This document shows, piece after piece, positions 1 through 45,510 of a DNA stretch of 45,510 nucleotides; the first letter of the stretch is position 1, and each line of letters starts with the position of its first letter. Under the pieces are notes generated by a model. It ran no database searches, had not been told where the DNA came from, and saw only the letters and a list, made by a program, of their open reading frames with translations. A program made the position numbers and the translations under genes. The DNA is from Propionispora vibrioides. GTDB lineage: Bacteria; Bacillota; Negativicutes; Propionisporales; Propionisporaceae. The stretch spans positions 1 through 45,510 of the forward strand of contig NZ_FODY01000009.1 in NCBI RefSeq assembly GCF_900110485.1, read 5' to 3'.

Positions 1-151
1 CATAGCAAAGGGCGGCTTCCCGACAGCGTCGTTGTACTTCTCCGACGGTGGATCTTGCGCAGCCAACGCTTGCTGCTATTTCGCGCTGACGGTGACCTTT
101 TTCAGTTAGTCGAAGGATTTCTAGTATTCTCACTGGTTCCTCACACCTCAT
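1..151 (-). CDS. istA: IS21-family transposase IstA, N-terminal fragment
   Basis: Reading the minus strand from the ATG at 151 gives MRCEEPVRILEILRLTEKGH and continues with an HTH of the form RQREIAASVGCARSTVGEV before the window edge. This is the N-terminal helix-turn-helix that IS21 transposases use to bind their terminal repeats. A GGGGAG ribosome binding site precedes the ATG. The catalytic DDE core is outside the window, so whether the gene is intact cannot be judged. Confidence 0.75.
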   Translation of the reverse strand, partial: MRCEEPVRILEILRLTEKGHRQREIAASVGCARSTVGEVQRRCREAALCY

Positions 152-166
152 AAATTTCTCCCCTAG

Positions 167-187
167 CAATGGTCTTTTAGACCATTG
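167..187. other. Perfect hairpin in the transposase leader
   Basis: CAATGGTCT and AGACCATTG form a perfect 9-bp inverted repeat around a TTT loop, directly upstream of the transposase ribosome binding site. In IS elements such leader hairpins often limit transposase expression from outside transcription. That role is inferred here. Confidence 0.5.
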
Positions 188-220
188 TAGAGGGTTTCTT
201 CACGAGGTGGCACCAGTTAT

Positions 221-315
221 TTGGCCGAATGTGCTCGGATTGGTTGGCCGAATAGCTCCGGATTCACTGGCCGAATGTGGCCGGAATCGTTGGTCGAATC
301 ACACCGGAATATGCA
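221..315. repeat. Four 23-bp tandem terminal repeats of the IS21-like element
   Basis: Units begin at 221, 244, 267 and 290, with an exact 23-bp period. Each follows the pattern TTGGCCGAATnnnnCCGGA. Multiple internal repeats at the tips are typical of IS21-family elements and are the transposase binding sites. The outermost unit ends at the element boundary near 315. Confidence 0.75.
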
Positions 316-353
316 CTAAAACAGGGGTAATTGATTAAAAAAGGAGTTTTATC

Positions 354-1817
354 ATGGCCGTAAGTTTAATGGGAAATAATCGACGTTTGACTGCATCAAG
401 TGATAATAGGAATGTTTTAGTCACTATTGACGACCGCTTAATTCGCCCAAATGGACGGGCCTCATATTCAATTGATCATTTTCAGCAAAATATTGTTCAG
501 ATGAATATTAATCTATTTAGCTTAGTCTATTTAATAGGAACAGTACAAGTTAGGCGGCTAAGCCCATCAAACAGAGATAAGTTCTACGATTTTGAATATA
601 TACTTAGTTATTTAAAAAGGGACCCAGAATTAAAGGTAGAGATTTCATTGATCCGAACCGAGCGGGGAAGTGAGGTATTAAGACAGGCATCTGAAGACTT
701 AGGGGTTGGCCTTGCGGCCATAGTTGCAGATCAGCTTTATGGAATAAGGCTTAACACTTTACGAAGAATTCTTACTTCAGGCTTAAGGCCAGATTTTACT
801 TGTTTTACACATAACAATGAAGAATTAGTGATTGAATCTAAGGGAACCTGTACCCATATTGATGAGGCAACTATACAACACGCCCAAGAGCAAAAAGGAA
901 CAGCAAATTGCAACATCTCCATAGTATCAATTTCGAGATTTCAAGAAAATACAATCTCTGAGGTTGAGTTCCTTGATCCACCAACAAACGATGCGTGTGA
1001 TAATTTAGAGACGAGGATACGTATAGCCATGGCAGAGCACTATGCGTCTGTATTTTCTCTTATTGGACAAGCAGAGTTAAGTCGTTACTTTTTGCATATG
1101 AAAAATAGACTATTATATGATACTCAGTTTCCTGAATTTGAGGAAAAGACGTACCTTTTTACAAAGATAAAAAATCGTTATACTAAGCTCAATATACAAA
1201 ACAAAATATACTACGGACGAATTGAGCAAATCGATAAGGAACTGCATAGATTCTCCGGTATTGATGAACGATTATTAACTATAAACGAGTTCTGGTCCTT
1301 TGAAGAATATAGAGAGGATACTGAGTTTGTCGAAGATAATAACACATACTATATTTTCAGGGATGGCTTGTGCATTATAGACATAAAGAATTTACGCCCT
1401 TTTAAGAAGAAAGTAAAAGGGAGAATAAAAAATATACAGGAAAGTACAAAAATCACCGATGTTGACCATATGAATATAATTAACTTTGAAAACTATATAA
1501 AATATGTATTTAGTATAAATGGGTGGGACGTTGAGCATGGCAATGAGAACTTTGATTTGGGTTGGGATCTAATAGTAAAAAAGGCAGATAAAAAATACGG
1601 GGTAGAACTTAAGCTAGCTTCAAAGCCCCAAAGGGAATTCTCATTTGATGCTGTGATAAAACCAAGAAAGGGAACATTTAACAAATTAATTCTAATTACA
1701 AACCGAGAATTAAAAAATTATGTGAAATTCCGTAATATTGATAATATAGTAATAATCGATCGGCCAATACTAAGACAAATTATTGAGGACTCTACTTATT
1801 TAAGTAGAATCATCTAG
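354..1817 (+). CDS. Protein with two PD-(D/E)XK nuclease-like motifs, function unknown
   Basis: This 487-residue protein is not a family I can name. Two separate stretches look like PD-(D/E)XK nuclease cores. One is GLRPDFTCF...VIESKG, with D147 and E161-S-K163. The other, near the C-terminus, is FENYIKYVF...DLGWDL...YGVELKLAS, with D405 and E418-L-K420, and resembles Mrr-type restriction endonucleases. The middle (about 200-370) is charged and without recognisable motifs. An AAGGAG site sits 8 bp before the ATG. The gene is clearly AT-richer than the PTS operon downstream, and an IS21 end lies just upstream, both signs of an accessory, possibly transferred, gene. A role in DNA cleavage or defence is inference. 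One of the two motifs could be structural only. Confidence 0.6.
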   Translation: MAVSLMGNNRRLTASSDNRNVLVTIDDRLIRPNGRASYSIDHFQQNIVQMNINLFSLVYLIGTVQVRRLSPSNRDKFYDFEYILSYLKRDPELKVEISLIRTERGSEVLRQASEDLGVGLAAIVADQLYGIRLNTLRRILTSGLRPDFTCFTHNNEELVIESKGTCTHIDEATIQHAQEQKGTANCNISIVSISRFQENTISEVEFLDPPTNDACDNLETRIRIAMAEHYASVFSLIGQAELSRYFLHMKNRLLYDTQFPEFEEKTYLFTKIKNRYTKLNIQNKIYYGRIEQIDKELHRFSGIDERLLTINEFWSFEEYREDTEFVEDNNTYYIFRDGLCIIDIKNLRPFKKKVKGRIKNIQESTKITDVDHMNIINFENYIKYVFSINGWDVEHGNENFDLGWDLIVKKADKKYGVELKLASKPQREFSFDAVIKPRKGTFNKLILITNRELKNYVKFRNIDNIVIIDRPILRQIIEDSTYLSRII

Positions 1818-2001
1818 TAAAAGTAATATCTAGTTAGTCAACGTTTGAGCTTTGGCATTGAGTATATACTTTTATAAATAATTATTTTTATTGGTAAAGC
1901 CTTCTATCTAAAGTAAAGGTTACAAAATATGAACAGAAAGCTACATATTCATTTTAATTTTTCAGAAAAATATTGAGAATGGTTAAGGGGGAGGTGCAAC
2001 T

Positions 2002-2247
2002 ATGAGCAATAATAATTATTTGCGTGAAGAAGAACAATTTAAAGAAATTCTTAATAATGAAGAAATAAGCAAAATAAAAGATCCAGAGCTTAGAAATATT
2101 CGATCAAAATATTGGGGTTTAAGGCATCAAGCCTTTTTAAATGAACACAAAATACCAGACAGAATGCTCGGGACGGAACTTGATAAAATCAAAGCAGAAG
2201 AGATGAAAGAGCTTAATGAATATAGACAACGTAATAATAAAAATTAA
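2002..2247 (+). CDS. Small charged hypothetical protein
   Basis: An 81-residue, Lys/Glu-rich, probably helical protein with no membrane segment or Cys. A good ribosome binding site (GGGGGAGG) lies 7 bp before the ATG. It follows the two-motif nuclease-like gene after about 185 AT-rich bases without a clear terminator, so it may be cotranscribed. I do not recognise the family. The motif HKIPDRMLGTELDKIKAEE near residues 49-67 could serve as a search key. Confidence 0.5.
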   Translation: MSNNNYLREEEQFKEILNNEEISKIKDPELRNIRSKYWGLRHQAFLNEHKIPDRMLGTELDKIKAEEMKELNEYRQRNNKN

Positions 2248-2545
2248 AAATATCTTTTAACACTTAATATAGGATTTAGGGGTTTCTCCTAGGTGCTTTG
2301 ACCTTCAAACCACAATGCATATAGGTGAATCTAAACATTAGGTGTTTTCTTTTCAACCATTATGTTAACTCGATGCACGTGGAGTGTGTAGCAAGGAATT
2401 AAATATTTCAGAAGCTTCACAAAGGTGGATTTGCAAGGTACTGATCACCATGTCGAACTTTTGTCCAATACGAACGAGTAATCGATTTGACGTGAGAGGG
2501 AATGCATTATTCGAATTTTTGGTTTGAATTTTAATAAATTTGGTT

Positions 2546-2594
2546 AAAAAGAGATAAGATCAACCCTTCATAAAGGTTGATCTTATCTCTTTTT
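2546..2594. terminator. Strong bidirectional intrinsic terminator
   Basis: GAGATAAGATCAACC pairs perfectly with GGTTGATCTTATCTC around a short loop, with A and T runs on the two sides. It separates the plus-strand gene ending at 2247 from the minus-strand repressor gene ending at 2610 and would serve both. The 2248-2545 stretch before it shows no gene that I can support. Confidence 0.85.
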
Positions 2595-2609
2595 TAGTAT
2601 TTCTGAAAG

Positions 2610-2840
2610 TTATTTATTCCTTTTCGGATTATTACTTAACCCAGCTAAATAATCCAACGAAACACCATAATACTCTGCTAATGCAGTAGCGACATCAAAA
2701 GAAGGGACTCGTTCACCCTTTTCCCAATAGCTTACTGTTTGTTTGGTAACTTTAAATTTTGTTCCTGCTTGTTCAAGCGTCAAGTTGTTTGATAGCCGAA
2801 GACTTTTTAGCCTTTGCCCTAAAATTTCTCGTGAAAGCAT
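2610..2840 (-). CDS. Cro/C1-type (XRE) HTH repressor
   Basis: A 76-residue single-domain DNA-binding protein. Residues about 6-62 form the HTH_3 fold, with LTLEQAGTKFKVTKQTVSYW as the helix-turn-helix and the usual WEKGERVPS turn after it. The length is that of small phage repressors or restriction-modification controller proteins. An AAGGAG site precedes the ATG. Two perfect palindromes in the divergent region immediately upstream (2857-2909) are its likely operators, so autoregulation and control of a rightward transcript are expected. Its partner is uncertain. The nuclease-like gene at 354 or a lost phage gene are candidates. Confidence 0.8.
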   Translation of the reverse strand: MLSREILGQRLKSLRLSNNLTLEQAGTKFKVTKQTVSYWEKGERVPSFDVATALAEYYGVSLDYLAGLSNNPKRNK

Positions 2841-2856
2841 AAAAATACTCCTTGAC

Positions 2857-2909
2857 AGTCAACTGGATGTTGACTAAAATAGAAACTGTAAGTCAACTGT
2901 GAGTTGACA
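2857..2909. promoter_or_regulatory. Twin palindromic operator for the XRE repressor
   Basis: Site 1 is AGTCAAC-tggat-GTTGACT at 2857-2875. Site 2 is GTCAACT-gtg-AGTTGAC at 2892-2908. Both are perfect inverted repeats sharing the half-site GTCAAC, with starts about 35 bp apart, between the repressor start and the rightward stretch. The shared half-site and the position make cooperative binding by the divergent XRE protein likely. Confidence 0.65.
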
Positions 2910-2929
2910 GAGCTAATTATTAAAAGGAG

Positions 2930-3190
2930 GTGATGCCAATCAAACCCGCAATCCCAAAACATGAAAGCGAGGTGAGCAAACACACAAAGCAGTATCATCA
3001 GCCGGCAAGCAGGATACTGCCTGGTTCGTTGTGCCCAAAAGGAGGCACAAAAGTACAAAAACACATTCTCATTATAACCTACCTACCAAATTTCGTAAAC
3101 TATTCTGTCATATTCTCTCAGCATGCTTTGCACTTGTTCGTTCGTAAATCCATTCCTGATATAAAGGAGGAATTTCCATGGATTTTTTAG
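2930..3190 (+). CDS. Doubtful small ORF opposite the repressor
   Basis: A GTG-initiated frame of 86 codons preceded by AAAGGAGG that is almost too close to the start. It reads away from the repressor operators, which is where a repressed gene would sit, but the sequence resembles no family I know and its 3' end runs into the ribosome binding site and first codons of the EIIC gene at 3178. It may be a decayed remnant. The 2910-3177 stretch shows nothing else convincing. Confidence 0.2.
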   Translation: MMPIKPAIPKHESEVSKHTKQYHQPASRILPGSLCPKGGTKVQKHILIITYLPNFVNYSVIFSQHALHLFVRKSIPDIKEEFPWIF

Positions 3191-3762
3191 TAGCCACCGG
3201 CGAGAGCTTTATCAAGCTCATCAACACCGGTGGAGAAACACTAGTCGGCATGATCACCGGTATTTTACCGGCGGCGTTAATTGCCCTAACCATTATGAAC
3301 ACCATCATTGCCTTAGTTGGCCAGGACCGGATTGAGGGACTGGCCCAGCGGCTGGCCGGGAAACGGATTCTGGTCCGTTATTTATTCCTGCCGTACCTGT
3401 CGGCGTTTTTCTTTTCCAATCCCACCGCCTTTCTGATGGGGCGGTTTCTGCCGGAGCGATATAAGCCCGGTTACTATGAGGCGGTGAACTGCAGTACCAT
3501 GGCGCCGCTGATGTGCTTCTTTCCCCATGTCAATCCGGCGGAACTCTACGCCTGGCTGGGTGTGGCCGACGGGGTAATGAAGCTGGGCTTACCCATCGGG
3601 CCATTGGCTGTCAGCGTCTTTTTCCTGGCCATGTTTACAACGACTTTGAAAGCCTTTGTCGTGGAAAAGATCGCCCATGCTTTAGCTAGGAAGAAGGGCC
3701 TCGACTGGGACAAGCTGGAGGCCCGGAAGTTAGGTGGGGCAATTGAGGAACCTTTGCTGTAA
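3178..3762 (+). CDS. srlA: PTS glucitol/sorbitol-type EIIC component
   Basis: A 194-residue polytopic membrane protein of the Gut (PTS-EIIC-GUT) family, one half of the sugar channel of a glucitol-type phosphotransferase system. Family-like stretches are GMITGILPAALIALTIMN near the N-terminus, FFSNPTAFLMGRFLPERYKP in the middle and LGLPIGPLAVS near the C-terminus. The length matches E. coli SrlA (about 187). It starts at an ATG 8 bp after AAAGGAGG and is the first gene of a tightly spaced operon with separate EIIB, EIIC2, EIIA, GutM and two enzymes. The substrate need not be sorbitol, as the operon lacks a sorbitol-6-phosphate dehydrogenase of the SrlD type. Confidence 0.9.
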   Translation: MDFLVATGESFIKLINTGGETLVGMITGILPAALIALTIMNTIIALVGQDRIEGLAQRLAGKRILVRYLFLPYLSAFFFSNPTAFLMGRFLPERYKPGYYEAVNCSTMAPLMCFFPHVNPAELYAWLGVADGVMKLGLPIGPLAVSVFFLAMFTTTLKAFVVEKIAHALARKKGLDWDKLEARKLGGAIEEPLL

Positions 3763-4709
<947 letters not shown>

Positions 4710-4720
4710 GAGGGAAGAGG

Positions 4721-5086
4721 ATGGATATCTATCGTACTGTGATTGGGTCTATTGGTCCTTACGCTTTGGACTTTCTCGAAACCGACGTACTGATTACCTT
4801 TTACCCCCAGGCTCCGGATGGGTTAAAGGACTACTGCCTGATTCTGACTCCAGCGGACTTAGCAGCCGACATTCAAATAGGGGATTATCTGGTATTGGGT
4901 GAGAAGCGGTATTTCATTACCGCCGTAGGTCCTGTCGCCAGTGAAAACCTGCGCAATCTGGGGCATATCTCGCTGCGCTTTGACGGGGCCATTACCACTC
5001 CCTGGGCTGGGAGCATCCATCTGGCGGGTGGCAAACCTAGGGCAGCGAATGTAGGCGAGACATTGGCTATTGAGCGGGAAGCGTAG
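4721..5086 (+). CDS. srlB: PTS glucitol-type EIIA-like component, expected histidine absent
   Basis: The 121 residues align along their length with E. coli SrlB: YRTVIGSIG, LITFYPQAP, ITAVGPVASENLRNLGHISL and GSIHLAGG all fit. The E. coli phosphoacceptor is H43 in YCFIH, as I recall it. The aligned segment here reads YCLILTPADL, with Leu (L42) in place of the His. The remaining histidines, H81 (LGHIS) and H98 (SIHLAG), are positions that E. coli also has. Either phosphate uses a different His or this subunit is not a normal phosphocarrier. Start: ATG after AGGAGGGAAGAGG. Confidence 0.82.
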   Translation: MDIYRTVIGSIGPYALDFLETDVLITFYPQAPDGLKDYCLILTPADLAADIQIGDYLVLGEKRYFITAVGPVASENLRNLGHISLRFDGAITTPWAGSIHLAGGKPRAANVGETLAIEREA

Positions 5087-5100
5087 GGGAGGGCAGCGGC

Positions 5101-5508
5101 ATGAACAGCCTAAGCCTGGAAGCCCTGCTGGTCTATCTCTTTATCCTCATCCTGTTGCAAGGACTGCTTGGTATCTACCAACTGAAAAAGATCACCCGGA
5201 CGCTGGGGCGTCTGCAGAGAATGGGTATTTGTGGCTGTGGCAGTGCCCGGCACTGGACGGGGTGGCGGGTATACTATCTCATCCTGGCCGACTCCACCGG
5301 ACGTATCCGCAGTGCCTACCGCCTAAAGGGTATCAGTCTCGGTACCGCTTTTATACCGGATAAGAAGTTTACCTTTAGTGAAATTTCCGAACTGCTGGCC
5401 GACTATGGACAGCGGAAAAAATTAACCCTCCAAGAGACCGCCCAGCTTCGCGCCGCCGAAGAGGTTCATCGGAAGCTGGCAGCGCTGCCAGTCGCTAGGG
5501 CGATCTAA
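5101..5508 (+). CDS. gutM: GutM-type glucitol operon activator-like protein
   Basis: 135 residues with an N-terminal membrane segment (LLVYLFILILLQGLLGIYQL) and a cytoplasmic part starting with a GCGSARHWTGWRVYYLILAD stretch. That order fits the GutM family (PF06923), which accompanies glucitol PTS genes and in E. coli (SrlM) activates the srl operon. The gene is in the middle of the PTS operon, 14 bp after the EIIA gene. How a membrane-anchored protein activates transcription is not shown by the sequence. Confidence 0.75.
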   Translation: MNSLSLEALLVYLFILILLQGLLGIYQLKKITRTLGRLQRMGICGCGSARHWTGWRVYYLILADSTGRIRSAYRLKGISLGTAFIPDKKFTFSEISELLADYGQRKKLTLQETAQLRAAEEVHRKLAALPVARAI

Positions 5509-5539
5509 CATCAGAATAAAGGAGACAACGATAAATATC

Positions 5540-6559
5540 ATGAACCAGGAGAAATATCCGGTCACCTATGGCCGGAATCTGTTAACCACCTTAACTGATA
5601 GTAAAGAAAACTGGCTGATTGTCACTGATCCGGTTATCTGGGAAAAGCTGAAAGGGCAGGTTAAGCAAGATGCGATTCAGCTCTATTTCGTCACTACTAT
5701 GGAGAAAAAGGTCATGGACGAAGAAGTCAAAACCTTATCGGGTTTTACGCAGGTGCTGGGCCTGGGCGGCGGCATGGCTGCCGACGCGGCCAAACTGTGG
5801 GCCACGGCTCATCAGGTGCCCTTATATCAGATGCCGACCGCCTTATCGGTTAACGCCTTTCTTTGCTACAAGACGGCGGTCCGCTATGACCATGTAGTTA
5901 AATATGAAGGCGATATTCTGCCGAAAGAGATATTGATTGATTTCGATATCCTGGAGCAGGCGCCCCGCCATTTAAACCTGTCCGGTGTTGGCGATCTGTT
6001 GAGCTGCCTGACGGCCAGCTACGACTGGAAGATCAATGCCCTGATTACCAAATCCCATGCCTTTGATCAGCGGATCTATGACGAGACACAAGACATGCTG
6101 GCCTTGTTAGCCGAGTATATGGGCGATATTGTGAAGAACAAAGAACCGGGCCTGCGCTATATCGTCCGGGCCTATAAAGGCATCGCCGAACACAGCTACC
6201 GGATGCGGCATACCATGTGGGAAGACGGTTCGGAGCACAATGTCTTTATGAACCTGGAACGGATCACCGGCAAACAGTTCCTGCATGGACAGTGCGTTTG
6301 TCTGGGCGTCTACTTTATGTCGGCTTTTCAGGATAACCAGCATGAGCGGGCGGTGTCGCTGATTCAGCGGTCGGAAATTGATATTAGGCCCCAGGCGCTG
6401 CAGGTGACGATCGACGATATCCGGCAGGCTCTACTCACGTTGAACGAGTTTGTCCGGGCGCAGAATATTCGCTATTCGATCTGCAATGCCAAAGAGGTTA
6501 CCGCGGAGTGGGTAGAGGAGATCTTAGCGAAATATCAGCGGGATTTTCGGATAAGTTAG
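5540..6559 (+). CDS. Glycerol-1-phosphate-dehydrogenase-like (Fe/Zn alcohol dehydrogenase superfamily) enzyme
   Basis: 339 residues of the dehydroquinate-synthase/iron-alcohol-dehydrogenase fold, closest in style to sn-glycerol-1-phosphate dehydrogenases (AraM/EgsA). The NAD(P)-binding turn is GLGGGMAADAAKLWA and the active-site loop is MPTALSVNAFLCYKT. The metal triad is probably D152 (SGVGDLLS), H233 (SEHNVF) and H249 (LHGQCV). In this operon it should oxidise the phosphorylated polyol delivered by the PTS, in place of the SDR enzyme SrlD of E. coli. Oxidation at C1 of an amino-polyol phosphate would feed the deaminase downstream. That substrate is inference. Confidence 0.78.
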   Translation: MNQEKYPVTYGRNLLTTLTDSKENWLIVTDPVIWEKLKGQVKQDAIQLYFVTTMEKKVMDEEVKTLSGFTQVLGLGGGMAADAAKLWATAHQVPLYQMPTALSVNAFLCYKTAVRYDHVVKYEGDILPKEILIDFDILEQAPRHLNLSGVGDLLSCLTASYDWKINALITKSHAFDQRIYDETQDMLALLAEYMGDIVKNKEPGLRYIVRAYKGIAEHSYRMRHTMWEDGSEHNVFMNLERITGKQFLHGQCVCLGVYFMSAFQDNQHERAVSLIQRSEIDIRPQALQVTIDDIRQALLTLNEFVRAQNIRYSICNAKEVTAEWVEEILAKYQRDFRIS

Positions 6560-6593
6560 GCTATTAAATTACAAGATCATTAACCAATACATC

Positions 6594-6619
6594 ACCGGGC
6601 AGGCGTCTGCCTGCCCGGT
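6594..6619 (+). promoter_or_regulatory. GC-rich hairpin between dehydrogenase and deaminase genes
   Basis: ACCGGGCAGGC and GCCTGCCCGGT pair perfectly over 11 bp with a GTCT loop, just before the ribosome binding site of the next gene. There is no T-run, so it is more likely an mRNA stabiliser or processing site that sets a different level for the deaminase than a terminator. Confidence 0.5.
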
Positions 6620-6639
6620 ATAAGGAGGGACTACCGTTA

Positions 6640-7374
6640 GTGAAGATCATCGTAACCGATTCGTATGAAGCATCCTGCCGGGAAGCGGCTAATCAACTGC
6701 TGAGCGTTGTTAAAGACAATCCGCAAGCTTGTTTGGGTTTAGCGACCGGCGGGACGGCGCAAGGAGTGTATCCGTATTTGGTGGAGGCGTATAAGCAGCA
6801 GGTGGTGAGCTTTAAAGAAATCCGGACGGTTAACCTGGATGAATATATCGGTTTAAAGCCGGATCATCCGCAGAGCTACCGCCATTACATGGATACATAT
6901 TTATTTGATCATATTGATATCAATCCACTAAACACTTATATCCCTTCCGGCAGCCAATTGCTGCAGCCGGAGATCACCAACTTTAGCCGTATCCTGGAGA
7001 TCTGGCCCAGAGATGTGCAGCTATTAGGTGTCGGGGTGAATGGACATATTGGGTTTAACGAGCCGGGGGAAGTGCTGCAGGCCGGGGTGCATGTGGCTAC
7101 GCTGGATGCGGCTACCATACAGGCCAATGCCCGATTCTTTGCCAGCGAAGACGAGGTGCCGAGGACGGCCATTACCATGGGGGTTGGCGATATCCTGCAG
7201 GTCGGCAAGATTGTATTGCTGGCCACCGGCAGCCAGAAGGCCGCTGTGTTGCAGAAGCTGCTAACCGGGGATGATGTCACTACGCAAGTTCCCTGCACGC
7301 TCTTAAAGCTGCACCGGGATGTGACGGTGATCCTGGATAAGGAGCTGGCCTGGCAGGTAGGGGTAAGTAGCTGA
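6640..7374 (+). CDS. nagB: Glucosamine-6-phosphate deaminase (NagB family)
   Basis: 244 residues, the usual NagB length. It carries GLATGGTAQGVYPYL (phosphate loop), VNLDEYIGL with the conserved acid, and GVGVNGHIGFNEPG, the catalytic His-containing loop common in Firmicute enzymes. NagB converts glucosamine-6-phosphate to fructose-6-phosphate and ammonia. It starts at GTG after AAGGAGGG and ends the Gut-type PTS operon. Its presence suggests that the sugar imported here is amino-substituted, though a NagB paralogue acting as an isomerase is possible. Confidence 0.88.
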   Translation: MKIIVTDSYEASCREAANQLLSVVKDNPQACLGLATGGTAQGVYPYLVEAYKQQVVSFKEIRTVNLDEYIGLKPDHPQSYRHYMDTYLFDHIDINPLNTYIPSGSQLLQPEITNFSRILEIWPRDVQLLGVGVNGHIGFNEPGEVLQAGVHVATLDAATIQANARFFASEDEVPRTAITMGVGDILQVGKIVLLATGSQKAAVLQKLLTGDDVTTQVPCTLLKLHRDVTVILDKELAWQVGVSS

Positions 7375-7446
7375 TTAGTTGATTAACCAAGGAAAACGGA
7401 GCTTTGGCAAGTCTCTTGTCTTATGAAAAGTATGACTAAGCAGCAA

Positions 7447-7498
7447 GAAAGAGACGGCGTGTGGTCTGAGATAGAAAAGACCGCACGCCGTCTCTTTC
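7447..7498 (+). terminator. Terminator-like stem-loop after nagB
   Basis: GAAAGAGACGGCGTG pairs with CACGCCGTCTCTTTC, extended inward by GGTCT/AGACC across a purine-rich loop. The T-run after it is short, so it may be a weak terminator, but it closes the Gut operon. Confidence 0.6.
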
Positions 7499-7572
7499 CT
7501 GCAGGAGGTAACCCATTTGCGAAAGAATCTTGACAGTATTTTGTCTCCGCGTGTTTCAAATCCGGTAAAGAA

Positions 7573-7601
7573 AAAGTCTCGAGTTTAGGGCTCGAGACTT
7601 T
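7573..7601 (-). terminator. Intrinsic terminator of the chemoreceptor-like gene
   Basis: AAAGTCTCGAG and CTCGAGACTTT form a perfect 11-bp stem. Read on the minus strand it is followed by TTTTTCTTTA, so it terminates the gene ending at 7607. Confidence 0.85.
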
Positions 7602-7606
7602 AGCAT

Positions 7607-8296
7607 CTATTTTACTTTTAATCCGACAATCAGTTCATTGCTGGAGTGTTTTTCGGCAACGGCTGCTGTCTGTTCAATACCGGCTATAATGGTTTGCATG
7701 GAAGATTCAATATTTCCCAGAATCGAATTGATTTTCTTAGTTGCTTCCACACTGTCCTCAGCTAATTTTCGCACTTCCTGCGCCACCACTGCGAAGCCCC
7801 GGCCTTGTTCGCCGGCACGGGCTGCCTCAATAGCCGCATTCAAGCCTAGCAGGTTGGTCTGTTGGGATACCTTATTGATGAAACCAATAACTTCATGGGT
7901 ATTGTTAATATGCTTTTTAGCCTCGTTAACGGAATTGGACAATACCTCTACCTTGGAATTAAGTTCTTCATGCATTAGTGCCTGAGATTTCACTAAATGA
8001 TACAGCATCTTGGTGACAAAATCATCAACAACCTTTACATCTTCCTGTTTATTCTCTTCGATCAACCGGTTTACTTCTTCGTTGCCGGTAATGTTGAGAA
8101 CAGCATCAATGGCCGATGATTTCAATGCATCTCTCACGTCGTTAAACGTTCGAATCCCCATTTGTTTGGCTAACTGGATTGCCACCGCATCGGTTTTGAC
8201 ATCTACAACTCCTACAATATCCACCTCAGGAACCTTCCGGCAAAGCTCCAGAATCCCGGCGCCACCTCTGCCTCCGCCAACTAACAGAACGTTCAT
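7607..8296 (-). CDS. Soluble chemoreceptor signalling protein with N-terminal Rossmann-like domain
   Basis: 229 residues. The N-terminal part begins [17 protein letters not shown], a glycine-rich nucleotide-binding turn followed by VDIVGVVDV, as in NAD(P)-binding Rossmann folds (Gfo/Idh or DapB-like). From about residue 105 it is a helical hairpin with the MCP signalling tip [20 protein letters not shown]. There is no membrane segment and only a short cytoplasmic MCP module, so it should report a cytoplasmic state, perhaps the redox or nucleotide pool, to CheA/CheW. No che gene lies nearby. ATG at 8296 is preferred to TTG at 8299 by its spacing to AAGGGAG. Confidence 0.75.
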
Positions 8297-8462
8297 CAAG
8301 TATTGCTCCCTTCACTACTAAACTTGCTATTTCCATATTACAATGCCAGAATATACAGACTTCTTTTTTCATAATTATACTACATAAAAATCCCTTCTGC
8401 CTATAGGAACAAGTGATATTTAACGAATCCATAAGAATAGATGTGAAAAAAATAAGTTATTG

Positions 8463-8505
8463 AAAAGAAGTACCAGCCGTTATGGACGGCCGGTACTTCT
8501 TTTTT
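8463..8505. terminator. Strong hairpin with T-run between divergent genes
   Basis: AGAAGTACCAGCCGT pairs with ACGGCCGGTACTTCT (one mismatch) around TATGG and is followed by TTTTTT. It lies between the start of the minus-strand gene at 8296 and the plus-strand gene at 8681, where no plus-strand gene ends. It could insulate the two, or end a short leader RNA. Nothing else is recognised in 8297-8680. Confidence 0.7.
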
Positions 8506-8680
8506 GAGTCATTCTTGATGTAATAAGTAACCATTCTCTGGAGTTAAGGGCAATATCATACAAGAATGCGTTTGCGGCTTGTGATACACTAAGCATCAGA
8601 AAATGAATATTGTAGTGACGTTAGCCGGTTTATTTATTGGAGAGAGCACAGGCTTTACAAAAGGAGAGGAGCTGGAAAGT

Positions 8681-9103
8681 ATGAGTGATGCTAATGTGAA
8701 GTGTGTCATGATTATAGATTCGGAATTACCCATAGGCATGGTGGCAAATACCGCAGCCATCTTAGGGATTACGTTGGGAAAGCACATCCCTGAACAGGTA
8801 GGGGCAGATGTGGTGGATGCTTCCGGCCAAGCTCACTTGGGTATTATTACGGTCCCGGTTACCATGCTGCGCGGTGATAAGACGATCCTGAGAGAGTGCA
8901 GGGAGCGTTTGTATGGTCCGGAATTTAGCGACTTGGTTGTTGTCGATTTCTCGGATGTTGCCCAAGGGTGCAATGTCTACAGTGAATATGTTGCGAAAGC
9001 AGCAACTGTATCTGAGTCGAACCATACTTATCTGGGGATTGCCTTGTATGGAGACAAGAAGAAGGTCAATAAGCTTACCGGATTTATGCCGCTGCTAAGG
9101 TGA
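8681..9103 (+). CDS. DUF2000 family protein
   Basis: 140 residues from the ATG at 8681, chosen over an upstream ATG at 8603 because GGAGAGGAG lies just before it and homology begins there. The pattern KCVMIIDSELPIGMVANTAA, then LGKHIPEQVGADVVDASG and VVDFSDVAQGCNVYSEY, is that of DUF2000 (PF09391), a small family with a peptidyl-tRNA-hydrolase-2-like fold and no firm function. It stands alone between a hairpin and an AraC gene read from the other strand. Confidence 0.75.
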   Translation: MSDANVKCVMIIDSELPIGMVANTAAILGITLGKHIPEQVGADVVDASGQAHLGIITVPVTMLRGDKTILRECRERLYGPEFSDLVVVDFSDVAQGCNVYSEYVAKAATVSESNHTYLGIALYGDKKKVNKLTGFMPLLR

Positions 9104-9327
9104 TGAATAGTATCCAAGCTGTTCAGGGGGCGGTTTTTAACTGTTTTAACAGGCTCGCCATATTTTTACCCAAAGTTTGAAATGTTTGTATACCTTCTTC
9201 ATCCTTTTGGACATCGCCCGGCTTAAGAGACGACGTCATGCCTCTGTGTATTTGCCTGGGCTAGTAAATCATGGGTCACAAGGTTGACAGAATAGTAGAA
9301 AAGCCGTTATCCATTGTCATTTGTTTG

Positions 9328-10221
9328 TCAGCGATAGCCCACCGGGCAAGATAGTCGATATTTGTATGGTGTTGTATGGTAATACATTTTGAAATATTTT
9401 ATATAAGAACTTATGGAATGAAATCCTACATTTAAAGCAATATCCGTTACCGACATATCTGTCGTAGTAAGTAATGAGGTACTCACATGAAGGCGGTATT
9501 TTAGCAGATATTGATAGGGAGATTCATGGACGAATTTTTGAAAGCAGCGGATACATTCTGTTTTACTGATATGGGCGGCAGCGGCAATATCCTGTATGGA
9601 TAGTGGCCGACAATAATTAGTATGTATTATTGAGATTAAAGTTCGTATCCGTTCGTAATTTTTTGAAGGTGTCACTTTCTCCATGGCGGGAAGAAGAGAG
9701 ATGAATTCAAGCCAGATTATGGATAATTGGATAGAAAGACGATATTCGTAATGTGTATATTTGTTAACTTGAAAGTATAGGTTGTCTAATAAATTTAGAT
9801 GATGAAGGACAGCATGGTGTGTTGGGTCATTTGAACGCAGCAAATAATGTGTAAAGGTAGGATTATTGATGATGGTTTCCACATCATCCTGTTCCATAAT
9901 GCTGCCGGAAAAGAAAGATAACATTCGCGCTGGAATGATGTAACTGTGATAATGGCAATTTTCTTTTTCTGTGATGTGATGCAGTACGGTACGATTAATA
10001 AATATACAGTCATTTTCCTGTAGATCAAATTCTTCATCATATATTTTAACATGGACAATTCCTTTTAAAATATAGACGAATTGTATCTCATCATGCCAAT
10101 GTAATACTTGAAATCCTTCGTTGAAGGGAGTGCAGGTGCGGTGGTTTACGTTTAAAACCAAGAGTGGGAATTTTGTTGTGTGATAAGGATTATGAGAATA
10201 GATGGGTGATTCTGCGGACAT
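9328..10221 (-). CDS. AraC-family transcriptional regulator with cupin sensor domain
   Basis: 297 residues. The N-terminal half is a cupin-type effector domain (HWHDEIQFVYILKGIVHVKI, later NDCIFINRTVLHHI). The C-terminal 100 residues hold two HTH motifs, LSIQDIAAAAHISKTECIRC and MSVTDIALNVGFHSISSYIK, ending with the AraC signature KMYYHTTPYKYR. The effector is unknown. It is transcribed away from the Cys-rich protein gene at 10338, and the roughly 110 bp between them is AT-rich and may hold both promoters, so that gene is a candidate target. Confidence 0.88.
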   Translation of the reverse strand: MSAESPIYSHNPYHTTKFPLLVLNVNHRTCTPFNEGFQVLHWHDEIQFVYILKGIVHVKIYDEEFDLQENDCIFINRTVLHHITEKENCHYHSYIIPARMLSFFSGSIMEQDDVETIINNPTFTHYLLRSNDPTHHAVLHHLNLLDNLYFQVNKYTHYEYRLSIQLSIIWLEFISLLPAMEKVTPSKNYERIRTLISIIHTNYCRPLSIQDIAAAAHISKTECIRCFQKFVHESPYQYLLKYRLHVSTSLLTTTDMSVTDIALNVGFHSISSYIKYFKMYYHTTPYKYRLSCPVGYR

Positions 10222-10337
10222 TCGATGCCTTCCCTTTAATGGTTCTTTTTTTATATATTTTAGGCTAAATACAATTATTTTTCAATAATATTTGGCTATA
10301 TAATTATAATTGAAAAAACCAAGGGATGGATAAAACA

Positions 10338-10703
10338 ATGATAATTGATGAAAATGAAATTGAGAAACTAGCGATGGAAAAGTTTCATAAAGGAGACAGC
10401 AAAGAAGGACGGCGGATTCAAGAGGAATTTGTATCCGCATTTCGTGAGGAATTCAAATGGAAGGATCATTGCCCGTGCCAAAAGGCGTGCAGATATCATG
10501 GAAACTGCAAAGAGTGTGTCGCTATTCATAGAGCCCATCAGGAGCATGTACCAAACTGCATGAGGATTATGATAAACAAAAAAATCAGAGCTTTATCTGA
10601 ATTAACGGAACATACAATAGCGGATGAAATAGTTCCACCCAAAGAGGTTTTAAGGAAAGAGTATAAAGCAGGATGCGGCATGAATTTTTCTAAGCAGGAT
10701 TAA
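10338..10703 (+). CDS. Cys-rich DUF6485-like putative metal-binding protein
   Basis: 121 residues from the ATG at 10338. An ATG at 10326 is possible, but its ribosome binding site would be too close. The centre has HCPCQKACRYHGNCKECV followed by AIHRAHQEHVPNCM, a cluster of six Cys and several His. Such clusters occur in small Firmicute proteins of DUF6485 type, sometimes mislabelled LPS biosynthesis proteins, and suggest zinc or iron binding. The flanks are charged helices. The function is not known. Confidence 0.6.
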   Translation: MIIDENEIEKLAMEKFHKGDSKEGRRIQEEFVSAFREEFKWKDHCPCQKACRYHGNCKECVAIHRAHQEHVPNCMRIMINKKIRALSELTEHTIADEIVPPKEVLRKEYKAGCGMNFSKQD

Positions 10704-10779
10704 AGTATTGTGTCCTACCGCTTGTAAATGTAATAGTCCCTGGATATTCAGGAGCATTGTTTTGAATTTCTCATGGTAC

Positions 10780-11490
10780 CTAAGAATCTTTAGAATCTTT
10801 CTGCCGGTCCACATATAGTTCTCCTTCCGGGGTCAGCATGGCCACAGTCACATCGGCCATATTCGTAATTCCTTTATTATTTAACTGAGCGGTTAGCTCT
10901 TCCCGCGTTAAGCCGCTTTGGGCCAAACCTTGCTCGATGATTTTTCCGTCGATGATAATTTCTTTGGCAGCTAAATGGCTTGCCGGAGTTGTAGTTTGCT
11001 TGAATGCATTGAAGTCTTTGGCCGCCGGAGGTTCATATTCTGTTTTCTTTAATACACTAAGCTCTCCGTCTGGTTCAATCAAAGCTACTTCTACCTGGTC
11101 CGGATCAAAGATTCCCTGTTCACGCAGCATTTCCAGAAGGTCATTGACGTTGTAATAGCGTTTTTTCAGATTCGCATCCAGAATTTTTCCTTTGTGCATG
11201 ATCATAAGCGGTTCGGCCTCGATTAATTTCCGGGCGGCAACAAATTTCAGGGATATCATCTCGATGAGCAGTAGCCATATGGTTGCCGTAACCAAAGAAA
11301 CCAGACCTTGCAGCATGCCGAATTCTGTCTCGGTAATAACGGCACTGCCGATATTGCCGATAATCAGGCCAATGACAAAATCATAAAAAGTCAGCTCCGA
11401 TAGCGTCCGGCGGCCCAGTATTCTGGCGATAAGGAGCAGGGCGCCTAATATTAGCAAAGTACGAATGATTAAATCCAGTCCATCTAGCAT
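10780..11490 (-). CDS. YetF/DUF421 family membrane protein
   Basis: 236 residues starting at the ATG at 11490, preceded by CCAGGAGGG. Three N-terminal membrane segments lie in the first 90 residues, with the family pattern ILGRRTLSELTFYDFVIGLI. They are followed by a cytoplasmic YetF domain (MIMHKGKILDANLKKRYYNV, DLLEMLREQGIFDPDQVEVA, EPDGELSVLKK). YetF proteins are widespread in spore-forming Firmicutes, where paralogues have been linked to spore germination and membrane functions. No operon partner is seen. Confidence 0.88.
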   Translation of the reverse strand: MLDGLDLIIRTLLILGALLLIARILGRRTLSELTFYDFVIGLIIGNIGSAVITETEFGMLQGLVSLVTATIWLLLIEMISLKFVAARKLIEAEPLMIMHKGKILDANLKKRYYNVNDLLEMLREQGIFDPDQVEVALIEPDGELSVLKKTEYEPPAAKDFNAFKQTTTPASHLAAKEIIIDGKIIEQGLAQSGLTREELTAQLNNKGITNMADVTVAMLTPEGELYVDRQKDSKDS

Positions 11491-11716
11491 CTGGTAGCCC
11501 TCCTGGAAAGTCACTGAATTATGAGTTGTTCCTGTTTTGTTTTCTTAGTATACTCTTTAATTTGGAAACTATAGATGGTAAGCGATAAGCAGCCCAAGAG
11601 GGAGCATATGAATAAGTATATATGGCTGCAGGTATATGCCGGAGCTAAGCTGGATGCTGCAAACTATTTATCGTTAAGCGGTTGCACTGCCGCCATAAGT
11701 GGCATATAATACTATA

Positions 11717-11738
11717 TATATTCCAATATGGGAATATA
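11717..11738. promoter_or_regulatory. ArsR-type operator
   Basis: TATATTCC and GGAATATA form a perfect 8-bp inverted repeat across a 6-bp spacer, about 30 bp upstream of arsR. Position, symmetry and AT-richness fit the autorepression site of an ArsR/SmtB repressor. Confidence 0.6.
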
Positions 11739-11769
11739 GTAATATACGTAAGACAAGATGGTGATGTAT

Positions 11770-12087
11770 ATGAAGCATGTAGATGTTCTTAAAGCCCTGG
11801 CCGATGAGAACCGGCTGGCCATACTATGTTTTCTCCAAAGCGGTCAAAAGTGTGTTTGTGAAGTTGAGCAGGTACTAGCCATCTCCCAGTCGGCTACGTC
11901 CAAGCACCTGGCGCGGCTGCGGCTGGCGGGCCTGATTGAGGCGGAGAAAAAAGCGCAGTGGGTGCACTACCGGATCTCGCCGTCCCTTTTTGTGGAATAC
12001 CCCTTTGTCAAAGAACTTCTCGCTGAGGTAAGCCCGAACTATGCTTTTGATATGAGCAACCTCAAAAAAATGAATTGTGATCAATAA
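11770..12087 (+). CDS. arsR: ArsR-family arsenite-responsive repressor
   Basis: 105 residues from the ATG at 11770. An in-frame ATG at 11758 is possible and neither has a strong ribosome binding site. The winged helix follows the family order: LKALADENRLAILCFL, then KCVCEVEQVLAISQSATSKH as the HTH, then KKAQWVHYRIS as the wing. The Cys pair in KCVCEV is the known arsenite-binding position in ArsR proteins. It heads the ars operon and probably binds the palindrome at 11717. Confidence 0.9.
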   Translation: MKHVDVLKALADENRLAILCFLQSGQKCVCEVEQVLAISQSATSKHLARLRLAGLIEAEKKAQWVHYRISPSLFVEYPFVKELLAEVSPNYAFDMSNLKKMNCDQ

Positions 12088-12108
12088 CGGAGGAAAGGGG
12101 CCAATGAT

Positions 12109-12507
12109 GTGAAACGAGTGGCTTTTATCTGTGTTCATAACTCCTGCCGGTCACAGATGGCGGAAGCCTTTGGCCGGATATTGGGTTTAGGGGTTATGGA
12201 AGCCTATTCGGCAGGTACTGAGACACGCCCGGCAATTAATCAGGATGCCGTTCGGATCATGAAGGAAATCGGTGTGGATATGGAGCTTTTGCAGAAGCCC
12301 AAACTGCTGGAGGACATTCCGGCTGTCGATATTGTCGTTACCATGGGCTGCAATGTGAGCTGTCCGCTGCTGCCGTGCCAACACCGCGAAGACTGGGGTT
12401 TAGACGACCCTTCCGGCAAGAGCGACGAGGAATTCAGAGTAGTTCGCAACTTGATTCAAGCTAAGATGAAAGATCTGCTCCGGCGGCTTGAGTCTGGCGC
12501 AGTATAA
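12109..12507 (+). CDS. arsC: Arsenate reductase, thioredoxin-coupled (LMW phosphatase type)
   Basis: 132 residues of the low-molecular-weight protein tyrosine phosphatase fold. The catalytic loop is CVHNSCRS, with C8 and C13. C81, C85 and C90 in MGCNVSCPLLPCQ supply the disulfide relay used by thioredoxin-dependent ArsC enzymes such as that of B. subtilis. DPSGKSDEEFR is the usual acid loop. It reduces arsenate to arsenite in the cytoplasm. GTG start after GGAGGAAAGG, 21 bp behind arsR. Confidence 0.93.
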   Translation: MKRVAFICVHNSCRSQMAEAFGRILGLGVMEAYSAGTETRPAINQDAVRIMKEIGVDMELLQKPKLLEDIPAVDIVVTMGCNVSCPLLPCQHREDWGLDDPSGKSDEEFRVVRNLIQAKMKDLLRRLESGAV

Positions 12508-12530
12508 AAAATCATAGGGAGTGTATGGGG

Positions 12531-12887
12531 ATGAAATCAATCATAATTTATGATCCGGCCATGTGCTGTTCGACCGGCGTCTGCGGACCCAGTGTCGATA
12601 CCGAGCTGTTGCGGGTAGCCACAGTCATTGAAAATCTGAAGGCAAGCGGCGCCGATATCAAACGGTTCAATCTCTCGGCGCAGCCAGAAGAGTTTGTAAA
12701 ACATCCGGTGATCAGCCAATATCTGAAAGATAACGGCCCGGAGATTTTACCGGTAACGTTGGTCGACGGTCAGGTCGTTAAAACCAAGGTGTATCCAACG
12801 AATGAGGAATTTAGCCAGTGGACGGGTCTGGACATTCAAACTAAGACAAAAGAAGGTGGCTGCTGCTGTGACGGTGGATGCTGTTAG
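12531..12887 (+). CDS. arsD: Arsenic metallochaperone ArsD
   Basis: 118 residues from the ATG at 12531. An ATG two codons upstream is also possible. YDPAMCCSTGVCGP carries the C12-C13-C18 arsenite site that defines ArsD, and a second Cys cluster, GGCCCDGGCC, ends the protein. ArsD hands arsenite to the ArsA ATPase and acts as a weak repressor. Its 3' end overlaps the likely start of arsA by 20 bp, which fits coupled translation of the chaperone and its client. Confidence 0.92.
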   Translation: MKSIIIYDPAMCCSTGVCGPSVDTELLRVATVIENLKASGADIKRFNLSAQPEEFVKHPVISQYLKDNGPEILPVTLVDGQVVKTKVYPTNEEFSQWTGLDIQTKTKEGGCCCDGGCC

Positions 12888-14661
12888 TACGGGAAAAACC
12901 GGCTTGGCGATGCAGGGGTACCACCCATCCCGCTTAGAGTTGACAAAATATTTCTTTTTCACCGGCAAAGGCGGTGTAGGGAAAACGTCTGCTGCCTGCG
13001 CCACGGCGGTGAATCTGGCCGATAGCGGCAAACAGGTCATGCTGATCAGCACCGATCCGGCCTCCAATCTGCAGGATGTTTTCGGCGTGGAGCTTGATAA
13101 TAAAGGAACGAACATTCCGGAAGTGCCCAATCTGACGGTAGTGAATTTAGATCCCGTGCAGGCGGCTCAGGAATACAAGGAAAAGGTCATTGGGCCGTAT
13201 AAGGGGATACTGCCGGATGCGGTCATCGCCAATATGGAGGAACAACTATCCGGTTCCTGTACGGTGGAAATTGCCGCATTTAATGAGTTTTCGCATTTTT
13301 TAACAGATACAACTATCAAAGACCGGTATGAGCACATTATTTTTGATACGGCACCGACCGGTCATACGCTTAGAATGCTGCAGTTGCCGTCGGCCTGGAG
13401 CAACTTTATCAGCGAGAATACGCACGGTGCTTCCTGTTTGGGCCAATTGTCCGGTTTGGAAAGTAACAAGGACATGTATAAACATGCCGTAACAACCCTG
13501 GCCAATCCGGAACTTACTACCGTTATGTTAGTTTCCAAGCCGGAAAAGACTCCTTTGCTGGAGGCTAAACGGGCAGCGGAGGAACTTAAGGAGCTGGGTG
13601 TAGCAAATCAAAGCCTGATTTTGAACGGCGTGCTGGAATTGGATACTACGACCGATGAAACGGCGTTGCAGCTCTGTCATAAACAACAGCAGGCTTTGCA
13701 GCAGATTCCGGAATACCTGCTGACGCTGCCGGCCTACTATATCCCCCTGCGGGCCTATAACGTCTATGGGATTTCGCATATTCGCGCCATGCTTACCGAG
13801 AAATACTTGGGCGAACAGCCGGTGACCAATCCGTTGGCTCCGGTACATTCATTGAAGCAGCTGGTGGATGAACTGTATACCGGTCAGAAAAAGGTGATTT
13901 TCACCATGGGCAAGGGCGGTGTGGGGAAAAGCACGCTGGCGGCGGCTATCGCCTTAGGCTTAGTGGAAAAAGGGGCAAAGGTACACCTGACCACCACCGA
14001 TCCGGCGCATCATTTGCAGTTTTTGCTTACCGATAGTCCATTGTTACAGGTAAGCCATATTGATGAACAGGCAGAGCTGGCAAAATACAAGGAAGAAGTG
14101 TTGGCTAAAGCGAGAGAAGCTTTGGGCAATGCCGATCTGGCCTATATTGAAGAAGATTTGCGGTCGCCCTGTACCCAGGAGATTGCCGTATTTAGGGCTT
14201 TTGCCGAAATCGTTGAGCAGGCGGATAACCAGGTGGTGGTGATTGATACGGCGCCGACCGGTCATACTTTGCTGCTGCTGGATGCCACGCAAAGCTATCA
14301 TAAGGAGATTGAAAAAAGCCAGGGAGATATTCCGGCGAGTGTGAAAAAGCTATTGCCCCGGCTGCGCAATGCAGCGGAAACGGAGGTAGTGATTGTCACT
14401 TTGCCTGAAGCAACCCCGGTCCATGAAGCGGCCCGCTTGTCCGAGGACCTGAAACGGGCGGGAATTCCCTCTGCCTGGTGGATCGTGAACTCCAGTTTTT
14501 ATCTGACTGCTACGCAAAGCCCGTTGTTAAAAGCGAAGGCCCAAAGTGAAGTCGAGTGGATTAACCAAGTGACCGCTCTTTCACAAGGGCATACGGTTGT
14601 CATACCATGGTATGACAATGAGCTGCAGCAGCAGGAATTAGTAGAGCTTGTCCGGCAATAG
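12868..14661 (+). CDS. arsA: ArsA arsenite-stimulated ATPase, two-domain form
   Basis: About 597 residues from the GTG at 12868. An ATG at 12910 is an alternative. Two homologous halves each have a P-loop (GKGGVGKT near 33-40, GKGGVGKS near 348-355) and a signal-transduction motif (DTAPTGHTLRML, DTAPTGHTLLLL). Cys in SGSCTVEIAAF, GASCLGQL and RSPCTQEIAVF fit the three-Cys arsenite site of E. coli ArsA. It normally powers the ArsB pump, or Acr3 in some bacteria, but no pump gene follows. A terminator starts about 50 bp downstream. Confidence 0.92.
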   Translation: MTVDAVSTGKTGLAMQGYHPSRLELTKYFFFTGKGGVGKTSAACATAVNLADSGKQVMLISTDPASNLQDVFGVELDNKGTNIPEVPNLTVVNLDPVQAAQEYKEKVIGPYKGILPDAVIANMEEQLSGSCTVEIAAFNEFSHFLTDTTIKDRYEHIIFDTAPTGHTLRMLQLPSAWSNFISENTHGASCLGQLSGLESNKDMYKHAVTTLANPELTTVMLVSKPEKTPLLEAKRAAEELKELGVANQSLILNGVLELDTTTDETALQLCHKQQQALQQIPEYLLTLPAYYIPLRAYNVYGISHIRAMLTEKYLGEQPVTNPLAPVHSLKQLVDELYTGQKKVIFTMGKGGVGKSTLAAAIALGLVEKGAKVHLTTTDPAHHLQFLLTDSPLLQVSHIDEQAELAKYKEEVLAKAREALGNADLAYIEEDLRSPCTQEIAVFRAFAEIVEQADNQVVVIDTAPTGHTLLLLDATQSYHKEIEKSQGDIPASVKKLLPRLRNAAETEVVIVTLPEATPVHEAARLSEDLKRAGIPSAWWIVNSSFYLTATQSPLLKAKAQSEVEWINQVTALSQGHTVVIPWYDNELQQQELVELVRQ

Positions 14662-14707
14662 TGAACAATGCTTGCCATGGTGACTGGCGAACAAAGAACA
14701 GACGAAC

Positions 14708-14760
14708 AAACAGCAAGCCGCTGCGGAATTCATATGAATTCTGCAGCGGCTTGCTGTTTT
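14708..14760 (+). terminator. Terminator of the ars operon
   Basis: AAACAGCAAGCCGCTGC pairs with GCAGCGGCTTGCTGTTT, and the loop itself contains a GAATTC-atat-GAATTC palindrome. A T-run follows. The very long, almost perfect stem closes the arsRCDA operon. Confidence 0.85.
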
Positions 14761-14979
14761 CTTGACCTTTCCATGCGGCCTTTTTTGTCTGTAGAGAGGC
14801 ATGCTTGTTTAGCGAATATAGCCGTTAGTAAAACTTTCTGCTACATTGCCGGAAGGATTTTTGGCTTGAAGGCTGTTCGACAATATTGTTAGAATAAGAC
14901 CAGATAATCAATGGCGCCTTTGATATCTATGGGAAAATGCAACGTATTACTTTTGTTCTGAGTAGGAGGGGGAATCCAT

Positions 14980-15471
14980 TTGTCATTGACAGAATTATTT
15001 GACGAATCTTTGATCGAACTTAATGGAAATTTTTCTTCGCAAGCGGCTTTTTTTAAAGCAGTTTCTTTGAAACTTCAAAACTTGCAATATGTTAAAAATG
15101 GTTTTTTTGAAAAAATTCAAGAGAGGGAGAAAAAATTTCCGACGGGTTTAAAGACTAAATCTTTTAATGTAGCCATTCCACATACCGACCCGGAATATGT
15201 AAATCGTTCCTTCATCTATGTGATTAGGATGAGAAACAGCCTTCCTTTTTGCCAAATGGGCACCGATCCGCTGGATGGCGATTTTGTATATCCCAAACTG
15301 ATTTTTTTGTTGGGAGTTACTAAGGGAGAGTTGCAATTATCAATATTGCAATCTTTGATGAAGCTTTTCTCCCATGAAGAGCAAATGACTAATTTGTTGG
15401 AATTTGAAGAAGCAAAAGATTTTGTACAGCGTATAAGAGAATTTCTGAGTTGTTCTAATTTCGTGATTTGA
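14980..15471 (+). CDS. gatA: PTS galactitol-type EIIA component
   Basis: 163 residues of the PTS EIIA type 2 (fructose/mannitol/galactitol) fold. The phosphohistidine is H68 in NVAIPHTDPEYV. LPFCQMGTDPLDGDFVYPKL and IFLLGVTKGELQLSILQSLM are typical of GatA-like proteins. Starts at TTG after AGGAGGGGG. It is the first gene of an operon with EIIB (15591), EIIC (15934) and two enzymes. Confidence 0.85.
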   Translation: MSLTELFDESLIELNGNFSSQAAFFKAVSLKLQNLQYVKNGFFEKIQEREKKFPTGLKTKSFNVAIPHTDPEYVNRSFIYVIRMRNSLPFCQMGTDPLDGDFVYPKLIFLLGVTKGELQLSILQSLMKLFSHEEQMTNLLEFEEAKDFVQRIREFLSCSNFVI

Positions 15472-15590
15472 AACAGGTATCACTATGATGTTACTTTGTG
15501 CTCTTGATGTACCGTAAGTCTGGCTGTGTCGTGAAAAACCAAGAAAGCAGTTATGGGATAATATTTAACTATGAAAAAAGGGGTGATTTT

Positions 15591-15890
15591 ATGAAAAGAT
15601 TAAAAATCATATCCGTGTGCGGTTCAGGAACAGTAACTAGCTCTATGGTTGCTAATAATGTTAAAGACTTATTGGAGGACAATGGTATATCAGCTACTAC
15701 GGTTGAGGTTAATCCTGGTGGAGTGGACCAGTTAGTCAACTCAGGAACTTATGATTTGATTGTACATACCAGTCCGCTTCTTCACACTTATGAAATTCCT
15801 ACGATCAATGCGGTGGGTTTTCTGACCGGTATGGCAGAGGAAGAATTTATCGAAGAATTGCTTAAAACAGCCAAAGAACTCGTTAAATAG
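15591..15890 (+). CDS. gatB: PTS galactitol-type EIIB component
   Basis: 99 residues from the ATG at 15591, after AAAAGGGGTGA. The phosphocysteine is C10 in IISVCGSGTVTSSMVA, the P-loop-like motif of GatB/lactose-type EIIB proteins. The rest is a compact alpha/beta domain ending in a charged helix (EEEFIEELLKTAKELVK). It takes phosphate from the EIIA upstream and gives it to the substrate in the EIIC channel. Confidence 0.87.
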   Translation: MKRLKIISVCGSGTVTSSMVANNVKDLLEDNGISATTVEVNPGGVDQLVNSGTYDLIVHTSPLLHTYEIPTINAVGFLTGMAEEEFIEELLKTAKELVK

Positions 15891-15933
15891 GATATATCTC
15901 TGGCTAACCTAGCAAAAATAAGGGGGTATTTAC

Positions 15934-17352
15934 ATGTTGGAAATACTGTCGAAAATTATGGGTGCCTTTGGTGCGTCCATTATTGTGCCGGTGGTTATTT
16001 TAATCATTGCGCTTTTTTTACACGTAAAGCCAAAAAGAGCATTCCAGTCTGCGTTAAATGCAGGGATAGGGTTGATTGGATTTAACATGTTGATTGGGGC
16101 GTACACACCGATTGTCACACCTGTGGTCAATCGTATGGTAGAGCATACTGGCGTAAACTTACGTATTTTAGACACCGGCTGGCAGGCCACCAGCGTTGTG
16201 GCCTATTCTACAGAAGTAGGGATGATCTTTTTAGGACTCGGCTTATTACTTCAATTTGTCCTATTTGCCGTGAAATTTACCAATATTTTTATGCCGTCAG
16301 ATCTTTGGAACAATTATTCCTTTATGTTGTGGGGGTCCATGCTGTTTCTTGTTACGGACAATATGATTCTTGCTATTGGGTTGATGGTACTTGGAAATTT
16401 ATACACGCTGTTGTTCTCTGAAGTGATAGCAAAGCGGTGGGCAACCTATTATGGATATCCGGGGACGACAATATCTGCACCCCATGATGTGGTGCAAGTT
16501 CCTTACGGACTTTTGATGGACTGGATTTTAACTAAGTTAGGCGCGGATAAAGTCCAGTGGAATCCTACATCGGTGCAGCAACGAATTGGATTTCTAGGTG
16601 AACCGACCACCCTGGGATTTATACTTGGAATTATTCTTGGGGTCGCGGGTAACTATATGCGGTTAGATGAACTGAAGGCCTGGGGAGAAATTATGATGGT
16701 GGGTGTATCTACAGCAGCCATTATGGCGATTTTCCCAAAAATCGCGGGTGTTTTTGCTTCTGCTTTTACAAGTATTACGGATGCATCGAAGAAATCGGCC
16801 AAATCATCCGGTAAAGACCGGCAATGGTATCTTGCCATCAATGATGCCGCCGGATACGGTGAGCCTGCAACGTTAATTTCAGGGTTACTAATGATTCCGA
16901 TTATATTGGTACTGGCCATTTTCTTACCGGGGAATGAAACGTTACCCATGGTAGACCTGATCGCAATACCGTATATCATTCAACCCATTGTTGCAATTTC
17001 CCGAGGGAATATTTTTAAGACTCTCATCTCCGGGCTTATCTTACTGGTTATGAATCTATATCTTATTACAGCAGTGGCGCCCATCTTTACAAATGTTGCA
17101 CAGAGTGTGGGGGTGTCAATCCCGCCAGGTGCACTCATGATTGCAAGCTTTGTGGTACTGGGGAATTATTTCCTGGGAACGTTGTTCTTGATTTTTCTCA
17201 CGCAAAATCCACTTTGGATCGGTCTTTCTATACTAGTTTATGTCATACTTTTCTTCATAATCAAAAAACATAAAGAGACTATTATAAATTATATGGAGCA
17301 TGAACCGGCAATTCTGAAAAATGAAGGAGACAGCGGATATTCGCATTCATAA
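15934..17352 (+). CDS. gatC: PTS galactitol-type EIIC permease
   Basis: 472 residues with about a dozen hydrophobic segments, belonging to the EIIC-GAT family. Diagnostic stretches are KPKRAFQSALNAGIGLIGFN, GWQATSVVAYSTEVGMIFLG, DLWNNYSFMLWGSMLF and ISRGNIFKTL. GatC-like permeases carry galactitol but also sugar acids and pentitols, so the substrate is set by the enzymes downstream. Starts at ATG after AAGGGGG. Confidence 0.9.
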   Translation: MLEILSKIMGAFGASIIVPVVILIIALFLHVKPKRAFQSALNAGIGLIGFNMLIGAYTPIVTPVVNRMVEHTGVNLRILDTGWQATSVVAYSTEVGMIFLGLGLLLQFVLFAVKFTNIFMPSDLWNNYSFMLWGSMLFLVTDNMILAIGLMVLGNLYTLLFSEVIAKRWATYYGYPGTTISAPHDVVQVPYGLLMDWILTKLGADKVQWNPTSVQQRIGFLGEPTTLGFILGIILGVAGNYMRLDELKAWGEIMMVGVSTAAIMAIFPKIAGVFASAFTSITDASKKSAKSSGKDRQWYLAINDAAGYGEPATLISGLLMIPIILVLAIFLPGNETLPMVDLIAIPYIIQPIVAISRGNIFKTLISGLILLVMNLYLITAVAPIFTNVAQSVGVSIPPGALMIASFVVLGNYFLGTLFLIFLTQNPLWIGLSILVYVILFFIIKKHKETIINYMEHEPAILKNEGDSGYSHS

Positions 17353-17408
17353 TCTGAAAGCTCCGTGGCTAGGAAGGTTTCTGATGGATTTTAGAGGAGG
17401 CATAACAA

Positions 17409-18449
17409 ATGAAAGCGGTTGTAATTGGGGATGCGTTGGTTAAAAGTGAAACACTAACAGATGCTGTTGGACAAATGAATTTAGGAAAGTTAACTGAGAT
17501 AAAAAAAATCGAATGGTATTCTGATTTGACTAAGGATCAATTTCAAGAACATATTTTGCAGATAGAACGATATGGGCCTGAAAAAGTTGAAATACCTCAG
17601 GGTATTTTAGAGGCTTTGCAGGACGCTGACTATTTGTTTGCACATTATGCACCTATATCGGCGAGTATGATCAAAAGCGCACCAAAATTAAAAATGATTG
17701 GGACTTGCCGTGGTGGAGTGGAAAATGTCAATCTATCTGCGGTCAGAGAGCGCAGACTGCCATTTTTACATGTTATTAGAAATGCAGAACCTGTCGCGGA
17801 TTTTACGCTTGGCCTGATGTTTGCTGAGACCAGGAATATTGCCAGAGCGCATCTTGCGATAAAAAGCGGGCAGTGGAGAAAAAACTTTTCCAATGATCCC
17901 TATAAAACGACGTTGGCCAATATGACGGTTGGTATTATTGGCGCCGGCTATATCGGCAGATTGGTAATCAAACGCTTGAATGCACTGGGTGTTAAGGTAA
18001 TGGTATATGATCCATATGTAGATCCGGCGATCTTTGAGCGTGACCAGCTGAAAGTGGAATTGCGATCTATAGAGGAAGTTTTTAAGAATGCAGATATTGT
18101 TTCTTTACATATGCGGGTAACCGAAGAAACGAAAAATCTGATTAGTAAGGATTTGATCCAACTCATGAGACCGGGAGCTTATATTATCAATACAGCTCGG
18201 GCGGACATTTTAGTCAAGGATGATCTTGTCGCTGCGTTGCAGAATCGGAAGATTGCCGGCGCTGCCCTGGATGTCAGTTGGATTGAGCCGATACCTGAGG
18301 GAGATCCGCTGCTTTCCCTAGACAATCTTACAATGACAACTCACATTGCAGGTGATACGGTAGATGCTATTCCCAGGGCGCCTTATCTCCTTAAAGATGT
18401 TGTTAATGCGTATCTGGAAAAGGGCTATAGCGATATGCTAATCAGATAA
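17409..18449 (+). CDS. D-isomer-specific 2-hydroxyacid dehydrogenase
   Basis: 346 residues in the phosphoglycerate/2-hydroxyacid dehydrogenase family. The NAD-binding turn is VGIIGAGYIGRLVIKRL, and the substrate-binding and catalytic residues sit in MIGTCRGGVENV, INTARADILV (Arg) and TTHIAGDTVDAI (His). It lies 57 bp behind the GatC-like permease. In an operon with a PTS and a class II aldolase, a 2-hydroxyacid dehydrogenase implies that the substrate is a sugar acid, phosphorylated on entry and oxidised next to the carboxylate. The exact acid cannot be read from sequence. Confidence 0.85.
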   Translation: MKAVVIGDALVKSETLTDAVGQMNLGKLTEIKKIEWYSDLTKDQFQEHILQIERYGPEKVEIPQGILEALQDADYLFAHYAPISASMIKSAPKLKMIGTCRGGVENVNLSAVRERRLPFLHVIRNAEPVADFTLGLMFAETRNIARAHLAIKSGQWRKNFSNDPYKTTLANMTVGIIGAGYIGRLVIKRLNALGVKVMVYDPYVDPAIFERDQLKVELRSIEEVFKNADIVSLHMRVTEETKNLISKDLIQLMRPGAYIINTARADILVKDDLVAALQNRKIAGAALDVSWIEPIPEGDPLLSLDNLTMTTHIAGDTVDAIPRAPYLLKDVVNAYLEKGYSDMLIR

Positions 18450-18479
18450 ATTTATTCAATAGATGAGGAGTAAAAAAAC

Positions 18480-19121
18480 ATGTTAATGGAAAAAGAGCGG
18501 AAGCTTATTGTGGAGTACGGGAAAAAACTGATTAATTCCAACCTCACCAAAGGAACGGGTGGCAATATCAGCATGTTTAACCGGGAGTTAGGTTACATGG
18601 CAATTAGCCCGAGCGGTATAGATTATTTTGAAACGCAGCCCGAGGATGTTGTAATCACCGATTTAGATGGAAATACGGTGGAGGGATTTCGCAAGCCATC
18701 CAGTGAAAAAGATATGCATCGCATTTACTATCAGAAAAGTAGAGAGATTAACGCGGTTATTCATACTCACTCCATGTATAGTACGATATTGGCGACTTTA
18801 GGCTGGGAGCTTCCGGCAGCGAATTATTATATAGCGATTACCGGCGGTAAAAATGTTCGTTGTGCGAAATATGCTTCTTTCGGAACATGGGAATTAGCAG
18901 AGAACTCTTTCCAAGCCATGCAGGGAAGAAAGGCATGTTTTTTAGCAAATCATGGCTTGCTGACTTGTGCAGCCGATCTACCCGGTGCTTTTGTCATTGC
19001 TGAAGAAACGGAACGGATGGCAGAGATTTATTGCCGGGCAAAAACGTTGGGAGAGCCAAACTTACTAAACGATGCTGAGGTTGAGGTAATGCTGGAAAAG
19101 TTTAAGTCTTATGGACAATAG
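18480..19121 (+). CDS. Class II aldolase / FucA-AraD family protein
   Basis: 213 residues. The zinc-binding histidines are in INAVIHTHSMYSTILATL (HTH) and FLANHGLLTC, the acid is in PSSEKDMHRIYY, and the phosphate site is GTGGNISMF with SPSGIDYF. These fit L-fuculose-phosphate-type aldolases and their decarboxylating relatives (OtnC type). It should cleave or decarboxylate the phosphorylated product of the preceding dehydrogenase. The start at 18480 is well spaced to GAGGAG. Confidence 0.88.
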   Translation: MLMEKERKLIVEYGKKLINSNLTKGTGGNISMFNRELGYMAISPSGIDYFETQPEDVVITDLDGNTVEGFRKPSSEKDMHRIYYQKSREINAVIHTHSMYSTILATLGWELPAANYYIAITGGKNVRCAKYASFGTWELAENSFQAMQGRKACFLANHGLLTCAADLPGAFVIAEETERMAEIYCRAKTLGEPNLLNDAEVEVMLEKFKSYGQ

Positions 19122-19138
19122 CAGATAAATTAGGTTTA

Positions 19139-19219
19139 GGGCGTGTCTTCAAACTGTTCCAGAGAAGATATACATGAGAAGTTGATCCATTAGACGGATA
19201 ATTCTCTTGTATATCTTCT
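19139..19219. repeat. Solitary MITE-type end followed by a long inverted repeat
   Basis: GGGCGTGTCTTCAAACTG at 19139-19156, preceded by TA, nearly matches the terminal repeat of the MITE at 39197, but no second end is seen here. Directly after it, AGAAGATATACATGAGAA (19163-19180) pairs with TTCTCTTGTATATCTTCT (19202-19219) around a 21-base loop. The stem lacks a T-run and may still end the Gat-type operon. Confidence 0.5.
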
Positions 19220-19331
19220 GCCTTATAAAATTAAAAGTTACTAAATTTGGTGTAATGTTGGGTACTAATAATTTCAAAGATACATCTTATCAAACTGGCG
19301 AAGAAATATAACAATACCAAGGAGTAGTAGG

Positions 19332-21398
19332 ATGAAAAAACGTAGTGTGGACATTTTACAAAAAATATTATCTTATGATAGTAGTATCTTAAACATCACA
19401 AAACTGGCGGAACTACATCAAGTTTCACAAAAAACACTTCGCAATGATATTGCAGATATTAATTTGTTTTTAAAACAGTTTCAAATCCGGCCGATTGAAA
19501 TCGTAGATAATGGTATTTTAAAAATAGGTACGAACATCAATCCGGAGTTTGTAAAAGATCAGATTTTTAAATTAGACAGCTATTCCTATAAATTATCTCC
19601 CGAGGAAAGGCAGCTTTTAATCTTGACTGTTTTGCTTAAACAAAAAAGTTATCTTACAATGGATTATTTAGCAGAGATGTTAAGTGTTAGCAGAATTACT
19701 ATATTAAGTGATGTTGAGTCGGCTAAGGAAATATTAGCGGAGTTTACAATCGAATTATGTTCGAAAAGCAGTAAAGGCATTTATTTAAAAGAAACCAATA
19801 TTATGAAGATACGCATGATGCTAATCGAGCTTTGCCGGCGTGTTATTGTGGATATAAAAAGTGACGGCTATTTTCAAAGACTGATTTTATCTCAAATGAA
19901 TACCAGCTATTCTCTCCACTCTGCCATTGCGATTTTACAGGATTTTGAACGGGAAAAGAATATGTACTTTTCCGATTATGTTTTTTATGAACTGACTTTG
20001 TATCTATTTATATGTATTAATCAATTATCCGAATCTACGGCAGTTCCCTGTGAACAGACTTTGGTCAAACAATCAGGCGAACTTTCATTGGCAAAAAATC
20101 TTCTTTGCTATGCTGAGCAAAGAGTAAAGGTTAAATTTACAGCAGAAGAATTTAATTTATTTGATCAATATATAGTAGATAATCATCTGTTACCTATGTC
20201 AAAAACTATTGATGACATTGAGCTTTATAATATGATTACTTATTTTTTGGTGGAAATAGGAAATCAGTTCGATATTGATTTTTGCAACGATCATATTCTT
20301 TTGGAATCATTATTTTTACATATCAGATGCATGTCGGATCTGATTGATTTCCAATTTCCCATTGATGAGAATATTCAACCCGAATATAAGCGGATTATGA
20401 GCGGAATTGATCAACATTCTTATATCCTCGAACAGTACCTGGGATATTCTTTCAATGACAAAATGAAATTATCTATCTACATACATATTTGTGCAGCCTT
20501 GGTACGGAATAAGAATTTCTTACTGCCTTTGCATGTAATTATTGTATGTCCGGGCAGCATGGCCACAGGACGTTTTGTCGAAGCACAGGTGAAGAATTAT
20601 TTTGACTTTACTATTCAGGGGGTAATTTCGGTAGATAGAATATTATATACACTCGAGAAGAGTAAAGAGAAAATCGACTTTATTATTTCAACAGTCGAAC
20701 TTCCTAAGACGACACATCCTGTAGTGAGGGTCAATCCGTTGTTAAAAATGCAGGATCTTAATAATATACAAAAGATGGCTCTTTCGCTTGGTGAAAATAC
20801 CGAGCAAAGAAGTATAGAAAAAAGAAAAAGCAATATCATACAGTCGGTTTCTGAAAGTCTGAATGCGTTTACTAATCTTGAAGATGTGGAGAGGTTTAGT
20901 CATAGTCTGAAAGAATTACTGAAAAAACACTCTAAAACAGTTAATAACAATAAACACGGTTTATGTTCTATGCTCAAAAAAGAAATGATCTTACTTGTCG
21001 ATACTCCTTTAGAATGGCAAACAGCAATAGACAAGGCAGGCAGACTTTTATATCAAAAGAAGTTTATAAAAGAAGAGTACATTCATACAATGATTCGTAA
21101 CATTGAACAATATGGGCCATATATTATTGTAGGTAAAGGTGTTGCCCTGGCGCATGCCAAACCCAGTGAAACAGTTTTATCAGAAGGATTAAGCCTTGTT
21201 GTTGCACCCAAAGGCATTAAAATGGATGTGGATGACAAGAAAAGAGTATACTTGCTGTTTGCCTTTTGTACGCAGGGCGGATTAGATTACATAGAGCTTT
21301 TTAATCAAATAGCAGCGATCGGAAGAAATCCTTCGCTATTTGCCAAGTGCTTGGAGGCGGAAGAAACAGCAGAGATATATCATTTACTTTGTAGTTAA
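19332..21398 (+). CDS. PRD-containing PTS-regulated transcriptional activator (MtlR/BglG-like)
   Basis: 688 residues with the multi-domain order of PTS-controlled activators. Two N-terminal HTH segments (ITKLAELHQVSQKTLRNDIA and YLAEMLSVSRITILSDVE) are followed by PTS regulation domains around 170-400. A Gat-like EIIB domain has the Cys in IIVCPGSMATGR, and a C-terminal EIIA type 2 domain (about 545-688) has H608 in ALAHAKPSE. Phosphorylation through the PTS should control it. Its position right after the Gat-type operon makes that operon its likely target. Confidence 0.88.
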   Translation: MKKRSVDILQKILSYDSSILNITKLAELHQVSQKTLRNDIADINLFLKQFQIRPIEIVDNGILKIGTNINPEFVKDQIFKLDSYSYKLSPEERQLLILTVLLKQKSYLTMDYLAEMLSVSRITILSDVESAKEILAEFTIELCSKSSKGIYLKETNIMKIRMMLIELCRRVIVDIKSDGYFQRLILSQMNTSYSLHSAIAILQDFEREKNMYFSDYVFYELTLYLFICINQLSESTAVPCEQTLVKQSGELSLAKNLLCYAEQRVKVKFTAEEFNLFDQYIVDNHLLPMSKTIDDIELYNMITYFLVEIGNQFDIDFCNDHILLESLFLHIRCMSDLIDFQFPIDENIQPEYKRIMSGIDQHSYILEQYLGYSFNDKMKLSIYIHICAALVRNKNFLLPLHVIIVCPGSMATGRFVEAQVKNYFDFTIQGVISVDRILYTLEKSKEKIDFIISTVELPKTTHPVVRVNPLLKMQDLNNIQKMALSLGENTEQRSIEKRKSNIIQSVSESLNAFTNLEDVERFSHSLKELLKKHSKTVNNNKHGLCSMLKKEMILLVDTPLEWQTAIDKAGRLLYQKKFIKEEYIHTMIRNIEQYGPYIIVGKGVALAHAKPSETVLSEGLSLVVAPKGIKMDVDDKKRVYLLFAFCTQGGLDYIELFNQIAAIGRNPSLFAKCLEAEETAEIYHLLCS

Positions 21399-21563
21399 AA
21401 GCATTTAATGATAAGCGGGAGTTATCGGATCGAAGATGTTGCAAATTAGACAATCCTTGTTGACATGATGTAATTCGTGCTGCGAATAAATCAGTTGTTA
21501 GCCAGGTTGTCTTTTTTATTGGCAGGTGCTTTTCGGGTGACGAGAGATACAATATTTTGCAAG

Positions 21564-21580
21564 TGTATAGTGGCTATACA
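21564..21580. promoter_or_regulatory. Palindrome upstream of the MerR-type regulator
   Basis: TGTATAG-tgg-CTATACA is a perfect 7-bp inverted repeat about 75 bp before the MerR gene, followed by a related TTGTATACC. It is a plausible operator for autoregulation. The rest of 21399-21652 shows nothing firm. Confidence 0.4.
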
Positions 21581-21652
21581 GCTTGTTGTATACCACAATT
21601 ATGATGTATAGTTACTTATATGGCATATGTTTAGCAATAAGGGGATGGAAAA

Positions 21653-22477
21653 GTGGAGTCTTTGATTTCTATCAGCGAAATGGCTAAATTGCACGGATTG
21701 ACCAGACAAACTTTAATTTATTACGATGATATTGATTTGTTCAAGCCAGTCAAAGTAGACGGGAAGGGCTATCGGTATTACAGTAAGCATCAAATTCCTT
21801 ATTTGCGGGAGATTTGCTTTTTAAAGTCTTTGGGGGTTGGGCTTAAAGAGATTGTGGCCCATTTCCAGGAACGCTGCCCCAAACGGGAGATGGCTCTCCT
21901 GGAGAAACACAAGGAAAATGTTCTTCGCGAGATTGCCCGGCTGAACAAGATCAGGGAATCCATCAACCAAAGGCTCAATATCTATGAAGAGGCGGTCGAT
22001 GCGGACACCATGCAGATGCAGGAGCCGTTTATCCGTCCGATTGTGGTGCGACAGGCGATTTTTAAAGAGTATGTCAAACCGATTAATAAGGAAAACCTGC
22101 ATATCACGCTAATGAACTTGTGGCGGGAGATCTTTCAAAAGGAAATGGTGCCTTCCAGCGGCTTCGGTTCTATTATAAAAAGGGAGTCCATTCTGGCCGG
22201 AGAGCCCTTGAAGGGGGCTGGCAGTTGTATTTTTTTATCACCCTGGAGTAAGGAGCATTCGCACACCGTGGAAATTCCGGCTGCCAACTATGCCTGCATG
22301 TACAAATACGGCATGCCTTATGACATGGCCTATGTGGACAAGCTCATGGACTGGATCAAGAAGAACGGCTATGAACTGGTGGGCGATATTGTTGATGTCT
22401 GCCTGCTGGACACCACTTTTTATAAAGATCAGAAACCACTTGATTTTTGCATGTTGCAGGCCCCAATAAAATTGTAA
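21653..22477 (+). CDS. MerR-family regulator with GyrI-like effector domain
   Basis: 274 residues. The winged HTH is ISISEMAKLHGLTRQTLIYY followed by the wing RYYSKHQIPYLREICFLKSL, with a coiled coil to about residue 115. The C-terminal 150 residues, with AANYACMYKYGMPYDMAYVD, look like the GyrI/BmrR ligand-binding fold. Such regulators sense hydrophobic or aromatic compounds. It reads in the same direction as, and about 130 bp ahead of, the phenolic-acid decarboxylase gene, whose inducer it may sense. GTG start; ribosome binding site weak. Confidence 0.85.
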   Translation: MESLISISEMAKLHGLTRQTLIYYDDIDLFKPVKVDGKGYRYYSKHQIPYLREICFLKSLGVGLKEIVAHFQERCPKREMALLEKHKENVLREIARLNKIRESINQRLNIYEEAVDADTMQMQEPFIRPIVVRQAIFKEYVKPINKENLHITLMNLWREIFQKEMVPSSGFGSIIKRESILAGEPLKGAGSCIFLSPWSKEHSHTVEIPAANYACMYKYGMPYDMAYVDKLMDWIKKNGYELVGDIVDVCLLDTTFYKDQKPLDFCMLQAPIKL

Positions 22478-22604
22478 GAAAATTTCTATAAAAATAGAAA
22501 AGCCTCTTGACTGTATGCTTGCTTTACAGATTATCATTGAGTCCATAAATTGCGGTTGCGTAATTTAGGGTAAAGCATTCTAAAACTGTCAGGAGGTTTT
22601 TGTT

Positions 22605-24083
22605 ATGTCACAGGAAGTTAATGATTTGAGATCTGCCCTGGAGCTATTAAAAAACATACCGGGCCAATTGGTTTCTACCGACGTGGAAGTAGACCCGGCC
22701 GCCGAATTGGCAGGGGTTTACCGCTATGTTGGTTCGGGCGGAACAGTGGCCCGGCCGACCAAGCTGGGGCCGGCGATGATATTTAACAAGGTGAAAGGCC
22801 ATTCCGGGGCCCGTGTGGTCATCGGTGTGCTGGCCGATCGCAAACGGGTAGCGACGCTGCTCGGCACTAAGCCGGACCGGTTGGGCTTCTTGCTGCGTGA
22901 TGCTGTGAAAAACGCTATTCAGCCGGTGGTGGTAGGCCCGGAAAAGGCCCAGTGCCAGGAAGTAGTCTATAAAGCAACCGATCCTGATTTTGATATTAGA
23001 AAGATTCTCCCGGCACCGACCAATACGCCGGAAGATGCCGGTCCCTACGTTACGTTCGGCATGTGCTACGCTTCGGATGTGGAAACCGGTGAGTCCGATG
23101 TGACCATTCACCGCTTGTGCCTCCAGTCCAAAGACGAGATATCCATGTTCTTTACCCCTGGGGCCCGCCACCTGGGCGCTTTCCGGGAAAAGGCGGAAGC
23201 CTTGGGCAAGCCGTTGCCCATTTCCATTAGCATTGGGGTCGATCCCGCCATTGAAATTGCTTCCTGCTTCGAGCCTCCTACCACACCGCTGGGCTTCAAT
23301 GAATTGTCCATTGCCGGCGCTATTCGCGGCAAGGCGGTAGAGCTTGCTCCCTGTCTGACGATTAAGGAAAACTGCATCGCCAATGCAGAATATGTAATCG
23401 AAGGAGAGCTGCTGGTAGGCAAACGGATTCGTGAAGATATCAACACCAATACCGGCAAGGCGATGCCTGAATTCCCGGGCTACACCGGTCCGGCCAACCC
23501 GGAAGTGCCGGTCATTAAGGTCAAAGCCATTACTACCCGCAAGAATCCGATCATGCAGACTTGCATCGGGCCTTCCGAAGAGCATGTCAACATGGCCGGC
23601 ATTCCCACCGAAGCCTCCATTATCGACATGGTGGAACGGGCTATGCCGGGACGTTTGCAAAACGTATACGCTGCGCCTCCCGGTGGTGGCAAGTTCCTGG
23701 CGGTGCTCCAGTTTAAAAAGGGAGTTCCTTCCGACGAAGGCCGTCAGCGTCAGGCTGCGCTGCTTGCATTCTCTGCTTTCCCTGAATTGAAACATGTTAT
23801 TCTGGTGGACGAGGATGTTGATTTGTTCGATATGAGCGACGTCATGTGGGCGATGACCACCCGCCTGCAGGGTGATGTGGACATCATCAACATTCCCGGC
23901 GTACGCTGCCATCCGCTGGACCCGTCCAATGATGCGACCTGCAGTTGGACCATCCGGGATCATGGCATTGCCTGCAAGACCATCTATGATGCCACGGTGC
24001 CGATGAAGGAAAAACACCGCTTTGCCCGTGCCAAGTTTATGGAAGTGGACCCGAAAGAATGGCTGCCCGATTTTGAAGCGTAA
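22605..24083 (+). CDS. lpdC: UbiD-type gallate/phenolic acid decarboxylase (LpdC-like)
   Basis: 492 residues, almost exactly the length of LpdC of Lactiplantibacillus plantarum (490), and similar from end to end as I recall it: DVEVDPAAELAGVYRYVG, VYKATDPDFDIRK, APTNTPEDAGPY, SDVTIHR, EFPGYTG and SEEHVNMAGIPTEASI. The enzyme uses prenylated FMN to remove the carboxylate of a hydroxy-aromatic acid such as gallate or protocatechuate. UbiX, which makes the cofactor, and LpdD lie downstream. AGGAGG precedes the ATG. The exact aromatic acid is not decided by sequence. Confidence 0.9.
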   Translation: MSQEVNDLRSALELLKNIPGQLVSTDVEVDPAAELAGVYRYVGSGGTVARPTKLGPAMIFNKVKGHSGARVVIGVLADRKRVATLLGTKPDRLGFLLRDAVKNAIQPVVVGPEKAQCQEVVYKATDPDFDIRKILPAPTNTPEDAGPYVTFGMCYASDVETGESDVTIHRLCLQSKDEISMFFTPGARHLGAFREKAEALGKPLPISISIGVDPAIEIASCFEPPTTPLGFNELSIAGAIRGKAVELAPCLTIKENCIANAEYVIEGELLVGKRIREDINTNTGKAMPEFPGYTGPANPEVPVIKVKAITTRKNPIMQTCIGPSEEHVNMAGIPTEASIIDMVERAMPGRLQNVYAAPPGGGKFLAVLQFKKGVPSDEGRQRQAALLAFSAFPELKHVILVDEDVDLFDMSDVMWAMTTRLQGDVDIINIPGVRCHPLDPSNDATCSWTIRDHGIACKTIYDATVPMKEKHRFARAKFMEVDPKEWLPDFEA

Positions 24084-24102
24084 GCACGAAAAAGGAGTGG
24101 TA

Positions 24103-24137
24103 TCCCTTAGTGAGGCGATGGAGTCCTTGCTAAGGGA
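24103..24137 (+). promoter_or_regulatory. Hairpin between lpdC and the transporter gene
   Basis: TCCCTTAG and CTAAGGGA form a perfect 8-bp stem with a 19-base loop about 30 bp before the transporter start. With no T-run, it is more likely a processing or attenuation element than a full terminator. Confidence 0.4.
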
Positions 24138-24169
24138 CATCACACCGTACTTTGCAAGGAGGAAAAGTA

Positions 24170-25555
24170 ATGGGAAAGAATAAAGGAATTATCGGCTTCA
24201 TTCTGGGCCTTGTCGTCGGAGCGCTACTTTATTTTATCAACATTCCCGGCCTGAGCCATGAGGGACATTTGTGTTTGGCCTTTTCATTGATGACAGTTAT
24301 CTTCTGGGCTTTCGGCATTGCCCAGCCAGGTTATACTTCCGGTCTTTATTTACTCTTGCTGGCTGTGTTTAAAGTGGCTCAACCGACTTTGATTTTTTCT
24401 ACCTGGACAACTTCTATGATGTACCTGATCATCGGGGCCTATTTAATTGCGACGGCAGTGAAGGAATCGGGCCTGGGTGAAAGAATTGCCTATTGGTACA
24501 TTTCCAAATATGTTACCAATTTTAAGAGCATTATTATCTCTATCTTTGCCCTGACGTTTATTTTGTCGCTGCTCATTCCCCATCCCTGGCCGCGGGCTTT
24601 TCTGATCATGTCGGTTATGGCCGTGGTGGTTAAAAGCGCTAATATTCCCAAAGAGGATGCGGTTAAGATCGGCTTTACCGTGTTTACGGCGTCCATTCCG
24701 GTGTCGATGATTTTTCTGACTGGTGACGCATCGATTAACCCTTTGGCGGCAGCAAGCTGCGCGCCGGAAACGGTGGGCTGGATGGAATGGTTTAAAGTCA
24801 TGGGCTTGCCGATGATTGTGACCAGCTTCATTACTATGTTCATGCTTATGTTCATGTTCAAACCCAGCCGGGAAGTGGAAGTGAATAAAGCGGAGATTGC
24901 CCGGAAACGGGCCGAACTGGGTCCGATGACCGGCAAAGAGAAGCGTACGGCTTTTTGGGTTATTCTGGCCATTATCCTTTGGATGACCGATACGATTCAT
25001 GGTATCGATATTGGCTGGGTTACGCTGTTCATCGCGGTGATGATGGCCATGCCGAAAGTGGGCGGTATTCTGACTCCCGGCAGTTGGAGCGGTGTGCCGG
25101 TACAAACCCTGCTCTTTCTGACGGCAGCGGTGGCTATCGGCCGTGTCGGGGCTGCTACCGGTATGAACGCCTGGATTGCCCAGACATTGCTGCCCAGTAC
25201 GGTGCCGGAAAATATGTTTGTCTTAGCCGCCTTCATCACCTTTGTTTCCATTTTGATTCATCTGTGCTTCGGCAGCGTTATTGCCGTAATGGGGATCGTG
25301 ATCCCGGCCATGCTGGCTTTTACCAAGCCCATGGGGCTAACGAGCATTATTCCTGTTATGATTGCCTATACGGCCATCAACGCTCACTTTATCCTGCCGT
25401 TTCATAACCTGGCGATTTTGGTTGGGACCGGCGAGGAAAACGGCATGTATACGGAGAAAGAAACTATTAAGTTCGGTGTTCCTTTCACGCTGGTGCTCTT
25501 CATTATTACTTGCGTGATCGAAATACCATGGTGGAAAGTGATCGGTTTGTGGTAA
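24170..25555 (+). CDS. DASS (SLC13)-type anion:sodium symporter
   Basis: 461 residues with 11-12 membrane segments. The ATG at 24170 follows AGGAGG at 24157. The family features are the loops SINPLAAASCAPETVGW and AINAHFILPFHNLAILVG, which match the paired anion- and sodium-binding regions of divalent anion/sodium symporters (CitT/YflS style). Between lpdC and ubiX, it probably brings in the aromatic acid or exports a product. L. plantarum uses an MFS permease (GacP) instead, so this would be a different pairing. Confidence 0.85.
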   Translation: MGKNKGIIGFILGLVVGALLYFINIPGLSHEGHLCLAFSLMTVIFWAFGIAQPGYTSGLYLLLLAVFKVAQPTLIFSTWTTSMMYLIIGAYLIATAVKESGLGERIAYWYISKYVTNFKSIIISIFALTFILSLLIPHPWPRAFLIMSVMAVVVKSANIPKEDAVKIGFTVFTASIPVSMIFLTGDASINPLAAASCAPETVGWMEWFKVMGLPMIVTSFITMFMLMFMFKPSREVEVNKAEIARKRAELGPMTGKEKRTAFWVILAIILWMTDTIHGIDIGWVTLFIAVMMAMPKVGGILTPGSWSGVPVQTLLFLTAAVAIGRVGAATGMNAWIAQTLLPSTVPENMFVLAAFITFVSILIHLCFGSVIAVMGIVIPAMLAFTKPMGLTSIIPVMIAYTAINAHFILPFHNLAILVGTGEENGMYTEKETIKFGVPFTLVLFIITCVIEIPWWKVIGLW

Positions 25556-25594
25556 ACTAATTTACGTTGGATAAATGGGGAAGGGTGTTATGTC

Positions 25595-26158
25595 ATGCGT
25601 TTAATCGTAGGTATTTCCGGAGCCAGTGGTGTTATTATGGGCTATTATCTGTTGAAAGCTTTACGGCAGATTCCGGACATGGAGGTGCATGTGGTGGTTA
25701 CCGAAGGGGCGGCGAAGACTTTTGAGTACGAAACCGAGCTGTCGGTGGCGGAAGTAACAGCCTTGGCCGATGTGGTACATGATCACACCAATATGGCAGC
25801 CAGCATTTCCAGTGGCTCTTTTAAAACGGACGGCATGATCATCATTCCCTGCAGTATGAAAACGGCAGCGGGTATCGCTGCCGGTTTTGCGACCAATTTG
25901 CTGCTGCGGGCCGCTGACGTATGCATCAAGGAAGGGCGCAAGGTGGTGATTGTGCCGCGCGAAATGCCGCTGAGCCGGATTCATCTGCGCAATATCAAGG
26001 AGCTGTCCGATTGCGGCTGTGTGGTCATTCCGCCGGTTTTGACCTTTTACAATGGCGCTCAGTCCGTGGAAAAGCAGATTCAGCATATTATCGGCAAGAT
26101 ATTAATGCAGTTTGGGATAGATTACAAAGAGTTTGTGCCATGGGAAGGGGCGGAATGA
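25595..26158 (+). CDS. ubiX: UbiX-family flavin prenyltransferase (LpdB-like)
   Basis: 187 residues, the normal UbiX length. It has the FMN-binding turn VGISGASGVIMGYYLL, CSMKTAAGIAAGFATNLLLR and the conserved VPREMPLSRIHLRNI. It prenylates reduced FMN to make the cofactor of the UbiD-type decarboxylase encoded by lpdC. The stop at 26158 is one base before the ATG of lpdD, so the two are coupled. Confidence 0.92.
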   Translation: MRLIVGISGASGVIMGYYLLKALRQIPDMEVHVVVTEGAAKTFEYETELSVAEVTALADVVHDHTNMAASISSGSFKTDGMIIIPCSMKTAAGIAAGFATNLLLRAADVCIKEGRKVVIVPREMPLSRIHLRNIKELSDCGCVVIPPVLTFYNGAQSVEKQIQHIIGKILMQFGIDYKEFVPWEGAE

Positions 26159-26159
26159 G

Positions 26160-26546
26160 ATGCTTTCCACCAGTCTGACGGTTGGGGACAAGCCTTATGC
26201 AATCACGGCAATGGTTACGCTGTGCGGTCACGATGCTGTAATCGCGGTCGGCGGCGGGGAGGCGCCTCATGTAGGGGCCGCCGCACTGGCCTCGCCCCGG
26301 CCCAGCCTGGAGCAGAACGGCGAGATTTCGGCGACTGCATCGGTGCTGTGTGTCATGGGCCATAAGGATGATCTGCTGGCCAGGGACGCGGCGCTGCGGC
26401 TGGCCAGCCGGCTGAATACCACGGTGCTGGTATCGGTGGGCCTGCACCTGGATCAGGCGACTAAAGAAGATATCCGGCAATTGCAGGTTAATTTTGATCA
26501 GATGATATCTGCTATCGAGATCTGGCTGAAGCACCAGAAGAGGTGA
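26160..26546 (+). CDS. lpdD: LpdD-type small subunit / prenylated-flavin chaperone
   Basis: 128 residues from the ATG at 26160, which follows GGGAAGGGG. The pattern GHDAVIAVGGGEAPHVGAAA, then LEQNGEISATASVLCVMGHK and DLLARDAALRLASRLN, matches the LpdD/VdcD family that accompanies UbiD-type decarboxylases of phenolic acids and helps load or mature the cofactor. It closes the lpd operon. Confidence 0.88.
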   Translation: MLSTSLTVGDKPYAITAMVTLCGHDAVIAVGGGEAPHVGAAALASPRPSLEQNGEISATASVLCVMGHKDDLLARDAALRLASRLNTTVLVSVGLHLDQATKEDIRQLQVNFDQMISAIEIWLKHQKR

Positions 26547-26646
26547 GCCTTGTAGTTTAATCAACTGGGTGTAGTAAAATCAGCCGAGTATGGTAGTAGT
26601 AGCAATACACAGCGACAATTGATATTAAAACGGTAGTAGAGCAAGA

Positions 26647-26692
26647 TAAAATCCCTTCACTTAGGCTAATCGCCAAGGTGAAGGGATTTTTT
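26647..26692 (+). terminator. Terminator of the lpd operon
   Basis: AAAATCCCTTCACTTAGGC pairs with GCCAAGGTGAAGGGATTTT (one mismatch) around TAATC, followed by TTTATTTG. It is strong and well placed after lpdD. Confidence 0.88.
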
Positions 26693-26813
26693 ATTTGTTC
26701 CCTATATAAAACGTCAGCATTCTGTACGGATAAAGAATAGAGGCAGTTCTTGGGTAGTTGAATTTCTCGCGATTATGAAATGTATCTAAATAGGAGTCGG
26801 CACACAGGAAGAA

Positions 26814-27233
26814 TTATTGCTTCTTTAAAACTACCAGTTTTGGGGGGATGCCAACACGTCCGGCTATATCATAAAAACTGCATTCTGGATGCTCATGAAG
26901 TAGTTTGTCTGGCATAAGTAATTCAACTGCGAATGCATTGGCTTGCCTTTCGATACGATCTATAGAATATAACGTGTAGCGTTTTAAAAAGGGGGTATTA
27001 ACGTTTGGATGTAGTATTGCATGTCCAAGTTCATGAGCGCAGGTAAAGCGACACTCATCTTCGGAAAGTGTGTTATTGATATGGATGAACTTAATTCTAT
27101 AATCGTTAGTGAAATAGCCCATGGTTTCCCCTAAATTTTCATATATGATGTTAACTTTTAATTTATGGGCCAGTATAAAGGGGGAATTTGTTTTATACTT
27201 ATTTATTAGTTTTTCTACAGTATCCTTTATCAT
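26814..27233 (-). CDS. ImmA/IrrE-family metallopeptidase
   Basis: 139 residues with the zinc motif HELGH in TCAHELGHAILHP and a downstream ERQANAFAVELLMPDKLL helix that supplies the third ligand. This is the ImmA family, which cuts Cro/C1-type repressors of integrated elements to induce them. GGGAGG precedes the ATG. It lies 21 bp behind the XRE gene on the same strand, the usual immR-immA order of ICEBs1 and many prophages. Confidence 0.9.
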   Translation of the reverse strand: MIKDTVEKLINKYKTNSPFILAHKLKVNIIYENLGETMGYFTNDYRIKFIHINNTLSEDECRFTCAHELGHAILHPNVNTPFLKRYTLYSIDRIERQANAFAVELLMPDKLLHEHPECSFYDIAGRVGIPPKLVVLKKQ

Positions 27234-27254
27234 GAAAGAAATCCTCCCGTGAGG

Positions 27255-27707
27255 CTATTTCCTGTATTTTTTTGGGGTAAATTTCTGCTTTGCCATTTGT
27301 TTTGCAAGTCTTAAGGTATTTTCCAAAGAAATGCGGAGTAATTCCTTGTCGTCTTCAGACATAGGTTCCTCTCCATCGTAGTAGGCTATCGCACTATTTC
27401 CGGGCATGAGGTCAGTCAGAAGAGATTCGAGCCTTTTTTGGATACTGTGTTCATCTTTAGCTGTAAGGGGAGGGAGAGAGGCGGTTTCTTTCTTTTCTTC
27501 AATTAGGTCTGACTTTTGAATACCAAAATAATTTGCTAACATCTCAATTTTGTCTATACGGGGGTATTTATTTCCGTTTACCCAGTCTGTAAAAGTAGAA
27601 TACTTAAATCCCAAATCATTGCAAACCTGGTTTCGGTCTTTCTTGTATTTTTCCATGTAGAATTTAAGGTTTTTTGACATAATTTCTTTATTTCCTAAGT
27701 CGCTCAT
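27255..27707 (-). CDS. XRE-family repressor (ImmR-like)
   Basis: 150 residues. The HTH (RNQVCNDLGFKYSTFTDWVN, then GNKYPRIDKIEMLANYFGIQ) lies near 21-63, followed by an acidic linker and a C-terminal region where ImmA would cut. A strong AGGAGG site supports the ATG at 27707. It faces a consensus promoter with ACGCTTTAAGCGT operators at 27784-27824, so it should repress the rightward island genes and itself. Confidence 0.88.
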   Translation of the reverse strand: MSDLGNKEIMSKNLKFYMEKYKKDRNQVCNDLGFKYSTFTDWVNGNKYPRIDKIEMLANYFGIQKSDLIEEKKETASLPPLTAKDEHSIQKRLESLLTDLMPGNSAIAYYDGEEPMSEDDKELLRISLENTLRLAKQMAKQKFTPKKYRK

Positions 27708-27783
27708 TACGGTTCCTCCTGAGACTTGGTAATCTCATTGTATGCTTAAGTCGTAAATTTTTCAATAATTATTTTAAGATATT

Positions 27784-27824
27784 ACGCTTTAAAGGTTGAC
27801 TTTACGCTTTAAGCGTTTTATAAT
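27784..27824 (+). promoter_or_regulatory. Consensus rightward promoter with repressor operators
   Basis: TTGACT (27796-27801) and TATAAT (27819-27824) are separated by exactly 17 bp. The near-palindrome ACGCTTTAAGCGT at 27804-27816 fills the spacer and a half-matching ACGCTTTAAAGG lies just upstream at 27784. A repressor bound there would block RNA polymerase. The site is about 80-120 bp from the start of the ImmR-like gene. Confidence 0.75.
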
Positions 27825-27984
27825 TGGCCTAAGAATTAGAGTTGACTTAGATAAATAGCATTCTAAGTGGTACAACATATATAGCCTAGAAAGGAATCGG
27901 CTATTTAAAATACAGCAGAGCGAATGAATAGTGCATTCGACGATATTCTGATTAGAGAAACAGATGGTAATTTTTTATATAAAA

Positions 27985-27997
27985 ACGCTTTAAGCAT
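27985..27997. promoter_or_regulatory. Third operator-like site
   Basis: ACGCTTTAAGCAT repeats the operator word with one change, about 180 bp downstream of the promoter and before the first rightward gene. It could support DNA looping by the ImmR-like repressor. Confidence 0.5.
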
Positions 27998-28085
27998 TTA
28001 CACTTATTGGGAGAGTTTCTATTTGTCATAGACAGTTTTTTTACGTGTACAAATCTAGGATTAAAAAAATAAAGGAGTTGGTTCT

Positions 28086-28280
28086 ATGGAAGCCATTGCT
28101 TTCGTTGCCGGAATTGTGGTGCTAATAATTGTTGCTCAGATTACAGAAGATGTAAGTCATCGACAATTGCAACAGCAGTTTTGGCGTAACAACTATAACC
28201 ATACTAAGCGCAACAGTAGTGAATCCCAACGGATGTTTGCGGTTGAAATGATCAATTGCTCGAAGAACCGAAAGAATTAA
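28086..28280 (+). CDS. Small membrane protein of the prophage-like island
   Basis: 64 residues: an N-terminal membrane segment (AIAFVAGIVVLIIVAQI) then a basic, polar tail. AAAGGAG lies 9 bp before the ATG. It is the first gene under the repressible promoter. No family recognised. Confidence 0.55.
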   Translation: MEAIAFVAGIVVLIIVAQITEDVSHRQLQQQFWRNNYNHTKRNSSESQRMFAVEMINCSKNRKN

Positions 28281-28355
28281 CAGCTATATTTACCCAGGCA
28301 CCAGGCAACAACATTGCCATCTGATCGGCCGGGATTAGAATAGGGAGGGGTTTAC

Positions 28356-28841
28356 ATGGCAAAAATTATTGACATTAAAGAGCAGATTAAGAGAGAAAAC
28401 AAAGTAGCATCGCACTGGCTTATTCATTATAGAGAGCGAAAAAGGGAGCATGATGAGTTTCGCCAGGAGATTTCAGCAGGAAATCGGCAGCACGATGAAA
28501 ATGTTGGAGGAAGCCGTTCGTCTCTTCCCGGTAAACCAGTTGAAAATATGGTTTGTAAACTGGATGAACACGATACGAATAATACTGCCAAATGGCTACA
28601 GACAATAGAAGATGTAAAATCCATTATTGGACCTAAAAAATGCCAGCTACTCGAACTACGACAGAAATGTCAATTTTATATGTCGCCAGATGGCGGCCGT
28701 CCTGGATGGATCGCGCCGGTACAGCAACAGTTTGGTGAAGTTGCAGGGTGGTGCCCGGCAGAGCAAACACTTAAAAATATGTGGTCGGATCTTATCACTA
28801 TAACAGTTAGAGTGGCGAGAGTTCGTGGTTGTGAATTTTAA
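28356..28841 (+). CDS. Hypothetical island protein, possible late regulator
   Basis: 161 residues, charged N-terminal half and a C-terminal half (WLQTIEDVKSIIGPKKCQLL, later WIAPVQQQFGEVAGWCPAE) that could form a helix-turn-helix. In size and position, between early promoter and lysis genes, it resembles ArpU/DUF1492-type phage late activators, but I cannot show homology. Its last codons merge with the first of the three palindrome-hairpin repeats. AGGGAGGGG precedes the ATG. Confidence 0.5.
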   Translation: MAKIIDIKEQIKRENKVASHWLIHYRERKREHDEFRQEISAGNRQHDENVGGSRSSLPGKPVENMVCKLDEHDTNNTAKWLQTIEDVKSIIGPKKCQLLELRQKCQFYMSPDGGRPGWIAPVQQQFGEVAGWCPAEQTLKNMWSDLITITVRVARVRGCEF

Positions 28842-28959
28842 GTTTCGTACTAGTACAAAACTTGCTGCTTTACATGGTAAGATAATAGTGTGAAATCGTT
28901 GTAAATGAATTTTAAAGCAATATGATACATATGCCGTCCAGGAGGGCGGTTTTTTATTT
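28842..28959 (+). repeat. Palindrome-hairpin repeat unit, copy 1
   Basis: The unit opens with GTTTCGTACTAGTACAAAAC, an almost perfect palindrome around GTACTAGTAC. It continues through an AT-rich stretch containing CATGGTAAGATAATAG and ends in CCGTCC-agga-GGGCGG followed by TTTTTATTT, a rho-independent terminator. The order operator, possible -10, about 60 nt, terminator looks like a small RNA gene or a controlled leader. Confidence 0.65.
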
Positions 28960-28983
28960 CCCTTCTAGGTGGAATGTAAATTA

Positions 28984-29034
28984 ATGCTGATAAATGCAGC
29001 ACGGTTTATTTTTCAATACAGTGGTATTGTGTAA
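28984..29034 (+). pseudogene. Decayed copy of the Cys-rich miniprotein gene
   Basis: The frame MLINAARFIFQYSGIV ends at TAA. It lines up with the start of the intact Cys-rich miniprotein at 29498 (MLIKCDAKCACQYDGYC), sharing MLI and QY-G, with the Cys codons lost. It sits at the same offset after its repeat unit, so it is probably an old duplicate. Confidence 0.45.
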
Positions 29035-29106
29035 CAAAGAAGCAAAGAAGACCAGAGTATTGAGGAACTGCAGTCAGTGAGGGAAGAATTACAATTGTGA
29101 ATTATT

Positions 29107-29223
29107 GTTTCGTACTGCTACAAAACCAATTATTTTTCATGGTAAGATGATAGTATGAAATTGTTGTAAATGAGTTTCTGATGTGATACACGTGATGCCG
29201 TTCGAGTAGAGTGGTTTTTTATC
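29107..29223 (+). repeat. Palindrome-hairpin repeat unit, copy 2
   Basis: Starts GTTTCGTACTGCTACAAAAC, where the palindrome is broken at two central bases. It keeps CATGGTAAGATGATAGTATG and ends with a weaker stem before TTTTTTATC. It lies 265 bp after copy 1. The sequence after it (TACTGTGTGACAAAGAATCA) still matches that after copy 1. Confidence 0.6.
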
Positions 29224-29346
29224 TTCATTCTTAGATTCATTCATATCGATTCAATGCAGAAATTACTGTGTGACAAAGAATCAAAGAGGATTAGAGATTG
29301 AGATAACAAGAGTTAGAGGGTAAAGAATCACAGTTGCGAATTTTTT

Positions 29347-29471
29347 GTTTCGTACTAGTACAAAACCCTCTTTTTTTCATGGTAACATAGTAGTATGAAA
29401 TCTTTGCAAATGAATTAAAAAACCAAATATATTACATGGCTACGACCGTCCAATAGGGCGGTTTTCTTTAT
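29347..29471 (+). repeat. Palindrome-hairpin repeat unit, copy 3
   Basis: Restores the intact palindrome GTTTCGTACTAGTACAAAAC, then CATGGTAACATAGTAGTATG, and ends with ACCGTCC-aata-GGGCGGT followed by TTTTCTTTATT. It lies 240 bp after copy 2 and directly precedes the intact Cys-rich miniprotein gene. Confidence 0.65.
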
Positions 29472-29497
29472 TCTCATTTTTAGGCGGTGGTTAATGT

Positions 29498-29653
29498 ATG
29501 TTGATTAAATGTGACGCAAAATGCGCTTGTCAATATGACGGCTATTGCATTCGCAAATGGCAAGGCTTGCAATGTCGTGATATAACTCATGGAAAATATC
29601 AGGATATTTTTATTGAGGTGATCCATATTCCGTGCGAACCTTGCCGCTATTAA
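29498..29653 (+). CDS. Cys-rich miniprotein (51 residues)
   Basis: Starts MLIKCDAKCACQYDGYCIRK and has seven Cys (5, 9, 11, 17, 26, 46, 49) in 51 residues, ending IPCEPCRY. The spacing suggests a small metal-binding or disulfide-knotted fold. An AGGCGGTGG site precedes the ATG. The stop codon lies inside a small hairpin (29643-29667). The family is unknown. Remnants of the same gene follow repeat copy 1 and possibly copy 2. Confidence 0.6.
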   Translation: MLIKCDAKCACQYDGYCIRKWQGLQCRDITHGKYQDIFIEVIHIPCEPCRY

Positions 29654-29667
29654 GCGGCTATTTTTTA
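29643..29667 (+). terminator. Short terminator overlapping the miniprotein stop codon
   Basis: GCCGCT-atta-AGCGGC followed by TATTTTTTA. It includes the TAA stop of the miniprotein and probably separates it from the lysis genes. Confidence 0.65.
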
Positions 29668-29692
29668 TACCATAACAGGGAGAGGTGATGGG

Positions 29693-29950
29693 GTGGAAAA
29701 CTTTCTAGGGACGATCGTTCAAATCATTACAGTGCTTGGATTTATGGCCGTACTGGTTAAATTGTTAATTGTTAATCCGCTACAGACGGCCATAACCGCA
29801 CTGAATGATGCCGTAAAAGAATTGAAAACAGTACTCACCCGGATTGAGGAGGAGCAAAAAAACATAGGAAATAGGCTGGCTCGTACAGAGGAATCCTTAA
29901 AGTCCGTGCACAAGCGCGTAGATAAATTGGAGGGAAAGGTTCATGAGTGA
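29693..29950 (+). CDS. Small membrane protein with coiled coil, lysis-cassette member
   Basis: 85 residues, GTG start. One N-terminal membrane segment (IVQIITVLGFMAVLVKLLIV) is followed by a long heptad-rich helix (LKTVLTRIEEEQKNIGNRLA and onward). The organisation resembles holin-accessory proteins of phages. It overlaps the next gene by 8 bp, so the two are translated together. Confidence 0.55.
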   Translation: MENFLGTIVQIITVLGFMAVLVKLLIVNPLQTAITALNDAVKELKTVLTRIEEEQKNIGNRLARTEESLKSVHKRVDKLEGKVHE

Positions 29951-30338
29951 GTGGCAAATGGTTCTGTTGGCCGCCGGCATATTATTGGCGGCTAATCTGT
30001 TAGTTATGGGGCTATTTGTGTTGTTTGCCAAACTGCCGGACGGTCGGCTTAGCCAGGTAATCAGGGGGATTATCTATTGGCTTGATGAGTTTGCGGATGA
30101 TATGACAAACAAGGAAAAAAAGCAAGATGCAATCCGGCAGTTTACTGAAGTTTTAGGCTGGCGCCGCATTTTGGTACCGGCCGCGCTGATCGGGTGGGTG
30201 ATTGATGCGGAGGTAGCCGCTATACGAAAAATGCAGGCGGCGACGAATACGCCGGACCTGCATGTAGAGGGGGAAGATATAAGTGTACAAGGTAACATTG
30301 GAGGAACTAAAACAACTGGCTTTAAAGGCCAAGAATGA
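29943..30338 (+). CDS. Putative phage holin
   Basis: 131 residues. An N-terminal hydrophobic segment (MVLLAAGILLAANLLVMGLF) is followed by an amphipathic and a second hydrophobic stretch (RRILVPAALIGWVIDAEVAA) and a polar C-terminus. Holins are short membrane proteins that time lysis. The position right before an amidase gene fits that role. The family (perhaps LL-H-type holins) is a guess from pattern only. Confidence 0.55.
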   Translation: MSEWQMVLLAAGILLAANLLVMGLFVLFAKLPDGRLSQVIRGIIYWLDEFADDMTNKEKKQDAIRQFTEVLGWRRILVPAALIGWVIDAEVAAIRKMQAATNTPDLHVEGEDISVQGNIGGTKTTGFKGQE

Positions 30339-30825
30339 TTTATGGGCGCTGGCCCGGGCGAATGATCGAGATGTGAAGGTTTACCTCCATTGGTCTGCCG
30401 GCCATTATGGGCAGTTTTTCAGCGACTACCATATCAATATTGACAAGGATGGCAGCGTATATATGAGCACTAATGACCTGGCAACTGTACTGGCCCATAC
30501 ATGGCGCCGTAATTCTGGGGCGATTGGCGTATCCCTTGCGGCTTGCTACGATGCAACGACTCAAAACTGGGGGCCGGAACCGCCGACAGTCGCACAAATT
30601 GAGGCCATGGCCCAGGTGGTTTGTGTCTTGGCGAATGCATTGGATCTCACAATTGATTATGACCGGGTTATGACTCACGCGGAAGCAGCCAATGAGGATG
30701 GTTACGGCCCACAGCAAACATGGGAACGCTGGGACCTGTGGATTCTACCAGGTGTCAGCCTCGGCGAGGGTGGCAATATTATCCGCGGCAAAGCGAATTG
30801 GTATCGACAAAACGGTGTGACCTGA
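30283..30825 (+). CDS. N-acetylmuramoyl-L-alanine amidase (endolysin)
   Basis: 180 residues of the Amidase_2 fold. The zinc ligands are likely H36 in VYLHWSAGHYG, the His in VMTHAEAANEDGYG and the Asp in ERWDLWILPG, with YHINIDKDGSVYMS after the first strand. It cleaves the bond between muramic acid and the peptide in murein. GTG start after GGGGGAAG. It overlaps the holin-like gene by 56 bp. There is no signal peptide, so it would need the holin for release. Confidence 0.85.
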   Translation: MYKVTLEELKQLALKAKNDLWALARANDRDVKVYLHWSAGHYGQFFSDYHINIDKDGSVYMSTNDLATVLAHTWRRNSGAIGVSLAACYDATTQNWGPEPPTVAQIEAMAQVVCVLANALDLTIDYDRVMTHAEAANEDGYGPQQTWERWDLWILPGVSLGEGGNIIRGKANWYRQNGVT

Positions 30826-30865
30826 CCGGCTGCACTTTATTAATTATTCAAAGGAGTGTATTAAT

Positions 30866-31039
30866 ATGGTCAATTTTTTGAAAAAGGTTGCTAATTGGTT
30901 CTTAGGGAAGGCAGAGGAGGTTGAAAAATTGGATGATGCTATTAAAGTAGCAGTTAATCAGCAGACCAAGCGAGCTTTCTATATCGGTGCTACTGTTGGG
31001 GTTACGGTCACGACGGTCATTGTTAGGATAATTGGATAA
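30866..31039 (+). CDS. Small membrane protein between endolysin and overlapping ORFs
   Basis: 57 residues from an ATG after AAAGGAG. A basic amphipathic N-terminus (MVNFLKKVANWFLGKAEEVE) is followed by a C-terminal hydrophobic segment (YIGATVGVTVTTVIVRIIG). It may be an antiholin or another membrane member of the lysis cassette. It is followed within 6 bp by the overlapping spanin-like ORFs. Confidence 0.5.
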   Translation: MVNFLKKVANWFLGKAEEVEKLDDAIKVAVNQQTKRAFYIGATVGVTVTTVIVRIIG

Positions 31040-31044
31040 AGGAG

Positions 31045-31428
31045 ATGATTAAAATTGATAAGAAAATTATTATCATTGCTGCTCTGTTTCTGGTTATTGC
31101 TACCGGCTGCTGGTATTTGTTCGGCAGCGGAGGCAACATATCAAATAACGGAGTCGGAGCTGACCAGGTTAGATCAGATCTTTCAGCAGTTGGACAGCAA
31201 CAATCAGCAGCTATTGACGGACTTGGCCGCATCGAAACAGGACTTAGCGACGGCGCGGCAAAAGTTGGAACAATATCAGCAGGACTTAACGACACTACAA
31301 AGTCAATTGCTGCAACTGAGAGCCGAATCGATGCAAGTCAAAATGCAGCTAGAAGCAGCTCAGAACTCATTGCAGAAGGCCAACGAATCCTTGGACAAGT
31401 ACGAGAAAGAAGTAAAAACGGAATATAG
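31045..31428 (+). CDS. Spanin-like ORF A (outer reading frame of an overlapping pair)
   Basis: 127 residues. The N-terminus has a membrane or export segment (IIIIAALFLVIATGCWYLFG) whose ATGC could act as a loose lipobox. The rest is a Ser/Ala/Gln-rich periplasmic-type helix region, such as AAIDGLGRIETGLSDGAAKV. The ATG directly abuts AAAGGAG, which is poor spacing. It overlaps ORF B in the +1 frame for almost its whole length. Together they have the layout of Rz/Rz1 spanins, which join inner and outer membrane in the last step of lysis. Confidence 0.5.
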   Translation: MIKIDKKIIIIAALFLVIATGCWYLFGSGGNISNNGVGADQVRSDLSAVGQQQSAAIDGLGRIETGLSDGAAKVGTISAGLNDTTKSIAATESRIDASQNAARSSSELIAEGQRILGQVRERSKNGI

Positions 31429-31492
31429 AAGTTTGAAATTGCAAAGAGATTTAGGTTTCTTAGCCGCAGTTTATTTTATGGTAAAAAAATAA
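31055..31492 (+). CDS. Spanin-like ORF B (inner reading frame of an overlapping pair)
   Basis: 145 residues starting at a TTG 10 bp after AAAGGAG, the better-spaced start of the two. It has a signal segment (LLSLLLCFWLLLPAAGICSA), a long Gln/Leu-rich coiled coil (about 30-120) and a short hydrophobic C-terminus (LGFLAAVYFMVKK). It could be the coiled-coil partner of ORF A. If only one of the two frames is real, this one has the stronger start and the more regular heptads. Confidence 0.6.
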   Translation: MIRKLLSLLLCFWLLLPAAGICSAAEATYQITESELTRLDQIFQQLDSNNQQLLTDLAASKQDLATARQKLEQYQQDLTTLQSQLLQLRAESMQVKMQLEAAQNSLQKANESLDKYEKEVKTEYRSLKLQRDLGFLAAVYFMVKK

Positions 31493-31919
31493 CCGCATAT
31501 GCGGTAACAATGCTGTTTCTCTCTAGTACCCCAGTCAAATTTTACTGAGTTCGGTTTATTGGACAAAAGTAAAAGGCCCCGGAACTATATGAATTAATGA
31601 GAATTGGAGCCTCTTTCAAACGGTATTATTTTTGTTTTAATCTGAACCTATTGATGATCATCAAGGGAAATATAACTATTTATATAAGCTTACCTATGGA
31701 TAGGATACTTTCCGTGATTTTATTGAATTGTTATCTATTTGGCTTCAAATCTCCTATTCTTTAATTAGTTTGAAGAATAGGCGGGTGCAAGTTCCATGTA
31801 AGACCCTAGATAAAAGGAGTTTTTGCTCAATACTTATTTTGACAGGTTCAGTCCATTGTTTGCAAGAGGGAGAAAACGGGAATGGAAAGTGGTCAAGTAG
31901 CAAGCGGGGTAAACTCTTG
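31493..31919. other. Gene-free stretch at the right edge of the prophage-like island
   Basis: ACCGCATATGCGGT (31492-31505) is a perfect 14-bp palindrome at the end of ORF B. No gene, att repeat or integrase fragment is recognised further right. A frame at 31728-31976 is open but looks non-coding. Confidence 0.4.
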
Positions 31920-33773
31920 CTACTTAGTCAGGAAAACTGCATTGAGCGAGGAGTCATAGCGATAGGAGAAGCCTAAGAGATTATAAAAGTCGTCAGCCGT
32001 TATGGCAACCAGACCGTTTTGCAGCCTGGCCGGTTTGGTGAGCTGTTTGGTACTGCCGCCGACGGTCGTGCTGCCTACGGTGAAGAGATAACGAGTATTG
32101 GCATAAGTAAAGCTGGCTTGGGATGAATCGGCGCTAAAATCACCGGGCTTTAGCAGTGAATAGGCCGCTTTGCCGCCTGCATAGGAGCCATTTTCATATA
32201 AGGCACCAGTAGAAGAATTTCTATAGGAAACCTTTAGGCAATCTAAAGGGATGTACCAGTCTGCTCCGGCTTGACCAGCCTCGACGCCACTGTTATTCCC
32301 GTAAATGATGACCTGCGGCGAGAGGTATCTGTCCGGCAGTACAGTGGCCGGGAAGTCGGTGCCGGTCGTTTTGTCGATAGTATAAGTGTCAATGTAGCTG
32401 CCGTCTTGTTTGATGGCGCTTAAGGTCAGACGGGTGCCGTTGACCTGGGCAACGACATAACAAGGCATATCGTTAGCATCAAAGAAGAATTGATCCCAGA
32501 CTTTTTTGGATAAGTCGGTATAATATTTATTGCCACCGCGGCCTGTTACATAGTATACGGTGCCCTGGCCCGGAGTCTTTTGGAAGACATCCCCTTTTAT
32601 CGGATAAGTCCGGGATATGCCGTGATCGTGACCGTTGAGCACGACGTCGGCATGGTATTTTTCAATAATGGGGCAGAAGACGGCTTTGAGTGTTTCATTG
32701 GCCCGGGTCGCTTTGTTATAGTAAGGGGTTTTATGGAAGATGACAATTTTCCACTCTTTATTGGTGCTTTTTAAATCTTTTTCCAGCCACTCGGCCTGAG
32801 CGCGAAGAAAAGGATTGGCTAGAGGATTGGCGGGAGTGGAGTCATTCCCCGGGAACCGGACATGACCGTTCTCGGCGGTTACCTCTTCATCATACTGACT
32901 GTCGATGACCGTGAAATGGGCGTTGCCATAATCCCAGGAATAAGCCTGGGTCCGCAACTCTTGCGGGCCGTTTTGCGGCAGCTTGAATTGTTCAATATAC
33001 TCATAGGGTTCGGAGACGGCGCCGGAAGGCGGCAACCAGCCGTGGTTGTAGGTCTCGTGGTTCCCCTGGCTGGGCATAGCGGGAATGGTGCGGATGATAT
33101 CCTGGCAGCCTTCATACCAATGATTCCAGTGTGTGTAATACTGGCCGCATTCGGTCAGATCGCCGACATTGATGAAAAAGCGGGCGTCGGGGTTGGCGGC
33201 AAAGGCGGCGTGTACGTTGGATTTCCAGGGGCCGTATTCAGGATTGTCGGTGATGCCGCTTTGGGAATCGCCAAAAATCAGAAAGGTAAATTTTTTGATT
33301 CCGGCCGGCTGCGTGGTAAAGGTGCCTGCACTGCTCCAATTCAGACCGTCACCTACCCGGTAGGCATATTTCTTGCCTGGTGTAAGACCGGTTATCATTC
33401 CGGCGTGAAGATTTGCTTCCCCCAGATCGGAATACAAGTTTTCCACGGCTGTCTGGACAGAATGAGCCCAATGGGTAACAGTGTCGGCGGAGGCCGGTCC
33501 ATTAAGCGGGGCATATTGGATGAGCCCTGTACTGACTGAAGTATCGGTACGCCAGGCAATGGTCTGAGTAGTGGCAGGATTATCGGACCAGGTCAAAGTA
33601 ATATGGTCGGGTATGACCGACGCGCCGGGGCTTGCGGCGAAGACGCTACGGAGATCGAAGGGCAAGGATAAAAACAGGGCCAGTGAGCCTGTTCCTTTAA
33701 GGAAATTCCGGCGGGTTATGTTGCGCGGCTTTTGGATAAGCTCGAGCAATTCATCTTTTTTGTTCATAAGCAT
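31920..33773 (-). CDS. Tat-exported purple-acid-phosphatase-like metallophosphoesterase
   Basis: 617 residues. A Tat signal (ITRRNFLKGTGSLALFLSL, R21-R22) is followed by an Fn3-like domain of the purple acid phosphatase N-terminal type (about 55-155). The metallophosphatase core has FGDSQSG (168), VGDLTECG (204), GNHET (237) and NGHDHGISR. The last 120 residues look like a copper-amine-oxidase N-terminal-type domain (DWYIPLDCLKVSYRN, FYNLLGFSYRYDSSLNAVFL). It should hydrolyse phosphate esters outside the cytoplasmic membrane. It stands alone, starting after AAGGAAG. Confidence 0.88.
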   Translation of the reverse strand: MLMNKKDELLELIQKPRNITRRNFLKGTGSLALFLSLPFDLRSVFAASPGASVIPDHITLTWSDNPATTQTIAWRTDTSVSTGLIQYAPLNGPASADTVTHWAHSVQTAVENLYSDLGEANLHAGMITGLTPGKKYAYRVGDGLNWSSAGTFTTQPAGIKKFTFLIFGDSQSGITDNPEYGPWKSNVHAAFAANPDARFFINVGDLTECGQYYTHWNHWYEGCQDIIRTIPAMPSQGNHETYNHGWLPPSGAVSEPYEYIEQFKLPQNGPQELRTQAYSWDYGNAHFTVIDSQYDEEVTAENGHVRFPGNDSTPANPLANPFLRAQAEWLEKDLKSTNKEWKIVIFHKTPYYNKATRANETLKAVFCPIIEKYHADVVLNGHDHGISRTYPIKGDVFQKTPGQGTVYYVTGRGGNKYYTDLSKKVWDQFFFDANDMPCYVVAQVNGTRLTLSAIKQDGSYIDTYTIDKTTGTDFPATVLPDRYLSPQVIIYGNNSGVEAGQAGADWYIPLDCLKVSYRNSSTGALYENGSYAGGKAAYSLLKPGDFSADSSQASFTYANTRYLFTVGSTTVGGSTKQLTKPARLQNGLVAITADDFYNLLGFSYRYDSSLNAVFLTK

Positions 33774-34024
33774 TCGCTTCCTTCTGTTTGGTATATGCCA
33801 TGCTATCGGCTGTAACTGAACAGAGTTTTCTTACTAAGCTCATGCTATCATGAATTGGCGGCTCATATTTTAAAGAAAGGTTAATTTTTGGTTAACAATG
33901 GCACAGCCAGTCGCTTTGTTTGCAAAGGTTTGTCCATAGGGTATGTTAAGGCGTATAATATACGTATATATTGGGTGAACTTGGTTAAGTGGCTTTGGGG
34001 AAAGCCAGAGGAGGCATCAACAGT

Positions 34025-34579
34025 ATGAATTGTAAAAAATCCCTTGCTATGTTACTGCTTTTTATTTTTCTTATGCCCGCTCAGTGTTTTGCCGGGGTGT
34101 ATTCTAATCGGGTTGTTAATTTTACTGTCAACCTGCCGGAAACGTGGATACCGGTTGACTATAATGCTTTGGCGCAGGACGTGGTGTTCCTTCGTCACTT
34201 TCCCGGCGGCTATGACAGTTCGCTGACGATAAAGTCGCAGGAAGTTGATTCGTCGACGTCCTATACCTTGGACGATCTATCGGACAAACAAATGAAGGAC
34301 CTTGTCGATTCGGCCTTTGACTCTACTGATAATGCCACTAACACGCTGATCGAGAACAAGGTGATCCAGGTGACCGGTCATAAGGCGTTATATTTTGTGA
34401 CCCAAACAGAGGCGGATGGCACGAAAGTCGATACGATCTGGGTTCTGTTTCTGCTTAAAAATGTTTTTTATACGATTTCGGTCACAACCAATAGCAATAC
34501 ATACGATAAAGTGGTGTCCGACCTGCAGCAAATGCTAAAAACCTTCCGGCCCTATGAATTACCTGCCGAGGTTGTGTGA
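34025..34579 (+). CDS. Exported hypothetical protein, PsbP/DUF1795-like
   Basis: 184 residues from the ATG at 34025 after GAGGAGG. A clear signal peptide (SLAMLLLFIFLMPAQCFAG) is cut near AGV. The mature part begins with NRVVNFTVNLPETWIPVDYN and later has TKVDTIWVLFLLKNVFYTIS, the rhythm of PsbP-like/DUF1795 lipoprotein-type domains of anaerobic Firmicutes. The function is unknown. Read divergently from the phosphatase gene. Confidence 0.65.
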   Translation: MNCKKSLAMLLLFIFLMPAQCFAGVYSNRVVNFTVNLPETWIPVDYNALAQDVVFLRHFPGGYDSSLTIKSQEVDSSTSYTLDDLSDKQMKDLVDSAFDSTDNATNTLIENKVIQVTGHKALYFVTQTEADGTKVDTIWVLFLLKNVFYTISVTTNSNTYDKVVSDLQQMLKTFRPYELPAEVV

Positions 34580-34640
34580 GCGACATGAAGCCATATTTAT
34601 TTGTCCGGCACTGCAGGTAGGGGATAGGTTTTATATCAAA

Positions 34641-34696
34641 CAGGTAAGACTACAGTAGCCTACTTGATGTGGCGGCTGCAGTCTTACCTGTTTTTT
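34641..34696 (+). terminator. Terminator after the exported protein gene
   Basis: CAGGTAAGACTACAG pairs with CTGCAGTCTTACCTG (one mismatch) around a 20-base loop and is followed by TTTTTT. Confidence 0.85.
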
Positions 34697-34767
34697 GTGG
34701 TTTATTTCTTTTCCATGACAAATAAAATCGTGAGATTGCAGTTGAGACAATTACTCCATGATCTTGG

Positions 34768-35106
34768 TTATATTCGTAACTCATCAATTTGCTTTTGCAG
34801 CAATTCAATTTGATCCTGTAATTTTTTTATTTCTGCCATCCATTCCTGCGATGACTTTTCTTCCTTTGTTTGATTATCGCTTTCTTCCTGCTTAGCGCTC
34901 ATGGCATCGTTAAGTAATGTTCGCTGCGCGGCAATGACAAGCATAACTTGCGCCATTTCAAACAGGCCATTTCCCAGAAGGTTAAGCTCATCGATGGTTA
35001 ATGATTGAGATACGGCAACACCAAAGACATAGAAAAGTAATGATGCTTCATCTGGACTTAAGTCAAGAAAAATGGATTCGTCGGGTGCTGTTTTATATTC
35101 GTCCAA
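34768..35106 (-). CDS. Hypothetical helical protein with C-terminal coiled coil
   Basis: 112 residues from a probable TTG start after GGGGTGAAG. The N-terminal half is hydrophobic-helical (SLLFYVFGVAVSQSLTIDEL), the centre acidic, and the end a coiled coil (IKKLQDQIELLQKQIDELRI). No family recognised. Possibly a small cytoplasmic scaffold. No operon partner. Confidence 0.6.
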   Translation of the reverse strand: MDEYKTAPDESIFLDLSPDEASLLFYVFGVAVSQSLTIDELNLLGNGLFEMAQVMLVIAAQRTLLNDAMSAKQEESDNQTKEEKSSQEWMAEIKKLQDQIELLQKQIDELRI

Positions 35107-35233
35107 AACACTTCACCCCGGCAAATGAGTTTTGTATCAACAACATATGTAGTATGAACGATATTTGTGTATTTTTTTGAAATGGCGGTGCCGGGTATTA
35201 CATTTCTCAGTATGTGGAGGGGTGAAATAAAGT

Positions 35234-35279
35234 AAAAGCAAACCCCCGGAACCGGTTAAGGCTTCGAGGGTTTGCTTTT
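35234..35279 (-). terminator. Terminator of the Ser/Thr-rich protein gene
   Basis: AAAAGCAAACCC and GGGTTTGCTTTT flank a GGAACCGGTTAAGGCTTCGA loop region. It is placed to end the minus-strand gene at 35304. Confidence 0.8.
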
Positions 35280-35303
35280 CAAATTAGCCGCTACATCCTA
35301 TTT

Positions 35304-35744
35304 CTATGCATCGATATCTACTTGTGTCCCTAATGGCGAAGAAAGCGTCTTGTAAGATTGGAGGATTGAATTAGATCCGCTCAAGGAAGTTGTGCCGGTT
35401 GTTGTGGTGTTGTCATCGGTATATTGCAGCTCACCGGTGGTTAATTGATTGATAAAATCAAGACTGGATGATAAAGCGGTTGAGGAAGCAGCGTCTACGG
35501 AAAAATCATTCTGGCCGGAGAGGGTTTCCCGCGTTTTTAGCTCCGATAACGTTTCGGTGTTGATAGTATCCAGATTTACTAAATTCCCATCCAGGGAATA
35601 CGCAGCAGAGGTGGCAAGGCCTAAGCTTGACATTAAGTCGGTGGAAAGGCCGCTGTCCTGCATCAGGGAGACTCCCAACTGAAAATCGGTCATAGCGGGA
35701 TTATAGGTGAAATTCGCCGTAGATATACTCGGAATAGCAGACAT
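35304..35744 (-). CDS. Ser/Thr-rich hypothetical protein
   Basis: 146 residues from the ATG at 35744, which is preceded by GAGGAGG. It has no signal peptide or membrane segment and is rich in Ser, Thr, Leu and Asp (TTTTGTTSLSGSNSILQSY). Its composition resembles that of flagellar hook or secreted filament proteins, but no motif confirms it. No family recognised. Confidence 0.55.
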   Translation of the reverse strand: MSAIPSISTANFTYNPAMTDFQLGVSLMQDSGLSTDLMSSLGLATSAAYSLDGNLVNLDTINTETLSELKTRETLSGQNDFSVDAASSTALSSSLDFINQLTTGELQYTDDNTTTTGTTSLSGSNSILQSYKTLSSPLGTQVDIDA

Positions 35745-36047
35745 TTCACACCTCCTCAAGAGTTATTTTATAATTAAATTATAATGATTCATCGAGCTTT
35801 TAGTAAACAATGAAAAATAGAAAAAATAGGCAGATCGGCGGAAGTAGCTGGTAAGGCAGCAGATAGCTTGGCAGAGCGTAGCCTTTCTTTATTTTTCGCT
35901 GGCAGAACTTTTCACTGCTTTATATGAAGAGCGGGGAGATAATAAAGAAGACGGTTTATAAGATGTTTTTGCCGGACAAACAAGGTGTGATAGAATAGAT
36001 GACAGACGGTTTCTATCTTAAATTTTGGCAAGGAAGAGAAGAACGCT

Positions 36048-36989
36048 ATGAGATATGCTCGTATTCTAACCATGTTATATCAGCGCTTGAAAATGAACGC
36101 CAGCGAACAGCCAGACAGACGGCCGCAGAGGCCGATTCCGGTGCTAAAGCCGGAAATAGACGAATTTATGGGTGGCGCATCGAAAGCGATATGGTTTGGA
36201 CATTCCACGGTGCTTCTGCAAGTGGACGGCAAGCTTATCTTATGTGATCCGGTGCTATTCGAGCTTTTCTATGCATTTACTCTGTTTACCGGCAAGCGAT
36301 TTACTAGGGAACTACCGCTGACAGCTGCAGCTATGCCGATGATTGATGTTCTTCTTTTGTCCCATGATCATTACGACCATATGGATTATCAGACGATTAA
36401 GGCCCTGAAAAATAAGGTGAAGCATTACTGTGTGCCGGAGGGGGTTGGCAAACGCCTTGAAAAGTGGGGGATTGCAAGGAATAAAATAAGCCAATGCAAT
36501 TATGGGCAAACAGTTGACGTAGCCGGTCTGGCAATTTCGTGTACACCAGGCAAGCATTTCTCCGGCAGGGGGCTAAGGGACCGGAATAAAACTCTCTGGT
36601 GCTCGTGGGTGATTACCGGTAAAAAGACCAATATATTCTTTAGCGGGGACAGTGCTTATGGCCCGCATTTTAAAATGATTGGTGATACCTATGGACCCTT
36701 TGACATCACTTTTGTGGAATGCGGGCAGGCTAACGCTTTATTCGGTCATGTTCATATGATCCCGGAAAAGGCGGTACAAGCGCAAATCGATCTTAGAGGC
36801 CGGGTGATGGTGCCCATCCATTGGGGCATGCTCAGTCAGTCCAATCCTGACTGGACTGAACAGGTGGAACGGCTGCTGACCGAGGCCCAGGCAAAAGCTG
36901 TGCCGGTCATCACGCCGATGATTGGGGAAATGATTGCAATTGGCGAAAAGCACTATCCGGAACACCGCTGGTGGCAGGATTACCGATGA
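36048..36989 (+). CDS. MBL-fold metal-dependent hydrolase (NAPE-PLD/UlaG-like)
   Basis: 313 residues with the metallo-beta-lactamase motifs in order: FGHSTVLLQV, LSHDHYDHMD (H106, H108, D110, H111), PGKHFSGRG, FSGDSAYG and VPIHWGM. The preceding strand and the length fit the NAPE-PLD/RomA-like branch rather than UlaG proper. The substrate is unknown. AAGGAAGAG lies before the ATG. It is the last gene before the CRISPR leader. Confidence 0.87.
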   Translation: MRYARILTMLYQRLKMNASEQPDRRPQRPIPVLKPEIDEFMGGASKAIWFGHSTVLLQVDGKLILCDPVLFELFYAFTLFTGKRFTRELPLTAAAMPMIDVLLLSHDHYDHMDYQTIKALKNKVKHYCVPEGVGKRLEKWGIARNKISQCNYGQTVDVAGLAISCTPGKHFSGRGLRDRNKTLWCSWVITGKKTNIFFSGDSAYGPHFKMIGDTYGPFDITFVECGQANALFGHVHMIPEKAVQAQIDLRGRVMVPIHWGMLSQSNPDWTEQVERLLTEAQAKAVPVITPMIGEMIAIGEKHYPEHRWWQDYR

Positions 36990-37046
36990 AAAAGTGTAAT
37001 ATAAAGAATCATCATCTTTAACTTTGCCGGTAGACGTATCCTAAAA

Positions 37047-37189
37047 TTGTCGTCGACCGGTAATAGCGTAAAAATCCCGGGAGATCGACGACAAACTGAT
37101 GTTGTTCCTAAAGGGATTGCATGATTAGAGCGGAAATGTACTGGTTGACGGTCTTTTCATGCATCTAGGATTTCTGCAGGATAGAATGG
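37047..37189 (+). promoter_or_regulatory. CRISPR leader of array 1
   Basis: TTGTCGTCGA (37047-37056) and TCGACGACAA (37085-37094) form a perfect 10-bp inverted repeat around AATAGCGTAAAAAT. The same element occurs at 45301 before array 2. The last bases before the first repeat (ATGG) are also shared. Together they mark a conserved leader used for transcription and for spacer insertion. Confidence 0.75.
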
Positions 37190-37619
37190 GTTAATAGACT
37201 ACCTATAAGGAATTGAAACATTCTACTTTCATGGGCATTTTCACCATCCCGCTTTTCGTTAATAGACTACCTATAAGGAATTGAAACACGGCTGCCGGTA
37301 TGTGTCTACAAATAACTGGTTTTTGTTAATAGACTACCTATAAGGAATTGAAACTATATCAGATACCATATCCAGAAGCATTAGACGACGTTAATAGACT
37401 ACCTATAAGGAATTGAAACCTTCAAGTTTTGCTTGCGCTTCCTCAAGTTCTTTCTGGTTAATAGACTACCTATAAGGAATTGAAACAAGATGAAAGCCAT
37501 AAAGCAGCGCAGCCCATGTCCCTCGTTGATAGATTACCTATAAGGATTTGAAACACAACATGACTGTATATATCCAGTACGACCCTGGTGTTGATAGACT
37601 ACCTATGAGGAATGGGTTC
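37190..37619 (+). CRISPR. CRISPR array 1: seven repeats, six spacers
   Basis: The 30-bp repeat starts GTTAATAGACTACC and ends AAGGAATTGAAAC. Repeats begin at 37190, 37258, 37325, 37390, 37457, 37525 and 37590. Spacers are 38, 37, 35, 37, 38 and 35 bp. Repeats 1-5 are identical, repeat 6 has three changes and repeat 7 keeps only about 24 bases, so the array ages from left to right, away from the leader. The ATTGAAAC end is typical of type I-B and III repeats. Spacer 4 read on the minus strand encodes QKELEEAQAKLE, a coiled coil such as phage structural proteins have. Confidence 0.95.
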
Positions 37620-37716
37620 TTTACATTTATTTACAATGAAGTTCTTTAAAGTTACTGCTACTGGAGGGCAGGTAGGTTATAATATACTTAGAAAACATAT
37701 CCTGGAGGTGTGTATA

Positions 37717-37890
37717 ATGACCTTAGCTGAAAAGTTATTGAAAGAATTTCAGGAGCTGCCTGAGGAAAAAAAACAGCAAGTTATTGATTTCGTTGAATTC
37801 CTCAAAAGTAAGCAGCAAAAGGAAATAGAAGTCATGATAGATGAGATTATTGATACCAATAAAGAAGCTTTATTGGAGTTGGCTAAGTAA
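37717..37890 (+). CDS. DUF2281-type antitoxin partner of Doc
   Basis: 57 residues from the ATG at 37717 after CTGGAGGTG. LLKEFQELPEEKKQQVIDFV is the DUF2281 (PF10047) pattern, common in small antitoxins, and a Glu-rich C-terminal tail would wrap the toxin. Its stop overlaps the toxin start by one base (TAATG), so translation is coupled. Toxin neutralisation is inferred from that arrangement. Confidence 0.75.
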   Translation: MTLAEKLLKEFQELPEEKKQQVIDFVEFLKSKQQKEIEVMIDEIIDTNKEALLELAK

Positions 37891-38270
37891 TGCGCAATTT
37901 ATCACTTGCAGATATTATCTTGTTGCATGAAAAGGTTATTGCTAAAACTGGTGGAAGCCAAGGTATACGAGATATTAATCTGATTAAGAGTGGCATCGGT
38001 CGGGCATTTGCTACTTTTGACGGTAAAGACTTATATAAAACTATTGAGGCAAAGATTGCCGTTATTACTCATAGTTTGATAAGTAATCATGGCTTTATTG
38101 ACGGCAATAAACGAGTTGGAATTGTTGCCATGTTATTGTTACTGAAATTAAATGGATATAGGTTATGTTATAGCCAGCAAGAGCTAATTGACTTAGGTCT
38201 TGGAATAGCTGCCGGCAAGTTTAATGAACATGATATCCAAGTGTGGATTACGGGACACAGAACAATATAA
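37890..38270 (+). CDS. doc: Doc-type (Fic fold) death-on-curing toxin
   Basis: 126 residues, the size of phage P1 Doc. The Fic motif is HGFIDGNKRVG from H67, with D71 and the Lys-Arg pair. Doc proteins transfer a phosphate group to elongation factor EF-Tu and so stop translation. SLADIILLHEKVIAKTGGS near the N-terminus is also typical. It lies between the end of CRISPR array 1 and cas6. Confidence 0.9.
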   Translation: MRNLSLADIILLHEKVIAKTGGSQGIRDINLIKSGIGRAFATFDGKDLYKTIEAKIAVITHSLISNHGFIDGNKRVGIVAMLLLLKLNGYRLCYSQQELIDLGLGIAAGKFNEHDIQVWITGHRTI

Positions 38271-38337
38271 CTAATTGACGAATGAAAAACAGAAAATTCA
38301 TGTATTGTGATTTGCTTAAGTGCAGGGAGGACAAACT

Positions 38338-39081
38338 ATGCATTTGGACATTCATTTTCGTATGATTGCCGGGAGAAGTCTGGTTTTGCCGGTCAACTAT
38401 AACTACATTGTGCAAAGCGCATTGTACCATTCCCTTGATACAGACTTGGCTGAATTTTTACATGAAAAGGGTTATCAGAACGGATCGCGTACCTTTAAGC
38501 TGTTTAGTTTTTCCTTGCTGCAAGGTCCTTATCGGATTGACAAGATAAAAAAGAATATTGAATTTGGACAAGAACTTAAACTGACGATTTCTTCACCGCT
38601 GGAGGATTTTTGCCAGTCCCTAGTTACCATACTGATGACCAGAGGGAGCATGCGATTGGGAGCACAGAACGTAATGATTGAAAAGGTGCAGGCCCGGCAG
38701 CTAGCGGTTGGTGGGGAAAAGGCGGTCATCCGTACTTTATCACCGGCGGTGCTTTACAGTACCATGCTGCGGCCTGATGAACGTAAATATACAGTCTATT
38801 TTCAGCCCGGCGAGTCGGACTATGGGCGATTATTTAACGAGAATCTTCACAAAAAATATGGTGCCCTTTGGGGTGAGGATTCACCAGCGGGCACTGTGGC
38901 AGTTAAGCCATTAGGTTTGCAAAAAATGAGGTTAGTTGTCTATAAGGAAACGATTATCAAAGCTTATTCCGGTACCTTGCTGTTGAATGGTCCGCAACCA
39001 CTACTACAATTGGCTGTGGATGCTGGAATCGGTAGTAAAAACAGCCAGGGCTTTGGCTGTGTTGAACTAGTAGGAAAATGA
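38338..39081 (+). CDS. cas6: CRISPR endoribonuclease Cas6
   Basis: 247 residues from the ATG at 38338 after AGGGAGG. Two ferredoxin-like halves are expected. The C-terminal glycine-rich loop GIGSKNSQGFGCVEL, with the sequence VDAGIG before it, is the Cas6 hallmark. The N-terminus IHFRMIAGRSLVLPVNYNY fits Cas6 of type I-B/III systems. Cas6 cuts the array transcript within each repeat to make crRNAs. No other cas gene (cas3, cas5, cas7, cas8, cas1, cas2) is in the window. Confidence 0.88.
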   Translation: MHLDIHFRMIAGRSLVLPVNYNYIVQSALYHSLDTDLAEFLHEKGYQNGSRTFKLFSFSLLQGPYRIDKIKKNIEFGQELKLTISSPLEDFCQSLVTILMTRGSMRLGAQNVMIEKVQARQLAVGGEKAVIRTLSPAVLYSTMLRPDERKYTVYFQPGESDYGRLFNENLHKKYGALWGEDSPAGTVAVKPLGLQKMRLVVYKETIIKAYSGTLLLNGPQPLLQLAVDAGIGSKNSQGFGCVELVGK

Positions 39082-39138
39082 GATTTAAAGACTTATTATG
39101 ATTATTTTATGGAGAGAAAACTTATTAGAAGGAAGCAA

Positions 39139-39176
39139 ACGGGGAGGCATATTTATATGCTTCCCTCCTTTTATCT
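39139..39176 (+). terminator. Terminator after cas6
   Basis: GGGGAGGCATAT pairs imperfectly with ATGCTTCCCTCC around TTAT, followed by TTTTATC. Confidence 0.65.
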
Positions 39177-39196
39177 AAGTAGAATACCACATGCTA

Positions 39197-39358
39197 GGGC
39201 ATGTTTTCAAACTATCCGAAACGACCCCTGACGGCGCTTTTTGTGCCATACTTCGTTAATATTTTTTGAAATAGGGGCCGCTATTCCGGCAAAATGTCGC
39301 CTCGTCTGGCGCAAAAATTACTCGTCATAGATCATTCCGTTAGTTTGAAGACACACTC
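39197..39358. mobile_element. Palindromic MITE (162 bp)
   Basis: The left end GGGCATGTTTTCAAACTA and the reverse of the right end, GAGTGTGTCTTCAAACTA, form terminal inverted repeats. TA flanks both sides (39195-39196 and 39359-39360) as a likely target duplication. The interior is also imperfectly self-complementary, so the whole element could fold as one hairpin. No transposase. A lone similar end occurs at 19139. Confidence 0.7.
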
Positions 39359-39456
39359 TAGGGCGAATGATTTTGTTGAGCAGGATTATTTTTTTACAGG
39401 CAGGTTATTGTCTGAAAATGTCGAAATATGGCTATAACAATTATAGGAGGAACCTT

Positions 39457-40272
39457 ATGACATTACTTGATAGTACGATACATTCAGCAGAAGTTACCAA
39501 AAAGTTAATGCCTCTGGATTGCTGCATTATGATTACTGATCCTAGCGGTCTTATTGTAAAATTTGTCCCTGCTCAAACTTTTGACATGGGCGTTCGTGAA
39601 GGTGACTACGCTGTCAGGGGCGGGACTGTCGATGAGTGCATAAGAACCAAGAGCAGTATTCATAAATCATTGCCGCAGGAACTATATGGTGTTCCCATTA
39701 AAGCAACTTGTGAACCTTTATTTGAAGATGGAAAGTTTATTGGCGCCTATGCTATTGGATTGAGTTTGGAAACACAAGCCACGCTCCAGCAAACAGCCCA
39801 AGCTATAGCAGCCACCAGTGAAGAAATTACGGCTACTACCGAAGAGCTGGCAGCTACGGCCACAGAGTTAGCCAGAGACTTGGAAAAGTTGAAGCAAAGC
39901 AGTAAGTTGGTTGCTGAGCACGTTGACAAAACAGAAGAAATATTAAGTTTTGTAAGTGAAGTCGCCGTTAGCTCCAATCTGTTGGGGTTAAATGCTGCGA
40001 TTGAAGCAGCACGGGCCGGTGATGCGGGACGGGGGTTTGCCGTTGTTGCGTCTGAAATACGGAAGATGGCAGATAATAGTGCACGGTCGGTGACGGAAAT
40101 AAAGAAGATAATTAATGCGATTAAAAGCGAAACAGAAGTCATTACCCTGGGGATTATTGAATCTACGGCCATAGGTGAACGACAGGCCACCGCCAGTAAT
40201 GAAATTGCCTCGGCAATGCAGCAGTTGGCTTCCTCTGCAACTAATGTTGAAAATATAGCGCAGATTATTTAA
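39457..40272 (+). CDS. Soluble chemoreceptor-like protein with PAS-type sensor
   Basis: 271 residues from the ATG at 39457 after TAGGAGGAA. The first 110 residues ([20 protein letters not shown], later [20 protein letters not shown]) look like a PAS/GAF-type sensor. They are followed by an MCP signalling hairpin with the tip [20 protein letters not shown]. It has no membrane segment. Together with the Rossmann-MCP protein at 7607 it is the second cytoplasmic receptor in the window. A terminator follows. Confidence 0.85.
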
Positions 40273-40315
40273 TGAGCCCTTTCAAAGTTGATGGATCATT
40301 AGTACTAAACCAAGG

Positions 40316-40355
40316 CTCCCCGTACAGCCAGTAGTGGCTGTACGGGGAGTTCTTT
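40316..40355 (+). terminator. Terminator after the chemoreceptor gene
   Basis: CTCCCCGTACAGCCA and TGGCTGTACGGGGAG form a perfect 15-bp stem with a 4-base loop, then TTCTTTTT. Confidence 0.93.
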
Positions 40356-40536
40356 TTGTGCAAAGCTCAAACCTTTCAAGTGTGAGTTGCCGACAAATAA
40401 AGTATTGTGTAATTTTGATAAGAATTTACCAGTGCAGCGAAAGGGTAGTTTAGTTTTCTGTGTTATAATAGAAAATTAAGGAAGGTATGACTACCTTTTT
40501 TAGAAGTGAAACAAGATTAATGAAAGGGCTGGGCAA

Positions 40537-41304
40537 ATGATTATCAAAATAGAAGGGGATGTCTTGGACAATCTATCGAAGACAGAACGGCAGATTGTGC
40601 AGTTTATTAATGAGCATGAGCACGATTTGGCAAAGATGTCTATTGTCGATATTGCCTTTGAAACTTTTTCTTCACCTTCTACCGTATCCAGAGCTATCCG
40701 AAAATGCGGAATTAACGGTTTTAATGAGCTGCGGTATAAGCTGACTTTGCCCAATAAAAACAGGGAGTTAACCAGTATCAATGAAATTATGAACAAATCC
40801 TTGGTGGAAGCGACGGAGGTACTGCAAAGAATTTCATTAACCAATGTACTGGCGGTAGTCAACGAGATCCGTGCGGCCAAGGGACAAAAGATATATATTT
40901 TTTCACGGGGACTTACCGAACAAGTGGTAAAAGAGTTTAGTCTGAAATTAGAGCTTTTAAATTATGACATTACACAAACCGGAGATCCCAATATCATTAT
41001 AAATTTGAGTAAACGATTAAAAAAGAATCAATTGGTGATCATTGTTTCGTTGAACGGGCAAACGCCAGAACTGATCGAAGCGGCCCAAAACGCCTATTTG
41101 GCTGGTGCCAAGACGATAGTCATCTGCTGTTCGGATAAAAGTCCGCTGTTGCAATATGCCTATCGCTATTTGGTAGGGTATCGCTATGAAAAAATTTCGA
41201 TTAAAGAATTTGAAGTAACATCGAGAGTGCCTTTGTTTATCATATCAAGAATTCTTGTGGATTATTTGGTGGAACAGGAGAATATAGAAGCAGCTGATAA
41301 GTAG
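40537..41304 (+). CDS. RpiR/MurR-family transcriptional regulator
   Basis: 255 residues. The N-terminal HTH_6 domain has MSIVDIAFETFSSPSTVSRA as the helix-turn-helix. The C-terminal SIS domain (about 105-240) has IYIFSRGLTEQVVKEF and VIIVSLNGQTPELIEAAQNA, the sugar-phosphate pocket. Such proteins sense a phosphosugar. It precedes the fru/gat-type operon, which it probably controls. A TATAAT lies near 40463, and a short AAGGTA-tgac-TACCTT stem sits in the leader. Confidence 0.88.
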   Translation: MIIKIEGDVLDNLSKTERQIVQFINEHEHDLAKMSIVDIAFETFSSPSTVSRAIRKCGINGFNELRYKLTLPNKNRELTSINEIMNKSLVEATEVLQRISLTNVLAVVNEIRAAKGQKIYIFSRGLTEQVVKEFSLKLELLNYDITQTGDPNIIINLSKRLKKNQLVIIVSLNGQTPELIEAAQNAYLAGAKTIVICCSDKSPLLQYAYRYLVGYRYEKISIKEFEVTSRVPLFIISRILVDYLVEQENIEAADK

Positions 41305-41345
41305 TTCTTGGGACTTATAACAATTGAATATTCTTGTGGATGTAA

Positions 41346-41397
41346 AAAAACGTGAAAATTCGTTTGCGAAAAACGAAAAGATTTTCACGTTTTTTTA
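41346..41397 (+). terminator. Terminator between rpiR-type gene and the aldolase gene
   Basis: AAACGTGAAAAT and ATTTTCACGTTT pair across an AT-rich imperfect stem (TCGTTT/AAACGA) and a T-run follows. It separates the regulator from the operon downstream, which must therefore have its own promoter or allow readthrough. Confidence 0.85.
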
Positions 41398-41440
41398 TTC
41401 TATGATGAAGGGGAATTTCAAACCGAGATGGGGGAATTAG

Positions 41441-42298
<858 letters not shown>

Positions 42299-42318
42299 AA
42301 GAGCAGGGGGAAACAGGG

Positions 42319-43245
42319 ATGATCTATACATTGACTACCAATCCGGCCATTGATATGAATCTTACCGGGCGGGAGATCAAAAAAAATCAGGTAAACCGCA
42401 CGTTTAATACGGTATATTCGCCTAATGGTAAGGGGATCAATGTGGCGTTGGTCTTACGACATTTTGGTGTGGAAACAACTGCCTTGGGCTTTTTCGGTGG
42501 ATTTACTGGCCGATATATTATCGACCGGTTAACGGAGCTTAAGTTGCCGGTTAAACCAATCTGGGTAGAAGATATAACCAGGATCAATGTTTTCGTCAAT
42601 GACGGTCCTGATGAATATAAATTCGTTAATAGCGGGTCCTTTGTCCCGGAAAGCAAACAAAGAGAGTTGTTGGCCCAGTTGCAGCAGCTTGACGATTGTA
42701 CGCACCTTGTGATTAGCGGCAGCCTGCCGCAGGGAATTTCGGAAGACTATTATAGAGATATTTTACAGATATGCCATCAAAAAGACATTCAAGTGATTTT
42801 GGACATTAGTTCTCTTAATTTAAAGGATTTATTGCAGGAGCGCCCCCTATTGATTAAACCCAATGATGAAGAAGTACAAAAGATCTTTGGCCTTCCTGTC
42901 CGTTCGGATGAAGATGCATTCACGGTGATGAGACTTTTAAAAAAACAAGGAGCACAAAATGTGTTGCTGACTTTGGGGGCCGTAGGAGCTTATTTCAGTG
43001 ATGGCAGAATGTTGTATCGGTGTAGCGCGCAAAAAGTGAAATTACTGAGTTCTGCCTGTGCCGGAGATGCGGCGCTGGGGGCATTTTTAAGTAAGTGGCT
43101 GGCGGCCGGTGGGGACATAGAAGCTGCATTAAAAAGATCAGCGGCTACAGGGGCCAATGTAGCCGAGAGTGAAGGACTGGGGGATTTTTCTTCCGTTGAT
43201 ACCTATATAAAAAATATCATAGTGCGAAAGGTGGGCCAAGTATGA
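42319..43245 (+). CDS. fruK: 1-phosphofructokinase / tagatose-6-phosphate kinase (PfkB family)
   Basis: 308 residues from the ATG at 42319. It begins MIYTLTTNPAIDMNLTGREI, has the ribokinase-like GKGINVALVLRHFGV and ends with the anion-hole and catalytic motif SACAGDAALGAF, where Asp is the base. It phosphorylates a ketohexose-phosphate to the bisphosphate. FruK and LacC are hard to separate by sequence. Its stop overlaps the EIIBC start by 4 bp. Confidence 0.87.
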   Translation: MIYTLTTNPAIDMNLTGREIKKNQVNRTFNTVYSPNGKGINVALVLRHFGVETTALGFFGGFTGRYIIDRLTELKLPVKPIWVEDITRINVFVNDGPDEYKFVNSGSFVPESKQRELLAQLQQLDDCTHLVISGSLPQGISEDYYRDILQICHQKDIQVILDISSLNLKDLLQERPLLIKPNDEEVQKIFGLPVRSDEDAFTVMRLLKKQGAQNVLLTLGAVGAYFSDGRMLYRCSAQKVKLLSSACAGDAALGAFLSKWLAAGGDIEAALKRSAATGANVAESEGLGDFSSVDTYIKNIIVRKVGQV

Positions 43246-44672
43246 TGAAAAAACTTTTGGCAGTGACCGGGTGTCCGACCGGTATTGCCCATACCTTTAT
43301 GGCGGCGGAAGCGCTGAAGAATGCAGCCCAGGAAATGGGCGTACAGATCAAGGTGGAAACCAATGGGGCCATTGGGGCGGAAGGTGTGTTAACACCGGGA
43401 GAAATCAAAGAAGCCGATTGCATTATCGTTGCCTGTGATAAGAAAGTGGATATGGAGCGCTTTAACGGCAAACCAGTGCTGGAAGTGCCGGTAGCCCAGG
43501 GAATCCGTAAATCCAAGGAACTGATAGAAAAAGCGTTGTCGGGGCAGGTGCCGGTCCGGGGTGGCCAACTGAACAGCAGCGTGACAGTGTTTGAGGAAAA
43601 GAGCGGCGTTGGGCATGAAATCTATAAGCATCTGATGAACGGTGTATCCCATATGATTCCCTTTGTGGTTGCCGGAGGAGTACTCATTGCCGTTTCCTTT
43701 TTGTGGGGAATTTATTCGTTTGATCCCAACTCGGAACAGTATAATCCAACGGCCGCACTATTGAAACAGGTAGGCGGGTTTTCGATGGGACTGATGGTGC
43801 CTATTCTGACCGCCTATATTGCTCAATCTATCGCGGATCGTCCCGGATTGGTTGCCGGTTTTGTGGCCGGGACGATTGCTGCTGCCACAGGGTCCGGTTT
43901 CCTTGGCGGGATTATCGGTGGTTTTCTGGCAGGCTATGTGGCACTTTTTTTGATTCGGTCGATGACAAGCTTGCCTAAACAATTAGAAGGATTCAAATCG
44001 ATTTTTCTTGTGCCTTTGATTAGTGTTGCTCTGGTTGGCACGGTTATGTATTTGCTGGCAGGCCCGGTGGCAGCGATCAATACCTATATGATGAATTTCC
44101 TGGCGAATCTGCAGAACTCCAATCCCATCCTGTTAGGCATTGTCATTGGCTGTATGAGTGCTTTTGACATGGGCGGTCCGGTGAATAAAGCGGCTTATGT
44201 TACCGGCACACTGCTGCTGGGGCAGGGCAATTATTATTTTATGGCCGGCGTATCGGCAGCCTGTATTACCCCGCCGATTCTAATTGCACTGGCTACCACG
44301 CTGTTTAAAAGTAAATTTACGGAAGACGAACGGGCTGCGGGAGCGGTTAACTATATACTTGGGGCTACTCACATTACGGAAGGGGCGATTCCGTTTGCCG
44401 CAAAATCCCCGCTGACTGTTTTGCCGATCTTAATGCTGGGATCTTCTTTGTCCGCGGTATTAACCTACATGATGAAGATTCAGGTTCCGGCACCTCATGG
44501 CGGATTTTTGATTCTGGCACTTGTCGATAAACCGTTAGCCTGGGTATTGTGCATTCTGGCAGGATCTTTAATCGGTGCTTTGCTTTATGGATTTACAAGA
44601 AAGAGGGTTGAAGGAAACCATGGAGATATTCAGGGAAGATACAATATGTCTGAACTTGGAAGTGCAAAATAA
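43242..44672 (+). CDS. fruA: PTS fructose-type EIIBC component
   Basis: 476 residues. The EIIB domain (1-100) has the phosphocysteine C11 in AVTGCPTGIAHTFMAAEAL. The EIIC domain follows from about residue 125, with VSHMIPFVVAGGVLIAVSFL, GFVAGTIAAATGSGFLGGII, SAFDMGGPVNKAAY and GATHITEGAIPFAA, the last being the fructose-EIIC signature. It takes up and phosphorylates fructose or a similar hexose. It has the usual two-domain form without an EIIA, which follows as its own gene. Confidence 0.92.
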   Translation: MMKKLLAVTGCPTGIAHTFMAAEALKNAAQEMGVQIKVETNGAIGAEGVLTPGEIKEADCIIVACDKKVDMERFNGKPVLEVPVAQGIRKSKELIEKALSGQVPVRGGQLNSSVTVFEEKSGVGHEIYKHLMNGVSHMIPFVVAGGVLIAVSFLWGIYSFDPNSEQYNPTAALLKQVGGFSMGLMVPILTAYIAQSIADRPGLVAGFVAGTIAAATGSGFLGGIIGGFLAGYVALFLIRSMTSLPKQLEGFKSIFLVPLISVALVGTVMYLLAGPVAAINTYMMNFLANLQNSNPILLGIVIGCMSAFDMGGPVNKAAYVTGTLLLGQGNYYFMAGVSAACITPPILIALATTLFKSKFTEDERAAGAVNYILGATHITEGAIPFAAKSPLTVLPILMLGSSLSAVLTYMMKIQVPAPHGGFLILALVDKPLAWVLCILAGSLIGALLYGFTRKRVEGNHGDIQGRYNMSELGSAK

Positions 44673-45060
44673 AACAGACGTGATAGCAAAAATGGTGAAT
44701 ATGCTGGATCAGTCAGGCGTTTTAAACGATAAGGCAGCCTATGAACAGGCTGTATGGGCCAGGGAAGCGATCGCATCGACAGGAATCGGGTTTGGAATTG
44801 CGATACCCCATGCCAAGTCGAAGGCGGTTAAAAAGCCAAGAGTAGCTGTTGCTATTGTCAAAGAAGGTGTAGATTACCAAAGTGAGGACGGCAGTCCGGC
44901 CTATTTGATTTTCATGATTGCAGCTTGCGCTGGCGAGGATGATTTGCACTTAAGAGTGCTGGCCCGGTTATCACGTAAATTGATTGATCCGGTATTTCGC
45001 AATACATTGCTGCATGCCGTGGATAAGAAAGAAATCATGACCTGTTTAAAACAAGTGTGA
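44620..45060 (+). CDS. PTS fructose-type EIIA component
   Basis: 146 residues from the ATG at 44620, inside the last 53 bp of the EIIBC gene, after GAAGGAA. An EIIA type 2 domain: the phosphohistidine lies in GFGIAIPHAKSKAVKKP, followed by VAIVKEGVDYQSEDGSPAYL. It passes phosphate from HPr to the EIIBC and completes the fructose-type PTS of this operon. Confidence 0.9.
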   Translation: MEIFREDTICLNLEVQNKTDVIAKMVNMLDQSGVLNDKAAYEQAVWAREAIASTGIGFGIAIPHAKSKAVKKPRVAVAIVKEGVDYQSEDGSPAYLIFMIAACAGEDDLHLRVLARLSRKLIDPVFRNTLLHAVDKKEIMTCLKQV

Positions 45061-45095
45061 AGAAAATTTTAAAAGTCATCCTTTTTATTCAGTTG

Positions 45096-45121
45096 GGAGC
45101 AGGCTGTGAACCTGCTCCTTT
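45096..45121 (+). terminator. Weak terminator after the fru/gat operon
   Basis: GGAGCAGG and CCTGCTCC form a perfect 8-bp stem with a 7-base loop, then TTTA. The T-run is short. Confidence 0.6.
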
Positions 45122-45300
45122 ACCATTTGTTTGCAGTTAAATGTTTTTCCTCTCCAGGGAGGTTGGAACGAGAGTGGTAGGTGCTGATATACTCCATTTA
45201 TAGGCCGGATGGTCAAATTCCATTGGTTGCACTTTCCCTAATATATTGATATATTTAAGAAGAAATAGAAAAATTGGGCGAGATTCCACCTTTGCCTTAT

Positions 45301-45480
45301 TTGTCGTCGATCCCCAATAGCGTAAAAATACCGGGAGATCGACGACAAACAGACTGCCAGGTTCGAAACGGATAAAATAAGCCTTTGCCGTATATTTGAT
45401 GAATCAGAATGGTTAGTTCGTCATAGGGCTTCTTTCTGGTGAAAATCGAATAATGTCTTGAATTTATTGGTCTTTGATGG
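45301..45480 (+). promoter_or_regulatory. CRISPR leader of array 2
   Basis: TTGTCGTCGA (45301-45310) and TCGACGACAA (45339-45348) repeat the inverted-repeat element of the array 1 leader, with AATAGCGTAAAAAT between. The end GATGG before the repeat is like that of array 1. The spacing to the first repeat is longer here (132 against 95 bp). Nothing else is recognised in 45122-45300. Confidence 0.72.
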
Positions 45481-45510
45481 GTTGATAGACTACCTATAAG
45501 GAATTGAAAC
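45481..45510 (+). CRISPR. First repeat of CRISPR array 2 (cut by the window edge)
   Basis: The last 30 bases are the same repeat as in array 1 with one change (GTTG for GTTA at the start). With its own leader it begins a second array in the same direction. The remaining cas genes may lie beyond it. Confidence 0.85.

Follow-up and report, generated by a model that had tools for sequence, protein, structure and literature searches.

Organization of the locus

The window, i.e., the whole stretch of 45,510 nucleotides of Propionispora vibrioides DNA that was analysed, carries on its forward strand two almost fully overlapping open reading frames: ORF A (31045–31428), which starts at an ATG and encodes an i-spanin-like protein of 127 aa, and ORF B (31055–31492), which starts at a TTG and encodes 145 aa. 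ORF B lies in the +1 frame of ORF A, and the two have 374 bp (31055–31428) in common, coordinates at which the sequence-only reading of this DNA had placed them and which were confirmed here. Approximately 97% of A is contained in the overlap, and B runs on past the stop codon of A for no more than about 20 codons, which encode a hydrophobic tail. A Shine-Dalgarno-like AGGAG (31040–31044, forward strand) abuts the ATG of A and lies approximately 10 bases 5' of the TTG of B, and an ATTG at 31054–31057 on the same strand offers possible coincident starts, with ATT for A and TTG for B.

The pair stands at the end of a row of forward-strand genes for lysis. These encode an 85-aa XhlA/hemolysin-like protein (29693–29950) with a membrane segment and a coiled coil, for which family matches were weak only; a holin-like protein (29943–30338) with two membrane segments (phrog_6918, E = 3.7e-4); and an endolysin (30283–30825), predicted to be an N-acetylmuramoyl-L-alanine amidase (Amidase_2, E = 9e-10; PHROG endolysin, E = 8e-37). 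The location of the ORFs downstream of a holin-like gene and an amidase gene, noted earlier, is confirmed, with the addition that a 57-aa gene (30866–31039, forward strand), whose product has one C-terminal membrane segment, is situated between the endolysin gene and A/B, as it is in some relatives.

Ahead of these genes (28828–29428, forward strand), a 96-nt repeat that contains the palindromic TTTCGTACTAGTACAAAAC occurs three times, each time with a terminator-like hairpin behind it, and the copies form a possible control region of the cassette. They belong to three tandem units of approximately 250 bp (28828–28966, 29093–29231, and 29333–29478), each combining the 96-nt repeat, whose palindrome precedes a TAAGATAATAG-like box, with a GC-rich hairpin and subsequent T's; each of the three could encode a small RNA or serve as a promoter-terminator unit in front of the lysis genes. 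A Cro/C1-type repressor (27255–27707; HTH_26, E = 1.2e-7) and an ImmA/IrrE-like M78 metallopeptidase (26814–27233; E = 6.6e-24) are encoded on the reverse strand. The segment at 27782–27999, which separates the repressor gene from the genes that run rightward, contains repeats of ACGCTTTAAGCGT, which are probably operators. A gene for a Cas6 endoribonuclease is present elsewhere in the window (38320–39081; Cas6 C-terminal domain, E = 2e-32).

Two genes in two reading frames

The two frames were compared across a sample of approximately 56 intact A/B pairs from Negativicutes genomes, IMG/VR viral contigs, and one human faecal phage scaffold. Matches of A and B were co-located in searches across 300 class genomes, and in all 56 pairs B is accompanied by a match to the A family with an identical frame offset. 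No stop interrupts the A frame anywhere in the overlap in 56/56 loci, and the third frame contains 7–23 stops within the overlap in the loci checked. When the B protein was held fixed and synonymous codons were sampled from neighbouring genes, the probability of an open A frame per locus had a median of 0.001 and a maximum of 0.088, figures whose product is not a formal probability, since the 56 loci are related. In synonymous-shuffle comparisons with the B protein fixed, the likeness of A to the A of the window lay above expectation in 31/31 cases (z 1.8–7.5), and with the A protein fixed, so did the likeness of B to the B of the window (z 2.3–9.1); mean column identity is 41% for B and 32% for A. 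As the similarity of both proteins exceeds the synonymous nulls, both are under selection, each frame given the other, and by these measures the overlap is far beyond chance. The sequence-only reading had named conservation of one frame without the other as the outcome that would count against it; with both frames open in 56/56 loci and both sets of z values above the null, this test does not refute its proposal of two real genes in two frames, which the open frames and the shuffle tests support.

The rods of both proteins display an exact 3.5-residue periodicity, and core positions m of B overlie core positions m+3 of A, i.e., the A codon that shares two bases with the B codon. A Leu TTR codon in B yields an A codon of the form nTT, which encodes I, L, V, or F; thus, the heptad register is common to both frames because leucine TTR in one is read as a hydrophobic residue in the other. 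TTR accounts for 64% of Leu codons in the B rod vs 45% in neighbouring genes, and the heptad moment of A is above a B-only null in 56/56 loci (mean z 2.9), and these two features together indicate that selection maintains two in-register coiled coils within one DNA stretch. That only B is a gene and A an accidental open frame is a far-fetched reading, for although coiled-coil composition is able to favour open alternative frames and the TTR codons of B do supply hydrophobic residues in A, an A frame open at all 56 loci against the per-locus median, together with A similarity and A heptads above the null, already refutes it at the level of sequence.

The starts of A and B nearly coincide, and 16 loci show the offset seen in ATGAATG. 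Within the group to which the window belongs, the ATG of A sits directly on the Shine-Dalgarno sequence, and the ATTG with its ATT for A and TTG for B follows 10 bases further; the TTG of B is preceded by an adenine, giving ATTG, in 21/25 relatives with a TTG start. Four relatives (L064, L074, L077, and L115) have no ATG, GTG, or TTG for A near the start. One ribosome site seems to be common to the starts of A and B.

Architecture of the predicted proteins

The model of A contains a membrane helix at residues 6–27, followed by a single periplasmic-type helix of 88 residues (38–125). Across the family, the non-polar run of the membrane helix has a median of 20 residues, and the C-terminus is conserved as LIxEGQxILxxVRxRG. 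The N-terminal membrane helix and periplasmic coiled coil by which i-spanins are recognised are therefore predicted for A. The model of B contains helices at residues 2–20 and 33–144, the latter being one helix of 112 residues in which the heptads are unbroken. The signal peptide of B ends in motifs such as CSA, ASA, or GTVSA, and a conserved YxITExELTRLE lies between it and the long helix. At the C-terminus, a non-polar tail of 11–16 residues (median 12) is present in 56/56 B proteins, which is short for a membrane helix; it is followed by a terminal basic residue (K/R) in most members, and the B of the window ends in KK. The models thus agree with the earlier description of a membrane or export segment followed by a long helical region in both ORFs, and with that of B as a signal segment plus a coiled coil.

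The loose lipobox that had been read in A did not hold up, since it is not conserved: in a census of the 56 pairs, lipobox-like strings were found in only 4/56 A and 3/56 B proteins, with no conserved site. A lipobox serving as an o-spanin signal in either protein is ruled out by these counts. Neither A nor B has the character of an o-spanin, i.e., an outer-membrane lipoprotein with a lipobox, and B does not carry the N-terminal lipobox of a unimolecular spanin (3/56).

Distribution and gene neighbourhood

Neither A nor B belongs to a family of Pfam, PHROGs, or NCBIfam, and the matches obtained there are coiled-coil background. Matches of A to the "Rz-like spanin" entries of PHROGs were rejected as sub-threshold and unspecific, as unrelated membrane plus coiled-coil genes, such as that of the 85-aa XhlA-like protein, give them too; matches of B in the three collections were likewise coiled-coil background only. 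A search of PDB sequences with A returned generic coiled coils only, e.g., chemoreceptors and tropomyosin, and A had no plasmid match.

Named relatives of the pair occur in Propionispora sp. 2/2-37, from the genus of the window, in Sporomusaceae, and in other Negativicutes. The scan of contigs with B employed an alignment of an 11-protein subset, as the full set of 29 B proteins proved too divergent when aligned. In a 398-genome sample of the phylum, full-length members were confined to Negativicutes, with none in roughly 385 other genomes of the phylum. The best matches beyond the class were discarded as coiled-coil background: they are heptad proteins of low complexity or the N-terminal coiled coils of long proteins resembling wall hydrolases, and a conserved A frame is missing. 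The confinement of the family to the class Negativicutes in the phylum-wide search bears out the diderm Firmicute host type that had been proposed. Additionally, 11 loci lie in IMG/VR viral contigs, and the unannotated human faecal phage scaffold MT836582 carries both frames (E = 2e-28 and 1.4e-21), with an amidase of the type found in the window immediately upstream. The phage setting suggested earlier is thus sustained by the viral contigs and the faecal scaffold, but not by the copy in the window, which lies outside a recognisable prophage.

Two further copies within the genus were observed. The genome of the window contains, close to the end of a contig (G000:C5:207372-207551; L002, L147), a second, broken copy of the pair that retains approximately the last 50 codons of B and 27 codons of A, and host-like sequence follows it. 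In Propionispora sp. 2/2-37 (L062, 5550–6990), the pair is intact in both frames, and upstream of it only short broken frames, with no intact holin or endolysin, were found.

The gene just upstream of the pair encodes a peptidoglycan hydrolase in approximately 43 of 53 loci, a total that assumes one hydrolase family per protein; the families are Amidase_3 (19), Amidase_2 (12), GH25 (6), VgrG3-like (3), M15 (2), and glucosaminidase (1). Holin families precede this upstream gene in approximately 20/44 loci, and several loci contain genes of 1300–1800 aa further upstream, the size of tail or tape-measure genes. The pair therefore occupies the place of spanin genes, at the end of the lysis cassette beside holin and endolysin, as had been claimed from the window. 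Since the upstream hydrolases come from at least five families and are joined by holins, the pair is tied to lysis in general: it keeps company with lysis, not with one enzyme.

The host envelope

The host genome encodes two Omp85 proteins (BamA/Omp85), and with these proteins and the occurrence of the family only in Negativicutes, the hosts of the pair have the outer membrane on which a spanin acts. LolA was absent from 60/60 class genomes in a search that detected LolA in the E. coli control, in line with the reported lack of LolA and LolB in Negativicutes (PMC5007114). In Veillonella, none of the outer-membrane proteins was found to carry a lipid modification (PMC5491611), and neither outer-membrane lipoproteins nor Lol homologues were identified in another study (PMC10665443). 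Given that no Lol system is known, textbook spanins should not work in Negativicutes, and the lack of a conserved lipobox in A and B fits hosts that have no known Lol pathway or other lipoprotein route to the outer membrane.

Proposed function and alternative explanations

On the basis of selection, architecture, gene context, and host range, the most likely function of the pair is the breaking of the outer membrane. We infer, with a probability of roughly two in three, that A and B are the two components of a spanin-like device which completes lysis in Negativicutes as its last step, a reading that includes their pairing with each other and their contact with the outer membrane. The N-terminal helix of A would hold the protein in the inner membrane, from which it would point outward, while B would be exported through Sec, lose its signal peptide, pair with A through the coiled coil, and touch the outer membrane, most simply via its short hydrophobic C-terminal tail. 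The intact wall would keep the rods apart; once the endolysin has removed it, the rods could join or fuse both membranes and the cell would open, with no lipoprotein involved. The spanin pair of the sequence-only reading thus keeps its overlap, its cassette position, its topology, and its host type, but not its lipobox, and its function is one that we infer. As the defining outer-membrane lipoprotein is absent, A/B is not a canonical Rz/Rz1 pair and is to be classed outside the Rz/Rz1 family, under the looser term spanin-like.

A more specific version of this proposal is tentative and falls somewhat short of even odds: A/B would be a spanin system that dispenses with lipoproteins and is restricted to phages whose Firmicute hosts have an outer membrane, and in which two full-length, in-register coiled-coil rods are encoded in one DNA stretch, with near-coincident starts on one ribosome site (ATTG or ATGAATG), and a short C-terminal helix makes the contact with the outer membrane instead of a lipid. 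If true, such a mode of breaching would suit hosts whose outer membrane is free of lipoproteins.

The copy in the window may have a history of its own. It forms part of an island of approximately 4.7 kb (26814–31492), in which the repressor, the ImmA-like peptidase, the repeats, and a full, intact set of lysis genes are flanked by metabolic genes. No phage structural or integrase gene was recognised in the island (26.8–31.5 kb), and the metabolic flanks rule out the window as a whole prophage; one terminase family sought in the genome of the window was absent, an absence that is not proof of there being no prophage. The cassette may represent either a remnant or a lysis module that has been domesticated. 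Its gene content and flanks would suit a repressor-controlled lysis module domesticated without a phage, e.g., one releasing cell contents like a type 10 secretion cassette; this is possible, though it has the odds against it, as a decayed prophage with surviving ends would look identical, the second copy in the same genome is degraded at a contig end, and in a genome of the same genus (G037) the pair is intact among host genes with no intact endolysin found adjoining. Domestication would concern the window copy only, leaves the pair its role in lysis, and is compatible with the spanin-like explanation.

A second alternative concerns the tail of B, which could lie in the outer membrane, with parallel rods, or could equally be a stop-transfer anchor in the inner membrane, with antiparallel rods, an arrangement that would favour a regulatory role or contact via the other ends. 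In the latter case, A through its N-terminus and B through its C-terminal tail would both reside in the inner membrane, and the antiparallel rod would serve in timing, as an antiholin, or in control of the endolysin, its target being the holin or endolysin and not the outer membrane. The basic residue after the tail in most members conforms to the positive-inside rule, and the missing lipoprotein signal and the lysis-cassette position are in keeping with such a regulator. However, the tail, at a median of 12 residues, is short beside the 20 of the A membrane helix; the unrelated endolysin families that accompany the pair, at least five in number, speak against a partner-specific regulator; and the sampled monoderm genomes contain no full-length relatives though their phages also need holin and endolysin control. 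We therefore regard an inner-membrane regulator as unlikely.

Still less probable is that B alone acts as a lipid-free, u-spanin-like protein, with its C-terminal tail in one membrane and its N-terminus reaching the other, and that A is an accessory regulator from the same message. B has the polarity of T1 gp11, with an export signal at the N-terminus and a hydrophobic segment at the C-terminus (PMC6139136), and is somewhat better conserved than A; however, the lipobox is confined to three B proteins, and the strong selection on A, including its heptads, suggests a structural partner.

Comparison with known systems

In the open-access literature, nothing was found on spanins or outer-membrane breaking by Negativicutes phages, whose hosts include Veillonella, Selenomonas, Megasphaera, and Sporomusa. 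Found across the class, the spanin-like pair is a concrete, testable candidate and makes the breaching of the outer membrane by a lipid-free spanin directly testable. It also represents an unusually extreme overlapping gene, in which two selected coiled coils share their register via the genetic code.

A/B resembles lambda Rz/Rz1 in its +1-frame overlap, its place at the cassette end after the endolysin, its outer-membrane host, and the possession by one partner, here A, of an N-terminal membrane helix and a periplasmic coiled coil. However, the outer-membrane lipoprotein is absent, and no sequence relationship to Rz/Rz1 has been shown. The earlier statement that the ORFs overlap just as in lambda is correct for the +1 frame but otherwise loose, as their starts nearly coincide and hardly any of A lies outside the overlap, in contrast to most embedded o-spanins, whose start falls at approximately 0.4–0.5 of the i-spanin length (PMC6139136). 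Furthermore, Rz1 is a short proline-rich lipoprotein, whereas B is a long coiled coil with a signal peptide and a hydrophobic C-terminus. Periplasmic cysteines, which serve intermolecular disulfides and are a frequent though not invariable feature of two-component spanins, are also few; 507/528 known two-component spanins contain one or more cysteines (PMC6139136), whereas 20/52 A/B pairs have one within the periplasmic rods, and the rods of the window pair contain none.

B shares with the unimolecular spanin T1 gp11 the order of its export signal and hydrophobic segment, but it has no conserved lipobox, is helical throughout, and is paired with a selected A. In principle, a precedent for disrupting the outer membrane without a lipoprotein exists in disruptins, which are small cationic peptides, and in other lipoprotein-free breakers; A and B differ in both being long membrane proteins with a coiled coil. 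Some phages have no lipoprotein frame at all (PMC6139136). The long MlaD of Veillonella, a host lipid transporter with a C-terminal outer-membrane beta-barrel, has a gene context unrelated to that of A/B and, to the extent examined, an unrelated sequence, but it offers a likeness within the same class, being a Negativicutes protein that is thought to span both membranes without a lipoprotein (PMC10665443).
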